Source: Cyanobacterium sp. Dongsha4
GTDB lineage: Bacteria; Cyanobacteriota; Cyanobacteriia; Cyanobacteriales; Cyanobacteriaceae
Length of the DNA: 64,000 nt
Direction of reading: 5' to 3'
Assembly (NCBI RefSeq): GCF_036345015.1
Contig: NZ_CP084098.1
Location: 2,307,326-2,371,325, forward strand
In this document: in pieces, positions 1 to 64,000 of the stretch
How positions within the stretch are numbered: position 1 is the first letter of the stretch
Layout: every line of letters starts with the position of its first letter
Translations under genes and position numbers: made by a program
The notes under the pieces: model-generated
What the model was told of the DNA's origin: nothing
Seen by the model: only the letters and a program-made list of their open reading frames with translations
Databases searched by the model: none

Positions 1-1131
1 CGTAGAGCGTATGGTATAGACGAAATTGCATTAGCACCTGGAAATAGAACCCTCGACCCTAGTTTAGCAGACACCCGTGTTAATTTAGGAGGTATTGAAA
101 GAGAAATTCCTATTATTGCCAGTGCGATGGATGGCGTGGTAGATGTGAGAATGGCAGTATTACTCTCCGAATTAGGAGCTTTAGGAGTACTAAATTTAGA
201 GGGGATTCAAACCCGTTATGAAGATCCTAACCCTATTCTCGATCGCATTGCCTCTGTTGGCAAATCAGAATTTGTGGGCTTAATGCAAGAATTATATAGT
301 GAGCCGATTAAACCCGAATTAATCAAACAAAGAGTTATTGAAATTAAAAAACAAAAAGGTATTGCCGCCGTTAGCTTCACCCCTGCCGGTGCTAGTCAAT
401 ACGGAAAAGTAGTTGCAGAAGCGGGAGCAGATTTAGTCTTCATTCAAGCAACAGTAGTTTCTACAGCCCACTTATCTCCTGAATCTATCACTCCTCTTGA
501 TTTAGCTGGTTTTTGTGCCGAAATGCCCATGCCCGTCATTCTCGGTAACTGTGTTACTTATGATGTTGCTTTAAATCTGATGAAAGCAGGTGCGGCAGGT
601 GTTTTGGTGGGAATTGGCCCTGGTGCGGCTTGTACTTCGAGAGGAGTACTTGGTGTCGGTGTACCTCAAGCAACTGCTGTGGCTGACTGTGCCGCCGCTA
701 GGGATGATTTTGAGAAAGAAACAGGCAAATATGTGCCAATTATTGCGGATGGTGGCATTATTACTGGGGGGGATATTTGTAAATGTATCGCCTGTGGTGC
801 TGATGCTGTAATGATTGGTTCACCCATTGCTCGTTCAGAAGAAGCCCCGGGCCGTGGTTTCCACTGGGGTATGGCAACTCCTAGCCCTGTTCTCCCTCGT
901 GGTACTAGAATTAATGTTGGTACTACGGGTACAATTAAAGAAATCCTTAGAGGTCCTGCAAAATTAGATGATGGTACTCATAATCTTTTAGGTGCATTAC
1001 AAACCAGTATGGGTACTTTAGGGGCTAAAAATATTAAAGAAATGCAGGAAGTTGAAGTGGTAATCGCACCTTCTTTGTTAACAGAGGGTAAGGTTTATCA
1101 AAAAGCCCAACAATTAGGTATGGGTAAATAA
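1..1131 (+). CDS. guaB3: GuaB3-family IMP dehydrogenase-related protein (5' end outside window)
   Basis: The frame is open from base 1, so the gene begins before the window; 376 codons are visible and only about a dozen N-terminal residues should be missing. The protein is a TIM-barrel of the IMPDH/GMP reductase family in its CBS-less GuaB3 form. The loop with residues GIGPGAACTSRG holds the equivalent of the IMPDH catalytic cysteine and is followed by IIADGGI and GADAVMIGSP, typical of the phosphate-binding sites. IMPDH oxidises IMP to XMP; the exact reaction of GuaB3 proteins is less secure than that of true GuaB. An internal ATG at 127 is not the start, because family sequence continues upstream of it in frame. 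The gene stands alone, followed by a repeat-rich spacer. Confidence 0.93.
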   Translation, partial: RRAYGIDEIALAPGNRTLDPSLADTRVNLGGIEREIPIIASAMDGVVDVRMAVLLSELGALGVLNLEGIQTRYEDPNPILDRIASVGKSEFVGLMQELYSEPIKPELIKQRVIEIKKQKGIAAVSFTPAGASQYGKVVAEAGADLVFIQATVVSTAHLSPESITPLDLAGFCAEMPMPVILGNCVTYDVALNLMKAGAAGVLVGIGPGAACTSRGVLGVGVPQATAVADCAAARDDFEKETGKYVPIIADGGIITGGDICKCIACGADAVMIGSPIARSEEAPGRGFHWGMATPSPVLPRGTRINVGTTGTIKEILRGPAKLDDGTHNLLGALQTSMGTLGAKNIKEMQEVEVVIAPSLLTEGKVYQKAQQLGMGK

Positions 1132-1272
1132 TTGAATTAACCTGAGTTCAATATAAAATTTTTGGTGGTGTAAGTAAAAGTGTCAGGTATCAGGGGATTA
1201 GGAGATTAGAGTGTTGGGTTGGGGTGTTAGGGAGAAGTTAATTAAACATTTTTGCCCTGCCCTCTTGAGAGA

Positions 1273-1667
1273 GCAGGGCTGTTTCAAAGTAGAAATACAA
1301 AAACCCTAAAACTATTGCCAGTAAAAGAATATAGCGTTTTAGAGCTTTGAGGATTAAGAAGTAGTTAAAAATGTTTAGATTATCAATTTATAACCATAAA
1401 CCATTAAAAACTATTGCAAGAGTGCCTATTCCCCAACTGAGTTCGATGAAAAAAGTATCGAAAAATAAAGCGCCCTCGAGTTATCATCGAGCCAATTTTG
1501 GAATAAAAAATTATTAAATTTAGGAAAAACTCATTTAAAATCAATTTATTCAGCTTTTTTGTCAATAATTATTACTTTTAACTCCGAACTCCGAACTCCG
1601 AACTCCGAACTCCGAACTCAGGTATTCCCTGCCTTAACCAGAAAATTTTAGAATGAAAAAACCCTGC
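1273..1667. mobile_element. MITE-like element, intact copy with 8-bp target duplication
   Basis: The 395-bp element begins gcagggctgtttca and ends tgaaaaaaccctgc, imperfect terminal inverted repeats with two mismatches. It is flanked on both sides by ttgagaga (1265-1272 and 1668-1675), an 8-bp direct repeat consistent with transposition. The uninterrupted sequence at 4341-4379 (…ccccttgagagaaggg) looks like a related empty site. From 1292 to the end it matches 51074-51449 over 376 bp with about 11 substitutions and no indels by eye. It contains five tandem copies of aactccg and a small hairpin around ctcgagttatcatcgag, but no ORF. Its ends match the ISAs1-family remnant at 62879-63657, so it was probably mobilised in trans by such a transposase. 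Confidence 0.85.
1581..1620. repeat. Tandem 7-mer repeat (aactccg)5
   Basis: Five head-to-tail copies of aactccg lie inside the MITE-like element, and the same number in the second copy at 51363-51403. Degenerate free-standing versions occur at 4409-4436 and, on the other strand, 32667-32699. Confidence 0.85.
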
Positions 1668-1881
1668 TTGAGAGAGGGAATAAACCGGGGTTTCTTTTAA
1701 GGGGAGACACAGAGGGGTTTTTCCTCTTGCCCACCTTAACGGACAATCTTATATCGAACTTAGGTGATGAAAATTGAACTTTTGCTTAACTTGTGCGTCT
1801 GATGAATATAGTTAATTAATGAAAGTTATTTAACCTCAGTTTAAGATAATATTTTGAGGTTGAAAGGGAAATACTATAAGA

Positions 1882-2463
1882 ATGGACATAAAATATATCA
1901 AAACATCTCGCACTAATAGCAAATATGGATTATCTTCAATGCAACTGCTTTTCCGTCGTTGTTTGGGGGTTGTTGCTTTTTCTTCTGCCATGTTAGGGCT
2001 TGTTTTCCCTGTAAATGCCTCAGAAAAAGTTATCCTTAAATATGGGATGTGGCAAGAATCTCTCCCTGTTTCCGATATGACGGTTTTCTGTGATACTGGG
2101 GAAATTTCTACTACTTTAAGTTATTATATCCGTTTATCGAATCAAAGTTCCGATCGCATCAATAATGTTTTATGTAAACCGATTTCGGTTAATGGGGTAA
2201 CTCTTTCTAAAATGCTCAATAATCCTGTGGGTGGTTTTATTTTAGATTTATTTGGTGAGGTGATTACTACCCCTAGTAAAAAAGCCAGTCGAGAATCTTT
2301 GAGGGGAGCTTTAGTTACTTCTGCCCTAAAAAATAATGATATTAGTATTATAGAGGTATTAAATAATTATCCTACTAATGAAGTACACCTGAACGGCGAT
2401 CGCCTTGTGGAATTTTACCGTCAGGTAGAAGATGTTTTAAAAATAATTCCTGTTAATCTATAG
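1882..2463 (+). CDS. Secreted DUF1400-domain protein
   Basis: 193 aa. The N-terminus has a basic region then a hydrophobic stretch ending in VNA-SEK (around residues 24-48), a plausible signal peptide. The mature part matches DUF1400, the module usually found at the N-terminus of cyanobacterial alpha/beta hydrolases: an initial VILKYG motif, a 'GEIS..L.YYI' segment, and a final ISIIEVLNNYPT..V. The hydrolase domain that normally follows is absent, so this is a DUF1400-only protein. An alternative start is the Met at residue 20 (1939), which would leave a more conventional signal peptide. It converges on the DUF2237 gene with 11 bp of 3' overlap. Function unknown. Confidence 0.75.
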   Translation: MDIKYIKTSRTNSKYGLSSMQLLFRRCLGVVAFSSAMLGLVFPVNASEKVILKYGMWQESLPVSDMTVFCDTGEISTTLSYYIRLSNQSSDRINNVLCKPISVNGVTLSKMLNNPVGGFILDLFGEVITTPSKKASRESLRGALVTSALKNNDISIIEVLNNYPTNEVHLNGDRLVEFYRQVEDVLKIIPVNL

Positions 2464-2818
2464 AGTATTCCTGTAATATTTCCAATGGAACAAACTCAAG
2501 GGTTTTTTCATGGGTAGCCTCAAGGATAATCGGGGGTGCAAATCCTGCTTTTAAGGCTTCTACCCAACGACTAACACACAAACACCATTTATCCCCTGCT
2601 TTTAAACCGGGAAAATTAAACATCGGCACGGGGGTAATTAAATCATTACCTTGTTTCTTGCTATAAAGCAAAAATTCTTCTGTTACCTGTGCACACACGG
2701 TATGCAAACCTCTATCTTCCAATCCTGTGTCGCAACAACCACTACGATAAAATCCTGTCATCGGTGATGTGCAACAAGTTTTTAAAGGTTTTCCATAGAC
2801 GTTTCTGGAGTTAGTCAT
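2453..2818 (-). CDS. DUF2237 family protein
   Basis: 121 aa, cysteine-rich at the N-terminus (CC..P.TGFYRSGCC). The central motif LHTVCAQVTEEFL and the later GDKWCLCVSRW..A are hallmarks of DUF2237, a small family of unknown biochemical role widespread in cyanobacteria and proteobacteria. The start ATG overlaps the stop of the upstream glycosyltransferase gene (ATGA overlap at 2815-2818), so the two are almost certainly co-translated. No membrane segment or signal peptide is visible. Confidence 0.85.
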   Translation of the reverse strand: MTNSRNVYGKPLKTCCTSPMTGFYRSGCCDTGLEDRGLHTVCAQVTEEFLLYSKKQGNDLITPVPMFNFPGLKAGDKWCLCVSRWVEALKAGFAPPIILEATHEKTLEFVPLEILQEYSID

Positions 2819-3438
2819 TTTTCCTCACTAATAATCTTACTCTCTAAATATTGTAAGTCTTCGGGGCGATCGATGTCTTTTAAAGTGGGTAGTTCATATA
2901 TGCTACATTTTAAGTTCGATGCAGTCCCAACTGTAGTTTCAAAAACAGAATTAGAACCCCATTTGATATTAGTAAATAATTCTTTTTTTAGCTGTTTTAA
3001 AGCAATTAAATAATAACCACCATCCTCTGCTTTTCCAATAACTAAATCATAAAAATCAAGTTGATTAAAAGCATTATTTAAAATGTTTTCATCCAAATCA
3101 ACACAATCAGTTCCAATTAAAACCACATGAGAGAAATTATTGTTGAAACTGTTAGCAAAAGCAGAATACATTTTCTGTCCTAAATCATCTCCATTTTGAT
3201 GATGATAATTATAATTACTTCCTAACCATGCTTTCATCAAAGTTTGATCCCCACCAGCAAAATAAATACTAACATCTACATCAACTTTTTCTTTTAATTT
3301 TTCAGCTTTTTTCATCGTCATTTCTGTCATTAACTTATGGAAAAAACAGGCTTTTTCTGCCCCAATTGCTGGAATTAATCTGGTTTTTGTTTTACCTATT
3401 TCTGGATAACGAGTGAAGATAATTAGATTTTTTTTCAT
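2815..3438 (-). CDS. TIGR04282-type arsenosugar biosynthesis glycosyltransferase (DUF2064)
   Basis: 207 aa. The N-terminal LIIFTRYPEIGKTKTRL is the nucleotide-sugar-binding start of the DUF2064 GT-A-like family, and HVVLIGTDCVDL carries the acidic metal-binding motif; KAEDGGYYLIAL follows, as expected. Members named TIGR04282 are associated with arsenosugar formation, but many cyanobacterial copies have no proven substrate. No arsenic genes (arsM, arsS) are adjacent, so the specific role is inferred from family only. It is translationally coupled to the DUF2237 gene downstream. Confidence 0.8.
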   Translation of the reverse strand: MKKNLIIFTRYPEIGKTKTRLIPAIGAEKACFFHKLMTEMTMKKAEKLKEKVDVDVSIYFAGGDQTLMKAWLGSNYNYHHQNGDDLGQKMYSAFANSFNNNFSHVVLIGTDCVDLDENILNNAFNQLDFYDLVIGKAEDGGYYLIALKQLKKELFTNIKWGSNSVFETTVGTASNLKCSIYELPTLKDIDRPEDLQYLESKIISEEK

Positions 3439-3575
3439 TAATCAACTAATTTTTTACACAAAATTTTGTCTCTTATTTATGAATTTATCTTTCATTTCAA
3501 AAGAAAACTGAAAAATATTTATAATCCTATTGAGCAATCAATTATATAGACGACTCACATACAAAAAAGAAAATA

Positions 3576-4262
3576 TTAATTATCATTAAATATGATTCTA
3601 CCTAAACGAACTATAGTAGATCCAGCCTCGATCGCATATAAGTAGTCTTCTGACATTCCCATAGACAATTGATTAAATTTATCCGAAAAATAACCCTCAT
3701 TTCTAATTTTTTCCTGCAAAATTTTCAACGATTTAAAAGTAGAAAAAGTTTCTTCCGGAGACAAGCCTAAAGGTAAAATAACCATCAAACCTCTAACACT
3801 AATAGAATGTAACTCTTGCAGTAAAGGTAAATCATTCCACAATTGCTCTATCGTCCAACCATATTTATTATCATCAGGTAATGGCTTAACTTGCAAACAT
3901 ACTTGAGGTTGCTGTAGAATCACCTTTTCATGTAATGCCTGTTGTGCATAAAAATCAAGACGTTGAGCAATTTTCAAACTATCCACCGAGTGAATCCAAG
4001 CAAAAGACTCTACCGCTTTTTTTGCCTTGTTACTCTGCAAATGCCCAATAAAATGCCAAGTAATATCTTTTAAATCTTGTAATTGAGCTTGTTTATTAAT
4101 CGCTTCTTGTAACTTATTTTCTCCGAAATCTTTAATTCCTTGCTCATAAACCCATTTCATTACCTCCACATCAACTTTTTTTGTCACTGCCACCAATCTC
4201 ACAGAGATAGGAATAGTATTTCTGATTTCATCTAAATTTTTTACCAATTGATTCTGATTCAT
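3576..4262 (-). CDS. YggS/PLPBP-family pyridoxal-phosphate homeostasis protein
   Basis: 228 aa, usual family length. A single-domain alanine-racemase-like TIM barrel: VRLVAVTK (Lys28 would bind PLP), FGENKLQEA, WHFIGHLQSNK, IHSVDS, and a C-terminal LSMGMSEDY…AIEAGSTIVRLG phosphate-binding region. Such proteins bind PLP without known catalysis and buffer PLP and amino-acid pools (PipY in cyanobacteria). The usual cyanobacterial partner PipX and the neighbour sepF are not seen next to it. Confidence 0.92.
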   Translation of the reverse strand: MNQNQLVKNLDEIRNTIPISVRLVAVTKKVDVEVMKWVYEQGIKDFGENKLQEAINKQAQLQDLKDITWHFIGHLQSNKAKKAVESFAWIHSVDSLKIAQRLDFYAQQALHEKVILQQPQVCLQVKPLPDDNKYGWTIEQLWNDLPLLQELHSISVRGLMVILPLGLSPEETFSTFKSLKILQEKIRNEGYFSDKFNQLSMGMSEDYLYAIEAGSTIVRLGRIIFNDN

Positions 4263-4340
4263 TCCAATGAGTAATAAATAACGAGTAATGAGTAGAAGTC
4301 AGGAGTCAGATTTAGGGTTTTAGGGTTTGGGGTATTAGGT

Positions 4341-4436
4341 TTAATTAAACACTTTTGCCCTCTCCCCTTGAGAGAAGGGATAAAAAGAGGGAAATTTCTT
4401 TTTTATCTGAACTCCGAACTCTGAACTCTGAACTCA
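4341..4436. repeat. Intergenic repeat with empty-site similarity and degenerate (aactccg)n
   Basis: The phrase ttaattaaacacttttgccc followed by tctccccttgagagaaggg (4341-4379) matches the flanks of the MITE-like element at 1237-1280 joined across the insertion, and partly 35729-35754. It is followed at 4409-4436 by four degenerate aactccg/aactctg units. No coding potential. Confidence 0.7.
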
Positions 4437-4466
4437 AATTATTGCCCTTTGCCCCTTTGACTTGAT

Positions 4467-5672
4467 TTAACTAGCTTTAGCTAAATAAACCACAGCCCCT
4501 AAACCAGAAGCCATTTCTTCAGGAGTAATTTTACCATCATGGTTGGCATCAAGGGCATCAAAAACCACATCCGCGCCTGCCCATTCTTCACGGGTAATAA
4601 AACCATCTCCATCTAAATCATAGACATGGAAAATATCATCTACTGCATGGGCTAGGGTTTCTTCTCCTTCTAATCTAGCTAAACGACTAGCTAATAATTG
4701 CTCCAAAGTTTCCAAAGCCTTTGTAAAACCTTTTATGCCCTCGTCTAACTTTTCATTTGCCATCCTGTCCTCACTGTGCATTTTATCAAAAGTCGCTTTG
4801 TCCACAGTAATTTTTTCAATATTCATTTTTTGTGCTTTTTCTACAGACAACTTGAGGGGTAATTCTTCTTCTGTGTTTTGTAATTGCTCTAATAGTTTAG
4901 GAGAAATGGTTAATAAATCACATCCAGCTAACTCACAAATTTCGCTAATATTACGGAAACTAGCTCCCATTACCTCTGTTTTATAACCAAACTTTTTATA
5001 ATAATTGTAGATTTCTGTAACAGATTGTACCCCGGGGTCTTCTGCTCCGGGAAAATCCTCTCTACCCGTTTCTTTTTTGTACCAATCAAGGATTCTACCC
5101 ACAAACGGAGAAATTAAAGTAACTCCCGCTTCGGCACAGGCTACGGCTTGATGGAAACCAAATAAAAGAGTTAAATTACAGTGTATTCCTTCTTTCTCAA
5201 GAACTTCGGCGGCTCTAATTCCTTCCCATGTAGATGCAATTTTGATTAAAATACGCTCCCTACTGATACCTGCTTTTTCATATTGGGAGATTAAATAACG
5301 AGCTTTTTCGATCGTAGCTTCAGTATCATAAGATAAACGGGCATCAACTTCAGTGGAAACCCTCCCCGGCACAATATCAAGAATTTTTCTACCAAAGGCA
5401 ACCGCTAACCAATCAATGGCTAATTTAACCACTTCATCAACCTTCGCATCTGCCCCCAATTCCTTTCTCGCTTCAGTGAGGGTATCATCTACAATACTTT
5501 GATAATCAATCATTTGAGCGGCGGCGGTAATCAGAGATGGATTTGTCGTAGCATCTTGAGGGGTAAAGGTTTCAATGGCTTGAATATCTCCTGTATCCGC
5601 CACAACGGTGGTGTATTGTTTTAATTGATCTAATAAGTTAGTCATAGTAGAAGTTATGTGATGTTTGTCCAT
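4467..5672 (-). CDS. tal: Transaldolase with C-terminal EF-hand pair
   Basis: 401 aa in the long form. Transaldolase moves a dihydroxyacetone unit between sugar phosphates in the pentose phosphate pathway. Seen: DATTNPSLI near the start, the Schiff-base lysine in [12 protein letters not shown] (Lys144 of the long form), CNLTLLF and [12 protein letters not shown]. After the barrel, two EF-hand loops follow, [12 protein letters not shown] (about 352-363) and [12 protein letters not shown] (about 375-386), both with standard calcium-ligand spacing. The Met at residue 10 (5645, MTNLLDQL) is the more likely start, since family proteins begin there. The related gene gnd lies at 15.6-17.1 kb but not in one operon. 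Confidence 0.93.
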
Positions 5673-5980
5673 AATTACTATTTACAGCTTAACTTCAGTC
5701 TAGGAAAACCAACGTTTTAGGGATAACATTATTTACTATTTTTAACCAAATCCATATAGGCAGATCAAAAATAAGAGAAAATCAACGGATAAATATTTCT
5801 TTGCTCCTTGCCCTTTAAACTTTGTCTGCTTCACTATGACGAAAAACTAAATTTTAGATATTATTGTTAATTGCTTACCAAAAAAATGTAAACTAAGAAA
5901 CAGTCCAATGATCTGCTTTTAGCTTTGATTATTCATACAAACTAAGTAAGCAGAATATAAAACCTATATAGATAAGGAAT
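5673..5980. other. Divergent intergenic region between tal and acpP
   Basis: 308 bp of AT-rich DNA separating divergently transcribed genes, so it should hold both promoters. An aaggaa ribosome-binding-like motif lies directly before the acpP ATG (5974-5979). I cannot fix -10/-35 boxes with confidence and see no gene. Confidence 0.4.
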
Positions 5981-6229
5981 ATGAATCAAGAAATATTAGA
6001 AAAAGTAAAAGAAATCGTTGTTGAACAACTTGATGTTGATGCTGATAAGGTAACTCCTGAAGCTAATTTTGTTAATGATTTAGATGCTGATTCCCTTGAT
6101 GTAGTGGAGTTAGTTATGGCTTTAGAAGAAGCATTTGAAATTGAAATTTCTGATGAAGAAGCGGAAAAAATTGCAACCGTTGGTGCGGCTGTTGAACATA
6201 TTGAAAGCAAAACCACTGCGGCGGCTTAG
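5981..6229 (+). CDS. acpP: Acyl carrier protein
   Basis: 82 aa. Ser38 in the DADSLD motif is the 4'-phosphopantetheine attachment site. The acidic helix II that follows ([14 protein letters not shown]) is typical of fatty-acid-synthase ACPs that dock with FabF, FabH and others. Length matches type II ACPs. fabF follows on the same strand after 330 bp, the usual bacterial order, so the pair serves fatty-acid elongation even if transcribed from separate promoters. Confidence 0.97.
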
Positions 6230-6559
6230 TTACTGCATTTAATTAACTATAACTTACATTGAGTTAGTTAAAGACATTTTTCAGGGATAGGACATGGGGA
6301 ATAGTAGTGTTGATTTTTTGAATTTACACTGTTGCCTCTAACCTGTTACCTGATAATTTTCTTAATCAATTTAGTTACTCAATTTGAGGGCTAATTAATC
6401 GTTAATTGTTAAATTTATATTTTCTGCATACTATCGATTGTTTCCTATTTTTAAGATCAAAGTCGATTGGTGTGACTCTATTTTTCTATAAGAATTATTT
6501 AAGTATTATTTTTACCTGAAATAGGTATATTTTAAGTTTTATATATATATTAGAGAATT
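6230..6559. other. acpP-fabF intergenic region
   Basis: 330 bp, AT-rich, with only very short open frames. A run of alternating AT lies immediately before the fabF start. No terminator, riboswitch or FabT/FapR-like operator could be recognised. Confidence 0.35.
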
Positions 6560-7810
6560 ATGACTAATCCACAACTAAAAAGAGTCGTAGTAACTGGTTT
6601 AGGTGCTATTACTCCTATTGGTAATAATTTAGATGAATACTGGCAGGGATTAATTACTGCCAAAAATGGTATCGATAAAATTACCTGTTTTGATACTTCT
6701 GATTATGCTTGTAAAATAGCTGGTGAAGTTAGAGGTTTTGATCCTTTAGCTTACATGGAAAAAAAAGAAGCGAAACGCATGGCTCGTTTTTCTCAGTTTG
6801 CAGTGGCGGCGAGTAAAATGGCTTTAGAAGATGCCCAATTAATCATTAATGATGATAATGCTAATGATGTTGGTATTGTCATTGGTACTGGGGTTGGCGG
6901 TTTAAGTGTTATGGAAGAACAAAATGAGGTTTTATTAACTAAGGGGCCTGGGCGTGTTACTCCTTTCCTCGTACCGACTATGATTTCTAATATGGCGGCG
7001 GGTTTAACGGCTATTCATACGGGGGCTAAAGGTCCTAATTCTTGCTCTGTAACGGCTTGTGCGGCGGGTTCAAATTCCATTGGTGATGCTTTTCGTTTGG
7101 TGCAGTCTGGCTATGCTAAAGCGATGATTTGTGGTGGCACGGAGGCGGCAATTACTCCCCTTGCAATGGCTGGTTTTGCCTCGGCAAAGGCTCTCTCTAC
7201 TCGTAATGATAGCCCTGAATCTGCTAGTCGCCCTTTTGATGTGGATAGAGATGGTTTTGTGATGGGAGAAGGTTGTGGTATTCTGATTCTGGAAGAAAGA
7301 GAAAGTGCGATCGCACGTGGAGCAAGAATTTATGGGGAAATGGTGGGTTATGGTATGACTTGCGATGCTTACCACATGACTGCCCCTGTGCCTGAAGGTT
7401 TAGGTGCAACTAGGGCTATTGAGTTAGCTTTAAAAGATGGTGGTTTAACTCCTGATCAGGTATCTTATATTAATGCTCATGGTACAAGTACCCCTGCTAA
7501 TGATACAACGGAAACAAAGGCAATTAAAAGAGCATTGGGAGATCATGCCTATAAAATAGCCATAAGTTCTACTAAATCCATGACAGGGCATTTATTGGGT
7601 GGTTCTGGAGGTATTGAAGCTGTAGCCACTGTAATGGCGATCGCATCTGACATTGTACCTCCCACAATTAACTTACAAAATCCTGATCCAGATTGTGATT
7701 TAGACTATGTGCCTCATGAAAGCCGTAAATTAAAGGTTGATGTGGCTTTGTCTAATTCTTTTGGTTTTGGTGGACATAATGTCACCCTCGCTTTTAAAAA
7801 ACACCCGTAA
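6560..7810 (+). CDS. fabF: Beta-ketoacyl-ACP synthase II
   Basis: 416 aa, full length. Catalyses decarboxylative condensation of malonyl-ACP with acyl-ACP in fatty-acid elongation. The catalytic triad is visible: Cys167 in VTACAAGSNSIG, His307 in NAHGTSTPAND and His344 in SMTGHLLGGSGG, with Lys339 just before. The C-terminal NSFGFGGHNVTLAF motif is also present. The sequence is closer to FabF than FabB. It follows acpP. Confidence 0.97.
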   Translation: MTNPQLKRVVVTGLGAITPIGNNLDEYWQGLITAKNGIDKITCFDTSDYACKIAGEVRGFDPLAYMEKKEAKRMARFSQFAVAASKMALEDAQLIINDDNANDVGIVIGTGVGGLSVMEEQNEVLLTKGPGRVTPFLVPTMISNMAAGLTAIHTGAKGPNSCSVTACAAGSNSIGDAFRLVQSGYAKAMICGGTEAAITPLAMAGFASAKALSTRNDSPESASRPFDVDRDGFVMGEGCGILILEERESAIARGARIYGEMVGYGMTCDAYHMTAPVPEGLGATRAIELALKDGGLTPDQVSYINAHGTSTPANDTTETKAIKRALGDHAYKIAISSTKSMTGHLLGGSGGIEAVATVMAIASDIVPPTINLQNPDPDCDLDYVPHESRKLKVDVALSNSFGFGGHNVTLAFKKHP

Positions 7811-7816
7811 ATCATA

Positions 7817-7912
7817 GTTCGGAGAGTTCGCTGCGCTCGTACACTCCTTTCCGTCGTGAACGGAGTTCGGAGAGTTCGCCTTCGGCTCTTACACTCCTTT
7901 CAGTCGTGAACA
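7817..7912. repeat. Tandem 48-bp intergenic repeat (two units)
   Basis: Two adjacent 48-bp units (7817-7864 and 7865-7912) both start gttcggagagttcgc and contain acactcctttc-gtcgtgaac. They differ mainly in the middle (tgcgctcg against cttcggct). A third, single diverged unit lies at about 27783-27825. GC-richer than its surroundings; no gene. Confidence 0.8.
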
Positions 7913-7962
7913 GAGTTAAGATAAAAAAGAAATTTCCCCCTAATACCCTAATCCCCTAATCC

Positions 7963-8409
7963 ATGAGTTATCAAGTAGAATTAAGGGCGGCAAAAATTCC
8001 CTACATAGGTGCGATCGCAGTTCATTATTGGTTTATAATTCATGAACAAGTATCGGAAAGATGGGAAATTTGGCAAACTAAAAGCCTTGTTAGTAGTAGT
8101 TGGGGACATTTGCATAAAAATTTAATGAATCCTACTCGTGGGGTAGGTAACGGAGAAAGTTGGCAAGAATATATTTGGCAAGGAGAAGAAGCCGATAATT
8201 TGCAAACAATTATCCGAAAAACGCCCCAAATTTACCCTTATAATTATTTGTATCGCTACTATCCTGGTCCCAATAGCAATACTTATATTCAATGGATTTT
8301 AGATAAAAGTCAGATTAAGTATTCTTTAAGTGGTAAAGGCTTAGGAAAAAATTATCATCGTTTCTTTAGCAAATACGAGGCAATTGCTCTCCCGTCAACA
8401 TTTCAATAA
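7963..8409 (+). CDS. DUF3750 family protein
   Basis: 148 aa. The pattern AVHYWFIIHE…RWEIWQ…WGHLHKNLM followed by YPYNYLYRYYPGPNSNTYIQWIL matches DUF3750, a family of unknown role with a conserved PGPNSNT block. No signal peptide or transmembrane segment is evident. The 3' end overlaps the convergent hypE gene by 44 bp. Function unknown. Confidence 0.72.
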   Translation: MSYQVELRAAKIPYIGAIAVHYWFIIHEQVSERWEIWQTKSLVSSSWGHLHKNLMNPTRGVGNGESWQEYIWQGEEADNLQTIIRKTPQIYPYNYLYRYYPGPNSNTYIQWILDKSQIKYSLSGKGLGKNYHRFFSKYEAIALPSTFQ

Positions 8410-9412
8410 CTCTTTTTGACCCCAATTTATTTTCTAAAATGACCCTTCCCTTTTCTTTTTTTTCAACCTTTCCAATAATAGTAGCAAAATCATTTTCTTG
8501 CTTAAAAATAGACAGTGCTTTTTCTGCTTCATTTTCAGGAATAAAAGCGACAAATCTTCCTTCATTAGCAATATATAAAGGATCAAAACCCAGAATTTCA
8601 CAAGCACCTTTTACTTCTTCTTGAACAGGAATAAAACTCTCTTGAATAATTATTTCTGAGTCATTATCTATAGCGATTTCATTCAAAACACTAGCTAATC
8701 CTCCTCTGGTTATATCCCTTAAACAGTGAATTTTGATGCCTGAATTGATTAACTTTAAAACTAAATGATTTAATGGGGCGCAATCACTTTCAATAGTTGT
8801 TTCAAACTCTAATTCCTCTCTTAGTGCCATAATTGCAATGCCATGTCTGCCAATATCACCACTCAAAATAATAACGTCTCCTTCTTGAATTTGTAGAGGA
8901 TTAATTGTTAAATTATGCTCAATAATACCAACTCCACTGGTATTGATAAATATTCCATCTCCTTTTCCTTTTTCAACTACTTTTGTATCTCCTGTAACAA
9001 TCTTTACCTGACTAATTTCAGAGGCTTGTTTGATAGATTTTATTACCTCCCAAAAAGTAGCCAAAGATAATCCCTCTTCCAAGATAAAACTAAGGCTTAA
9101 ATAAAGAGGTTTTGCTCCCGCCATTGCTAAATCATTTACCGTGCCATAAACTGCCATTGAGCCAATGTTTCCCCCGGGGAAAAACAGAGGATTGACTACA
9201 TATGAATCCGTTGTAAAAGCTATTTTATGACTGGCTAAATTTAAAACTGCGGAATCATGTTCTACAGAATTATTGCTAGAAAAAACAGGTAATAACATAT
9301 TATCAATTAACTGTCTCATCAACTTTCCTCCCCCCCCATGAGCCATTAAAATATGAGGGTATTTAGTGATAGGTAAAGGACAGTTTAAGGAAAAATTTGT
9401 TTGATTACTCAC
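8366..9412 (-). CDS. hypE: Hydrogenase maturation factor HypE
   Basis: 348 aa. HypE dehydrates a thiocarboxamide on its own C-terminal cysteine to thiocyanate, supplying the cyanide ligands of the NiFe centre with HypF, HypC and HypD. Seen: an N-terminal LMAHGGGGKLMRQLI, the AIR-synthase-like DSAVLN…FTTDSYVV…GTVNDLAMAGA, and the required C-terminus PRIC with Cys348. No other hyp or hox gene is in the window, so its partners are elsewhere. The 3' end overlaps the DUF3750 gene on the other strand. Confidence 0.96.
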   Translation of the reverse strand: MSNQTNFSLNCPLPITKYPHILMAHGGGGKLMRQLIDNMLLPVFSSNNSVEHDSAVLNLASHKIAFTTDSYVVNPLFFPGGNIGSMAVYGTVNDLAMAGAKPLYLSLSFILEEGLSLATFWEVIKSIKQASEISQVKIVTGDTKVVEKGKGDGIFINTSGVGIIEHNLTINPLQIQEGDVIILSGDIGRHGIAIMALREELEFETTIESDCAPLNHLVLKLINSGIKIHCLRDITRGGLASVLNEIAIDNDSEIIIQESFIPVQEEVKGACEILGFDPLYIANEGRFVAFIPENEAEKALSIFKQENDFATIIGKVEKKEKGRVILENKLGSKRVIEMLTGEQLPRIC

Positions 9413-9568
9413 TATTTTTTATAGCTCAAAAAAAGATAATTCATACTTCAAATATGGTAGTGCATATTCCTAAAAATTGCTATATATTTTTTCCTGCTCT
9501 AATTATGAATTCTTCATATAGAATAAAACTTAAATGTTGTCGATTTAGTCTTTATATAAAGAATTATT

Positions 9569-10036
9569 ATGTTTGAAGAAATTAATGATCAAATGAAAAG
9601 TAAGGTTTTAGCATCATTTTTTCTCAAGTTTAAAATATCACCTACTTATTCTTTGAAAATTATTGAACAATGGTTTGGCGAAAATTCTTGGGCAGATTGG
9701 GAGGTTTTATATAATGCAATGCAAAACGCATTAGTAAGAGTTGAAAATAATAATTTGATTAGTTTATATGATCCAAAAATTTGTCAATTAGTTAATGATA
9801 TGAGAGGTTTAGAAGGTGTTGAAATAAAGAACAGAAATTATCGTTTAAAAACTTATCCTCTTTGCTTTATTGGTTCAGAAGCGGTAAATTGGATGGAAAA
9901 AAAGTATGATATTTCTAAGGCGGAAGCTCTAAAATTAGGACAAACTTTAATTAATGAAAAGATTATTCACCATGTAACTGATAATCATGATTTTAAAAAT
10001 GATTATTTATTTTATCGGTTTTATCTTGATGAGTAA
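9569..10036 (+). CDS. DEP-domain protein
   Basis: 155 aa. Residues from about 72 onward read as a DEP domain: RNYRLKTYPLCFIGSEAVNWM, then EALKLGQTLINEKIIHHV and FKNDYLFYRFY. DEP domains are winged-helix modules used for protein or membrane docking in signalling. The first 70 residues, with W-rich segments (IIEQWFGENSWADWEVLY), match nothing I recognise. It lies upstream of the TVP38 gene with a 90-bp gap. Confidence 0.75.
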   Translation: MFEEINDQMKSKVLASFFLKFKISPTYSLKIIEQWFGENSWADWEVLYNAMQNALVRVENNNLISLYDPKICQLVNDMRGLEGVEIKNRNYRLKTYPLCFIGSEAVNWMEKKYDISKAEALKLGQTLINEKIIHHVTDNHDFKNDYLFYRFYLDE

Positions 10037-10126
10037 TTGAACAATTTTTTATTTAGATTTTTCTACAGTGATAAAATATGTTTTTCTCTATGAAAATAAT
10101 TATAAATATTTTGAAAGGTTAATGTT

Positions 10127-10963
10127 ATGTTTCTTGAAAGTATCCGAAAAATTTTCCCGTTTATTTTTAATATTAAATTAAGGAGAAATAAAACTTTTAA
10201 AACTTTATTTTTATCAACTTTTAGTTTGACTATTATTATTAATATTCTAATGAATTCGATCGCAGTTTTTCTTTTTTCTGGTAGTATAATCTTAAGTGCT
10301 AATCCTAGCCTAGCTCAGACTGCTATTAATAGTGGTCTTAATCCTCAACAATGGTTACTTAATGCTCTACAATGGATTGACAGTCTTGGGGTAATAGGTG
10401 CGATCGCATTTATGCTTATTTATGTAATTGCCACAGTTGCCTTTTTACCCGGCTCAATTTTAACACTCGGTGCGGGAGTGGTTTTTGGCATTTTTTGGGG
10501 CTCAATTTACGTTTTTATTGGTGCTACCATTGGGGCGACTTTAGCATTTTTAGTGGGAAGATATATTGCACGGGGATGGGTTGCTAGTAAAATCGAAGGA
10601 AATCAAAAATTTAGGGCTATAGATGAAGCAGTAGGCAGAGAGGGTTTAAAAATAGTTTTGTTAACCCGTCTTTCTCCAGTTTTTCCCTTTAATTTACTTA
10701 ATTATGCCTATGGAGTCACAAGAGTTACTCTCAAGGATTATGTTATTGCCTCTGTGGGAATGTTTCCAGGTACGATAATGTATGTTTATATCGGCTCACT
10801 AGCAGGTAATTTAGCCACCATCGGCACACAAAGCACATCTGTTAATCCCGTCGCTCAATGGAGTATTAGAATTATTGGTTTTCTTGCCACTGTTGCTGTC
10901 ACCGTGTATATAACCAAGATTGCCAAAAAAGCCCTCGATAAGTCAATTTTAGATGAAGTTTAG
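10127..10963 (+). CDS. TVP38/TMEM64 (DedA-like) membrane protein
   Basis: 278 aa with several transmembrane segments (about 30-60, 88-110, 120-150, 190-225, 245-265). The conserved block FLPGSILTLGAGVVFG followed by GATIGATLAFLVGRYIAR and the later LLTRLSPVFPFNLLNYAYG identify the VTT/TVP38 domain. Family members are thought to be lipid scramblases or transporters; the substrate here is unknown. In cyanobacteria such genes often precede a flavin disulfide-reductase gene, as here, so the two may act together. Confidence 0.85.
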   Translation: MFLESIRKIFPFIFNIKLRRNKTFKTLFLSTFSLTIIINILMNSIAVFLFSGSIILSANPSLAQTAINSGLNPQQWLLNALQWIDSLGVIGAIAFMLIYVIATVAFLPGSILTLGAGVVFGIFWGSIYVFIGATIGATLAFLVGRYIARGWVASKIEGNQKFRAIDEAVGREGLKIVLLTRLSPVFPFNLLNYAYGVTRVTLKDYVIASVGMFPGTIMYVYIGSLAGNLATIGTQSTSVNPVAQWSIRIIGFLATVAVTVYITKIAKKALDKSILDEV

Positions 10964-11142
10964 AAAAATCATCGCTCTCTTATTTTTTATCATGAGACAT
11001 CTTTACAGAAATTAGGTAAGGGTAAAAAAAGCAATTCTTAACAGGTGGAAATTAATTATAATTGTAGCTTCAGATTTAAAAAATAGATCTTAATTAAAAA
11101 ACTAATTTATCTTAATTTTAAAATTAATAGAAAGACGAAATA

Positions 11143-12678
11143 ATGAACAGTAAAATAACAGAAATATTGCCTTCTGACCAGTATAATCAACAATTGATTT
11201 CCCTTGTACATCCTCATGATTGGATCAACCCTAAACCCCAAAAGCAATATGATTTAATCGTTATAGGTGCTGGTACAGCAGGATTAGTAGTGGCCGCAGG
11301 AGCGGCAGGTTTAGATTTAGGCTTAAAAATAGCTTTAATTGAAAAGCATTTAATGGGAGGAGATTGTTTGAATTTTGGTTGTGTGCCTTCTAAAGCAATT
11401 ATCAGATCTGGAAAAATAATTGGGGATATTTTAAAAGCAGAAAAACTGGGCATAAAAACCCAAGAAAAAGAGGTTGATTTTGCTTATGTTATGGAAAGAA
11501 TGAGAAAAATAAGAGCAAGTATCAGTCATCATGATTCAGCACAAAGATTTAAAAATTTAGGTATAGATGTCTTTTTTGGTTCGGCTCATTTTTTTGATCA
11601 AAATACTATCGAAGTAGAAGGGGTAAAACTTCATTATAAAAAAGCTGTTATTGCCACTGGTGCTAAACCAATTATTCCTAATATTGAAGGTATCAACGAT
11701 GTTAATTTTTATACCAATGAAACTATTTTTTCCCTAACTAAATTACCTCCTAGTTTAGCAGTTATGGGAGGAGGTGCGATCGGATCTGAATTAGCCCAAG
11801 TCTTTAATCGTCTTGGTTCACAAGTAACACTCTTACATAAACATGATTATATTCTCAATAAGGAAGATAAACAAGCAAGAGAAATTATCCAAAATATATT
11901 TCTGCAAGAAGGGATTAATTTAATTTTAAATTCACAAATATTAAAAGTAGAATTAACTGAAAATGGTAAAAAAATTGACTATATTTCTAATGGTAAAAAA
12001 AAATCAATTACGGTATCTGATATTTTAGTTTCTATTGGCAGAGAACCAAATATAAAAGAGTTAAACTTAGAAAAAGTAGGGGTAGAATATGACCTTAAAA
12101 AAGGAGTTAAAATAAACGATTATTTACAAACAACAAATCCGAGAATTTTCGCCGCAGGGGATGTATGTTTAGGAGAAAAATTTACTCATACTGCCGATGC
12201 CGCCGCCCGAATTGTCATCAAAAATACTCTCTTTTCTCCCTTTGGTTTAGGTAAAGCAAAATTCAGTGATTTGATTATTCCCAGAGTAACATATACTGAT
12301 CCTGAAGTAGCTCATGTGGGAAAATCCCCTCATCAATTAGTAACAGAAGGATTAGATTTTAATACCATAACAATTTTAATGGATAAAGTCGATCGCGCCA
12401 TTACCGATGAAGAAACAGAGGGATTTGTCAAAATATATCATCAAAAAAATTCGGATAAAATTTTAGGTGCAACTATTGTCGCCAGTCATGCAGGAGAAAT
12501 GATTTCTGAAATTACCCTAGCAATGGTAAACAATATCGGTTTAAATGGCATATCCAAAGTTATTCATTCATATCCCACTCAGGCAGAAGCAATCAAAAAA
12601 GCCGCCGATGCTTACCGTCGCACATTATTAACCCCTCAATCCCGCCGAATACTCAAATTACTAAGCAAGTTAACTTAA
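11143..12678 (+). CDS. Class I flavin disulfide reductase (mercuric-reductase-like)
   Basis: 511 aa. FAD-binding VIGAGTAGLVVAAGAA, the redox-active pair Cys75/Cys80 in GGDCLNFGCVPSKA, an NAD(P)-binding AVMGGGAIGSELAQ, the second FAD motif FAAGDVC, and a C-terminal HSYPTQAEA dimer interface are all present. Related cyanobacterial proteins are often called MerA, but the N-terminal heavy-metal domain and the C-terminal cysteine pair of true mercuric reductase are missing, and no merR or merT is nearby. I therefore do not assign mercury as substrate. Confidence 0.85.
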   Translation: MNSKITEILPSDQYNQQLISLVHPHDWINPKPQKQYDLIVIGAGTAGLVVAAGAAGLDLGLKIALIEKHLMGGDCLNFGCVPSKAIIRSGKIIGDILKAEKLGIKTQEKEVDFAYVMERMRKIRASISHHDSAQRFKNLGIDVFFGSAHFFDQNTIEVEGVKLHYKKAVIATGAKPIIPNIEGINDVNFYTNETIFSLTKLPPSLAVMGGGAIGSELAQVFNRLGSQVTLLHKHDYILNKEDKQAREIIQNIFLQEGINLILNSQILKVELTENGKKIDYISNGKKKSITVSDILVSIGREPNIKELNLEKVGVEYDLKKGVKINDYLQTTNPRIFAAGDVCLGEKFTHTADAAARIVIKNTLFSPFGLGKAKFSDLIIPRVTYTDPEVAHVGKSPHQLVTEGLDFNTITILMDKVDRAITDEETEGFVKIYHQKNSDKILGATIVASHAGEMISEITLAMVNNIGLNGISKVIHSYPTQAEAIKKAADAYRRTLLTPQSRRILKLLSKLT

Positions 12679-12706
12679 AAGTTAGGGATTAGAGAGCAAA
12701 AAAATA

Positions 12707-12779
12707 AGCCATCTACCGGACTTGAACCGGTAACCTTTCGATTACAAGTCGAGTGCTCTACCAATTGAGCTAAGATGGC
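12707..12779 (-). tRNA. tRNA-Thr (anticodon TGT)
   Basis: On the minus strand the acceptor stem is GCCATCT/AGATGGC. The D arm has TAGCTCAATTGGTAGAGC and the T arm ACCGG-TTCAAGT-CCGGT. The anticodon loop is CTTGTAA, giving TGT for ACA codons. The anticodon stem has one mismatch at its first pair (27-43). No CCA is encoded. Confidence 0.93.
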
Positions 12780-12989
12780 GGAGTGGGAAATATTTTCCAC
12801 TGAGTTATATATCGTAACGAAATTTGATTCTATTGTCAAGAAAATATAATTTTGCTTTGTTGATAGTTTACAATTTTCTTGAGTCGGATATTTAAAGGTA
12901 AAAAACCATAGCTGATAATGCTTAGAGAATAGTCCAAAGATTTAATTATTCTCCATTTTCACTTTTCATGAGCTTTACAAATTCATGAA

Positions 12990-13370
12990 TTATTTATCAT
13001 TACTACAAATAATTTTAGATATAATTTCGGCAGTTTTCGGCTTTTGCCATAATGGTTTTAAGGGTTTGTTAATTAACAAGCGATAGCGATAAAAATTCAA
13101 AGACTCGAATAATAAACCTGCGATCGCACAAGTAACCGCTATAATTAAAATACCGAATATACCAGAACCTTCTCCAAAGATAGCCAGAAATTGCCAAATT
13201 TGTGCATAAACGTAGTTAATAAAAGGAGAAATGAGGGGTAAATGCCCCATAACACCCAAAATAGCTAAAACTACCGTAAACAAAACTATAGGTAAAGCAA
13301 AGCTAACTAAAGAAGTTAGTAATAAAGACAAAAGTAAAGATAACCATATATTCATTGTTTTGACTCCCAA
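12990..13370 (-). CDS. Small membrane protein of unknown function
   Basis: 126 aa with an N-terminal hydrophobic segment pair (about 7-38) and another near 72-90 (IFGILIIAVTCAIAGLLF), then a basic tail. The Met at residue 6 (13355, MNIWLSLLL) is a possible start. I recognise no family. It stands alone between a tRNA and the phosphatase gene, with divergent transcription from the latter. Confidence 0.6.
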   Translation of the reverse strand: MGVKTMNIWLSLLLSLLLTSLVSFALPIVLFTVVLAILGVMGHLPLISPFINYVYAQIWQFLAIFGEGSGIFGILIIAVTCAIAGLLFESLNFYRYRLLINKPLKPLWQKPKTAEIISKIICSNDK

Positions 13371-13547
13371 ACATATATTCTAAAGGGAAGAAATTGAGCC
13401 ACCTATCATAATACTTTTTTGCTTACGGTAACTAGCTTTTTCTATCTTCAGAGTAATGCTAAAACCTCTAATTGTCATCAATATGTCAAGAATCTTAAAA
13501 AAAGATTAAATAAATTGACATAAATAAGAAAATAGTGTAAAGAAAAA

Positions 13548-14222
13548 TTGACTTGTATGAATAAAAAAGAATTAATGTCCTCAACCCTTTACCTTGTCAG
13601 ACACGGAAATAGATTAGATTTTGTTTATCCAGAATGGTTTAACACTGCCCCAAGAAAATATGATCCTCCCCTATCAGAAGATGGTAAGATACAAGCTCAA
13701 CAATTAGCACAAAGATTAATCAAAGAGAAAATAGACTATATAGTTAGTTCTCCTTTTTTACGAGCGATTCAAACAGCACATATTGTTGCTGAAAATCTTG
13801 ATTTAACCATCAAACTAGAAGCAGGGTTAGGGGAATGGCATAATCAGGATTGGATGAGTTATCCTCCAGAAATACACCCCCGTGAAGAATTAGAAGAAGT
13901 TTATCCTCGAATTGATTGGAATTATTCTAGTTTATTAACCCCAATCTATCCTGAAAGCGAAACAGAGATGTTAACAAGAATGAAAAAAACAGGGGAGTTA
14001 TTAGTCAATAATTTTCAAGGTAATTTATTATTAATTGGTCATAGTATGACTGTTTTGGGAATTACTAATGGTTTACTTAGGGAAAATAGAGCCATTAAAG
14101 CCTCTGTTTGTTCTTTAACAAAGATAGTTAATCGAGAAGGTCATTGGCAACTAGAATTAGAAACTGAAACTTCTTTTTTATCTGAGTTCGATATAAAATT
14201 ATCTGATGGTGGTGGGGAATAG
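13548..14222 (+). CDS. Histidine phosphatase family protein
   Basis: 224 aa. The phosphoglycerate-mutase-like fold is shown by LYLVRHGNR near the N-terminus (phospho-accepting His in RHG), IVSSPFLRAIQTA, a central acidic residue in GLGEWHNQDW, and the second catalytic His in LLLIGHSMTV. The substrate cannot be told from sequence. An alternative start is the Met at residue 10 (13575, MSSTLYLV), nearer the RHG motif as in relatives. Confidence 0.85.
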   Translation: MTCMNKKELMSSTLYLVRHGNRLDFVYPEWFNTAPRKYDPPLSEDGKIQAQQLAQRLIKEKIDYIVSSPFLRAIQTAHIVAENLDLTIKLEAGLGEWHNQDWMSYPPEIHPREELEEVYPRIDWNYSSLLTPIYPESETEMLTRMKKTGELLVNNFQGNLLLIGHSMTVLGITNGLLRENRAIKASVCSLTKIVNREGHWQLELETETSFLSEFDIKLSDGGGE

Positions 14223-14261
14223 GGAATAGGCAATAGGCAATAATTTTTATACCTCAACAAT

Positions 14262-15464
14262 CTATGATGTTTGAAAATTCATAGGATTTTGATCTCGACG
14301 ATGACGTAAAGGCAGAGCTTCAGGTTGTCTATCTCCTGCTAAACTGGCGGTATATTCTAAAGCGGTGCGGAGTCGTTTGGCGGCATAGATTGACATATCA
14401 CGGGGTACAGAGATGCGATCGCGCAAATATCTTAGGGCTAAATCCATTTCAGGAGGAGAAGAGCATTCCTTATCTGTCATCATATAAGTTAAAGCACAAC
14501 GTAAAGCCAAATCAAACATTTCATTATCGGCTGGATTGACTTTAATAATGTTATGGCGATGTTTGATCACACGATATAAGGCTTCTTGACGGGAATTTTC
14601 TGGTTCATTGTATCTTACATCTGGTAAACTAAACCAATCACCGCGATCGACTCTTTCTTGATTAATCAAAGTTTGTTTTTCATTATTAGAATAACATCCC
14701 CCCATTTGTGGCGGTAAATCATGGGCATGGGTATGAAAGTCGCTTTGTGTACCTCGATAAGTTGAACGCTCTTCCAAAGCAGAAAACCAACGAGACAAAA
14801 GGGGATTCTCTTCTCTTAAAGAATAACCCTTATAGTAGTAAAGACTAGCATTCATTCTTTCCACATAAGGAACAAAAACAACATCAGCGACACTAAAATC
14901 ATCCAAGAAAAAAGGGCTATTAGTAACAGATAAAGCCTCCTCAACCTCCTTAATCACCTGCAAAAAACCACGACGGTTATTCATCTCTTGTAAAGGAAAA
15001 ATTGTGGGATAACATAACCATGTACACCAAGCCCTAAATAATAATCTTTCTAAGCGACGTAAAGGAATCACTTTTTCATCTTCCATACCATAACCCAAAA
15101 CTCCAAACTCTTGTTCTAAAGCCTTAAGAATATCATCACTTTCGGTAATAATATACCCATCTAATTCTAGGGCAGGTAACATTCCCGAAGGCACTTTTTC
15201 TTTGTACCAACTTTCTTTCTGCCCATAGCAAAACATAGTTACTTTACGAATACGGTAAGGAATTTGTTTTTCTTCCAACCATAACCAAATTTTTTGACAA
15301 TAAGGACACCAAGCATGATGATCTCTATAAAGGGTTACTCTTACTTTTTCTTCTGGTTGATTAAATAACCTCAAAATAGATTGAGAATTAGTAACACCAT
15401 TTACCCTATCAATCTCAAAATCTGTCAGAGCTTCTAATTCTTGCCAAGAAAGAGGATTTACCAT
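14262..15464 (-). CDS. Glutathione S-transferase family protein (long cyanobacterial form)
   Basis: 400 aa. The N-terminal thioredoxin-like part has [20 protein letters not shown] (CPYC at 53-56), a glutaredoxin-type active-site motif, then the cis-Pro segment [11 protein letters not shown] and the ITESDDIL glutathione-binding site. An all-helical C-terminal domain follows, with about 170 further residues beyond a standard GST. Likely a soluble glutathione-dependent thiol transferase or reductase; substrate unknown. Confidence 0.8.
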
Positions 15465-15631
15465 TTATTTTTACTGTGTTTTGCTAGTTTACATTTAAGT
15501 TTACTGGTAATGGCAAAAAAAGGGCAAGGGGCAAGGGGCAAAGGTAAATAGTTGATGATAATTAATAACTTCTAACTCTTAACACCGAACTCATTTCCCC
15601 CCAATCCCCCACTTCTACTTATTACTCATTA

Positions 15632-17053
15632 TTAACCCTGCATCCATTCTGTATGGAAAAATTCCCCTCTAGGTTTATCGGTGCGTTCGTAGGTATGTGC
15701 TCCAAAATAGTCTCGTTGGGCTTGGGTTAGATTTTGAGGGAGGCGATCGCTCCTATAACTATCAAAGTAATCTAAAGAAGCACTAAAAGCAGGAATAGGA
15801 ATGCCCAGACTATTAGCTAAAATTAACACATCTCGCCATGCCTGTTGACGATCGAGAATACTTTGTTTAAATTCAGGGGCAAGAAGAAGATTGGGTAAAC
15901 TAGGATTATCGGAAAAAGCCTTATTGATTTTGCCTAAGAAACCAGCCTTGATGATACAACCTCCTTTCCAAATACGAGCCACTTCAGGAAGATTGATATT
16001 GTAGTCATATTCAGCAGAAGCCTTGGCAATTAAAGCCATTCCTTGGGCATAAGAACACATTTTGGAGCAGTATAAGGCATCCCGAATTTTATTGATATAT
16101 TCGTTAACATCTCCGTCAAATTTTCCTGTTATCCCCGTTAATTCTTTACTAGCAGAAATACGTTCATCTTTATAGCCAGAAATAACCCTTGCATTCACCG
16201 CCGCATAAATAGTGGGAATGGGTACACCTAATTCTAAAGAACTTACAACAGTCCAACGTCCAGTACCTTTCTGTCCTGCCGAGTCAAGGATATAATCAAT
16301 TAAATGACCATCCGTTTGATCATCTTTTTTACGGAAAATATCAGCAGTAATTTCAATTAAAAAGGAATTTAGTTCATCAGTTTGATTCCAGTCCGCAAAA
16401 ACTTCGTGTAACTGCTCATTGCTTAAATTAAGACCTTTTTTTAGCAAATCATAAGCCTCAGCAATTAACTGCATATCGCCATATTCGATACCGTTATGAA
16501 CCATTTTCACATAATGCCCTGCACCACGAGGGCCAATATAAGTCACACAAGCCCCATCGTCCACTTGAGCGGCAATTTTAGTTAAAATCGGCTCTAATTC
16601 TTGATAAGCTGAAGCTGTACCACCAGGCATTAAAGAAGGACCATGTAAAGCCCCCTCCTCACCACCACTCACTCCCATACCCATAAAACCTAAGCCCGTG
16701 GGTTCTAATTCATTTGTACGTCTTTCCGTGTCTTCATAGAGGGAATTTCCTCCATCAATAATCATGTCTCCTTGTTCAAGAAGGGGTTTAAGTTGTTGGA
16801 TAACAGCATCAACAGGCGCACCTGCTTTTACCATTACCAAAATTTTACGAGGACGTTCTAAAGTTTGCACAAATTCTTCTAAAGAGTAGGCAGGTTTGAT
16901 GTCTTTGCCTTGTGCTTTTGTCGCCATAAATTCTTCTGTTTTTGAGGCAGTGCGATTATATACAGCAATAGGAAATCCTCTACTTTCAACGTTAAGGGCT
17001 AAGTTTTCCCCCATTACTGCTAATCCGATTACTCCAAATGTTCTTTTGGTCAT
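15632..17053 (-). CDS. gnd: 6-phosphogluconate dehydrogenase (decarboxylating)
   Basis: 473 aa, full length for the long-chain NADP-dependent enzyme. It oxidises 6-phosphogluconate to ribulose 5-phosphate, CO2 and NADPH. The N-terminal Rossmann motif GVIGLAVMGENLALN, the MGMGVSGGEEGALHGPSLMPGG active-site loop, HYVKMVHNGIEYGDMQ with the catalytic Lys and substrate-binding residues, and the C-terminal RRDYFGAHTYER-like motif (QRDYFGAHTYER) are all seen. Acts with Tal in the pentose phosphate pathway. Confidence 0.97.
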   Translation of the reverse strand: MTKRTFGVIGLAVMGENLALNVESRGFPIAVYNRTASKTEEFMATKAQGKDIKPAYSLEEFVQTLERPRKILVMVKAGAPVDAVIQQLKPLLEQGDMIIDGGNSLYEDTERRTNELEPTGLGFMGMGVSGGEEGALHGPSLMPGGTASAYQELEPILTKIAAQVDDGACVTYIGPRGAGHYVKMVHNGIEYGDMQLIAEAYDLLKKGLNLSNEQLHEVFADWNQTDELNSFLIEITADIFRKKDDQTDGHLIDYILDSAGQKGTGRWTVVSSLELGVPIPTIYAAVNARVISGYKDERISASKELTGITGKFDGDVNEYINKIRDALYCSKMCSYAQGMALIAKASAEYDYNINLPEVARIWKGGCIIKAGFLGKINKAFSDNPSLPNLLLAPEFKQSILDRQQAWRDVLILANSLGIPIPAFSASLDYFDSYRSDRLPQNLTQAQRDYFGAHTYERTDKPRGEFFHTEWMQG

Positions 17054-17275
17054 AAATATTTTTGAGTGAATAATGTCTTTTACCTTCAGGTTAACTTGAT
17101 CTTCTCCATTCGTTACCTAAGATTTTGTTAAAATTTTCTTTCTGTTTTTCAATTTTTATTCTCTTATTATTGAACTTAAACTACAGTTATCACTTAGAGT
17201 ATATACAAGATAGAGAGCAAAGTTAAAAGGTTGGCATTAAAGCGAGGGGCAAAGGCAATTAATTCCTCCTAGTCG

Positions 17276-17902
17276 TTATTTGAATATATTTAAATGAACA
17301 CAAGCTAGATACCACATATAATCATCGATTTTGACTTCTATCGCTTTTTGAATATATAAATTGGCTTGAGTATTATCTCCGTGAGCAAAATAATATAATC
17401 CTGCATAAAGAAAGTAAAAGAAGACCTCTTTTAGACTGCTGTTAGTGTTAATGTTAGTCAGAGTCGAAATATCAGATTTTCCTGCGAATACTTGATAAAT
17501 TTGTCTCATAAATCCCCTTGTGTCATATTTGACGGGTAGTAAACATTCTTGGGCATTTTGAGGGTTTTCTAATTTAGCAATAGCCAAATATAACCATAAA
17601 GTTTCTTCTATATCTTGAGAATTTACGCTTAAATCTAACTCAAACTGTCTTCCTGCTTTGGCGTATTTTCCTAAGTAATAGTAAGTTAGTCCTCTCTGCC
17701 ATAAATAAGGGGTTAATTGGGGGTTTAATTCTTCTGCTTTGTTGAAATCCTTGAGGGATTCATTTAGTCGGGCTAATTTAAAAAAAATCATTCCCCTTTT
17801 GATATACAATCTGGGATCAAAGGGAAATATCTTTAATTTTTTATTACACTTACTTAAGTCTAATTCTAATGTGTTCGCATCGATTATGGTCAAATCCAAC
17901 AC
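17276..17902 (-). CDS. Tetratricopeptide-repeat protein
   Basis: 208 aa. At least two or three TPR units are visible: PRLYIKRGMIFFKLARLNESLKDF…, PYLWQRGLTYYYLGKYAKAGRQF… and a C-terminal AGLYYFAHGDNTQANLYIQKAI. This resembles cyanobacterial TPR proteins with a short N-terminus and no signal peptide. Presumably a protein-interaction scaffold; partner unknown. It is divergent from murC. Confidence 0.7.
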   Translation of the reverse strand: MLDLTIIDANTLELDLSKCNKKLKIFPFDPRLYIKRGMIFFKLARLNESLKDFNKAEELNPQLTPYLWQRGLTYYYLGKYAKAGRQFELDLSVNSQDIEETLWLYLAIAKLENPQNAQECLLPVKYDTRGFMRQIYQVFAGKSDISTLTNINTNSSLKEVFFYFLYAGLYYFAHGDNTQANLYIQKAIEVKIDDYMWYLACVHLNIFK

Positions 17903-18138
17903 CTCGCAAATAATTTATTGGTGAAGTTATTAAGTTTTTAGGGAAGGGATAAAACTATAGCAAAATTGACTCGGCTAGTTTTTTATTTCCTTTTTTTGCA
18001 GTAGCCTAAAGACATTTCACCATAGAATGAAATAATTAAAAAATATCGGGAAAATCTTGGTATTATTTACCAAAATCAGTATATCATTAAAGCAAATTTA
18101 TCATAACGACAATATTTTGGTGTGATAGGAGCAATATT

Positions 18139-19566
18139 ATGTCAGGAATAGATCTACAAGGTAAGCCTTTCCACTTCATTGGTATCGGTGGAATCGGTAT
18201 GTCAGCTTTGGCTTATATTTTGGCAAAAAGAGAGTTGCCTGTTTCCGGTTCAGATATTCGTGCTAGTCATATTACTAATCGTTTAGAGGCAGTTGGTGCA
18301 ACTATTTTTACCAGTCAGAACGCAGAAAATTTTGAGCGTATTTCATGGGGAAATCATGAGCATCACCATAAGCAAGAGGTTCAGGTAGTTTGTTCTACCG
18401 CTATTAATCAGGATAACCCAGAATACAAAGAAGCGATCGCGCAAGGTTATCCTATTTACCATCGCTCAGATTTATTAGCCGCTCTCATAAAAGATTACCA
18501 GAGTGTTGCGGTGGCGGGGACTCATGGTAAAACTACTACTAGCAGTTTAATTGCTTATTTATTATTAGAGTCTGGTTTAGATCCTACTGTTATTATTGGT
18601 GGTGAAGTAAGTGCATGGGAAGGAAATGCTCGTTTAGGGGAAAGTAATTATTTGGTGGCGGAGGCGGATGAGTCTGATGGTTCTTTGGTACAACATCATC
18701 CTGAGTTTGGTATTATTACTAATATAGAATTAGATCATCCTGATCATTATGAATCTTTAGATCAGTTAGTTGGTATTTTTCGACAATTTGCTCACCAGTC
18801 TAAAAATGTCATTGCTTGTGTTGACTGCCCTATCACCCGTAAATACATTCAAGCAGATATTACCTATAGTTTAAACCCCCAATCTGGGGCTGATTATATT
18901 GCCACAAATATTGTTCATAGTCCTTATGGTAGTGAAGCAGAAGTGTGGGAAAATGGTATCTGGTTGGGTAATATTTCCTTAGAACTCTCTGGAGATCATA
19001 ATATCAGTAATGCTCTAGCTGCGATCGCAGTTGGCAGAAAATTGGGTTTAAACTTTGCTACCATTGCCGATGCCCTTAGCACTTTTGAAGGAGCAAAAAG
19101 ACGTTTTGAATATAAAGGCACTTATCAGGGTGCAACTTTAATTGATGATTATGCCCATCACCCCAGTGAAATACGATGCACTTTACAGGCAGGACGTGCT
19201 AGACTGAAACAATATAATGCTCAAAGATTAATTGCTATTTTTCAACCCCACCGCTACAGTCGCACCTCGGCATTTTTGGAGGATTTTGCTCAGTGTTTTG
19301 CTCAAGCTGATGTAGTTATTGTTACAGACATTTACAGTGCAGGGGAGAAAAATACAGAAGATATTAACGGAGAAATAGTAGCCGATTATATTAGTAAATA
19401 TCATCAAGAAGTTTATTTCCAACCCAATTTGCATAGTTTAAGGGATTTTCTTGCGGATTTTCTCGAACCTGAGGACTTAACTTTATTTTTAGGGGCAGGA
19501 AATCTCAATCAAATTATTCCTCAATTAATAGCTTTAGAAGAGAAATCTTTTGCACAAGTAGCTTAA
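18139..19566 (+). CDS. murC: UDP-N-acetylmuramate--L-alanine ligase
   Basis: 475 aa. Adds L-alanine to UDP-MurNAc, the first peptide step of peptidoglycan synthesis. Seen: N-terminal FHFIGIGGIGMSALA (UDP-binding), ATP-binding AGTHGKTTTSS (127-133), EADESDGS, LDHPDHY, and the C-terminal DDYAHHPSEI and FQPHRYSR motifs. It precedes murB, its pathway neighbour, on the same strand with a 360-bp gap. Confidence 0.97.
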   Translation: MSGIDLQGKPFHFIGIGGIGMSALAYILAKRELPVSGSDIRASHITNRLEAVGATIFTSQNAENFERISWGNHEHHHKQEVQVVCSTAINQDNPEYKEAIAQGYPIYHRSDLLAALIKDYQSVAVAGTHGKTTTSSLIAYLLLESGLDPTVIIGGEVSAWEGNARLGESNYLVAEADESDGSLVQHHPEFGIITNIELDHPDHYESLDQLVGIFRQFAHQSKNVIACVDCPITRKYIQADITYSLNPQSGADYIATNIVHSPYGSEAEVWENGIWLGNISLELSGDHNISNALAAIAVGRKLGLNFATIADALSTFEGAKRRFEYKGTYQGATLIDDYAHHPSEIRCTLQAGRARLKQYNAQRLIAIFQPHRYSRTSAFLEDFAQCFAQADVVIVTDIYSAGEKNTEDINGEIVADYISKYHQEVYFQPNLHSLRDFLADFLEPEDLTLFLGAGNLNQIIPQLIALEEKSFAQVA

Positions 19567-19926
19567 TTTAAACTGAGACGAAACCTTACACCAATACATA
19601 AAACTAATTAAAAGGTAATAGGTGAGAGGGATTGAATAAAATTTGACCTTTGCGGTGTTGGGTTTGATGATTTTTGACTATTTTTAAGATTTAGGCAACA
19701 ACAAAAATTTTGGGTTGGAATAACCTAAGTTTAATGCCTCTTTCTTAACCAAGAAAAGATTTTAACCTTTTACCTCACCGTCAAACCTTTTCACATCCCA
19801 TATTATTGCCTCGAATTGGGGCATAAGTTGCATAATTTTTCTCCCTTAGTTATCACTTATTAACTATCAATTAATTATCACTCCGAAACTACTATAAAAG
19901 CCCAATGAATTTAAGAGAAAATTATC
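19567..19926. other. murC-murB intergenic region
   Basis: 360 bp without a plausible gene. A small hairpin, tttctt-aacc-aagaaa (19741-19756), precedes a T/A-rich stretch. The rest is repeat-like AT-rich spacer. Whether murB has its own promoter cannot be told. Confidence 0.35.
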
Positions 19927-20859
19927 ATGACTATTACTATAAAAACTGACTCGGAAACAAAAGTTATTACTCTCAAAGATACTGAGTGTAATATTTATAA
20001 ATCTGTCTCCCTTTCTCCTTTCACATCTTATCGAGTCGGTGGCAATGCTCAGTGGTATGCTGAACCTAAATCATGGAATGATATACAAGCAATATTTACA
20101 TGGTTACAAAAAGAGCAAATGCCTTTTACTTGTCTAGGAGGCGGTTCTAATTTACTAATTAGCGATCGCGGCATAGAAGGATTAGTTTTAAACACTCGTC
20201 ATCTTAAACAATATCTTATCGATGAGGAGAATCTTACTATTACCGTAGGTGCAGGTTATCCTCTCCCTAAATTGGCATGGAAAGCGGCGAAAAAAGGTTG
20301 GCAGGGGCTAGATTGGGCTGTGGGCATACCGGGGACTGTTGGGGGTGCTGTGGTGATGAATGCGGGGGCGCATAAGGGCTGTATGGCTGATATTTTCAAA
20401 AGTGCGATCGTGGCTTATAGTGATGGAAGAATAGAAACTCTATCAAAAAAAGATTTAGAATACTCTTATCGCTCCTCTCGATTACAAAAAGAAAAAGCCT
20501 TAGTTTTACAAGCTACCCTAAATTTAGAATCAGGGCAAAGTAAAGAAGAAATGATGGCATTAACTACCAGTAATTTCAAAATGCGTAAACAAACACAACC
20601 CTATGATAAACCAAGTTGTGGTAGTGTCTTTCGTAATCCAAAACCTCAAGCGGCTGGGTGGCTAATTGAGCAAATTGGCTTAAAAGGTCATCAAATAGGT
20701 GGTGCACAAGTTGCCCATCGTCATGCTAATTTTATCCTCAATGCAGGTAATGCAACTGCTAAAGATATTTTTAACTTAATCCAATATGTGCAAGAAAAAG
20801 TGGAAGAAAATTGGTCTATTTTGCTCCATCCAGAAGTAAAATTTTTGGGTCAATTTTAA
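19927..20859 (+). CDS. murB: UDP-N-acetylenolpyruvoylglucosamine reductase
   Basis: 310 aa, type IIa-like. MurB reduces UDP-GlcNAc-enolpyruvate to UDP-MurNAc with NADPH and FAD, giving the MurC substrate. Seen: SYRVGGNAQWY, FAD-binding CLGGGSNLLI, GLDWAVGIPGTVGGAVVMNAGAH, the SYRSSRLQ motif, the catalytic Ser in KPSCGSVFRNP and the C-terminal LHPEVKFLG. The murC-murB order is typical of cyanobacteria. Confidence 0.97.
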   Translation: MTITIKTDSETKVITLKDTECNIYKSVSLSPFTSYRVGGNAQWYAEPKSWNDIQAIFTWLQKEQMPFTCLGGGSNLLISDRGIEGLVLNTRHLKQYLIDEENLTITVGAGYPLPKLAWKAAKKGWQGLDWAVGIPGTVGGAVVMNAGAHKGCMADIFKSAIVAYSDGRIETLSKKDLEYSYRSSRLQKEKALVLQATLNLESGQSKEEMMALTTSNFKMRKQTQPYDKPSCGSVFRNPKPQAAGWLIEQIGLKGHQIGGAQVAHRHANFILNAGNATAKDIFNLIQYVQEKVEENWSILLHPEVKFLGQF

Positions 20860-20960
20860 GATTGGGTTTGGTGAATTAAGCTATTATTTTTAGTTTAGAT
20901 CAGACATGAGGAATAGACACTCTTGCAATGGTAATAATATTTTGAGTGTTAAGTATTTAG

Positions 20961-20978
20961 GGTGGGTTATAGCCCACC
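20961..20978. terminator. Possible hairpin terminator after murB
   Basis: ggtggg-ttatag-cccacc forms a GC-rich 6-bp stem about 100 bp after the murB stop and is followed by attattaa rather than a clean T-run. Could equally be a structural repeat. Confidence 0.35.
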
Positions 20979-21031
20979 ATTATTAACCACAATGGAAAGT
21001 CATATTAATAAAAAATTAGTCTAAATATTTA

Positions 21032-21463
21032 GTGAATATTATTTTATTTCTTCTTACTAATAGCCTCAAAATTTTTGGATTATTCTGGATTGCTGGAGGC
21101 TTATTTGTCTGTATTGAGGTGTTAAAATCCTCTCGTATGGACAAGTATATAAAAGCGATCGATTTTAACTATAAAACTGATTATCAAGAATATATTTTTA
21201 GTTTAGGCATCGGATTATTAACCTTATTAAGTGGCATTACTTTACTTATTTTTCAAGATAGTGCAATTCTATTTTTAGGGTTATTAATAATTACTCAATT
21301 AATGTTTTTCGACTTTAGAGACAAGAAATTTAAAGCAAGTAAAAATGACTCTGATAAAGAATATTATTCTATCAGTTCCCAAACTTATAATGCTTACTTA
21401 ACTTCTATCTATGTTACTATTTTTGCCCTGATTAGATACTGCTTAAATATTTTTGTTAACTAA
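21032..21463 (+). CDS. Membrane protein of unknown function
   Basis: 143 aa with a GTG start. Four hydrophobic segments (about 3-30, 54-73, 76-92, 121-142) suggest a small integral membrane protein; the loop after the third is basic and acidic mixed (FDFRDKKFKASKNDSDKEYY). I recognise no family. No closely spaced partner. Confidence 0.55.
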   Translation: MNIILFLLTNSLKIFGLFWIAGGLFVCIEVLKSSRMDKYIKAIDFNYKTDYQEYIFSLGIGLLTLLSGITLLIFQDSAILFLGLLIITQLMFFDFRDKKFKASKNDSDKEYYSISSQTYNAYLTSIYVTIFALIRYCLNIFVN

Positions 21464-21550
21464 TATATTGTCAGTCAATAATCAAATATTCTACTTTCAT
21501 AACACCTTAAACCTAAACCCTAAACCTTGTACAATTAACACAAGTTTTGA

Positions 21551-22618
21551 CTAGAAAATATTAATATATTGCTGATAATTTTCATAGATAGATAATCCGG
21601 GTATTTCTTGAGTAAACTCTTCTGGTAAATTATATTGGTTAGCAGAATATTGTTCTCTAATATCTGTAATAGTACGATAAAACCCCTGCCAAGGTTTTAA
21701 AACTTGTATTAATTTAATAAATTGCTCTCTAGTTTGTTCATGTTTTTTACTTAGTGCTAAATACTGTAATAGCTTGGCATAAGTATCTGGTGTTTCTTTC
21801 GTTTTTGGGACACCAATTATTCTTCCTAATTTTATAAAAACATCTTCATTTTTAATAACTAAATCCTGCATTGCTTTCATATTCTGCATATTTTTATCTT
21901 GGAGATAAAGAACCATGTCAGAAATAACTCTTAACACGGAAAAATCAGTTAAATTAAATTTTTTAAACAGATATAAAAGTTTTAAACCAATATCTTTTTC
22001 TTCTGCTAATCCTTCTAAAGATTCGGTATAATCTTCCAAAGCCTCTCTACCTTGTTCTGTTTTAATGGTTGGTTTAATTTCTTCTAATTTAGTTCTGATT
22101 TGTTGTTTAAATTCCTCTGGAGAGTATTTATTTTCTTGCCTTTTTTTAGCAACAATTTGATTATTTTCTAAATCATTATTATCATCATCATCACCAAATT
22201 TTTCCCCTAAGAAGTTTAATACAAATTCATAATATTCTTGTTGTTTCGTACTTCGATAACGCAACTCTGTCTGTTCAATCTTCAAAAAATTACCTTGGGC
22301 TTTTACTGCTAAACGTAATAATTCTGCACTTGTTTCTAACCCTTGATAAGATTCTTTATTACGAGCAAAAAGAGATTTTATTTGTAGATAAAATTTAAAA
22401 TCAGACTGCTGAAAATTAGGATTATCAATGGTTTTGGCAATGGATGCTAATATCTTGGCTTCTGATATGGCTTGATTATGTATATTAATACTATTTTCGG
22501 AAATATCTTCTTTTTGGGAATTATTTTGAGTTAAGGTGGTTATATCTTGATTTAAGAAAGAAACAATTTTTTTTAACATCTTTTTTACCTTTATCTTTAT
22601 TTTATTACCCTTAATCAT
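21551..22618 (-). CDS. Hypothetical protein, helical, acidic linker
   Basis: 355 aa, soluble, largely alpha-helical, lysine- and glutamate-rich. A low-complexity acidic stretch (GDDDDNNDLENN, near residues 141-153) separates two helical halves. No enzyme motif or membrane segment is visible and I do not recognise the family. Start uncertain: the first 13 residues are highly basic, and the Met at residue 14 (22579, MLKKIVSF) is an alternative. Isolated between two gaps. Confidence 0.55.
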   Translation of the reverse strand: MIKGNKIKIKVKKMLKKIVSFLNQDITTLTQNNSQKEDISENSINIHNQAISEAKILASIAKTIDNPNFQQSDFKFYLQIKSLFARNKESYQGLETSAELLRLAVKAQGNFLKIEQTELRYRSTKQQEYYEFVLNFLGEKFGDDDDNNDLENNQIVAKKRQENKYSPEEFKQQIRTKLEEIKPTIKTEQGREALEDYTESLEGLAEEKDIGLKLLYLFKKFNLTDFSVLRVISDMVLYLQDKNMQNMKAMQDLVIKNEDVFIKLGRIIGVPKTKETPDTYAKLLQYLALSKKHEQTREQFIKLIQVLKPWQGFYRTITDIREQYSANQYNLPEEFTQEIPGLSIYENYQQYINIF

Positions 22619-23069
22619 ATTATATCGATAAAAACTTTATTTCTTTTTTTATAAATTTATGTAAATAAAACATCTAATATTATCAATTTTTGCGTAGTTG
22701 ATAATACTGAAAATATAAATGAAAGAATAGAACGTGAAATAAAATAGTCTTTGTTAAATTTTGATTTCAAAAAATACTTAAGTAATAATGAAAAATAATT
22801 ATTTAGAATATCTTGATGAAAAGCTAGAGCAATGTTAAGTGAGCTGAGGAAGGTTTGATTAATAAAATCAAAGAGTATTAGTAGGAAGTTTTATATGGAA
22901 AAAACTGAAATTATTTTTACTAGGTTTTATTTGATTGAATCTATATATAATTACTTTTTTATTTTCTAATTTGACCCTTATTAATTACTTGCTGATGTGC
23001 TATTTTGAGAAAGAAGTTATAATGATTCATAAATAATTAGTTTCTCGATTAATTTCAATTGTATAAATA
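22619..23069. other. AT-rich intergenic region
   Basis: 451 bp of very AT-rich DNA between divergent genes. The only suggestive item is a 24-codon ORF at 22895-22969 preceded by aggaag (22883-22888) at good spacing; its predicted peptide is hydrophobic and aromatic but cannot be supported further. No repeat or RNA motif recognised. Confidence 0.3.
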
Positions 23070-24797
23070 ATGACAAATATCACCTATACAGTGTCAATTA
23101 CAAATCCTCAGTTACATTTATTTGATGTTGAATTAAAAGTAGATAAATGGGAAAAAAGCCAATTAAATTTAAAAATGCCAGTGTGGACTCCGGGTTCTTA
23201 TTTAGTGAGAGAATATGCTAGACATTTACAAAATTTTCAAGTAAAAGGGAAGAAGCAAAATAGCTTAATTTATCATAAAAAAACTAAAAATCATTGGTTA
23301 ATAGAAACCGAAAATGAAACAACTATTAACGTAAAATATCAAATATATGCTAATGAGTTGACAGTGAGAACAAATCATCTGGATGAAACTCATGGTTTTT
23401 TAACTGGTGGGGCTTTATTTTTTTATATTCCCAATCTCGAAAATAATGCCATTAAAGTTGTTATCAATTCTTCTAAAAAGGATTGGAAAATTACTACTTC
23501 TTTACCTAGAATAAAAGAGGAAAATAATAGTTTTTTTGCAGAAAATTTTGATTGTTTAGTGGATAGCCCCTTTGAAATAGGTTTACAAAAACAATATGAT
23601 TTTTTAGTGGAAAATAAGCCTCATCAATGGGTTATATGGGGTAATGGAAATCTTGATGCGAAGAGAGTTATAGAAGACACAAAGAAAATAATAGAAACTG
23701 AGTCAAAAATTTTTTCAGGTTTACCTTACGAAGATTATAAATTTATTTTACACTTATCAGCTTCAGGTTTTGGTGGTTTAGAACACAAAAATTGTTGCGT
23801 TTTAAATTATCCTCGTTTTGCTTTTAAAAAAGAAGAAAAATATTATCGGTTTATGCAGTTAGTAGCCCATGAATTTTTTCATTTATGGAATGTTAAAAGA
23901 ATAAGACCTAAAGCGTTAGAAAAATTTGATTATGATCAAGAAAATTATACAACTTCTCTCTGGTTTTCTGAAGGAACAACTAGCTATTATGATATGCTTA
24001 TTCCTTTAAGAGCTGGTATTTACAATCGTTCAATATTTTTAGATTTATTGAGTAAAGATATAAGTAATTATTTGAATATTTCGGGAAGGAAAATACAGCC
24101 TTTAGCGGAGTCTAGCTTTGATGCTTGGATTAAGTTATATCGTAGAGATGCTTATAGTAATAATAACCAAATTTCTTACTATTTAAAAGGTGAGTTAATA
24201 ACATTATTATTAGATTTAATGATTAGAAAAAATAGCAACAACCAGAAATCTTTTGATGATGTAATGGCAGTAATGTGGGACAAATTCGGGAAAAAAGAAA
24301 TTGGTTTCACTCCTGAAGAATTAAAGACAGAAATAGAAAGGGTTGCGGATACTAATTTAAAAGAATTTTTCCATCTATATTTAGAAACCACAGAAGAAAT
24401 CCCTTTCAACGAATATTTAGAGCCTTTTGGTTTAGTTTTAAGAGCGAAAAAAGAAGATAATAATTGTCCTTATCTCGGATTGACAGTACAAAAAGAAGGA
24501 TGTATCGAAAAAATAACTTTTGTAGAAGCTCATTCCCCGGCGGGTAAAGCTGGTGTTGATGCTGGAGATGAGTTATTAGCCATAGATGGTTTTCGAGTTA
24601 ACAGTGAAACGTTATCAGAAAGACTACAAGATTATCAAGCAGGAGATGCGATCGCACTTACTATTTTTCATCAAGAGGAATTAAAAACCATAAAAATTAA
24701 ATTAGCACCCCCTCAAGCTAGTAGCTATCAAGTTACAGTCATGAAAAATTTGACTAAAGCTCAGAAAGAAAACTTACATAGTTGGCTAGGGAAATAG
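23070..24797 (+). CDS. M61-family (glycyl aminopeptidase-like) metallopeptidase with PDZ domain
   Basis: 575 aa. An N-terminal beta domain (MPVWTPGSYLVREYARH) is followed by the zinc site HEFFHLWNVKRIRP (HExxH at 267-271), the GGLEH motif (235-239) and a downstream WFSEGTTSYY glutamate. A C-terminal PDZ domain occupies roughly 455-545 (YLGLTV…HSPAGKAGVDAGDELLAIDG). No signal peptide is visible, so it is probably cytoplasmic. Predicted zinc aminopeptidase or oligopeptidase. Confidence 0.93.
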   Translation: MTNITYTVSITNPQLHLFDVELKVDKWEKSQLNLKMPVWTPGSYLVREYARHLQNFQVKGKKQNSLIYHKKTKNHWLIETENETTINVKYQIYANELTVRTNHLDETHGFLTGGALFFYIPNLENNAIKVVINSSKKDWKITTSLPRIKEENNSFFAENFDCLVDSPFEIGLQKQYDFLVENKPHQWVIWGNGNLDAKRVIEDTKKIIETESKIFSGLPYEDYKFILHLSASGFGGLEHKNCCVLNYPRFAFKKEEKYYRFMQLVAHEFFHLWNVKRIRPKALEKFDYDQENYTTSLWFSEGTTSYYDMLIPLRAGIYNRSIFLDLLSKDISNYLNISGRKIQPLAESSFDAWIKLYRRDAYSNNNQISYYLKGELITLLLDLMIRKNSNNQKSFDDVMAVMWDKFGKKEIGFTPEELKTEIERVADTNLKEFFHLYLETTEEIPFNEYLEPFGLVLRAKKEDNNCPYLGLTVQKEGCIEKITFVEAHSPAGKAGVDAGDELLAIDGFRVNSETLSERLQDYQAGDAIALTIFHQEELKTIKIKLAPPQASSYQVTVMKNLTKAQKENLHSWLGK

Positions 24798-25151
24798 AAG
24801 ATTTGGGAATTAGGGGCTTAGGGTATTGGGGGATTGGGGAGAAACGAGTTAGGAGTTAGGAGTTAGGAGTTAGGGGTTTTTAATTCTTAATTCTTAATTA
24901 TCAACTATTTACCTGTGCATCGTTGCCCTTTTAACTTTGCCCATTGCCCTTTTCCTAATTACTAATTGGTCTATTATTCTCTTACTGAGTATATGTTAAA
25001 ATAAAGCAATGATTTTGACATTCTTAGGAGTTTAAAACCTAAAAACTGGCGATTTCGACTATTTTTCAGTTTAAATATCTTTTAAACAGGTCAAATCACT
25101 TATTTTCATCCTCAAATCAGTTATTACTGTAAATAACTCATCTTAACACTT
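24798..25151. other. Repeat-bearing region upstream of gyrA
   Basis: 354 bp. It contains four tandem gttagga-type units (about 24846-24875) followed by gggtttttaattctt, a block repeated downstream of gyrA at 27759-27860. The last 150 bp before gyrA are free of repeats and should carry its promoter. No gene seen. Confidence 0.5.
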
Positions 25152-27710
25152 ATGACATCTAGCCAAGAACGCATAGTACCTACTAACTTAACCAATGAAA
25201 TGTCTCGGTCTTACTTAGAATACGCCATGAGCGTTATTGTAGGACGAGCGTTGCCTGATGCCAGAGATGGACTCAAACCAGTTCATAGACGCATTCTCTA
25301 CGCTATGTATGAATTAGGTTTGACTGCTGATCGCCCCTTCCGTAAATGTGCGAGGGTAGTAGGGGAAGTTTTAGGTAAATATCACCCTCATGGTGACACG
25401 GCGGTATATGATGCTTTAGTGAGAATGGCGCAGGATTTCTCTATGCGCAACCCGTTGATTAACGGTCATGGAAACTTCGGTAGTATTGATAATGACCCCC
25501 CGGCGGCGATGCGTTATACCGAATGTCGTTTACAGGCTTTGGCGGTGGAAGGTTTACTGCGGGATATTGAATCAGAAACCGTTGACTTTATTGATAACTT
25601 TGATGGTTCACAACAAGAACCTGTTGTATTACCTGCTCGTGTTCCTCAACTGCTTCTTAATGGTGCGACGGGGATTGCGGTGGGTATGGCGACTAATATT
25701 CCTCCCCATAATCTCGGTGAATTGATCAACGGTGCGATCGCAATGATTCACAATCCAGATATTACGGACTTGGAGTTAATGGAATATATCCCTGGTCCTG
25801 ATTTTCCCACAGGAGGGCAAATTTTAGGTCGTCAGGGAATTAAAGATGCTTATACCACTGGTAGAGGCTCAATTACTATGCGTGGGGTTGCCAACATTGA
25901 AACCGTGAGGGCGGCAGGAAGACAAGAAAAAGAAGCAATCATCGTTACAGAGTTACCCTATCAAACCAATAAAGCAGGTCTAATTGAAAAAATCGCCGAG
26001 TTGGTTAATGATAAAAGGATTGACGGTATTTCTGATATACGGGATGAGAGCGATCGCACTGGAATGCGTATTGTTATAGAATTAAAAAGAGATGCTTATC
26101 CCAGAGTTGTTCTTAATAACTTATATAAACAAACAGCTATTCAAAGTAATTTTGGGGCAAATATGTTGGCATTAGTCAATAACGAGCCTCAATTACTCAC
26201 AATAAGTCAATTTTTACGGGTATTCTTAGATTTTCGTGTGGAAGCTATCACCCGACGCACCCGCTATCAACTGAGAAAGGCAGAAGAAAGAGATCATTTA
26301 TTACAAGGATTATTAATTGCCCTAGATAACCTCGATGCAGTCATTAGACTAATCAGAGGGGCGGCGGATAGTGCCACTGCTAAACAAGAATTAGTTAACG
26401 ATTTCAGCCTCTCAGAAACCCAAGCTGATGCTATTTTACAAATGCAATTGCGTCGTTTAACTGCCCTAGAAGCAGAAAAAATTGAAGCGGAACATCAGGA
26501 CTTATTAACCCAAATTACCGATTTTCAGGATATTTTAGCTCGTAAAGAAAGAATTTATAACATTATCGAATCAGAATTAGAAGACATCAAAAAAGTTCAT
26601 GCTACTCCCAGACGCACGGAAATAGTCCAAGCTGACGGAGATTTAGGAGATATTGATTTAATTGCTAATGAACAAGTTGCCATTATCCTGACCAACCAAG
26701 GCTATTTGAAAAAAATGTTGGTAAATACCTTTGAGGCACAAAATAGAGCCACCAGAGGTAAGTCTGGAGCGAAAATCAAGGAGGATGATGTAGTTGAACA
26801 TTTTCTCACGGGTTGTGATCACGATCGCATCTTATTCTTTAGTGACAAGGGTGTTGTCTATGGCTTAAATGCTTATCAACTACCTGCCCTGTCGAGAAAT
26901 GCTAGAGGTGTACCCATTGTACAGATGTTACCCATTGCCAGTGATGAAAAAATTACCTCAATGATAGCAGTAAGTGAATTTACCGATCATGAATATTTAG
27001 TCATGTTAACCCAAAAAGGTTTAATCAAAAAAACTGCTCTCTCTGCCTTTGCCAATATTCGCAGTAATGGTTTAATTGCCATTTCTTTGGGAGAAGGAGA
27101 CGAACTACGGTGGGTAAGACTAGCCACAGAAGATGATAGTATTCTGATTGGCTCTCGTCAGGGTATGGCGATTCATTTCCACGCCGACAATGAACAATTA
27201 CGCCCTCTTTCCCGTACTGCTAAAGGGGTTAAATCCATGAAACTCCGAAAAGGAGACGAAATTATCAGCATGGACATATTACCATCTCAAGTAACTGCCA
27301 CCATTGCCGAAGCAGATGATCAAGAAGATGATACCCTCGAATTGGAAGAAGAAGAATTAACCAACGACACAGGGAAAGAAGCTCCTTGGGCATTAGCTGT
27401 AACTACTAGCGGTTTTGGTAAAAGAGTACCTGTATCTCAATTCCGTTTGCAAAGACGAGCAGGAATGGGCTTAAAAGCGATTCGTTTCCGCAAGAAAAGT
27501 GATGCTCTAGCGGCTCTACGCATTGTTAACCCTGAAGATGAGTTTATGATTATCACCACCAGAGGTATTATTATCCGTTGTGATGTCAATGCGGTTTCTC
27601 TCCAATCTCGTCAGGCTAGTGGGGTAAGGGTTCAAAAATTAGATAGTGAAGATGCGATCGCCGCTATTGCTTTAGTGCCACCCTCTGCCGAGGAAGAGGA
27701 AAGCGAGTAA
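25152..27710 (+). CDS. gyrA: DNA gyrase subunit A
   Basis: 852 aa. The catalytic Tyr122 in AAMRYTEC and the quinolone-determining loop [15 protein letters not shown] (Thr83, Asp87 in E. coli numbering) are present. The GyrA-box equivalent appears as [10 protein letters not shown], the degenerate form usual in cyanobacteria, and the C-terminal beta-propeller is complete. An acidic insertion (about residues 718-745) interrupts the propeller. Forms A2B2 gyrase with GyrB, which is not in this window; chosen over ParC by overall length and box position. Confidence 0.95.
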
Positions 27711-27758
27711 TTTAATCAGTAGATAAGGGCTTGGAGTATCAGGGTATTGGGGAGAAAC

Positions 27759-27860
27759 GAGTTAGGAGTTAGGAGTTAGGAGAATTCGCACCGAAGGCTC
27801 TTACACTCTCTTCGGTCGTGAACGGGGTTTTTAATTCTTAATTCTTAATTCTTAATTATT
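27759..27860. repeat. Composite intergenic repeat after gyrA
   Basis: Three gttagga units (27759-27782) run into a 43-bp unit (about 27783-27825) containing cttacactctcttcggtcgtgaac, related to the tandem pair at 7817-7912, and then into gggtttttaattcttaattctt. The region before gyrA (24846-24900) has the same outer blocks without the middle unit, as if that unit had been inserted. Confidence 0.65.
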
Positions 27861-27893
27861 TACCTTTACCCCTTTCTTAAATACTTTTCAAAT

Positions 27894-29180
27894 TTAAACC
27901 TCGCCACTGCCGACAACAATTTGTTTAACTGTGGTGAAAGTTTCCAAACTGATTAAGCCTCGGCGATTTCCTTTTTGATTAGAGATGCCTAAAAATACAG
28001 AATTACTACCGGGTAAATAACGATAAAAACGAGGAGAAGAATTAACATATACTAAAGCAGAATCCGTTTCCATAGCAAAAATTCTTCCTTCTTGATAAGA
28101 GTCTGTTATCAAACAATTCGCATGACCACTACTATAATTATTTATCCAAGCAATGGCAGAAGATAAATCATCGACTACACGAAAAGCGATTGTATGGTTT
28201 AAGAAAGGTTTACCCCACATTGGAGTTGAGATTAACTGCAAATGTTCTGGATATTCATTAACTAATATTTCATCACCTAAAAGGGTAAATTTCTGCTCTT
28301 GTAAATGGTTAAATAGACGAGTGATAGAATTAGATTTTTGTTGACAATTAATTAACACTTTTTCGATCGCATTTACTGGATCGGGAATAGTATTATAACT
28401 ATCAGTAATAATATGTTTAACTAACTCCAAATCATGACATAAAGACCAATATAAATAACAATTGCCCATAGCAGATTTTAAAACAGGGGCAGTGGCAAAT
28501 TGAGTCACTTCTTGAATTAAACTAGGTCGTCCATAGGGTATGATGAGGTTGATATATTGATCCTGAGTTACTAAGTCTTCAATTTTAAAGCCCTGTTCAG
28601 AAGGTAAAAACTGTAAACAATATGACGGAAAATCAACGTCTTCTAAAGCAATTTGTAAAGCCTGAGCAATGATAGAATTAGTGTTACTCGCTTCGCTACT
28701 ACCTCGCAAAATGAGGGAATTGCCCGTTTTCATCGCTAAACCAGCAGTAATAATGGCTAGTTCGGGTAAAGCCTCGTAAATCAAAGCTATAACCCCTAAA
28801 GGCATTAATTGGGAGTAATTTTGACAATATGTGACTTGATAAGGAGAATTAATAACTTTTTGAAAAGGGTCTGGTAACTCAGCTAAAGTCTCAAGTATTT
28901 CGATCGCACTTTCCAATCTTTGAGGAGTTAACTTTAACCAATTAGAAATTAATTCAGGTACAGCCATTTCCTTGCTAATTTCTAAATCAAGGGTATTAGC
29001 CTGTAAAATATCATCAAGGCACTCTTTGAGTTTTATCGCCATTTGCCTAATAGCCTGAGAACGTTCAACGCCTTTGATACTGCCCATTTCAATAAATGCT
29101 TGGTGTGCCCGTTGGGTAACAATATCAATCGGTTGCAATTCAGAATCATTCATAATACTAAAGTTAGCGGCTATAAACAA
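27894..29180 (-). CDS. Divergent ProA-like protein lacking the catalytic cysteine
   Basis: 428 aa, gamma-glutamyl phosphate reductase (ALDH superfamily) in length and overall order: GVIALIYEALPE, KTGNSLILRGSSEA, LIIPYGRPSL, VYVNSSPRF, and a terminal GLISLETFTTVKQIVVG. The motif that carries the nucleophile in ProA (CNAIETLLV) here reads PDPVNAIEKVLI, with Val269 in place of cysteine. Other family residues also drift (YEALPE for YEARPN). It is probably not an active glutamate-semialdehyde dehydrogenase, so a separate true proA is expected elsewhere. Met10 (29153, MNDSELQ) is the better start, avoiding overlap with the gene upstream. Confidence 0.82.
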   Translation of the reverse strand: MFIAANFSIMNDSELQPIDIVTQRAHQAFIEMGSIKGVERSQAIRQMAIKLKECLDDILQANTLDLEISKEMAVPELISNWLKLTPQRLESAIEILETLAELPDPFQKVINSPYQVTYCQNYSQLMPLGVIALIYEALPELAIITAGLAMKTGNSLILRGSSEASNTNSIIAQALQIALEDVDFPSYCLQFLPSEQGFKIEDLVTQDQYINLIIPYGRPSLIQEVTQFATAPVLKSAMGNCYLYWSLCHDLELVKHIITDSYNTIPDPVNAIEKVLINCQQKSNSITRLFNHLQEQKFTLLGDEILVNEYPEHLQLISTPMWGKPFLNHTIAFRVVDDLSSAIAWINNYSSGHANCLITDSYQEGRIFAMETDSALVYVNSSPRFYRYLPGSNSVFLGISNQKGNRRGLISLETFTTVKQIVVGSGEV

Positions 29181-29568
29181 ACCACAAAGAAAAACAAACT
29201 GATAGAAATATCAATCCCACCATCATACCAGAGATTAAGTTAAATCCCCCCGTCAAGGTAATTAGTAATGGAGTAGCAACCAAAACAGAAAAGAAAAAGC
29301 AAACAATTCCTAAGAGAAAATAACTTTCCTGCCAAGGTTTTTGCGCACTTATCCAACGCTTTCCTAACCAACGCCATCTTTTTTTATAGGGATAAGTTGG
29401 GTTGAGTTGTTCGATATATTCTTTGTTTTCTGCCAAGACAAAAATTTGTTGACATTTATCGCACCCCATCGCTTCTGTAAGGATAATGGGCTTTAGTCTT
29501 CCTTTACGACGACAAGGGCAGGGGTATTCACAGTTTAGATCAATGGGAGTATTTTTTCGCAGACGCAC
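29164..29568 (-). CDS. Zinc-ribbon membrane protein of unknown function
   Basis: 134 aa. Four cysteines in two pairs, CEYPCPC…and CDKC, form a likely zinc ribbon in the first 40 residues. Two transmembrane segments follow (about 84-104 and 108-131). It is the gene just upstream of the ProA-like gene and is close or overlapping depending on that gene's start, so the two are probably one transcript. Not recognised beyond cyanobacterial hypothetical. Confidence 0.65.
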   Translation of the reverse strand: MRLRKNTPIDLNCEYPCPCRRKGRLKPIILTEAMGCDKCQQIFVLAENKEYIEQLNPTYPYKKRWRWLGKRWISAQKPWQESYFLLGIVCFFFSVLVATPLLITLTGGFNLISGMMVGLIFLSVCFSLWFVYSR

Positions 29569-29691
29569 GGCAATTACTTCACAATTTTTTCAAGTTAGAT
29601 TTATCCTCATAGTTTTATTATAGATAGCTAAACAATAATGGAAATTTAAGATTAGTAACGGCTTTAACTATTAAAGATTTATCTATACTCA

Positions 29692-30585
29692 TCATTCATT
29701 ATTTATTATCTCTAAATAAATATGTTGCAGGTTGATATTGACTTTTGTTACTGAAGTTAAATAAATTTCTGAAAATATATCAATTATCGTGGATAGTTCT
29801 AATATTTCCTCACTTAAAATAGCTATTTCTCCTTGATAATAACGATACTTTAAACCTTGTTTTTTTGCTATTTCAATTAATTTTTCTTCTTGCTCACATT
29901 TAATAAAAATAAGCTCTTTTGCAGGTAAAATATTTTTTAAATCATTTAAACTTCCTTCTTTAACAATTTTACCTTGCTTAATAATACAGAGGCGATCGCA
30001 CAATTTTTCAGCTTCATCTAAGAAATGAGTCGTTAGTAAAATAGTCATGCCTTCTTGTTTTAAACGAAGAATTAATTGCCAAATATCATAACGGGCCTCA
30101 ATGTCTAATCCTGTAGTTGGTTCATCTAAAATTAATAATAAAGGATGATGAATTAATGCGATCGCAATATTTAATTTTCTTTGCATTCCCCCACTCAAAG
30201 CGGAAACAGTATCATCTTTTTTATCAAGGAGATTAACAGCTTTTAGACATTCATAAATAGAAGATTTTAATTGAGTACCTTTTAACCCATAAAGTTTACC
30301 AAAAAAAGCTAAATTTTCCACACAAGTAAGATGAGAATAAAGCAAATTCTCTTGGGGAGAAACCCCTAAATAATATTTACTTTTTTTAGAGAGTTTTTGT
30401 CCGTTAATAAATATACTTCCCTCATCATAATTTAAAAGACCACAAATTATATTAATAGTTGTTGTTTTCCCCGCACCATTTGCCCCTAATAATCCACAAA
30501 TTTCTCCTTTGTTAATATGGAGATTAAGACTATCTAAAACTTTCTTACTTTCATAGAATTTGGTTAGTTGATTTATTTCTAGCAT
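29692..30585 (-). CDS. ABC transporter ATP-binding protein (export type)
   Basis: 297 aa. Walker A GANGAGKTTT, Q-loop VSPQENLLYS, signature ALSGGMQRKLN, Walker B LLILDEPTTGLD and H-loop LLTTHFLDEAE are complete. The DrrA/CcmA-type layout, with a C-terminal extension of about 80 residues after the ATPase core, suggests export or ABC-2 partnership. No permease is adjacent; the only ABC-2 permease in the window is 31 kb away at 61.9 kb. Substrate unknown. Confidence 0.88.
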   Translation of the reverse strand: MLEINQLTKFYESKKVLDSLNLHINKGEICGLLGANGAGKTTTINIICGLLNYDEGSIFINGQKLSKKSKYYLGVSPQENLLYSHLTCVENLAFFGKLYGLKGTQLKSSIYECLKAVNLLDKKDDTVSALSGGMQRKLNIAIALIHHPLLLILDEPTTGLDIEARYDIWQLILRLKQEGMTILLTTHFLDEAEKLCDRLCIIKQGKIVKEGSLNDLKNILPAKELIFIKCEQEEKLIEIAKKQGLKYRYYQGEIAILSEEILELSTIIDIFSEIYLTSVTKVNINLQHIYLEIINNE

Positions 30586-30728
30586 TTTAAAATAATAAAT
30601 AATCTTGAAGGATAATTTTAATTAGTGAATAGATTTCCAGAAGGCAAAGTAAAAAATTTTAATTCTGACAGATAATAATCTAAATTAGGATATATATGTA
30701 TATTTTTATTTAAAAGTTTTCTAATACT

Positions 30729-31052
30729 ATGTCTAAATGGCAAAAAAAAGCAAGAGAATTTCATACTTTGATCGCACCGATTATATTATTACCTCTGTTT
30801 ATCACAATGCTGACAGGAGTAGTTTATCGTTTAGGGAAAAGTTGGTTTGGTTTATCCAGAGATCAAGTACATTTTTTGATGGTAATTCATGAAGGGGAAT
30901 ATCTGGGCAAATTTTTAGAGCCAATTTATGTTTTGCTTAATGGTTTAGGATTATTATGGATGTTATTAACGGGCTTATTAATTTTAATCAATTCTTGGCA
31001 AAGGCATCCTTTATTTAAGAAATTATTTCACAAACAAGCTAATAGTGAATAG
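30729..31052 (+). CDS. PepSY-associated-type small membrane protein
   Basis: 107 aa with two transmembrane helices (about 14-34 and 69-91). The patterns LPLFITMLTGVVYRL, HEGEYLG and GLGLLWMLLTGLLILI resemble the paired helices of PepSY-associated membrane proteins, but no PepSY domain itself is present. Function unknown. Confidence 0.6.
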   Translation: MSKWQKKAREFHTLIAPIILLPLFITMLTGVVYRLGKSWFGLSRDQVHFLMVIHEGEYLGKFLEPIYVLLNGLGLLWMLLTGLLILINSWQRHPLFKKLFHKQANSE

Positions 31053-31165
31053 TTGATAATTAAAAATTCCTAACTCCTAACTCCTAACCCCGAACTAATC
31101 TGTCTAATACCCCAACACCCTAAGCCTATATCTCACCCTCTCTCTAGCATCCCATAAATTATCAT

Positions 31166-31384
31166 ATGATTGATCCCCATTATCCTCATATCGTCATTGC
31201 CTTTGACTATCGTGGTTGTCGTGTGGAAGTAGAAAAAGATAGTTTTCAGGGGGAAGAAATTTATTCTGTGTGGGTTAATTATGGATTTCAATGTGTCGTA
31301 GTTACTCCTTGTTGTTATAGTAAAACAGAAGCGATTAGAAAAGGCAAACATTGGATTGATAGTCAATTGATATTTGACGAATAG
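31166..31384 (+). CDS. Small conserved-looking hypothetical protein
   Basis: 72 aa, soluble, beta-rich (PHIVIAFDYRGCRVEVE…YSVWVNYG…VVVTPCC). It ends 18 bp before the SbcD-like gene on the same strand, so it is likely co-transcribed. A comparable length ORF also exists on the other strand over the same bases, but this one has better operon context. I do not recognise the family. Confidence 0.55.
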   Translation: MIDPHYPHIVIAFDYRGCRVEVEKDSFQGEEIYSVWVNYGFQCVVVTPCCYSKTEAIRKGKHWIDSQLIFDE

Positions 31385-31402
31385 CAATAATTTGAGGATT
31401 CC

Positions 31403-32632
31403 ATGAAAATTTTACACTTAAGCGATATTCATTTAGGAAGTAGTTTTAGTCATGGTAAGATTAACCCTGAAACTGGTTTAAATACTAGGTTGGAAGATTT
31501 TACCCGCAGTTTAAGTGCTTGTATTGATGATGCGATCGCATCTGAGGTAGATTTAGTTTTATTTGGTGGTGATGCTTTTCCTGATAGTACTCCTGCACCA
31601 TATATACAGGCGGCTTTTGCAAATCAATTTCGTCGTTTAGCAGATGAGAATATACCCACCGTGTTATTAATTGGTAATCATGACCAACATTCTCAGGGTA
31701 TGGGCGGGGCAAGTTTGTCAATTTATGATCGCTTGGGTGTACCTAATTTCATTGTGGGAGAAAAATTAGAAACTCATACCATTAACACCAAATCAGGGGA
31801 TATACAAGTAATTACCTTACCTTGGTTAACTCCCAATGTTTTACTTACCAGTCCTGAAACACAGGGAGCATCTATGGATAAGATTTATGGTCTTTTAATC
31901 CAAAAAATTGAACCCATTTTGGAAGGAGAAGTTAGAAAATTAAACCCGAATATCCCCACCATACTATTAGGGCATTTGATGGCAGAAAGAGCCACCCTAG
32001 GGGCAGAAAGATATTTAGCGGTAGGAAAAGGTTTTCAAGTTCCCCTATCCCTATTAATTAGACCTGAATTTGATTATGTTGCATTGGGTCATGTCCATAA
32101 ACATCAAAATCTGAATCCCAAAAATAATCCCCCTGTTGTGTATCCCGGAAGTATTGAAAGAGTGGATTTTTCCGAGGAGAAAGAAGAAAAAGGTTATGTT
32201 TTGATTGATATTATCGAGAAGGAAGTTAACTGGCAATTTTGTCCTTTGCCAACCCGACCTTTTGTTACTATTCAGGTGGATGTTACCGCTAGTGATAATC
32301 CCCTTCAAACTATCATAAATGCGATCGCATCTAAAAAAATCGAATCCGCAGTGGTAAGACTAATTTATCGTTTACGCTCAGAGCAAATAGAATTAATTAA
32401 CATCAAAGAAATTCATCAAGCTCTATCAATGGCTCATACTTACACCATCAAAGCCGAATCCGTGAGTGAATTAGCCAGAGCCAGATTACCAGAATTGGGC
32501 ATTGGTAAAAGTTTAGACCCCCTCGAAGCCCTTTCAACGTATCTTAATAATCGAGAAGATTTGCAAGATTTAGTCCCAGAAATGTTAGAAGCCGCCAACC
32601 AATTACTCAATAATGTCACGATGGAAGTTTAA
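31403..32632 (+). CDS. SbcD-like metallophosphoesterase
   Basis: 409 aa. Metal-binding motifs of calcineurin-like phosphoesterases are present: ILHLSDIHLG, LVLFGGDAF, IGNHDQ, ILLGHLMA and ALGHVHKHQ, followed by GSIERVDFSEE as in SbcD/Mre11. SbcD works as a nuclease with the SbcC ATPase, but no sbcC gene is adjacent. The C-terminal 130 residues would form the capping domain. It could instead be a free-standing DNA repair nuclease. Confidence 0.85.
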   Translation: MKILHLSDIHLGSSFSHGKINPETGLNTRLEDFTRSLSACIDDAIASEVDLVLFGGDAFPDSTPAPYIQAAFANQFRRLADENIPTVLLIGNHDQHSQGMGGASLSIYDRLGVPNFIVGEKLETHTINTKSGDIQVITLPWLTPNVLLTSPETQGASMDKIYGLLIQKIEPILEGEVRKLNPNIPTILLGHLMAERATLGAERYLAVGKGFQVPLSLLIRPEFDYVALGHVHKHQNLNPKNNPPVVYPGSIERVDFSEEKEEKGYVLIDIIEKEVNWQFCPLPTRPFVTIQVDVTASDNPLQTIINAIASKKIESAVVRLIYRLRSEQIELINIKEIHQALSMAHTYTIKAESVSELARARLPELGIGKSLDPLEALSTYLNNREDLQDLVPEMLEAANQLLNNVTMEV

Positions 32633-32666
32633 TTAACCTCAGTTCGGTTTAAGAATATCGGGTAAG

Positions 32667-32699
32667 AGTTCGGGGTTCGGAGTTCGGAGTTCGGAGTTA
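32667..32699. repeat. Tandem 7-mer repeat, inverted relative to aactccg
   Basis: Four to five copies of ggagttc/cggagtt, the reverse complement of the aactccg array in the MITE-like elements. One unit has an extra change (cggggtt). Confidence 0.75.
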
Positions 32700-32818
32700 T
32701 GAAAGAGGTGTCAGGTTGCAGGTTTTAGAAGAAAGTAATAAGTATTCGGAGTTTTTAATTCTTAATTCTTAATTCTTAATTATTCACTATTCACTATTTG
32801 CCCCTTGCCCCCTGAAAG

Positions 32819-33739
32819 TTAATTACGATGATTATTTTGATAATAAATTCTCGCCCCTGCCCATTGTAGTTTATCTCTAAGGGTTTTATAAAAAGAATGG
32901 GAATCTCTGAGGATAATGAATTGAGCATTACAGTCAGCCATTTTGACATTTACCCACTGCCCGGGCCACATAGTAGTTGCCAATGCGCCATCAGTCCATA
33001 GTTTATTATTTAACTCATAATCTCCCAAACTCCAAATAGTAACTACAGACCTCGGAGGCAATATCAAAGAGCGACTGGATAAACTTAAAGGACAAATAGG
33101 AGTAACTGCGATCGCACTCATGCCAGGGTGCATAATCGGGCCATTAGCGGAAGCCGTATAACAGGTTGAACCAGTAGGAGTGGAAACAATTAACCCATCA
33201 CCATGATACTGATCTACTACTTCTCCATCCACTTCCATTTCTAACAAAGAAGTTGGCATCCTATCCAAACAAGCAGGTTTCACACACATTTCATTTAAAC
33301 AAAAAAAGCGATCGCTCACAGGCTCACAATTATCCTTTTCTCTTTCCCAAACCTGTGCTTCAAGCATCATTCTTCTTTCTACCGCATATAAATCATTCTC
33401 CAAACGATGCCACAATTTTTCGGTATCTTTAAACAACTCAAAAGGCTCAGTCAAAAACCCTAAATGTCCTCCCACATTCACCGCCAATAAAGGGATACTT
33501 TCAGGAGATAAATGACGTGCCGCCGCCAAAACCGTACCATCTCCCCCCAAAATAATACCTAAATCTATTTTTTGTCCTGCCGAAGCTAAAAAAACGGGAT
33601 AAGGGTTATCTTTAACTCCACTAGGTCCTAACAACACCTTACATTGACGAGCTTCTAACTCTCTAGCACATCTTTCAGCCCACTTTTTACTTTCTTTATC
33701 CCCTGCCTTGTAGGCAATAATCACTTGTTTGAGACGCAC
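32819..33739 (-). CDS. nadK: NAD kinase
   Basis: 306 aa. Phosphorylates NAD to NADP. The GGDGT motif (65-69), FCLNEMCVKP, and the SGLIVSTPTGSTCYTASANGP-like segment (DGLIVSTPTGSTCY…) are the substrate and active-site regions. The N-terminus VIIAYKAGDKESKKWA is typical of one of the two cyanobacterial NadK groups. No cofactor or regulatory neighbour seen. Confidence 0.95.
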   Translation of the reverse strand: MRLKQVIIAYKAGDKESKKWAERCARELEARQCKVLLGPSGVKDNPYPVFLASAGQKIDLGIILGGDGTVLAAARHLSPESIPLLAVNVGGHLGFLTEPFELFKDTEKLWHRLENDLYAVERRMMLEAQVWEREKDNCEPVSDRFFCLNEMCVKPACLDRMPTSLLEMEVDGEVVDQYHGDGLIVSTPTGSTCYTASANGPIMHPGMSAIAVTPICPLSLSSRSLILPPRSVVTIWSLGDYELNNKLWTDGALATTMWPGQWVNVKMADCNAQFIILRDSHSFYKTLRDKLQWAGARIYYQNNHRN

Positions 33740-34064
33740 GGATTTATCTATCTAGTATTTCTCTCAATTTTAGCTTAAATATTCTGAAAAAATCCTTAAT
33801 TTAAAAGCAAACGGAGCAAATCTATTATGATAAAATTAATATCTCCTCAGTAGGAAATTAGGAGTAAAAATGAAGAGATATAAACAAAAAAAGTATATAA
33901 ATTGAGCATTTTAAAAACCTCTCTTGTTATATGAACTTTTGCCTCTAGCTCAAGAAAGTCAGAAGTTTCTTCTCTCCACAGAATCTTTGCCATATTGTTA
34001 ATGATTAATTTTTAGTTAATAATGAAATTGTCATTAATTTATAAACCAATAACAAAGAGAAATT
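33740..34064. other. Intergenic region upstream of DUF502 gene
   Basis: 325 bp between divergent genes. An 11-codon, lysine-rich ORF at 33870-33905 follows aggag (33860-33864) and might be a leader peptide, without further support. Otherwise AT-rich and featureless. Confidence 0.3.
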
Positions 34065-34772
34065 GTGTTACAACGCATAAAGCAAGATTTAAAAAATGAC
34101 CTGATTGCTGGATTATTAGTCGTTATCCCCCTAGCGACAACTATTTGGTTGAGCTATGTCATAGCGAATTGGGCGATAAAATTTTTAACCCAAATACCAA
34201 AACAAATTAATCCTTTTGATGGTTTGCACCCTATCTTAACCAATTTTCTCAATTTTTTCGTAGGCTTAACAGTACCTTTTGCACTGATTTTATTAATCGG
34301 CTTAATGGCAAGAAATATTGTTGGACAATGGTTGCTGGATGTGGGCGAAAGAATATTACAAGCGATTCCCCTTGCAGGTTCAATTTACAAAACTCTCAAA
34401 CAAATATTAGAAACACTTTTTCAGGATTCACAAACAAAATTCCGACGGGTGGTAATGGTGGAATATCCCCGCAAAGGCGTTTGGAGCGTAGGATTTGTAA
34501 CAGGTAAAGTAAGTGGAATGATACAAGATCATTTTGACAAAAATATGTTGAGCGTTTTTATTCCCACTACTCCTAATCCAACTTCTGGATGGTACGCAGT
34601 AATACCAGAAGAAGAAGTAATTAACCTTTCTATATCCATTGAAGACGCTTTTAAAGTTTTAATTTCAGGGGGAATCGTTAGCCCCAATACTAATAGCACA
34701 ACCTCCAGTAATAATTCTGGGAAATCTTTGCCTTTAAAGGATTCGAATATAAGTGTTTCCAATCAATCATAA
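34065..34772 (+). CDS. DUF502 membrane protein
   Basis: 235 aa with a GTG start. Two transmembrane segments (about 12-37 and 56-82) with the conserved DLIAGLLVVIPLATTIWL, then LQAIPLAGSIYKTLKQ and TTPNPTSGWYAVIPEEEV, all diagnostic of DUF502. The family is common in cyanobacteria and plant chloroplasts (COV-like), role unknown. Stands 128 bp upstream of sufC on the same strand. Confidence 0.85.
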   Translation: MLQRIKQDLKNDLIAGLLVVIPLATTIWLSYVIANWAIKFLTQIPKQINPFDGLHPILTNFLNFFVGLTVPFALILLIGLMARNIVGQWLLDVGERILQAIPLAGSIYKTLKQILETLFQDSQTKFRRVVMVEYPRKGVWSVGFVTGKVSGMIQDHFDKNMLSVFIPTTPNPTSGWYAVIPEEEVINLSISIEDAFKVLISGGIVSPNTNSTTSSNNSGKSLPLKDSNISVSNQS

Positions 34773-34900
34773 CTCTCTTTATTAACCTGAAATATAAAAA
34801 TCATCATTAAAAATTAATTAAACAACAAAATTGTTGCTAAAGTACCCTAAAATAGATACCCAGATATTAAATAAAAGCAATAAACTAAAAGACACCGATT

Positions 34901-35671
34901 ATGAATCAACCTATATTAACTGTTCGTAACTTAACTGCAAGTGTTGATGGCACTCCCATTCTCAAAGGAGTTAACCTCGAAATTAAAGCAGGGGAAATTC
35001 ATGCTATTATGGGGCGCAACGGTTCAGGAAAAAGCACCTTTTCCAAGGTATTGACAGGGCATCCCGAATATGAAGTTACAGGGGGTGAAATCATCTATCA
35101 AGGAGAAAACCTACTAGAAAAAGAACCAGAAGAAAGAGCCTTAGCAGGTATTTTCCTCGCCTTCCAATACCCCTTAGAAATCCCCGGAGTAAGTAACCTC
35201 GACTTTCTCAGAGTTGCTTATAATGCCCGTCGTAAACATTTAGGCTTAGAAGAATTAGACGCATTTGATTTTGAAGACTTAGTCGAAGAAAAATTAGAAG
35301 TAGTAAAAATGAACTCTATCTTCTTGCAAAGAAGTTTAAATGAAGGTTTTTCTGGGGGAGAGAAAAAACGTAACGAAATCTTACAAATGGCTTTACTTGA
35401 ACCCACATTAGGCATTTTAGATGAAATCGATTCAGGATTAGACATTGATGCTTTACGCATCGTTTCTGAGGGTGTCAATCAATTACGTAAACCTGATAAT
35501 GCTTTTCTTTTAATTACCCATTATCAAAGACTTTTAGACTATATAACCCCTGATTTTGTCCATGTTATGTATGAAGGAAAAATCGTCATGAGTGGTGACA
35601 AAAATCTAGCCCTTGAATTGGAAGCAAAAGGTTACGATTTCCTCGATAAAGAGCAATTAACCACCGTTTAA
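34901..35671 (+). CDS. sufC: Fe-S cluster assembly ATPase SufC
   Basis: 256 aa. ABC-ATPase without membrane partner that drives the SufBCD scaffold. Walker [10 protein letters not shown] (38-46), signature FSGGEKKR (150-157) and Walker B with the SufC-specific LDEIDSGLD (173-181) are present. SufD follows. The usual cyanobacterial order is sufB-sufC-sufD-sufS; sufB is not upstream here (DUF502 is), so the operon is split or rearranged. Confidence 0.97.
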
Positions 35672-35827
35672 CTTAATTTTAGAAGATTGAAAATTTAGGG
35701 TATTAGGGTATTGGAGTGTTGGGGAAAGTTAATTAAACACTGTTGCCCTCTCCTCTCAATAGACACAGAGCCTCTTATTCTTTGCCCTTTGCCTTGTCTT
35801 AATTACTAATTATTAATTGAAGTATAG

Positions 35828-37195
35828 ATGATGATATTGACACAAGAAAATTTAAAAAGCACAATAGATGGATATTTAGGCTGTTTACTGCAAATTGCTG
35901 AAAGTCAACCCCTTCATCTGGAAGGAAAATTACAAACTATTGTTGAAGAAATTAGAAGAAAAGCGGCGAATAAAGTTGTTAAATTAAATTTGCCTACTAC
36001 CAAAGATGAATCATGGCGTTTTACGGATTTATCTGAATTATATAAACAAGATTTAGTTTATGCTCAACCTCAAGATTTAGAAAACCAAACTTTACAAGAA
36101 TTTATCCTCAGTGAAGCCCCTAATTCTCGTTTAGTATTCGTTAATGGTTATTACCAAGCTAATTTATCGGATACTTCTGGTTTAAATTCAGAGCAAATTT
36201 ATGTGGGCAATCTAGCTAATTTAGATGACGATAAACAAGAAAAAATAGCTCAATATCTAGCTAAAAATGAGCCTGAAAATGAAGTTTTTACCGCTTTAAA
36301 TTCCACCAGTTTAAATGATGCTTTTGTGGTGTGGGTAAAAGCTAATCAAGAAATCAAAACCCCTATTCATTTACTTCATCTTAGCGTTAAAGAAAAGATA
36401 GGAAGTTGGCATCAACCTCGTATTTTGGTGGTAGCGGAGGCGAATTCAGTTTTAGAGTTTATTGAATATTACGGTGCAACTTCTTTTGGTTGTTCTGATT
36501 CAGCAAGACAACAATATTATTTTACGAATGTCGTTACAGAAATTCATTTACTAGAGAATGCCCAAGTTAATCATAATCGTATTCAAAGAGAATCTGGAGA
36601 TGGTTTTCACATTGCTCAAACTACGGTAAATCAGGCAAAAAATAGTCGTTATACCATCAATGAAATTAGCTTGGGAGGTAAGTTATATCGTCATAATTTA
36701 CAAGTTAATCAACAAGGAGAGCAAACAGAAACTTACTTGCATGGATTAACAATGTTACAAGGAAAACAATTGGGAGATACCCATAGTGAGGTTAACTTAA
36801 ATCATCCTTATGGCACTGTTAATCAACTTCATAAATATATTCTTGATGATGCAGGGCATGGGGTTTTTAATGGTAGAGTTTATGTGCCAAAGTTAGCCCA
36901 GTTGACTAATGCGGCACAACTAAATCGTAATTTACTTCTTTCCCCGAAAGCAAGAATCAATACTAAACCTGAGTTACAAATTACTGCTGACAATGTTAAG
37001 TGCGCTCATGGGGCAACGGTTAGCCAATTAGAAGCGGATGAAATCTTTTATCTTCGTAGTCGTGGCTTAAATGAATATGATGCCCGTCATTTGTTAATTG
37101 ATGCTTTTGCGGCGGAGATTATTGATAATATTCCTTTTGCTTCTTTGCGTCAACGTTTAACTCAGTGTGTTACTTGTCGTACAATTAATGATTAA
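35828..37195 (+). CDS. sufD: Fe-S cluster assembly protein SufD
   Basis: 455 aa. The C-terminal beta-helix core has SARQQYYFTNVVTEIHLLENAQVNHN, LHGLTMLQGKQLGDTHSEVNLNHP, the GVFNGRVYVPKLAQLTNAAQLNRNLLLS segment and KCAHGATVSQLE, which holds the His/Cys of the SufB-D interface. The N-terminal WRFTDLSELYK is usual. SufD partners SufB and SufC. No sufS follows; the next gene is on the other strand. Confidence 0.95.
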   Translation: MMILTQENLKSTIDGYLGCLLQIAESQPLHLEGKLQTIVEEIRRKAANKVVKLNLPTTKDESWRFTDLSELYKQDLVYAQPQDLENQTLQEFILSEAPNSRLVFVNGYYQANLSDTSGLNSEQIYVGNLANLDDDKQEKIAQYLAKNEPENEVFTALNSTSLNDAFVVWVKANQEIKTPIHLLHLSVKEKIGSWHQPRILVVAEANSVLEFIEYYGATSFGCSDSARQQYYFTNVVTEIHLLENAQVNHNRIQRESGDGFHIAQTTVNQAKNSRYTINEISLGGKLYRHNLQVNQQGEQTETYLHGLTMLQGKQLGDTHSEVNLNHPYGTVNQLHKYILDDAGHGVFNGRVYVPKLAQLTNAAQLNRNLLLSPKARINTKPELQITADNVKCAHGATVSQLEADEIFYLRSRGLNEYDARHLLIDAFAAEIIDNIPFASLRQRLTQCVTCRTIND

Positions 37196-37278
37196 TCAAG
37201 AAGCATGACACTATAATTTAACTTTTTCTTATAGCAAGGAGTTGAGGTGAAGATTTAGGAGTTAGAATATTTTATCTT

Positions 37279-38025
37279 CTAATTATTTCTTTTGCCGGGG
37301 GGAATAAAACGAATTTCAATTCTTCTTCGGGCTTCATCTTCCTTGCGATTTACATCTGCTAAATCTCCTGATGGTAAATATAATTGAGCGGCAGAATAGG
37401 CTCTAAAATTAATCCCTTTTAACTCTTCTTGTTGGGATAATTCTTGCACTACGGCTAAGGCTCTCATTAAGCCTAAATCTGCATTTGAACCAGCTTTTAA
37501 AATACCTACTTGGACTTGATTTTGAGCAACTTTTTCTAAGGTTAAATCTAAATTTCCACTACTACCAATTACCTGCCCATCTGTATGTCCAATTACTTGG
37601 ATAAAGTCAATATCTTGGTCATTTATTACTTCATTAACTTGTGGAGTAATGGTGTTAATTATGTATTGTTTTAAATCGGAGCTTAGTTCTGCACTTCCTG
37701 AAGGAAACTTGAAATTACCAGATTTTTCATCAATGATAATTGGAGAAGCACTAGCAAGATTTTTTTTTTCTTTTTTCAATCTTTCATTAATTTGTTTTAA
37801 TTCATTATTTTCTGCTTTAATTCTTTTCAGTTCAGCATCAATTTTTGGTAAATTTTCTGTTTGATTTCTTAATAATAAATTTTCTTTTTTTCCCTGCCAT
37901 AATTGAAAAATTATTAATAGAAGAAAAAAGCTAAGTATCATAAACGCATTGGACATTAAATCTGTAAATGCGTTATTAATATTTAAGTCTTCTGTATGGT
38001 CTTGATTTCTTCTTCGTCTATTCAT
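37279..38025 (-). CDS. MotB/OmpA-like motor stator protein (ZorB-like)
   Basis: 248 aa. A short basic N-terminus is followed by one transmembrane segment (about 26-44). Asp22 in NAFTDLMSNAFMIL lies where MotB- and ZorB-type stators carry the proton-conducting aspartate. A coiled coil (about 58-92) links to a C-terminal OmpA-like peptidoglycan-binding domain: FPSGSAEL, IQVIGHTDGQV, and EARRRIEIRF. It is 16 bp after the MotA-like gene, the order of zorA-zorB. Alternatives are a general TolR/OmpA-like or flagellar-type protein; there is no flagellar context. Last gene of the cluster. Confidence 0.83.
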   Translation of the reverse strand: MNRRRRNQDHTEDLNINNAFTDLMSNAFMILSFFLLLIIFQLWQGKKENLLLRNQTENLPKIDAELKRIKAENNELKQINERLKKEKKNLASASPIIIDEKSGNFKFPSGSAELSSDLKQYIINTITPQVNEVINDQDIDFIQVIGHTDGQVIGSSGNLDLTLEKVAQNQVQVGILKAGSNADLGLMRALAVVQELSQQEELKGINFRAYSAAQLYLPSGDLADVNRKEDEARRRIEIRFIPPGKRNN

Positions 38026-38041
38026 TTTACTTAGCTATTAT

Positions 38042-39679
38042 TTAAGATTTAATTTTTATATTTTGTTCGATTAATCGAAAGGAAATATTTTTTTCTTCTA
38101 ACATATTAAAGTTTTTTACCTCTTGTCTTATATCTTGTAAAATTTTGAGAAATAGAGCTAATGTACCATTTATTTGTTTTAGATTGTCTGATTCATTAAT
38201 TGATTCATTAATAGTTGATATTTGCTTATCAAGCATCTTTTGTCCTTTTTCTTGAAATCCATTTAAAAAATCTTGATTGTTTGATTGCCAAGAATGAAGA
38301 TATGATTCTAATTTTCTCATTTCTTCACTAATGATATTATTTAATTTAGATAAAGTTGTTAAGTTATTATTTAAACTGTCTATTCCAGCTAAAGATTGAG
38401 GTAGTTTTTCTATGTTAGAATCAAGAGATTTTATTCTTTCTTCTAATAATTGATTTAATTCTTTAAATTGTTGTTGGCTAGAATGCAATGCTTGATTCAT
38501 TTGCTGAAGCATACTTGTTAAATTTTGATCTTTTATACCCTCCGTTAAATCACTGAATACAGATAAACTTTTTTCTAGTTTTATCACTAATAAAGCTAAA
38601 TTTTGATAAATGTTATCAGACAAGTTTTGAGAGCGTTGATTTTGAGAAATAAATTCTTGAATGTTAGTTGCGATCGCACTTATAGATTTGCTTAAATTAT
38701 CTTGTAAACTAAACAAATTATTAGTCAATTTATCTAAGTTATTCCCAAATTTGCTATTTTCAATTTTAATGGCACTATCTTTGATTTTTGTAGCACTTAA
38801 TTCTAATAACTCAACACTGTCACTAAATTTTGTTGATAAATGCCCCATTTGATTCCAATGATTATCTAAATTATCATTTAATTGATCGATGGATGTTTTA
38901 AAGACATTTGCACCAGTATGAAGCGCACTAGCTGAACTCAAAAAATTCTGATATACTTCTAGGCTTAATTGATGATTTCTTTCATTTTGTTCCATCATTT
39001 GATCTGTCGCTTGTTGAAAAGTTCGTTCTAAAACTTGACCTACTTTTTCATGAAATCTGGTTAAAAATTCTTCCTGCTGTCTAACCATTCTATTAACAGC
39101 TTTGTCTAATCTGGTTTCTTCTCCAGCTTCTAATTTATATTGATTGTCAAAATAATTTTCTAAATTGTTAAGTAGCGAAACTTTTTCTACATTTACATTC
39201 CAAAAAATATTAATTATGATTAATACAGAACTACAAGACAAAGCAACCAAACTACTAACAAAAGCGATACCCATACTTTCTAAAGGAGTTTGTAATTGAG
39301 TAATCAAATTCGTTATATTCGCAGTATCCTCACTAATGAAATCTCCATTTATGATATTATTAATACTATTTAAGTTAAGGGTAATACCAAGAAAAGTTCC
39401 TAATAATCCGAAACCTAGTAGTAAATTTGGCAATACTTTAGTTATATATTCTGCTTTTTCAAAACGGACTTGCCACCAAAAAAAACTAAAAATTTCTTGG
39501 TAAAAAAAACCATCGATTAAAGCAATGGTATTAACATTTTCAAATTGTTTTAATACATCTTTAAATCTTTCTTCTAATTCCGTGACAAATTTTAGGTTTA
39601 TGCCATGATTTTTTTTGTGGACTAGTTCGCAAATTTTATTATTTAATTTTGCTAAATTATAATACAAATAAAAACGCAA
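38042..39679 (-). CDS. MotA/TolQ/ExbB-like channel with coiled-coil tail (ZorA-like), 5' end altered by IS
   Basis: 545 codons from an internal TTG; the reading frame is open back to a stop at 39740, inside the insertion sequence. The extra upstream codons (VEALLIFIVIPAIFSGLL) form the expected first transmembrane helix, yet contain no ATG, GTG or better start, so the original start codon was lost to the insertion. Two more helices follow (…LLLGFGLLGTFLGITLNL; GIAFVSSLVALSCSSVLIII) with the MotA/ExbB-type motif. The remaining 350 residues are Gln/Leu/Asn-rich coiled coil, as in ZorA's tail. Whether it is still made is unclear. Confidence 0.78.
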   Translation of the reverse strand: MRFYLYYNLAKLNNKICELVHKKNHGINLKFVTELEERFKDVLKQFENVNTIALIDGFFYQEIFSFFWWQVRFEKAEYITKVLPNLLLGFGLLGTFLGITLNLNSINNIINGDFISEDTANITNLITQLQTPLESMGIAFVSSLVALSCSSVLIIINIFWNVNVEKVSLLNNLENYFDNQYKLEAGEETRLDKAVNRMVRQQEEFLTRFHEKVGQVLERTFQQATDQMMEQNERNHQLSLEVYQNFLSSASALHTGANVFKTSIDQLNDNLDNHWNQMGHLSTKFSDSVELLELSATKIKDSAIKIENSKFGNNLDKLTNNLFSLQDNLSKSISAIATNIQEFISQNQRSQNLSDNIYQNLALLVIKLEKSLSVFSDLTEGIKDQNLTSMLQQMNQALHSSQQQFKELNQLLEERIKSLDSNIEKLPQSLAGIDSLNNNLTTLSKLNNIISEEMRKLESYLHSWQSNNQDFLNGFQEKGQKMLDKQISTINESINESDNLKQINGTLALFLKILQDIRQEVKNFNMLEEKNISFRLIEQNIKIKS

Positions 39680-39725
39680 TAATCCTGAAAAAATAGCAGG
39701 AATGACTATAAAAATTAAGAGAGCT

Positions 39726-40142
39726 TCAACTAAGTAATGTTAGTCTTTGATTTATTAACGAATCGATCGTTCCATTTACTCTAAATTTTGCAAATAGTCC
39801 CATTGTTAAATCCACCATTTCTATTGATTTTGATACTACTTTTGTTTTTCTATGAAAGCGAGCAAACCAATGACGATTATCGGAATTATTTCTTTCTATG
39901 GCTATAGTTTCGCTTTTTGTCATCACATGATACGCATCTGGATGTTTAGATAATAACTCTTGGTACGGTTTCCAATCATCAGTACAGTAGACTGTTACAT
40001 CCCATTTTAGTAATCTAATTAAAAGTTTTTTGAGGGTTTCACTATCACGCTTTCCCAATTCCCAGTCGATAAGTCTGTTAGTATTACGGTCATAAGCTTT
40101 CCAGATCCATAACTTGTTTTTTTTGACTCTATAAAATGCCAA
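39726..40142 (-). CDS. IS1 transposase, InsB-like second frame
   Basis: 138 aa; the catalytic half. Residues WIWKAYDRNTNRLIDWELGKRD and the later TDDWKPY, KSETIAIERNNSDNRHWFARFHRKTKVVSKS match IS1-family InsB, with the DDE-type Asp, Asp and Glu candidates visible. The first Met shown is not the true start: translation should enter by -1 frameshift from InsA at the A8C run. The stop TGA falls at the element's end. Confidence 0.87.
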   Translation of the reverse strand: MAFYRVKKNKLWIWKAYDRNTNRLIDWELGKRDSETLKKLLIRLLKWDVTVYCTDDWKPYQELLSKHPDAYHVMTKSETIAIERNNSDNRHWFARFHRKTKVVSKSIEMVDLTMGLFAKFRVNGTIDSLINQRLTLLS

Positions 40143-40450
40143 AGTTCATCTAGTTCCACAACCACCGCTTCGCAGGGTTCAGGCTTTTCATAATTTTCTA
40201 GTGCCAAAGCTCTAATCCAATTTAAAATAGTCTGAGCAGAAACATTGAGAAGCTTTGCGATCGAATTCATAGACATTCCACTGCAATACAGAATTGCTGT
40301 TTCTAGTTTCATCCACATAGGTTTACCTCGATCAATCTTATCAGTGGTGAACTGATAGTTACAGTGCTTACATTTAAACCTTTGTTGACCACGAGCAAAA
40401 CCGTTTTTGATGATTTTAGTATTATGACATCGAGGGCATTGATGAGACAT
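40019..40450 (-). CDS. IS1 transposase, InsA-like first frame
   Basis: 143 aa; N-terminal zinc ribbon CPRCHNTKIIKNG…QRFKCKHC and helix-turn-helix GMSMNSIAKLLNVSAQTILNWI, as in InsA. InsA alone binds the ends and represses. It overlaps the InsB frame by 124 bp, and a frameshift to -1 at the poly-A run would join ELWHFIESKK to NKLWIWKAY, giving the full transposase. Confidence 0.88.
   Translation of the reverse strand: MSHQCPRCHNTKIIKNGFARGQQRFKCKHCNYQFTTDKIDRGKPMWMKLETAILYCSGMSMNSIAKLLNVSAQTILNWIRALALENYEKPEPCEAVVVELDELWHFIESKKTSYGSGKLMTVILTDLSTGNWESVIVKPSKNF
40116..40124 (-). promoter_or_regulatory. Programmed -1 frameshift site in IS1 transposase
   Basis: Minus strand reads AAAAAAAAC across the InsA/InsB junction, equivalent to the A6C slippery heptamer of IS1. 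InsA reads TCA AAA AAA ACA; after a -1 slip the frame reads AAA AAA AAC AAG and continues as InsB. Confidence 0.8.
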
Positions 40451-40489
40451 GGTTAATTAATGATGATAGGATCAGTCTATATCATAACA

Positions 40490-42754
40490 TTACTTAATTG
40501 ATACTCTCGAAAAAGGATATTTTTCCATGAAGCGATTAACAACAGATTTCGTTAAATCAACAGTTTTTAGTCCAAATTTTACTTCAATAGTAGTTGAGAT
40601 TACTTCATGTAGCTCCTCTTTTCTAATCATTCTTTCATTGATAAAAAAATTAGCTATTGATTGAGAAATAATCGTTTTTTTTGTAATATTTTGACTAATT
40701 TCTACTAATAGGTTATGTTTCTCTATTTCAGGGAGTAAAATTTGATAATATTCTTCATGATCTTGAATACTAAAAATTGCTTCTCCGTTAATTTCTTGAT
40801 GATTTATTTGACTTAATTCCTGTTCCCTTTTATGGTAGTAACTATTTAATTCGTCTAACAAATTATAAAAACTATTTATTTGTGATCTTCTTTCTTTTAC
40901 TTTTCTGAGCAAATTACCAACTATGTTCATACTTTCATCTAGTAAAACTAGCTCAAAATTGCGTATCAGTAACTTACTATAAATGTCCTGCATTCCCCGT
41001 ATAGCAGAATCTTGAAATTTCTGATTTTTGGCTTTATTGGACATAAAGCCTAAGCCAAGACATCCTGCTTTTTCTGTTTCAATCTCTTGTAAAATGTCGA
41101 TTATCTTTTTTGTTTCTTTTTCTATTTGTTCTAAAGTAATAAAAGATGGTACTCTTTCTTTTTCTTCCTGTAAATCTCTTAAACATTCATTCAGTTTAGT
41201 GATCATTGCTTCTAACCAAGATCTACTATTTTCAATAGAAAAATTAGTATCAAATGGATCTAATAAATTCTCTAAATGACTATCAATATCAGCATTAAAT
41301 TCTCTATTAATTTTGATACTGCTCTGTTGTAATAAAGTAAGCCATATTCCTCTAATATTTTCTGTTTGCCCTTGTTGAATATCTTTAAATTGATTTCTTA
41401 CTTCTCCTAGCAAAATATTAGTAAACTGTTGTCTATCTTCAAAGGTTCGACAATTTTCTATTTGAGTGATTAGGCGATTTTGCCATCTTTTCAGTTTTTG
41501 TTTAAAAGTTTGATTATTTTCTAAGCTAATTTCTTCTATTTTTGTGGCAAAAATTTGATAATCTTTTTCATCTCTTGTTCTCCATTTTAATAAAAATGTC
41601 TTTAATAATTCATCCGCATAAATAACTTTTTCTTCTCCATATAACCAAAAATATAGAATGTTTAGTTTTAATTTATTAAGACAATTAGCAATGATTAAAT
41701 CACGGGGAAAATAAATTTTTGCCAATCCAAAAGTTATATATCTTTGAATATTGGGGCGAGAATGGCGATCGAAAAGTTCCATTGCTTGACTATTATTATC
41801 TCTAATTCCTCTAAAACGATTACTAATGGCATTTTCCTCCGCAAACTCAGCAAAAATACGATGGGCAATGAGATAAGATAGATTTTCCCTACTTGTGATT
41901 TTATGACCATTATAAGTACGATTACCTACAAGATAGCAAAAATCAAAGGGGGAGCGAGATTCATTAACGGAAAAGATACCTTGTGCATCATAATCACACT
42001 GGAATCTATTTTTTTCTGAGCTATAGTAATCTAGTTCTTTTAGTGCCGCATAGGTATTGGCTTTACTTATATCATTATTTCCATACAATTCAGGACTAAT
42101 AATAAAATAACCGATAAAGTCTGTACCAACTTGGTTATCGTACATTTTTCTTAGGGTATAAGCCATATCAATAAATGTTCCACTGCCCGTACCACCACAA
42201 AGAGAACCAACTACAATAATGTTTAAGCCTTGTTCAACGGCAATATTTCTCCTCATCAAGGTTTCTGAATATCCATTAGTTCGATTATCAGCACTTTCAA
42301 TGATGTTTCTGATTTGATTGTGATTGTGGAAAAATCCTAATCTTCCAACAGATCGAACTGCACCAGCACCATTTTCGATGGATTGTAAATTTTTGCATAA
42401 CTTAGGATGAAACCATTTAGCAATATGATCATAGGGGGATGTTTGTTGATTTTTTTGTGTCTCCTGTAATGTGTTACTTAGTTCATTTATTTGTTGTCGA
42501 TTCATGGTTGCCGTAACCACTTCGGCGGGTTTAAATAAAAGATTTTCTCCCCTGTGAGTATCCCCTGTTTTTAATCCTGTGGTTTTATGTTCATTTTGGT
42601 TGGTATCGATGTGAATAAAACTAACGATGGGTAAGTTTTCCAGTTTTCCGTGGCGATCGACTATTAAACGGCGAATTTGCATTAATATTTCTTTTCCTGT
42701 GCCACCTAGACCAATACAGATAGTGCGTTTAATTTTTTGAATTTCTTGTGGCAT
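40490..42754 (-). CDS. Tubulin-like GTPase protein (Tubulin_2-type)
   Basis: 754 aa. The N-terminal ICIGLGGTGKEILMQI resembles the first nucleotide loop of FtsZ/tubulin relatives, and SLCGGTGSGTFID (GGTGSGT at 187-193) is the tubulin signature loop. The approximately 500 remaining residues are helical and charged, unlike FtsZ. This fits the large bacterial tubulin-like family PF13809. The last codons (RVSIK, stop) lie in the IS terminal repeat, so the original C-terminus was replaced. Likely a filament-forming or GTP-sensing partner in the cluster with vWA and stator-like proteins; role not known. Confidence 0.8.
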   Translation of the reverse strand: MPQEIQKIKRTICIGLGGTGKEILMQIRRLIVDRHGKLENLPIVSFIHIDTNQNEHKTTGLKTGDTHRGENLLFKPAEVVTATMNRQQINELSNTLQETQKNQQTSPYDHIAKWFHPKLCKNLQSIENGAGAVRSVGRLGFFHNHNQIRNIIESADNRTNGYSETLMRRNIAVEQGLNIIVVGSLCGGTGSGTFIDMAYTLRKMYDNQVGTDFIGYFIISPELYGNNDISKANTYAALKELDYYSSEKNRFQCDYDAQGIFSVNESRSPFDFCYLVGNRTYNGHKITSRENLSYLIAHRIFAEFAEENAISNRFRGIRDNNSQAMELFDRHSRPNIQRYITFGLAKIYFPRDLIIANCLNKLKLNILYFWLYGEEKVIYADELLKTFLLKWRTRDEKDYQIFATKIEEISLENNQTFKQKLKRWQNRLITQIENCRTFEDRQQFTNILLGEVRNQFKDIQQGQTENIRGIWLTLLQQSSIKINREFNADIDSHLENLLDPFDTNFSIENSRSWLEAMITKLNECLRDLQEEKERVPSFITLEQIEKETKKIIDILQEIETEKAGCLGLGFMSNKAKNQKFQDSAIRGMQDIYSKLLIRNFELVLLDESMNIVGNLLRKVKERRSQINSFYNLLDELNSYYHKREQELSQINHQEINGEAIFSIQDHEEYYQILLPEIEKHNLLVEISQNITKKTIISQSIANFFINERMIRKEELHEVISTTIEVKFGLKTVDLTKSVVNRFMEKYPFSRVSIK

Positions 42755-42850
42755 GATTCTTACAAAATAATGGAACTACTAACTAATTATCAGTAACAAA
42801 TTGGGAATTTATGCAAAATTTGAGATTTTTTTATTTTTTCTTTCAAAAGG

Positions 42851-43099
42851 CTAAATTAAAATAAGATTAGAAGTATCATAATGAAGTAGCATTAATTGTT
42901 CTACCCTAAGAGATACTAAAGCATAAGTTTGCCCATTGGAGTCCGAAAATTCTACTTCAAATGCTTTTTCTTCGGGATAAACTTCAACTATTGTACCAAC
43001 TTGCCCTCTGGGTATCACTATTTTTTTATCAGTCATAAATTGATTAGTTGTGATATTTTCAGTTAAAGCTACAGTGTCATGTAATTTAATTTTATTCAT
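42851..43099 (-). CDS. DUF4926 family protein
   Basis: 82 aa, beta-rich. The pattern LHDTVALTENITT…IPRGQVGTIVEVYPEEKAFEVEFSD.NGQTYALVSLRVEQL is DUF4926. Such proteins are commonly encoded next to DUF6883 proteins, as here (11-bp gap), and the pair looks like a two-gene module, possibly toxin-antitoxin. That function is inferred from gene pairing only. Confidence 0.82.
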   Translation of the reverse strand: MNKIKLHDTVALTENITTNQFMTDKKIVIPRGQVGTIVEVYPEEKAFEVEFSDSNGQTYALVSLRVEQLMLLHYDTSNLILI

Positions 43100-43110
43100 A
43101 TATTTTTGCC

Positions 43111-43452
43111 TTATTTTAAAGGATAAACTGTCGTTAAACGGGGATAATTTTCTTTATTAAGTATAATCCAAGCACTTCTGATGATCGAAAAACCATCAGG
43201 AGTTGTTAATAAAAAATCAATAACATATTTTTTGCCATAAGGGCTATTTTCACTATGACAAATATCTTCTTCTTTAGCTATTTTAATTAACGCCTCAATT
43301 AAGAGATATTTATTGTTCAGTGTAATTCCTAATATTGATTTGAATAAAAGAGCTTTATGTTTACCATCTTTATGATCTTCTTTTAAAATATAAGTAGTTA
43401 GTTTTTCGTTAATTTGACTAGGGTTGACTTTATCCCCATTCGGTAATTTCAT
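43111..43452 (-). CDS. DUF6883 family protein
   Basis: 113 aa. Matches the DUF6883 pattern: LTTYILKEDHKDGKHKALLFKSILGI, then SPYGKKYVIDFLLTTPDG and a terminal W-ILNKE…PRLTTVYPLK. The family occurs with DUF4926 partners and as domains in some toxin-like proteins, but activity is not established. It sits 25 bp after the vWA gene and 11 bp before DUF4926. Confidence 0.78.
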   Translation of the reverse strand: MKLPNGDKVNPSQINEKLTTYILKEDHKDGKHKALLFKSILGITLNNKYLLIEALIKIAKEEDICHSENSPYGKKYVIDFLLTTPDGFSIIRSAWIILNKENYPRLTTVYPLK

Positions 43453-43477
43453 CTTTTAATAAAACTTAATAGTTCAA

Positions 43478-44629
43478 CTAATTTTTAGATACAATAATTG
43501 TAATGTAAAAATCTCGATCTTTATAAGGGCAATTAAGTCTAATAATATTCCCTTCAATTAACTGTTTTTTTCTTAATTCTCTATCTCTATAAATAATAGG
43601 TAAAGTGTTAGTAGGCTCGATAAAAAGTTTATTGCCTTCTCGTTTTAAATAACCTCTAATTTCTCCTCCTTTACACTCTATATCTTCCCCAATAGATAGA
43701 CTATTTTTATTTTTTAAAGAAGCATTTAGTCTATCTTCATCATTAGGTAATTCTATTTTTAACGTCCATATTGTCTTTAAACTTAAATAGTATTTAATGG
43801 CAAATATTCCTCCTCCTAATAAGCTAAGAATAATCACAGATAAAATTGTAGTGGATAGCCATAATTGATCAAAAATATATTTATTGACAAAACAGGTTTC
43901 TTTACCTCCGGGGGCTGGAGTACAAAATTCTTGCACCGTTGCAGGTAAGTCGATAACGGTTAAATTATAGTTTTTTCCTTCTAATTGTCTGGTATTTTCC
44001 GCAGTTTTGAGGTGATTTATCCAATTTTGTCTGTTTTGACTCTCAGGGGTGCTAGAGTCTCGATAAGGGCTATTAGGAGGGGTTTCTATCCACTTTTCAG
44101 AGGTGATACCAGCCGATGTATTTAACGGTGCATCCGTCAACCAGACTACGGATTGTGTTTTTATGGGTTGATTCTTGCAAAGACGATTTTGATTGATTTG
44201 GGCTAAATTTTCGTAAATAAAATGCTCCGCTAGTTGAATATCTGTATTTTTCTCATTTAAGTTCGTTTTTAAAGGTATTTTCTCAATAATTCTTTCAATA
44301 TCTTCTTGAGGGTTGAGGAATGGAATGGAATCTTTTTCTGTGAGGGGATTAATATTCGGGTTAGTGGGGTTAACTTGGGAAGAAAAGGGTACAATATAAA
44401 CCGTGTCACCTTTATTGAGACTATCAGTAATAATTTGTTTTAGTCTAACTCTAGCCTCATCATCAAGATTAACACTTTCAGTTAAATCAATGGCAAAAAC
44501 TACATCTCTACCTCCCGACAAAAGGGAAACTAACTCTAAACCCTGTAACTGATTAGGAGATAATTCTTCACCAATAGCAATTTTTTGTTGGCAATAGTCA
44601 CTCACTATTTTTTCCTCTCTAACAGGCAA
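43478..44629 (-). CDS. Membrane-anchored vWA-domain protein
   Basis: 383 aa. N-terminal von Willebrand A domain with a MIDAS-type motif DLTES (48-52; usual form DxSxS) and a second acidic site at VVWLTDAPL. One transmembrane helix at about 257-282, so the vWA part would lie outside the membrane. The C-terminal 100 residues (LSIGEDIECKGG…LFIEPTN…RLNCPY) look like an FHA-like beta sandwich, a weaker call. First gene of the cluster by transcription. Confidence 0.75.
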   Translation of the reverse strand: MPVREEKIVSDYCQQKIAIGEELSPNQLQGLELVSLLSGGRDVVFAIDLTESVNLDDEARVRLKQIITDSLNKGDTVYIVPFSSQVNPTNPNINPLTEKDSIPFLNPQEDIERIIEKIPLKTNLNEKNTDIQLAEHFIYENLAQINQNRLCKNQPIKTQSVVWLTDAPLNTSAGITSEKWIETPPNSPYRDSSTPESQNRQNWINHLKTAENTRQLEGKNYNLTVIDLPATVQEFCTPAPGGKETCFVNKYIFDQLWLSTTILSVIILSLLGGGIFAIKYYLSLKTIWTLKIELPNDEDRLNASLKNKNSLSIGEDIECKGGEIRGYLKREGNKLFIEPTNTLPIIYRDRELRKKQLIEGNIIRLNCPYKDRDFYITIIVSKN

Positions 44630-44824
44630 ATTAAATGAATAGCTAAATATAGAATCAATCGTTTGTTTGAAGCTATGAGATAGTTTTAATTAGTAATTAA
44701 GAATTAAAAAACCTATTACTCATTTCCCCTGAAACCCACTAACTAACATTACCTTTTCTGCAACCTCGTTAGGAGTGTGTAACTTGTGTTAATGGTTAGA
44801 AATGGGCAAAAATGAAAAATCAAA

Positions 44825-46501
44825 CTAACCTTTTAATTGAAAGAAAGATGTACTATAACTGATGCCATCTTGAGTTCCTTCTGTGGTAATGGTAACAGAT
44901 TCGAGATTATCAAACAGAGGCTTAAAAGCTAATTCCCCTATTTTGATGATGGGGAAGCGACTACGTAAATAAGGGGCTAAATCTTGCCATCGAATGAATA
45001 AGTAACCGTTATTTGCTTGGGGTAAGGCTTCAATACTTTCTTGAAAGTCGCTAGATTGTAAAAGACTCTCGAAGGAGGTGGAAAAAACTTTGCTAAGAAG
45101 ATTGACAGAATTAGTAATAATTTCTTCGTTAGATGTTTCCGAGTGTACCCCTTTGACTTCTGCTTGTAAGCGAGAAAAGTTATTTTCAGAGGTGGTGACT
45201 AATTTTGTCCATGCCGTCATGGTAGTATTCTCAAGGGGGAGTTTGCCTACGCTTAAACCTTTATTTTGAGCTATGTTATCAAGGTTTTCGGCTAGGGAGT
45301 TTTCTTGTTTTTGATTGATAAATAACCAATCTAGTGAATTGTTGATAGTATTTTTGCTTAGGGATAAGGCGTATTCTCCACTAACAGAGGAAAAAATTTC
45401 TTCGTTGAAGTCTAATTCTGTTTTTAATTCGAGAGGATGAATGCCCTGATAGATAATTTCTGCAAGGGGGTTGTGATTGGTGATGCCATTATTGATATTT
45501 TCTCCTAATTTGGCTAGGTTAATTCCAGCTATGGTTAAAATACTGTTTTCAGGAATGTAGTTGAGAGTTTGAGGGGGAGAGGTTAAGGAAGGTGTTTGAT
45601 TGTTTTCTGTATTTACACCTGATAAGGCTGTATGAGTAATTAATCCTTGAGGATTTAAAGCAAGGGAAAGGGTTAGGCTTTGATTGATGTCGGGGTTTGC
45701 AATGATGCTTTGATTGGTAATCCATGCGGAGGTTAAGGGTAGATTACCATAAACGATACTAACTTTTTTTGGGGGTAAAGATGCGATCGCACTTTGATAA
45801 TCTAAATCATGTGCTAAATTAAGATCTACAGCCTGAGCATTGTTAATGGCATCTTTTAAAACAGGTAAATCGTTAGCAAATAAGACAAAATCAGCAACAA
45901 CGGCGGCGGCTACTTGTTTCACGGGAGAATCATCTGTCAGAGGATGTTGATAAATGATGCTAACTCCCTGATAGTCTTCGAGAGTTAATTCCACGTCATT
46001 GGATACCACTTCACGACTGTAGTACGTTTGCAAAAATTCTTTGGCTAATTCAGGAGATTTATTTTTAACTACCAATAAATAACCGGGCTGAGTGCCGTTT
46101 TCTGGAGAGTAATCATAATCAAGAGATGTCACCGCTAAAGTAATTTCGTCTCCTAACCAAGATTTGACATCTTCGGGAGAATCCACTCTAGCAGAGGCTA
46201 GTAAATTTGAACGCAATTGTTCCATTGCCCTGACAACTCGTTTTTGTTCACCATTGTTAGGCAGTAATTGAGCTAAACTGCTTAATTTATCAGGATTAAT
46301 TAGTAGAGATACCATTAAGGGAGATTTTTTAGGAATAAACACTACTCCTTCTGGATTTTTTTTCACGCCTCCTGTTTTCAGATAAGAGGAATTACTGGTA
46401 ATCAAACCTAAGCTGATAAACACTAACAAAATTACACCCATAACCGCAAGAATAACTTTGGGTGTTGTAGAACGAGTTTTCATAGCAACAATAAATACCA
46501 A
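44825..46501 (-). CDS. DUF3352 family protein
   Basis: 558 aa. An N-terminal membrane anchor or uncleaved signal (about 13-33, VILAVMGVILLVFISLGLI) precedes a long extracytoplasmic domain. The motifs FIPKKSPLMVSLLINP, VTSLDYDYSPENGTQPGYLLVV and FADDLP-type repeats are those of DUF3352, a cyanobacterial family of unknown role. Gene lies 195 bp upstream of the vWA cluster on the same strand, but the spacing does not show co-transcription. Confidence 0.8.
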   Translation of the reverse strand: MVFIVAMKTRSTTPKVILAVMGVILLVFISLGLITSNSSYLKTGGVKKNPEGVVFIPKKSPLMVSLLINPDKLSSLAQLLPNNGEQKRVVRAMEQLRSNLLASARVDSPEDVKSWLGDEITLAVTSLDYDYSPENGTQPGYLLVVKNKSPELAKEFLQTYYSREVVSNDVELTLEDYQGVSIIYQHPLTDDSPVKQVAAAVVADFVLFANDLPVLKDAINNAQAVDLNLAHDLDYQSAIASLPPKKVSIVYGNLPLTSAWITNQSIIANPDINQSLTLSLALNPQGLITHTALSGVNTENNQTPSLTSPPQTLNYIPENSILTIAGINLAKLGENINNGITNHNPLAEIIYQGIHPLELKTELDFNEEIFSSVSGEYALSLSKNTINNSLDWLFINQKQENSLAENLDNIAQNKGLSVGKLPLENTTMTAWTKLVTTSENNFSRLQAEVKGVHSETSNEEIITNSVNLLSKVFSTSFESLLQSSDFQESIEALPQANNGYLFIRWQDLAPYLRSRFPIIKIGELAFKPLFDNLESVTITTEGTQDGISYSTSFFQLKG

Positions 46502-46550
46502 TTACATTTGATACTATAGCAACAAATCTGTAAGAGATTTTACTTTACCA

Positions 46551-47258
46551 TTAAACAAATTCTTTTTCCGTTAAACGCCATGATGCAGATATTACTTTGG
46601 GTTCAAGACTAAGTCGGCTGATAACTTGTTCTATTAGTTGATCATTATTAGATTTACTGACTATTTCTGCTTCTATTTTTACTTTCCCTTTTGTCTCATC
46701 CTCTAAGCATTCTCTATACATAGAACGTAGTTTAAAAGTACCATTTTCTCTTAAGGATTGTAATAACAAAGCCCTAATTTGAGTTTCATGTTTACTATTA
46801 CAGATAACATCACACTGATAGCATAAATGTAGTTCTGTATTTTCTAGGGGTTGTTGATTAATCATTTCTCCAAAGGGAGGTAAGATAAGATGAGCGATCA
46901 AAACTGCGATCGCACCTAAAAAAGCCTGAGACATAAAACCAGAGCCAGTTAAAGCACCAATAGCCGCCGCACACCAAAGAGTTGCCGCCGTATTCAATCC
47001 CCTAACATTTAACCCCTCTCTTAATATCACCCCTCCTGCTAAAAAACCAATACCAGAAACCACTTGAGCAGAGATTCTCGAAGGGCTACTATCTCCTTCA
47101 ATTAAAACCGATAACATCACAAATAAACAAGCTCCCACCGAGACAAGAGTATTCGTTAATAATCCTGCCATTCTTTGGCGCCACTGACGCTCAAACCCCA
47201 AGGATGCACCTAGGGTAAAAGCAACGGTGATACGGATAATAAATTCTAAATTAGTCAT
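46551..47258 (-). CDS. MgtC/SapB family membrane protein
   Basis: 235 aa. Several transmembrane segments in the first 130 residues, with LGASLGFERQWRQRMAGLLTNTLVSVGACLFV and VVSGIGFLAGGVILREG…GLNTAATLWCAAAIG, the MgtC core. A cytoplasmic ACT-like C-terminal domain follows (about 140-230). In other bacteria, MgtC-type proteins are linked to Mg2+ homeostasis and ATP synthase control. Confidence 0.88.
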   Translation of the reverse strand: MTNLEFIIRITVAFTLGASLGFERQWRQRMAGLLTNTLVSVGACLFVMLSVLIEGDSSPSRISAQVVSGIGFLAGGVILREGLNVRGLNTAATLWCAAAIGALTGSGFMSQAFLGAIAVLIAHLILPPFGEMINQQPLENTELHLCYQCDVICNSKHETQIRALLLQSLRENGTFKLRSMYRECLEDETKGKVKIEAEIVSKSNNDQLIEQVISRLSLEPKVISASWRLTEKEFV

Positions 47259-47526
47259 TTAGCAATTAGAAAAATAAAAAGGGCAAAGGGCAAGGGGCAA
47301 AGGGCAAGAGGCAAATTTAATTAACACTAACTCTAAGCGCCAACTTCCGATTTCTAACTCCTGATTTCTTTTCAATCTCTCAATCCCCTAAAACCTCGAT
47401 CATTATTCATAATAGACCTCTTGCAAAATTAAAATCAATTTATATGGGTTTGGGTTCGATTTTTTAATGTTACCCGTTGCCTGTTGACTGAGAGAGCAAG
47501 AAGTCTAATGAAATGGGTTGAAAAAG

Positions 47527-50130
47527 TTAGACTACGACAAAGTTAACTAATTTATTCGGCACAACGATTACTTTCTTAATTTCCTTGTCAGCAATGTATT
47601 TTTGAGCAATATCCGAAGCACGGGCGATCGCCTCTAGTTCGTCTTTACTAGCGGAAGCAGGAGCGGAAATAGTACCTCTGGTTTTGCCTTTGATTTGAAT
47701 AACAAGGGTGATTTCATCAACAGTTAAGGCTTCTTCATCGATGGTTAACCAGTTGGCTAAATGTACCGATTCGCTGTTGCCTAGTTTGTGCCACAATTCC
47801 TCACTGATATGGGGGGCAAAAGGTGCTAATAATAAGATGAGGGTTTCCACTCCTTCTCGATAGACGGGAGAGTTTTTGATTTTGGCATCCCTTAAGGCGT
47901 TACTTAACTTCATCAACTCCGACACCGCCGTATTAAACTGATAATCGCCGTTTAAGTCTTCGGAAATCTCTTTAATTGCGGTATGAATCGCCCTTCTTAA
48001 GTCTTTCTCCTCTTTGCTCAAATTTGCTTTGTCAATGGCTTTATCCTTTGCAGAATCAGGATTTTCGTTAAATTCATTCACCAATAACCAGACTCGGTTA
48101 AGGAAGCGATACTGCCCTTCCACGTCTGCGTCATCCCATTCTAAATCTTTCTCAGGGGGTGCTTTAAAGAGGATAAACATTCTAGCGGTATCTGCACCGT
48201 ATTTTTCCAAGACTAATTTCGGATCAACGCCGTTATACTTGGATTTTGACATTTTTTCGTAAAATACCGAGAGGCGATCGCCGCTTTCTTTGTCATAATA
48301 AGCAGTAACCGTTTTACCGTCTTTGCCTTCTTCCTCTCTCGATTCGATATTTTCAGGAATTACATATTTCCCTGTTTGGGGATTTTTATAGGTTAAACCC
48401 TGTACCATCCCTTGAGTTAAAAGGCGTTTGAAAGGCTCATCCACATTGACTAAACCCCTATCTCTGACGACTTTGGTGAAGAAACGAGAATAAAGTAAGT
48501 GTAAAATGGCGTGTTCAATACCACCTACATACTGATCCACCCCCATCCAATCATTCACTCTATCGGGGTTAAAAGGCTCATTTTGGTTCGTTGCGTCGGT
48601 ATAACGTAAAAAATACCATGAGGAGTCGATAAAGGTGTCCATAGTGTCGGTTTCCCTTTTAGCTGGTTTACCACATTTGGGACAAGTAACATTAACCCAA
48701 TCATCAAGTTTAGCAAGGGGAGAAGGACCTCGTCCAGAAAATTCCACTTGTTCAGGTAATTGTACGGGTAATTGTTCTGTAGGTACAGGAACTGTGCCAC
48801 AATCTTCGCAGTGAATGACGGGAATTGGACACCCCCAGTAACGCTGGCGGGAGATTAACCAGTCTCTGAGGCGATATTGGATGCGTTTTTTGCCAAATCC
48901 TTCATTTTCCGCTAGTTTAATCACCGCTTCTTTACCTTTCATGGAATTCATGCCGTTGAAGTTCCCTGAGTTGATCATTGTACCGACTTCGGTATAGGCT
49001 TCAAGGAAGCAAATATCACCGTTATCCGCATCATCAGGCAAGATAACCACTTTCATGGGGAGGTTATTTTCTTTGGCAAATTTGAAGTCTCTGACATCGT
49101 GGGCTGGTACACCCATAACTGCCCCTGTACCGTATTCATACAACACATAATTAGCAATCAAAATGGGGATTTCTTCTCCCGTGAAGGGATTAATGGCTTT
49201 ACCCCCTGTCAATGTGCCTTTTTTTGGTTTATCATCGGCGGTGCGATCGATCTCGCTTTCACTGCTTACCTCTTGGATAAAGGCTTCTACCGCTTCTTTT
49301 CTGTCAGGAGTGGTTACTTTTTCCGTGAGGGGATGTTCAGGGGCTAAAACTACATAAGTCACCCCATATACTGTATCAGGACGGGTAGTAAAAACGGCGA
49401 TTTTCTCGTCACTGCCGACAATAGGAAATTCTAAATAAGCCCCCACAGACTTACCAATCCAGTTTTCCTGCATGGTTTTGACTCGATCGGGCCATCCTTG
49501 TAACTGTTGTAAGTCGTTTAATAACTGTTCGGCATAATCAGTAATTTTCAAAAACCACTGTCTTAATAATTTACGCTCGACTTTTGCACCACTACGCCAC
49601 GAATAGCCTTCTGCGTCAACTTGTTCGTTAGCTAACACCGTTTGATCGATCGGATCCCAGTTAACGGCTGCTTCTTTCTGATAGGCAAGTCCAGCTTCAT
49701 AAAATTGCAAAAATAACCACTGTGTCCATTTATAATAGTCAGGGGAACAGGTTGCAACTTCTCGACACCAATCGATGGATAATCCTAACTCTTGAAGCTG
49801 CGATCGCATCTGTGCAATATTTTCATAAGTCCATTTTGCAGGGGGGATACCTCGATCAATTGCCGCATTTTCCGCAGGTAAACCAAAAGCATCCCACCCC
49901 ATAGGATGTAAAACTCGATGCCCTTGCATTCGCTTGAAACGGGCGATTACATCAGTAATAACATAGTTGCGCACATGACCCATGTGTAATTTCCCTGAAG
50001 GGTAAGGGAACATAGAAAGAGCGTAAAATTTAGGTTTATCTTGATTTTCTTCTGTTAAATAAAGGTTAGAATCAGACCATTGTTGTTGCCATTTTGATTC
50101 TATATCACTAGGTTGATAAGGAGATTGCAT
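47527..50130 (-). CDS. leuS: Leucyl-tRNA synthetase
   Basis: 867 aa, full length class I synthetase. HIGH motif as HMGH (49-52), the editing domain (CP1), and KMSKS motif in [13 protein letters not shown] are all seen, with C-terminal anticodon-binding and Leu-specific domains. Zinc-finger CEDCGTV and CPKCGKP are present. Charges tRNA-Leu. Confidence 0.97.
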
Positions 50131-50217
50131 AATATAAAAGAAAAACTATTTATAATACTTTAATTTAGTCAATGTTCTATTCTAATTGAAATTGGAAATG
50201 TCTTTTTATTATCTATC

Positions 50218-51027
50218 TTGCTTCTTTGTATGAATTATTTAAAAACAAATAACACTTTTGAACAATCAAATATTTATTCCCTTCTCAAAACCACTCAAAG
50301 AGTAAGAGTCAGTGACGGGAAAAAAATTTCTATTCTTAATGGTACTTCTTCTGCTAACTATATTCTCTTACTCGTCTTACCTCAATTAGGAGATTTTGAT
50401 AGTCTTGAATACGCTTGGTGGTTAAATAAATATCAAAATATTTTGAATGGAAAAAAAATTGCCCTAAGAGCGATCGCAATTGGTAACTTAAAATCAGGGG
50501 AAAAGTATTGTCAATATACGGGATTTAACCCAGAAAATTTATTTTTGGACGAAACAGCAGAAATTCATCAACAATTAAACTTATACCAAGGTTTAAACTG
50601 GAAATTTCCCACCTTTAATTGTAGTCAAAATCAATGGCTGAATTTGATCTTGATGTGTGCAGGAATAGGCAGTAAAGGAACATTAAAAGAAGTTTTACGT
50701 GGTTATTTTGGAGATAAAAAAGCACCATCTCTATTGCAAGAAAACGAAGTTATTAACATCAAATTGTTACCCCCCATTAAAGGCACACTATTTAACAAAA
50801 TAGGGAAAAACTATCAACGCCCTTTCGAGTTAGCAACCATCAGATTAAAAAATATGATAGAGGTGTTGACTAACTGGCGAACCTATGTACCTAACGATAA
50901 CTATTTAACCCAAAGAGGAGGTACTTTTTTATTTAACAGTCAGGGAAAAATTATTTATCAACATCGAGACAAAGGCATACTAGGATTTGCCGAAAACAAA
51001 AGTAATCCTCTCGCCTTTTTACCTTAA
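50218..51027 (+). CDS. Peroxiredoxin-like (AhpC/TSA-type) protein without peroxidatic cysteine
   Basis: 269 aa. The C-terminal part has GGTFLFNSQGKIIYQHRDKGILGFAE, a thioredoxin-fold end characteristic of Prx-like2/AhpC-TSA family members in cyanobacteria. The usual redox motif near the first beta strand is replaced by LLLVLPQLGDFDSLEYAWW with no cysteine, so peroxidase activity is doubtful. The MNYL start at residue 5 (50230) is an alternative. Confidence 0.7.
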   Translation: MLLCMNYLKTNNTFEQSNIYSLLKTTQRVRVSDGKKISILNGTSSANYILLLVLPQLGDFDSLEYAWWLNKYQNILNGKKIALRAIAIGNLKSGEKYCQYTGFNPENLFLDETAEIHQQLNLYQGLNWKFPTFNCSQNQWLNLILMCAGIGSKGTLKEVLRGYFGDKKAPSLLQENEVINIKLLPPIKGTLFNKIGKNYQRPFELATIRLKNMIEVLTNWRTYVPNDNYLTQRGGTFLFNSQGKIIYQHRDKGILGFAENKSNPLAFLP

Positions 51028-51601
51028 CAAGGGGCAAAGTTAAAAGGGTAATAGTGAATAGTTGATCATTAAGGAAATACAAAAACGCTAAAACTATTGC
51101 CAGTAAAAGAATCTAGTGTTTTAGAGCTTTGAGGATTAAGAAGTAGTTAAAAATGTTGAGATTATCAATTTATAACCATAAACCATTAAAAACTATTGCA
51201 AGAGTGCCTATTCCCTACCTGAGTTCGATGGAAAAAGTATCGAAAAATAAAGCGCCCTCGAGTTATCATCGAGCCCATTTTGGAATAAAAAATTATTAAA
51301 TTTAGGAAAAACTCATTTAAAATCAATTTATTGAGCTTTTTTGTCAATAATTATTACTTTTAACTCCGAACTCCGAACTCCGAACTCCGAACTCCGAACT
51401 CAGGTATTCCCTGCCTTAACCAGAAAATTTTAGAATGAAACAGCCCTGCCCTTAACACCCCAATACCTCAACAACCTATCTCTTAACTTCGAACTCATTT
51501 CCCTCGACATTAGGAAAGTATTTTCTAATTTATTCATTTTAAAAGTAAAGTAGATTACCTTTTTATGTCATAATCATTAATAATCGTCTATTTTAGATTT
51601 A
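51028..51601. other. Intergenic region carrying MITE-like copy 2
   Basis: 574 bp with no gene. It is mostly the second MITE-like element; the rest is common repeat DNA and the thrC upstream region. Confidence 0.6.
51074..51449. mobile_element. MITE-like element, left-truncated copy
   Basis: 376 bp aligned without gaps to 1292-1667, about 11 substitutions, so near 97% identity by eye. The right terminal repeat tgaaacagccctgc (51436-51449) is intact and matches the ISAs1-family remnant exactly, but the first 19 bp including the left terminal repeat are missing. No target duplication is seen. It has the five aactccg units. Confidence 0.85.
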
Positions 51602-52717
51602 ATGCCCGTGGTAGCAACGAAACTAGATCAACCATCAACAACTTATCATGTTAAAGCAGGGTGGAAAGGCTTAATAGAAGAATATAAGCACTATTTGCCT
51701 GTCACAGAATCTACTCCTATTATTACTCTCAGAGAAGGAAACACGCCTCTAATACCTGTGTCCTCCATCTCGAAAATGATTGGCAGAAATGTCAAAGTTT
51801 ATGTTAAATATGATGGCTTGAATCCCACGGGTTCATTCAAAGATAGAGGAATGACAATGGCTATTTCCAAAGCCAAAGAAGCAGGGGCTCAAGCTGTGAT
51901 TTGTGCTAGTACAGGCAATACATCTGCCGCCGCCGCCGCCTATGCCACCAGAGCGGGAATGAAAGCATTTGTAATTATTCCTGATGGTTATGTTGCCCTT
52001 GGTAAGTTAGCACAGGCTTTAATTTATGGAGCGGAAGTATTAGCCATTGATGGTAATTTTGATGACGCTTTGACAATTGTTAGAGAAATGGCAGAAAGTT
52101 ATCCTGTTACTCTCGTAAACTCCGTTAATCCCTACCGTTTGGAGGGTCAAAAAACAGCCGCTTTTGAAGTAGTTGACACCCTTGGTTATGCTCCTGACTG
52201 GTTAGCGATTCCTGTGGGTAATGCAGGAAACATTACTGCTTATTGGATGGGTTTTTGTCAATATCACAGTGAGAATAAGTGTGATATATTACCTAAAATG
52301 ATGGGTTTCCAAGCCGCAGGTTCAGCTCCTTTTGTGGAAGGGCATCAGGTATTAAAACCAGAAACCATCGCAACAGCCATTAGAATCGGTAATCCTGCAA
52401 ATTGGGAAAAGGCTTTATCTGTTAGAGATGCTTCTCAAGGACAATTTAATGCGGTTACAGATGCGGAAATATTGGAAGCATATCGCATTTTGGGAAGAGA
52501 AGAAGGAGTTTTTTGTGAACCGGCAAGTGCGGCTTCTGTGGCTGGAGTTTTAAAACTGAAAGAGCAAATTCCTGATAATGGTACTGTTGTTTGTGTTTTA
52601 ACGGGTAATGGATTAAAAGACCCTGATAGTGCCATGAAATTAAGTGAAAGTGGCATTAGAGGAGGCATTAAAGCTGATTTGAATGAAGTTGCCCGAATTA
52701 TGGGATTTATTAGTTAA
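51602..52717 (+). CDS. thrC: Threonine synthase
   Basis: 371 aa. Converts O-phosphohomoserine to threonine with PLP; Lys80 in [11 protein letters not shown] binds [19 protein letters not shown] and [13 protein letters not shown] (phosphate binding) are seen. Length and form fit the short class used by many cyanobacteria. Confidence 0.96.
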
Positions 52718-53001
52718 CCTCAGTCTGGTATAAGAATTTCGGAGAGTTGGAGAGTTAATCTAAGTTCAGACTTCAGAGTTAGGAGTTAAATTTAAGGGAT
52801 TTTAACAAAAACAGTTAATAAATTGACTTTCTTGTTTTTAATGTATTAATACACATTTAACTTATATTCTTCTTCGTTCTTGAAAACAACTCAAACACTG
52901 ACAAGAGTGCTTAGTTTATAGCTCCCCATCCCCCTAAAACCTGATACCTGCAACCTGAAACCTATCCTAATTCGATATTTTTAAACTGAACCAAGGTTAT
53001 A

Positions 53002-53946
53002 CTAAAGTCTAATTCCATCAGTTTTATTTTGATAATTTTGACTTAGCCAAGCAAAGGTTTTTTCTAAACCATTTTTTAATGAAGTATCGCAAGATAAACC
53101 AAAAGAATTAAGACGAGAAACATCAAAAATCTTGATCATTTGTCCATCGGGTTTTGTGCTATCCCAACTCAGTTTTCCTGCAAATCCTGTTACTTCTTTT
53201 ATTGTTTCAGCTAATTCTTTAATAGGAGTTGTTGTACCAGAGGAGATGTTAACAGGTTCACTAGAATCATAATTTTCAATGAAATAAGGAATGACTTTTG
53301 CCACATCTTCCGCATAGACAAAGTCCCGTTGAGGTGTCCCAGTTCCCCACATTGTAACTTCATCCAAACCATTTAATTTAGCTTCATAAAAACGTCTTAA
53401 TAATGCTGGTACAACATGAGACTCGTTATTGCGAAAATTATCATATTCTCCATATAAATTTCCCGGAATCAATACTACAGAATTTAAACCATATTGGGTA
53501 CGATAGGATTGAGAGGCAACAATACCCATTTTTTTTGCACTAGAATAACCCGCACTTTCTGGTTGAGGATAGCCTTCCCACATTTGAGATTCATCGATGG
53601 GAGATTTTGCGGTTGCAGGGTAGCTACATCCTCCCATGGTATAAATCATTTTTTTGACGTTAAATCTAGCCGCCTGTTCAAATACTAAGGCAGTTAAGAG
53701 GGTATTACGATAATAAAAATCTGCAGGGTAAGCACGATTTGCCCCAATTCCTCCAGAGTAAGCGGCGAGGTGTATTAAGATTTCTGGGTGTAAGTCTTCA
53801 AACATCTTTACCACCGCCACAGGATTCATTAAGTCATAGTCTTTTGAAGATAAACCAATAATTTCTGCATGGGGGTATTTTTGCTTAAGTTGGGGTAATA
53901 GATGTCTGCCTAAAAAACCGCTTGCACCTGTAACGACTATTTTCAT
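53002..53946 (-). CDS. GDP-L-fucose synthase-like NAD-dependent epimerase
   Basis: 314 aa, extended SDR. Rossmann motif GASGFLG (7-13), SSAKK with the active-site Tyr and Lys (GYSSAKKMG), and the substrate region LIPGNLYG and GTPQRDFVY. It resembles GDP-fucose synthase (WcaG), including IHLAAYSGGIGANRAYPADFYYRN. The substrate cannot be proved from sequence, and no gmd or surface-polysaccharide cluster is adjacent. Confidence 0.82.
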   Translation of the reverse strand: MKIVVTGASGFLGRHLLPQLKQKYPHAEIIGLSSKDYDLMNPVAVVKMFEDLHPEILIHLAAYSGGIGANRAYPADFYYRNTLLTALVFEQAARFNVKKMIYTMGGCSYPATAKSPIDESQMWEGYPQPESAGYSSAKKMGIVASQSYRTQYGLNSVVLIPGNLYGEYDNFRNNESHVVPALLRRFYEAKLNGLDEVTMWGTGTPQRDFVYAEDVAKVIPYFIENYDSSEPVNISSGTTTPIKELAETIKEVTGFAGKLSWDSTKPDGQMIKIFDVSRLNSFGLSCDTSLKNGLEKTFAWLSQNYQNKTDGIRL

Positions 53947-54010
53947 ATTTATTTATTTTGCTTTATTTTCCCTTGATTTGACTCTCAATGATCATATAAC
54001 AAAACTAAAA

Positions 54011-54979
54011 CTACACCATTTTTTTACTAAAAATTGCTACTAGAATCACAACTCCAAAGGCTAGACGATACCAAACAAACACCCATGTATCTTGACGTTG
54101 TAGATAGCGGATTAACCAAGCAATGGCTAGATAGGAAAAAATCCCAGAAGAAATTAAGGCAACGATTAAAGAGACGATGGAAGTTGAATTATAACCTGCA
54201 GAAAAAACATCTTTGAATTCTACTAAACCAGCTAAAGTTATGGCGGGAATACCTAATAAAAAGGAAAAACGGGCGGCGGTTGCCCTTTGCAGATTCATGA
54301 ACAAACCTGCGGTTATGGTAGAACCTGAGCGAGATACTCCGGGTATTAAGGCTAAAGATTGAGCAAATCCCATTAAAATGCCGTCTTTTGTCGATAAATG
54401 TTCAAAATCCCTTTGATGTTGGCTGAATTTTTCACTTAATGCTAGTAGTATAGCCATCACAATAGATGCGATCGCAATTGTTGTCATACTACGGAAAGCA
54501 GAATTATCTAAATCTTTAACAAAGAGTTTGAGCATTAAACCCAAAATAACAATGGGAATAGTACCAATAATAATGCCTACTCCGATTTTAAATTCTTGTG
54601 TTTGATAATTTTGGTTACGAATTGCCTTAGTAATACCGACCCCTAAATCCACCAAATCTTTCCAAAAATACCATAAAACTGCCACAATACTACCCAACTG
54701 AATTATCGCAGTAAAAGTCACCCCCGGATCACCCCACCCCAAAGCCACAGGAATCGCCTTTAAGTGAGCTGTGCTACTAATGGGAATGAACTCTGTTAAC
54801 CCCTGTACCATCCCCAAAATAAAAGCCTGAAAAACATTCATGGATGACACCGAGTTATTGGAAATATTCTCTACTGGTTGAGAGAGGGTGACGGATTGAG
54901 AAAAAAGCACCAATAATATCCCCCCAGTGATACCAGAAGCAATGGTATAGAGATGAGATTGAGAAATGGATTTCGACAT
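54011..54979 (-). CDS. uppP: Undecaprenyl-diphosphatase
   Basis: 322 aa, multi-pass membrane protein (BacA/UppP). The motif QGLTEFIPISSTAHL and the later PGVSRSGSTITAG are the catalytic family signatures. It recycles undecaprenyl pyrophosphate for peptidoglycan synthesis and can confer bacitracin tolerance. The N-terminus is longer than usual by one hydrophobic segment. Confidence 0.95.
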   Translation of the reverse strand: MSKSISQSHLYTIASGITGGILLVLFSQSVTLSQPVENISNNSVSSMNVFQAFILGMVQGLTEFIPISSTAHLKAIPVALGWGDPGVTFTAIIQLGSIVAVLWYFWKDLVDLGVGITKAIRNQNYQTQEFKIGVGIIIGTIPIVILGLMLKLFVKDLDNSAFRSMTTIAIASIVMAILLALSEKFSQHQRDFEHLSTKDGILMGFAQSLALIPGVSRSGSTITAGLFMNLQRATAARFSFLLGIPAITLAGLVEFKDVFSAGYNSTSIVSLIVALISSGIFSYLAIAWLIRYLQRQDTWVFVWYRLAFGVVILVAIFSKKMV

Positions 54980-55093
54980 AAATGAGAAAATAAACAGCAG
55001 TGATTATGTAAGGGGTTGTTACCCCCTTGTCAGCATACATTACAAGAAAATATGAACGTATATGCTTTAGTTCCGATAATTGAACCAGAGTGA

Positions 55094-56197
55094 TTATAAC
55101 TCTTTTTGCACCTGTGCCACTGCTTCGCTATTTCCTTGTTGTTGATAAATAGTTAAGGCTTTACTCAACATCTCTTGGGCTTCTTGATTTCTACCTCTAG
55201 CTTTTAATAACAAACCCAAGCGATGATAGCCATAAGGATTTTGGGGTGCTAACTCTACAAAACGACGATAGGCAACAATTGCCCCAAATTGGTCTTCTTT
55301 CTGCTCTAAAATTCTAGCAATACCCCCATAGGCTTGAAGGAAGTTATTGTCCAAAGCAGAGGCTTTTTCGTAGGCTTGGAGAGCGTTTTCCCAGTCTTGG
55401 GTTTGTTCATATACCATGCCCATTTTGAAAATGATTTGGGGATTATTCGGTTGAGAATCTTCTAATATTTTTAATTCTTTTAATCCTGCATCAAAGTCTT
55501 GCTCTTTGAAATATGCCGTAGCGAGTTTTAACCTTAAATCTTGATTGTAGGGAAATTTTTTTAAGGCAGTTTCCAGAAAAGCAATTGCTTCAGTATTTTT
55601 TTCCTGTTGATAGAGTGCGGTTGCCATCATATCATAAGCGGTTTCATTTTTAGGATCAAGGGCGATCGCCCTCTGAAAATAAGTTTCTACATTCCCATAT
55701 TCTCTATTACGCACTAACAAAACCCCTAAAGCAACAAAATTATCAGCTTTTTGAGGTTGAACTACTGTTGCTTTCTCATAAGCTGCGATCGCACCTTTAT
55801 CATCTCCCAACTGTGCCAAAGAATAACCCAAAGCATAATAAAAATCACCATTATCGGGAGCAAGAGAAATGGCTTGTTGATAAGCCTCCACCGCCGATGA
55901 GAAATTTCCTGCAGAAGCATAAAGATAACCAATACTAGAAAATATTTTTGGATTACTTCTATCTAAACTTGCCGCCTGACGGTAAATAGATAAAGCATTA
56001 TCAACATTTCCAGCCACTACATATTTTTCACCTTGTTGTAGCAATTTATATAACTGTTGTCTCTGTTGTGAATTTAAAGACGCTTTAGCCTGTGCCTGTG
56101 CGGATAAATCCCCAGAAAATAAACCAATACCTCCTATAAGCAAAGAAATCATGATTTGAGGGATAATTGTCTTAAACACGACTTTTCCTACCTCCAT
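55094..56197 (-). CDS. Secreted or anchored TPR protein
   Basis: 367 aa. Hydrophobic N-terminus (about 8-34, IIPQIMISLLIGGIGLFSG…AQA) looks like a signal peptide. About eight TPR units follow (…YVVAGNVDNALSIYRQAASLDRSN, …IGYLYASAGNFSSAVEAYQQAISLAPDN, and so on). A protein-interaction scaffold, likely periplasmic; specific role unknown. Confidence 0.82.
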   Translation of the reverse strand: MEVGKVVFKTIIPQIMISLLIGGIGLFSGDLSAQAQAKASLNSQQRQQLYKLLQQGEKYVVAGNVDNALSIYRQAASLDRSNPKIFSSIGYLYASAGNFSSAVEAYQQAISLAPDNGDFYYALGYSLAQLGDDKGAIAAYEKATVVQPQKADNFVALGVLLVRNREYGNVETYFQRAIALDPKNETAYDMMATALYQQEKNTEAIAFLETALKKFPYNQDLRLKLATAYFKEQDFDAGLKELKILEDSQPNNPQIIFKMGMVYEQTQDWENALQAYEKASALDNNFLQAYGGIARILEQKEDQFGAIVAYRRFVELAPQNPYGYHRLGLLLKARGRNQEAQEMLSKALTIYQQQGNSEAVAQVQKEL

Positions 56198-56262
56198 TAA
56201 ACTTAAAGAATCTTAATCTTACCATGAAAAATTGCGATGATACCTTTTATTGATCTTTCTCC

Positions 56263-56916
56263 TTAAGACAAGATAGCACAGGACTCTAATTCTAGGGCTA
56301 TTTTTTCAGTAATACCCTGAATCCAAGTCTCATCCTGTTTAGTATAACTACGGGGAATATTTGTCGCTACCATCAAAACTCCTTCCTGATTGAGAGGTAA
56401 ACAAATTAAACCCTGAATATTGCTGGGAAAATAGTCAAACTCAATTTTTCCCGGATAATGTTTCAAATCAACTAAATATACTGGTTTTTGAATTTCCATT
56501 ACTCTCTTGACGATACTTCCGACTTTCACTTCATCAATTTTCCCTAAAATTCCCCTCCGCATTAGAGTTTTTCCCTGATAATAAACAATCATCGATTTCG
56601 TAACAGTGTTGGTAAGAATTAAATGACTAGCCCATGCTAATTCTGTTTTAATGTTAGAGGGTAAATCTTGTGACAAAAAAAACTCCTCTTTACCTTCTAA
56701 TGTGACACTTTCGGGGGGATTCGGATTAATCTGACGCATTAAAACGCTAGTTAACAAAAGTGCGGCACAAAGTATTACTCCCAAAGCATCGGATCTTGCT
56801 TGTGAATCCATGACAGTTACAGTTGTGAGACGATTTATCATTAATAAGAAGCCACCCACAACTCCCGCAATGAGAGGAAAATTTTTCAACCATTGATTTT
56901 CTTTTTTTTGTGTCAT
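56263..56916 (-). CDS. Complex C cofactor-assembly protein, subunit B (CCB-like)
   Basis: 217 aa. Two transmembrane segments (about 14-34 and 45-62) then a GAF-like soluble domain (SHLILTNTVTKSMIVYYQGKTLMRRG, LICLPLNQEGVLMVATNIPRSY). Matches the cyanobacterial/chloroplast family (CCB2/CCB4) annotated as 'cofactor assembly of complex C subunit B', involved in covalent heme attachment on cytochrome b6. Confidence 0.82.
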   Translation of the reverse strand: MTQKKENQWLKNFPLIAGVVGGFLLMINRLTTVTVMDSQARSDALGVILCAALLLTSVLMRQINPNPPESVTLEGKEEFFLSQDLPSNIKTELAWASHLILTNTVTKSMIVYYQGKTLMRRGILGKIDEVKVGSIVKRVMEIQKPVYLVDLKHYPGKIEFDYFPSNIQGLICLPLNQEGVLMVATNIPRSYTKQDETWIQGITEKIALELESCAILS

Positions 56917-57534
56917 CTTTATCCTTGCATTTTCTCTTGAGATTAACTTTGATAAAATTAAAATATTCTTTACAATAGTTAATATTTTACACTCAGTAAG
57001 GAATTAAAGGATATTGATGAGAAGAGGGCAATGGGAAAACGGTAAAGAGTAACAAAGTATAAACTGCAAAATTAATAACCTTATCAAATTTTTCTTATCT
57101 GTGAGAGATAATATAAATATTAACTATAATTATTTTTAAGGGTAAAGTTAGGAATGAAGAAAATATAATTATTTTGATTATTTCAATAATAAATTGATGA
57201 GTACTTTCCTGAAATTATTAGACATCGATCAAATTTAAAATAAAAATCAATTTTTATTAATAAAATGTCAATATCAACTCTGTTGCCTCTGTGATGACTT
57301 CTAAAATAAGCCTATTATATATAAAACAATACTGATCTTTATATTTGATATTAATAAATATAGCAATTTCCAAATTTATGAGGTACAGTTTTTCTATACC
57401 AGTGCATTATCGTCTATTCCTCATTTCCACATATGAATGAGTGGTTTGCCTCAGCATTTAGAGAAACGCTATATAAACTGTGGAGATTTCTGGATATTTT
57501 TTTAACCATTATTTAATTAATAATACTATTCTAT
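56917..57534. other. Long AT-rich intergenic region
   Basis: 618 bp between divergent genes. Only a 27-codon ORF (57433-57516) is suggestive. No repeat, tRNA or known RNA motif was recognised. Confidence 0.35.
57433..57516 (+). CDS. Possible 27-codon peptide upstream of WD40 gene
   Basis: ATG to TAA, 18 bp before the WD40 gene, predicted amphipathic and aromatic (begins MNEWFASAFRETLYKLWRF). No clear ribosome-binding site. It might be a leader peptide or chance. Confidence 0.18.
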   Translation: MNEWFASAFRETLYKLWRFLDIFLTII

Positions 57535-59358
57535 ATGCACGATAGGAGTTATTTTTATTCATGTGAAAATTTATTTTATGAGCTTTTAAACCCTATATTT
57601 AGGTCAATTAGAGACAATATTAATGGTGTATTTCAGGATAGAATTGGCTGTTTAAATTCGGGAAATGTTATTAATCAAGAAGATTATATATCTTTATTAA
57701 GAAAAACTATCAGAGAATATCAAGAAAGCCAAATTCAATTAAAATTAATAGAGATAGATGCACAATGGGATTTGCATCATTGGCAGGGAATTTTAAGTAG
57801 AAGAGAAACAGAGAATTTATTGGGTAAAAAAGATACATTATTAATTTTATTTTCCCCCCCAGAAATTAGCCCAGATGTTCCTGCTTCTATTCAAAATAAT
57901 TTACCGATTGAATTCAAATCAATTAAAGATAAGTTGAAACAATTTTATCCTGAAAAAGATAATAACTATGGAGTAAAGTTTTATACAGACTATTTTAAAA
58001 AATCTATTGGAGATATTTATATTGAGCAGTTATATAGTATTTTGTCTCCCGTACCGACTGGAATTTTTTATACTGATATAACAGATTATAATTGTAGATT
58101 TAGTCTAGGTTTTTGGAATGATAAAAGTAATGAACCAACTATTATTTCCAGTCCTTTATGGAATTGGGAAAAAACGTTTAATAAGTTTTTAAAAATAGGA
58201 TTAGAGGAAAAACAATCTTTTAGATCTATTAGAGAGTTAATTGTTATTTATAATCAATTATTGGTTTCTTATTTTATCGATACTTTTTATTTAAGCATTG
58301 ATCCTTACTATCAATTCAGATTTCCTCTATTTACTACTCATTTAGCAAAAGAATTAATTAGAAATAAAGAATGTGTTGAATGTTATTTTCTTCAGTTAAA
58401 ACAAATGCAAGAAGAAGAGTTAATAATATTAGAAGAAACCGCAAAAAAAAATGACCAAAATCTTAAAGGGAATGTTAATCAGTGGAAAGTATTAAATACA
58501 ATTAAAGTGAGAGGAGATTATCCTATTTATAGTATTGCTATTCATCCTCATGATGACATTGTCGCTAGTGCTTGTGGTTATGATGGTATTCAAGAGTTTG
58601 ATATATATTCAGGTGAAACTTTAAAAATAACAATGAGTAATCATCACTCTGTTATTGCTGTAGCTTATGACTGTAGTGGGGAAAGTCTGATTTGTGGAGG
58701 GGGAAAACAAACTATTTATGTCCATGGTAAAGCTAAATATAAATTAGTGGGACATACAAATGCTGTCAAGGCTTTGGCGGTGAGTTGTCGAGAACATATT
58801 TTAATTGCTTCAGCAAGTTATGATAGTACAGTGAGATTATGGGATTTAACCAATAAAAAACTAGCTAAGGTTTTAAAAAGACATACGAAGGGAGTATATG
58901 GGGTGGCATTTAGCCCAGATGGCACTATGTTGGCTACTGGAGGAGGAGACTATAGTGCAAAGCTATGGAGTTTAACAGATTATAGAGTAATACACAATTT
59001 TAAGGATCATTTCAATTCTGTTTTATCGGTGGCATTTAGTCCAGATAGTAAAATATTAGCCACAGGTAGTATGGATAAAATGATTCGCCTTTGGAATACA
59101 GAAACGGGGGAATTAATTAATACTTTGATGGGGCATTCTTTTTGGATTGAATCTCTTGCTTTTAATCCTCAAGGTATGATTTTGGTTAGTAGTAGTAATG
59201 ACAAAACGATTAAATTTTGGAATTATATATCTGGAGAGTGTATCAGAACAATTATACAGAAAGATAGTTGGACAAGTGCGATCGCATTTAATCATGATGG
59301 CAGTCTTCTGGTTACAGGAAGCAACAATGGTGTTATTAAAGTTTGGCAAAATCATTAA
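57535..59358 (+). CDS. WD40-repeat protein with uncharacterised N-terminal domain
   Basis: 607 aa. Residues from about 315 to the end form seven WD40-type blades (ASYDSTVRLWDL, GGDYSAKLWSL, SMDKMIRLWNTETGE, SNDKTIKFWNY, SNNGVIKVWQN and earlier weaker ones), enough for one propeller. The first 310 residues, rich in aromatic residues, belong to no domain I recognise. No transmembrane segment. Likely a scaffold or sensor; partner unknown. Confidence 0.8.
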   Translation: MHDRSYFYSCENLFYELLNPIFRSIRDNINGVFQDRIGCLNSGNVINQEDYISLLRKTIREYQESQIQLKLIEIDAQWDLHHWQGILSRRETENLLGKKDTLLILFSPPEISPDVPASIQNNLPIEFKSIKDKLKQFYPEKDNNYGVKFYTDYFKKSIGDIYIEQLYSILSPVPTGIFYTDITDYNCRFSLGFWNDKSNEPTIISSPLWNWEKTFNKFLKIGLEEKQSFRSIRELIVIYNQLLVSYFIDTFYLSIDPYYQFRFPLFTTHLAKELIRNKECVECYFLQLKQMQEEELIILEETAKKNDQNLKGNVNQWKVLNTIKVRGDYPIYSIAIHPHDDIVASACGYDGIQEFDIYSGETLKITMSNHHSVIAVAYDCSGESLICGGGKQTIYVHGKAKYKLVGHTNAVKALAVSCREHILIASASYDSTVRLWDLTNKKLAKVLKRHTKGVYGVAFSPDGTMLATGGGDYSAKLWSLTDYRVIHNFKDHFNSVLSVAFSPDSKILATGSMDKMIRLWNTETGELINTLMGHSFWIESLAFNPQGMILVSSSNDKTIKFWNYISGECIRTIIQKDSWTSAIAFNHDGSLLVTGSNNGVIKVWQNH

Positions 59359-59607
59359 TTTAGAGAGTAACTAACCTTTTAATCCTATCAAACTTAGATC
59401 AACGTTTCCTGACAAATAAATGTTAGATACTACCGTCTTCGCAAAAATTAGTTGATCCCAAAATAAGTTTTAAAAATAAAATATATTCAGTAGGATTAAG
59501 ATTATAAAGTAAATTATTGATATTAACATCTAATCCATAAGTAAATAAAAATAATATTATTTATAACTATAAATTATTAATAAAGAAAATAATCAAGATA
59601 AAAAATC

Positions 59608-60888
59608 ATGACTGAACAAAAACAAACCCTAGAAGAAATGACTTTGAGGCAACTCAGAAAAATAGCCAGTATTCTCAATATTCCTCGATATAGTCGAATG
59701 CGCAAACAGCAACTATTAAACATTATTAAAACTAAAAAAAATGATATTGCCTCAGAAAACACTGACCCATCCAACAATATCGATAATCAAGCAAAAAAGT
59801 CATTTAATAGGCTTTCTCCAGAAGAAAAGTCTTTTCTTAATAGGCGAACCCAAGAAAATAATCCCCCTGATTTAACTACCGCTAGTGATATTTTTCGTCA
59901 AAATTTGAGACTTTCATCACTAAAAAATTTACCTGACAATTTTTTTTTCGGTATTGACGAGAATTTAGGAGATTTACCAGAAAGTTATGGAGAGGATAAA
60001 GTTATGCTTCTTCCTCTTAGCCCCCAATGGGGTTATATTTATTGGGATATTTCCCCTCAAAAACAAAAAGAATTACGTAATCAAGGAGGGAAATTTTTAA
60101 CTCTACGCTTGTATGATGTGACTGACATAGATTATGATTTGGAAACACCCCATAATGTGAAAGAATTTTTGTGCGGAGATGTAGCTAGGGCTTGGTATGT
60201 GCCTATTCCTGTAAGCGATCGCACCTATGCTGTGGACATCGGTTATCGCTGTGAAGATGGACGTTGGTTAGCCATTGCTCGTTCCCCCCAAGTAAAAATA
60301 CCTAGTGCTTATCCCAGTGAATGGGTAGAGGATGTATTTGTTACCATTCCTTGGGAAGAAGATTTAAAAGAAAGAAAACAATGGCAATTATCAACAACGG
60401 GTAAAAGTAATTTAACTAAAGAGAAAAAAGACTTAATTCCCGTGAAAAACAGTTCTATTCCAGAAAATCTCAAAAATCACAGTTTTGGCTCATGGATGCT
60501 TCATCGGGGGGGTGATTCTCCCAATATTTGGGCTTCAGGGATGGGCTTAATGTCTGGCTCTGGTGCTGGTTTTTCTGGTGATTTGGTTTGGAATCGTAAA
60601 TTTTGGTTAATCGCTAATGCAGAATTAATTGTTTATGGTGCAACTGACCCTCGTGCTAAAGTAATCGTAGGAGACACACCGATTAGTCTCAATCCTGATG
60701 GTACATTTCATTTTCACATTCCCTTTCCCGATGGTCAAATTGATTATCCCATAAAAGCGATCGCACCTGATGGAGAACAAACCCGCTCTATTTATCTTCG
60801 TTTTAACCGTGACACCATTTCGGAAAATACGAACAAAGAAGAAGAAGCAACCCTAGAATGGTTCACATCACCCAAAAATATTAATTGA
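59608..60888 (+). CDS. DUF4912 protein with Rho-N/SAP-like N-terminus
   Basis: 426 aa. Residues about 6-38 (EEMTLRQLRKIASILNIPRYSRMRKQQLLNII) look like a Rho termination factor N-terminal or SAP helix-turn fold. A DUF4912 domain follows (MLLPLSPQWGYIYWDIS…LRLYDVTDIDYD). A C-terminal region (LIVYGATDPRAKVIVGD…FHFHIPFPDGQIDYPIKAIAPDG) is beta-rich. Widespread in cyanobacteria; role unknown. Confidence 0.82.
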   Translation: MTEQKQTLEEMTLRQLRKIASILNIPRYSRMRKQQLLNIIKTKKNDIASENTDPSNNIDNQAKKSFNRLSPEEKSFLNRRTQENNPPDLTTASDIFRQNLRLSSLKNLPDNFFFGIDENLGDLPESYGEDKVMLLPLSPQWGYIYWDISPQKQKELRNQGGKFLTLRLYDVTDIDYDLETPHNVKEFLCGDVARAWYVPIPVSDRTYAVDIGYRCEDGRWLAIARSPQVKIPSAYPSEWVEDVFVTIPWEEDLKERKQWQLSTTGKSNLTKEKKDLIPVKNSSIPENLKNHSFGSWMLHRGGDSPNIWASGMGLMSGSGAGFSGDLVWNRKFWLIANAELIVYGATDPRAKVIVGDTPISLNPDGTFHFHIPFPDGQIDYPIKAIAPDGEQTRSIYLRFNRDTISENTNKEEEATLEWFTSPKNIN

Positions 60889-60894
60889 TAGTTT

Positions 60895-61773
60895 TTAACG
60901 GGGAATCACACAACGAATACCGTGTTTTTTTCCTTGATTATCTCCTCGATAGCGAGGGATTAAATGAATATGGGTATGTTTAACTTTTTGCCCTCCTGCT
61001 TGATTAACATTAAAACCAATATTAAACCCATCAGGTTGATATTTTGCACAGATGATTTCTTTTACTCTATTCACCATTTGCCAACAGTGACTTTGTAAGG
61101 AAAAAGATAAATTAAAATAATTTTCTTCGTGATGTTTAGGAATAATTAAACTATGTCCTTTAGTTAAGGGATAACCATCTAAAATTGCATAAGCTAAAGT
61201 TGATTCTGTGAGTAAAGTTAGCTTAGGATAAGGTTTACAGAAAATACAAGAAAGAGATGAATGTTTAATTTGATTAAAATGTTGATACTCATAAATTTCG
61301 CAAGACTCATCAAGATGTATGGATTTAAAAGGTAGTTTAACTAATCTTTGATAGGTTTTTTTTTCATAAACATAATGGTTTCTAAATCCTTCTATTTTTA
61401 TATCCCTTCTCACGGCAAAATAAGCCTTTCCTTTCGGCTTTAAAAGTTGTGATATATTCATAATCACTTCTTCTTGACTTTCTAAAAACAAAACATTTAA
61501 GACATAAAAACAGAGTATTGTATCAAACTTCTCTTGAGGGTATTGAGGGTAATAATGAGGATCATAACCAATAATTTCATAGCCTTTTTTTGAGAGTATT
61601 TCCACATCTTTACCAAAACCGCAACCAAAATCGAGCATATTACCTTTTAACAGTTTTTTTCGATGTAAATATCTTGCAGGAAATGACAATTTTTCCCTTT
61701 CAATTGCCGTTAGATGACTATATTTATTCTCCATTGATTTAATATTAATAACAAATTTAGGTAGGATATTCAC
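60895..61773 (-). CDS. Bifunctional class I methyltransferase / HIT-family protein
   Basis: 292 aa. The N-terminal half is a class I SAM-dependent methyltransferase (LDFGCGFGKDVEIL; later FDTILCFYVLNVL). The C-terminal half is a HIT domain: CIFCKPYPK, YPLTKGHSLIIPKHH, and the triad motif HTHIHLIPRY. HIT proteins hydrolyse nucleotide-linked phosphate esters. This fusion is known in bacteria. The Met at residue 14 (61734, MENKYSHL) is a likely start. Acceptor substrate unknown. Confidence 0.88.
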   Translation of the reverse strand: MNILPKFVINIKSMENKYSHLTAIEREKLSFPARYLHRKKLLKGNMLDFGCGFGKDVEILSKKGYEIIGYDPHYYPQYPQEKFDTILCFYVLNVLFLESQEEVIMNISQLLKPKGKAYFAVRRDIKIEGFRNHYVYEKKTYQRLVKLPFKSIHLDESCEIYEYQHFNQIKHSSLSCIFCKPYPKLTLLTESTLAYAILDGYPLTKGHSLIIPKHHEENYFNLSFSLQSHCWQMVNRVKEIICAKYQPDGFNIGFNVNQAGGQKVKHTHIHLIPRYRGDNQGKKHGIRCVIPR

Positions 61774-61879
61774 ACCTTCTAAAACTAACTATTAGAAGAA
61801 AAATCTCTTAATTTATAACTATTTTTACGGACTTCTACCTTCTTGATAATCTTATAACTCAAACAATCATTCGATACAA

Positions 61880-62677
61880 TTATTTACGGCTAAATCTAAA
61901 TACTTCAATGGATTGAGAAGTGAGAAATAAACCGAGAAAAATATAAGTTAAAAATACAATTAAATTACTACTATTAAAAACACCCATCACAAAATTTTCA
62001 TAGTTTTTTAATAAAGAAAAATGGGCTAAAAATTCTCCTAATTGACCTCCAATACTATTGGCTAAAGCGTCTAAAATAGAAAGAGTAATAACTAAAATAA
62101 AGGTGATAATTGCTGAGAAAATAGTGCTATCTGTTAAGGAAGAAATAAACATTCCTAATGATAAAATTGATGCGGCCATTAAGATTAAGCCCAAATGTGC
62201 TAATAATGGTACTTGAAAAGAAATCGGAGGGGTTGCTCCTTGAAATGCGATCGCTTCATAGAGTATAATCGGCATGATCATGGTAATAAAAAAGATCAAA
62301 ACCCCCATTAATTTGCCCAATGCCACCACCCAATTAAATAGTGGAGATGTGGCTAATAATTCAATAGTACCTCTTTTTCTTTCTTCTGCATACAAACCCA
62401 TTGAGAGAATTGGTAATATAAACAGAGTCAAAGATGCGATCGCATTAAAGTAAATTTGCATAAATTCATACACCACATCTACAGGGGTAGTGTTACCTAA
62501 TTGCTCTTGAATTGCCACACTTTGAATGATACCCTGTTCACTCAGGAGAAGGAAAACAAAAAAGATGCCCGAAATTAACCAAAAAACGGCGGCGATACTA
62601 AAGGCTAAAGGAGAGACAAAATAGCCGTGCAACTCTTTTTGGATAATGGCAACAATATTCCAAAATACTTTCATCAA
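61880..62677 (-). CDS. ABC-2-type transporter permease
   Basis: 265 aa, six transmembrane segments (about 23-45, 80-95, 105-135, 148-170, 180-205, 240-258). The region LPILSMGLYAEERKRGTIELLATSPL is the conserved cytoplasmic coupling segment of GldF-like or NosY-like permeases. The ATP-binding partner is not next to it in the window. Confidence 0.85.
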   Translation of the reverse strand: MMKVFWNIVAIIQKELHGYFVSPLAFSIAAVFWLISGIFFVFLLLSEQGIIQSVAIQEQLGNTTPVDVVYEFMQIYFNAIASLTLFILPILSMGLYAEERKRGTIELLATSPLFNWVVALGKLMGVLIFFITMIMPIILYEAIAFQGATPPISFQVPLLAHLGLILMAASILSLGMFISSLTDSTIFSAIITFILVITLSILDALANSIGGQLGEFLAHFSLLKNYENFVMGVFNSSNLIVFLTYIFLGLFLTSQSIEVFRFSRK

Positions 62678-62878
62678 TTAAAAATTATGAATTATCAATA
62701 ATAGTTTAAAACAAATATTATCTCATTTCAGATTTAAGTATTTATAAAACAATTAATGAAAGACTCTTAACAGAATCAAATAAAAAAAAGATAAACTAAA
62801 ATAATCGTTAACAAGTGTCAAACCATGACAAAGATAGAATTTATAATTCCTCTTCATAGTTTAAGTCCCGTTAAAAGA

Positions 62879-63657
62879 GCAGGGCTGTTTCATTTTCAAA
62901 TTTTAAAAGAAAAATAAAGGCGATCGCTTGATAAAATAAAAGGGCAAAAGATCGCATTTATTATAGGTTGAAAAAATGTTAAATAATTTAGTTAACAAAT
63001 TACCAGAAATTCAAGACTTATTAAAGGAAGTGACCACAGAAAATAAAACATTTAGTTTTGATGCACTTCATTGTCAAAAACAAACAATTAAGATAATTAT
63101 TGAAGGAAATAATCATTATTTAATTCCCGTAAAAAAGAATCAAAAAACCTTATATTACTCTTTAGAGAAAATTATAAAATAAAAGAGACCAAACACAATA
63201 TATATAGAGGAAGATAATAGTCATGGAAGACAAATAACACGTCAAGTATCCACATGGAATAATTATCAAGATTTGCCAAAAAAGATGAGTGATAAATTTA
63301 AAGAAATAAAAAATATAATTGAAGTAAAAAGAAGTGGAATGAGAGGAGAAAAACCGTATGAGGAAAAAAATTATTATATTAGTAGCAATTCAGAAACAGC
63401 AACAGAAGTAGGAAAAAAAAGAAGAAATCATTGGAGAATAGAAAACCAACTACACTGGGTAAAAGATGTAATAATGGATGAGGATACTTCAAAAATAAAG
63501 CAGAAACAAGGGGCGATAAATATCTCAGTATTAAAAACTATTGGCATTAATTTTTTTAGACTGTTAAAATTTGAATCGATAACAGAAGGAGAAGGGCGTA
63601 GATGGCTTGGAGCAAATCTTCCAGCTTTTTTGCTTTTCTAAAATGAAACAGCCCTGC
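62879..63657 (+). mobile_element. Decayed ISAs1-family insertion sequence
   Basis: 779 bp, bounded by perfect 18-bp inverted repeats gcagggctgtttcatttt (62879-62896 and, inverted, 63640-63657). Shorter than full ISAs1 elements (about 1.2-1.4 kb), with the 5' half of the transposase gene gone. No target duplication (left ttaaaaga, right tgggggtg). These ends match the MITE-like elements at 1273 and 51074. Confidence 0.88.
62976..63641 (+). pseudogene. ISAs1 transposase, N-terminally deleted and with a nonsense codon
   Basis: In-frame C-terminal two-thirds of an ISAs1 (H-repeat type) transposase. The motif FSFDALHCQKQT (second catalytic Asp region) and KKNQKTLYYSL are followed by an in-frame TAA at 63180-63182, after which the same frame continues as GRQITRQVSTW and RRNHWRIENQLHWVKDVIMDED. 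A full transposase has about 370 residues; the start and first catalytic Asp are lost. Cannot be active. Confidence 0.88.
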
Positions 63658-63726
63658 TGGGGGTGAGAGGGGGAAACTAATTCTTCTTAATTCTTCATTT
63701 TTCCTTTGCCCATGCCCTTTTTATTT

Positions 63727-64000
63727 CTAATGTTTATAAGCACCTAATTCAGGATAAAAAGGAGCAGTTTCTTGACAAAAACTAATCCCTAATTTAGATA
63801 ACATAGATTCTAAAACATGGTCAGGAGAAAAACGTAAATAATCATTATTAATTTCTAAACTAACATGACGATTTCCCAGATGATAGGCCGCTTTTAATAA
63901 ATCTAATGTGTTTGGTGACTTCACTGTGATAACAGATTCTAATTTCGCTTTTATTTCTACAAAAAAACTTCTATCATCATTAGTTAATATATCTCCTTCC
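63727..64000 (-). CDS. ureE: Urease accessory protein UreE (5' end outside window)
   Basis: The frame is open to the right edge, giving about 90 C-terminal residues. The pattern ILTNDDRSFFVEIKA, LDLLKAAYHLGNRHVSLEI, YLRFSPDHVLESML and GAYKH matches UreE, which delivers nickel to urease; the His of GNRH binds metal. A GTG at 63924 is internal, not the start, since UreE sequence continues upstream. The short tail lacks a long His-rich end. Confidence 0.92.
   Translation of the reverse strand, partial: EGDILTNDDRSFFVEIKAKLESVITVKSPNTLDLLKAAYHLGNRHVSLEINNDYLRFSPDHVLESMLSKLGISFCQETAPFYPELGAYKH

Follow-up and report, generated by a model that had tools for sequence, protein, structure and literature searches.

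A ProA-like protein of cyanobacteria with a replaced catalytic cysteine, encoded beside a small predicted membrane protein

The closest described relatives of the protein considered here are ProA, the gamma-glutamyl phosphate reductase (GPR) or glutamate-5-semialdehyde dehydrogenase of proline synthesis, and the GPR domain of P5CS (ALDH18A1). Roles of active-site residues in ProA and GPR have been assigned, among other sources, in the cited part of PMC8963878. D715 of Drosophila P5CS is described as a G5P-binding residue (PMC11061531), Glu383 of the E. coli enzyme as the specificity Glu (PMC4271523), and an Arg of the REE loop (Drosophila R525) as a contact to the adenine of NADP(H) (PMC8963878); this loop is reported to be less conserved in stand-alone GPRs (PMC11061531). 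The tabulated part of a ProA survey assigns a single ProA to each of 27 cyanobacterial species (PMC11061531), and a study of Synechocystis measured two genes named proA, both of which rise on nitrogen starvation (PMC12386471). Enzyme relatives without catalytic activity are known from other organisms. For instance, the human aldehyde dehydrogenase (ALDH) pseudoenzyme ALDH16A1 is described as lacking catalytic residues, binding maspardin and being located at the cell membrane (PMC10650815). Another example is the AdoMetDC prozyme of trypanosomes, a dead paralogue kept beside the active enzyme, for which it reportedly acts as activator (PMC6221367). Among the matches listed from titles and abstract openings of the non-subscription literature, none describes a cyanobacterial ProA without its Cys, and looking for ProA in passages of the CyanoTag paper (PMC11804935) gave no hit.

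The window is a stretch of 64,000 nucleotides from Cyanobacterium sp. Dongsha4 (NZ_CP084098.1, positions 2,307,326 to 2,371,325). It contains a ProA-like open reading frame at 27894-29180 on the minus strand, which runs for 428 codons from a TTG at 29180 to its stop and is open throughout. This TTG is only the first start codon of the frame and overlaps the gene upstream; an ATG at 29153, 10 bases past the stop of that gene, is the likelier start. Residues of the protein (V269 and others) are numbered from TTG 29180. The relevant features are as follows.

27894..29153, minus strand (the frame reaches to TTG 29180): ProA-like putative pseudoenzyme gene, from its open reading frame, homology and fold
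28374..28376, minus strand: GTA codon of Val269, aligned with the catalytic Cys
28020..28022, minus strand: codon of Arg387, aligned with an Asp of 66/66 ProAs
27993..27995, minus strand: codon of Phe396, aligned with a Glu of 66/66 ProAs (E. coli Glu383, T. maritima Glu381)

Three other features of the window were noted by eye, all on the minus strand: two overlapping frames at 39726-40450 that resemble an IS1-type transposase made by frameshifting, an ORF at 60895-61773 resembling a methyltransferase-type domain fused to a HIT-type domain, and a transaldolase-like ORF at 4467-5672 with apparent C-terminal EF-hand motifs.

Homology to ProA extends over the full length of the window protein. 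Pfam returns Aldedh, and the 428 aa match only the GPR part of TIGR01092, with no fused glutamate kinase domain. The protein scores below both NCBIfam ProA cut-offs (282.9 against 289 bits and 242.1 against 317.45 bits). At least one of the 37 paralogue members scanned matches the first of these models better (best E 3e-104), and some member may pass its cut-off. By sequence and by fold alike, the closest solved relative is T. maritima ProA (1o20): a Foldseek search with the predicted model (mean pLDDT 77.7) matched 1o20 at E 3e-31 with a TM of 0.68 and an rmsd of 6.6, and ranks 1-18 were all ProA or P5CS. Where the C-terminal portion lines the pocket the model is of low confidence (pLDDT 31-43), so statements on the pocket are drawn from the sequence. 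The same genome encodes ProB and one further homologue of the window protein, a true, Cys-bearing ProA that is 30% identical to it and scores 567 and 561 bits with the two NCBIfam models, far over their cut-offs. An identity of about 30% also holds between the paralogue and cyanobacterial ProA.

The nucleophile region reads PDPVNAIEKVLI in the window protein and PAACNAIETLLI in the ProA of the same genome. Val occupies the nucleophile position, followed by Asn, in 110/110 aligned orthologous rows, which fall into 76 groups when clustered at 95% identity and include near-copies of one genome from two sources. A copy 98% identical to the window protein (L003), found in a genome of the same genus, likewise has Val, and the 15 more divergent members all lack Cys at this position, having V, I, A or G instead. 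The ProAs compared carry Cys in 66/66 cases (45 from class Cyanobacteriia, 13 from other classes of the phylum and 8 plasmid-borne outgroup genes, with one identical pair, L135 and L172), equivalent to Cys255 of T. maritima and C598 of Drosophila P5CS. Because Val recurs in every orthologous row, the same-genus copy included, and Cys in every ProA, the substitution is not a matter of chance or sequencing error. By this alignment, the loss of the nucleophile is old and fixed.

Other residues of the site have been exchanged as consistently. They were compared in 28 paralogues, that is, 31 of the 125 paralogue rows less three very divergent ones (L120, L122, L126), against the same 66 ProAs, in all of which each of the following residues is present. 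The catalytic Cys is replaced by Val in 27 and Ile in one; the Arg of IPRG by Tyr, an invariant His by Tyr and an invariant Asp by Arg, each in 28/28; the specificity Glu by Phe (22) or Ala (6); and the Arg of EARP by Phe (20) or Leu (8). The Asp position, now Arg387, is taken to be that of Drosophila D715, a mapping of R712/D715 that follows from a near-constant offset to chain 7f5t. In the G5P-binding pair of ProA the Arg is retained in 26/28 paralogues and the Asp has become Arg in all 28. Asn 270 (28/28), Arg 384 (26/28) and much of the framework are kept, and Lys stands at K274 in 110/110 paralogues as it does in T. maritima ProA. It is well supported by these comparisons that the ProA catalytic set has been lost and that the active site has been largely rebuilt with mostly fixed new residues rather than merely worn. 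The first-pass annotation had described an intact, full-length ProA paralogue with Val at the nucleophile, and this is borne out. It had also spoken of drift at other active-site residues; several have indeed changed, but the word understates the matter, for the replacements are themselves conserved.

On balance, the best explanation, which we hold to be slightly better than an even call, is a ProA-derived pseudoenzyme of ALDH fold that works with a small membrane protein encoded upstream. Its parts differ in strength. The alignments make it very probable that the paralogue lacks ProA activity; a functional partnership with the membrane protein is fairly probable; and sensing of a ligand by the re-lined pocket is a tentative and rather unlikely addition. 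Under this explanation the paralogue would no longer make glutamate semialdehyde. Probably oligomeric, it would dock on the membrane protein at a cytosolic metal-ribbon head, and its pocket might hold a metabolite without reducing it; the pair would then form a membrane-tethered scaffold or sensor. The regulatory or non-catalytic role proposed at first pass agrees with the loss of the catalytic set and with purifying selection; the role itself goes a step beyond both, and a different chemistry might be served.

The linkage of the putative pseudoenzyme to this small membrane-protein gene is new here and was absent from the first-pass annotation. The features of the small gene, and of related loci discussed below, are listed here.

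29164..29568, minus strand: small gene upstream of the pseudoenzyme gene, 134 aa, with CxC...CxxC and two predicted membrane helices
29440..29526, minus strand: CPC...CDKCQQIF motif, residues 15-43 of the small protein
29170..29331, minus strand: two predicted transmembrane helices, residues 80-104 and 108-133 of the small protein
L162:3403-3792 and L163:4365-4655: decaying small genes in diatom endosymbionts
L164:656-1855 (Pfam) and L165:2408-3601 (by eye), same strand as the ProA-like gene: HcyBio genes

The CPC...CDKCQQIF motif would bind metal, and the CxC...CxxC arrangement is what we take to be a putative zinc ribbon. No Pfam family scored above cut-off for the small protein (COX14 at E 0.23 and DUF2207_C at E 0.3 lie below it), nor did any NCBIfam family match, and a fold search gave no structural match (best E 1.7). 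A correspondence to Synechocystis sll0372, guessed via gene numbering, was rejected: that protein is given as 196 aa and as one of the proteins of all sequenced cyanobacteria in the part of PMC2823733 cited, which disagrees with the distribution of the small gene. A second, divergent family with CxC/CxxC and two helices (E ~1e-15) occurs elsewhere in many of these genomes (for instance L153:4559-5050, L154:4264-4782 and L155:4431-4925), and adjoins a DnaJ-like gene in 3/7 loci compared, the DnaJ assignment coming from Pfam in L154, where there are pentapeptide repeats as well.

A homologue of the small gene lies upstream of the paralogue, on the same strand, in 106/110 loci, a count that includes four rows from two genomes in which the small gene is damaged. 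Two of the four exceptions are cut by contig ends; the other two, in Prochloron didemni and Ca. Paraprochloron, have no matching ORF. Likewise, the small gene was beside the paralogue on the same strand in 20/20 genomes tested, ten of them divergent. A separate search for the small gene in 386 genomes of the phylum (E up to 1e-20) gave 121 positives, 118 of them with the paralogue, with stops in three of the 118 small genes (two from endosymbionts); two further genomes have a weak match only, taken to be the second family. Across the 186 genomes of class Cyanobacteriia, 118 have both genes, six the paralogue only, three the small gene only and 59 neither. When family f25 is taken out these counts become 118/6/3/2, and the association is weak (p 0.03). 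The two genes are predicted to be co-transcribed.

These data bear on the leading alternative, according to which the gene order is inherited without a shared function and the paralogue acts alone, a possibility of rather low probability. A mirror-tree-type test of co-evolution on 20 genomes was negative: with a partial r of 0.11, reached by 505/2000 permutations, the distances of the two proteins correlate only as shared ancestry predicts. Moreover, two Epithemia/Rhopalodia endosymbionts have a decaying small gene, with stops and altered Cys motifs, beside an intact ProA-like gene. Among the endosymbiont genomes of the set, G145 and G181 are taken to be those of Epithemia turgida and Rhopalodia gibberula, and G266 that of E. 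clementina. Other genes are also often near the pair. However, in 46 non-redundant loci the small gene adjoins the paralogue in 45, and the next neighbour families reach 28, 25 and 24. Taken together, the negative co-evolution test and the endosymbionts that keep the paralogue with a broken partner show that the link is not obligatory, strong as it is.

The neighbourhood yielded observations of its own. The three neighbour families just counted are, in order, ribH-like, desaturase and Met_gamma_lyase genes, and a psbZ-like gene lies upstream in 33/110 loci of the pair. The names psbZ and ribH are presumed, and ribH was recognised by eye; Pfam searches on single examples of neighbours returned Ycf9, FA_desaturase, Met_gamma_lyase, HcyBio and DnaJ. 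Two family-f9 genomes that lack the small gene have a gene of the HcyBio family (PF01837, homocysteine biosynthesis) upstream of the ProA-like gene on the same strand; the ORFs of the 110 loci include no HcyBio gene.

A second alternative, which we consider unlikely, is that the protein is a neofunctionalised enzyme whose fold runs a different reaction, for example with C241 or with the new Arg and Tyr residues. The replacements are conserved rather than random, the paralogue is under purifying selection, and C241 is present in 109/110 paralogue rows. But the same Cys is equally invariant in ProAs (66/66), whose nucleophile is the other Cys, and C241 is therefore no obvious substitute; it is also T or G in the most divergent paralogues (L122-L127). 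Alignment with ProA orthologues offers no other candidate, C241 being the sole other conserved Cys. On the cofactor side, the REE-loop Arg found in 65/66 ProAs is not conserved as Arg in the paralogue, where the loop aligns ambiguously: opposite it stands G197 (Gly in 23/28) or, in another alignment, E195 (E in 60, D in 49 and G in 1 of 110).

Compared with the pseudoenzyme working with its membrane partner, a more specific proposal is a two-gene membrane module in which the inactive ProA would sense a nitrogen or carbon metabolite and signal via the metal-ribbon membrane protein. This is doubtful. To the same doubtful degree, such a receptor would have evolved from a proline enzyme by exchanges in its pocket (Cys to Val, Asp to Arg, Glu to Phe, Arg to Tyr) and be present in much of Cyanobacteriia. 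Both positive and negative residues are lost through the replacements, which therefore do not point to one kind of ligand, and this lowers the probability of a metabolite receptor. For the pocket as a whole, the description "more basic" or "anion-binding" was considered and dropped: the change of Asp to Arg adds positive charge, but the ProA-invariant Arg residues of IPRG and EARP and a Lys are lost, and the Lys at K274 is shared with T. maritima ProA.

The paralogue could instead be a regulatory subunit of proline synthesis that tunes flux as a hetero-oligomer with the real ProA or ProB, in the way that inactive paralogues regulate other enzymes, which we regard as improbable. It is homologous to ProA, kinetic analysis has been taken to suggest a bacterial GK-GPR complex (in the cited part of PMC8963878), and the nitrogen response of both Synechocystis genes (PMC12386471) would agree with it. 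Against this, the gene is linked to that of a predicted membrane protein, and in its own genome the paralogue adjoins neither proA nor proB. Its distribution is also at odds with such a role. Among the 386 genomes searched (threshold E up to 1e-20), it was found in 124 of the 186 from class Cyanobacteriia; the remaining 62 have no paralogue match, and the seven of them inspected all carry ProA. Those 62 comprise all 57 genomes of family f25 (1.6-3.7 Mb) and five others, each with a single match only, at ProA-like similarity. Persistence of the paralogue in genomes lacking ProA was considered and dropped; G051 and G282 show no ProA match, but the stretch beside proB in G282 is mostly N.

In genomes of other classes, the top match is a ProA (G154) with 33% identity. 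Matches in 26 phage and 93 plasmid records all lie under 60% identity to the paralogue, the highest among the best 10 of the 26 phage and best 40 of the 93 plasmid matches being 34%. A quick tree of 97 rows places the paralogues in a single clan (SH-aLRT 100) outside the sampled ProAs; the tree is midpoint-rooted and carries a long-branch warning, with L126, L122 and L116 on very long branches. A duplication of cyanobacterial proA within the class finds no support in this tree, in which the paralogue clan is not nested in cyanobacterial ProA. The paralogue is widespread and apparently old in Cyanobacteriia, and it is intact even in genome-reduced diatom endosymbionts.

Purifying selection on the paralogue is well supported. 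A Nei-Gojobori script was applied to genome pairs, and for the six in which both genes have a dS below 1 the dN/dS values (paralogue/ProA) are 0.032/0.066, 0.086/0.098, 0.095/0.113, 0.045/0.146, 0.072/0.160 and 0.057/0.151, the last three being among three diatom endosymbionts and thus not independent. The paralogue values (0.032-0.095) are below that of ProA in every pair, and loss of selection is not seen. Between more distant genomes the paralogue has changed more than ProA (for instance 54-56% against 64-69% identity between the family of the window and other families of its order). A decaying pseudogene or assembly artefact, which the loss of catalytic residues alone would favour, is refuted by dN/dS far below 1, the lack of internal stops in nearly all members and the same residue in 110/110 rows, and its probability is negligible.

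Because the scores of the paralogue are near the NCBI cut-off, and for some members probably above it, the gene can easily receive the annotation of a second proA. One of the Synechocystis genes of that name (sll0373 or sll0461) is presumably the Cys-less paralogue. If the protein is a pseudoenzyme, any model or expression study in which both genes count as proA would be wrong for one of them, and cyanobacteria would have a two-gene module that is widely conserved and offers a clear partner to test.

In comparison with known systems, the paralogue shares full-length homology and fold with ProA. It differs in the replaced catalytic Cys, substrate Asp, specificity Glu, IPRG Arg and other residues, and the window protein is under both NCBIfam cut-offs; despite the homology, it appears from its residues to fail the functional features of the ProA family that were tested. 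The GPR domain of P5CS is also homologous, but the paralogue has neither the fused glutamate kinase nor the Cys. With the AdoMetDC prozyme it would have in common a catalytically dead paralogue preserved alongside an active enzyme, although nothing indicates that the cyanobacterial protein pairs with ProA. ALDH16A1 is a different ALDH, whereas the best structural matches of the paralogue are ProA and P5CS, and the putative partner here is a bacterial protein of no known family. By its description, ALDH16A1 is alike in one feature: in both, the ALDH fold is kept and the catalytic residues are absent.
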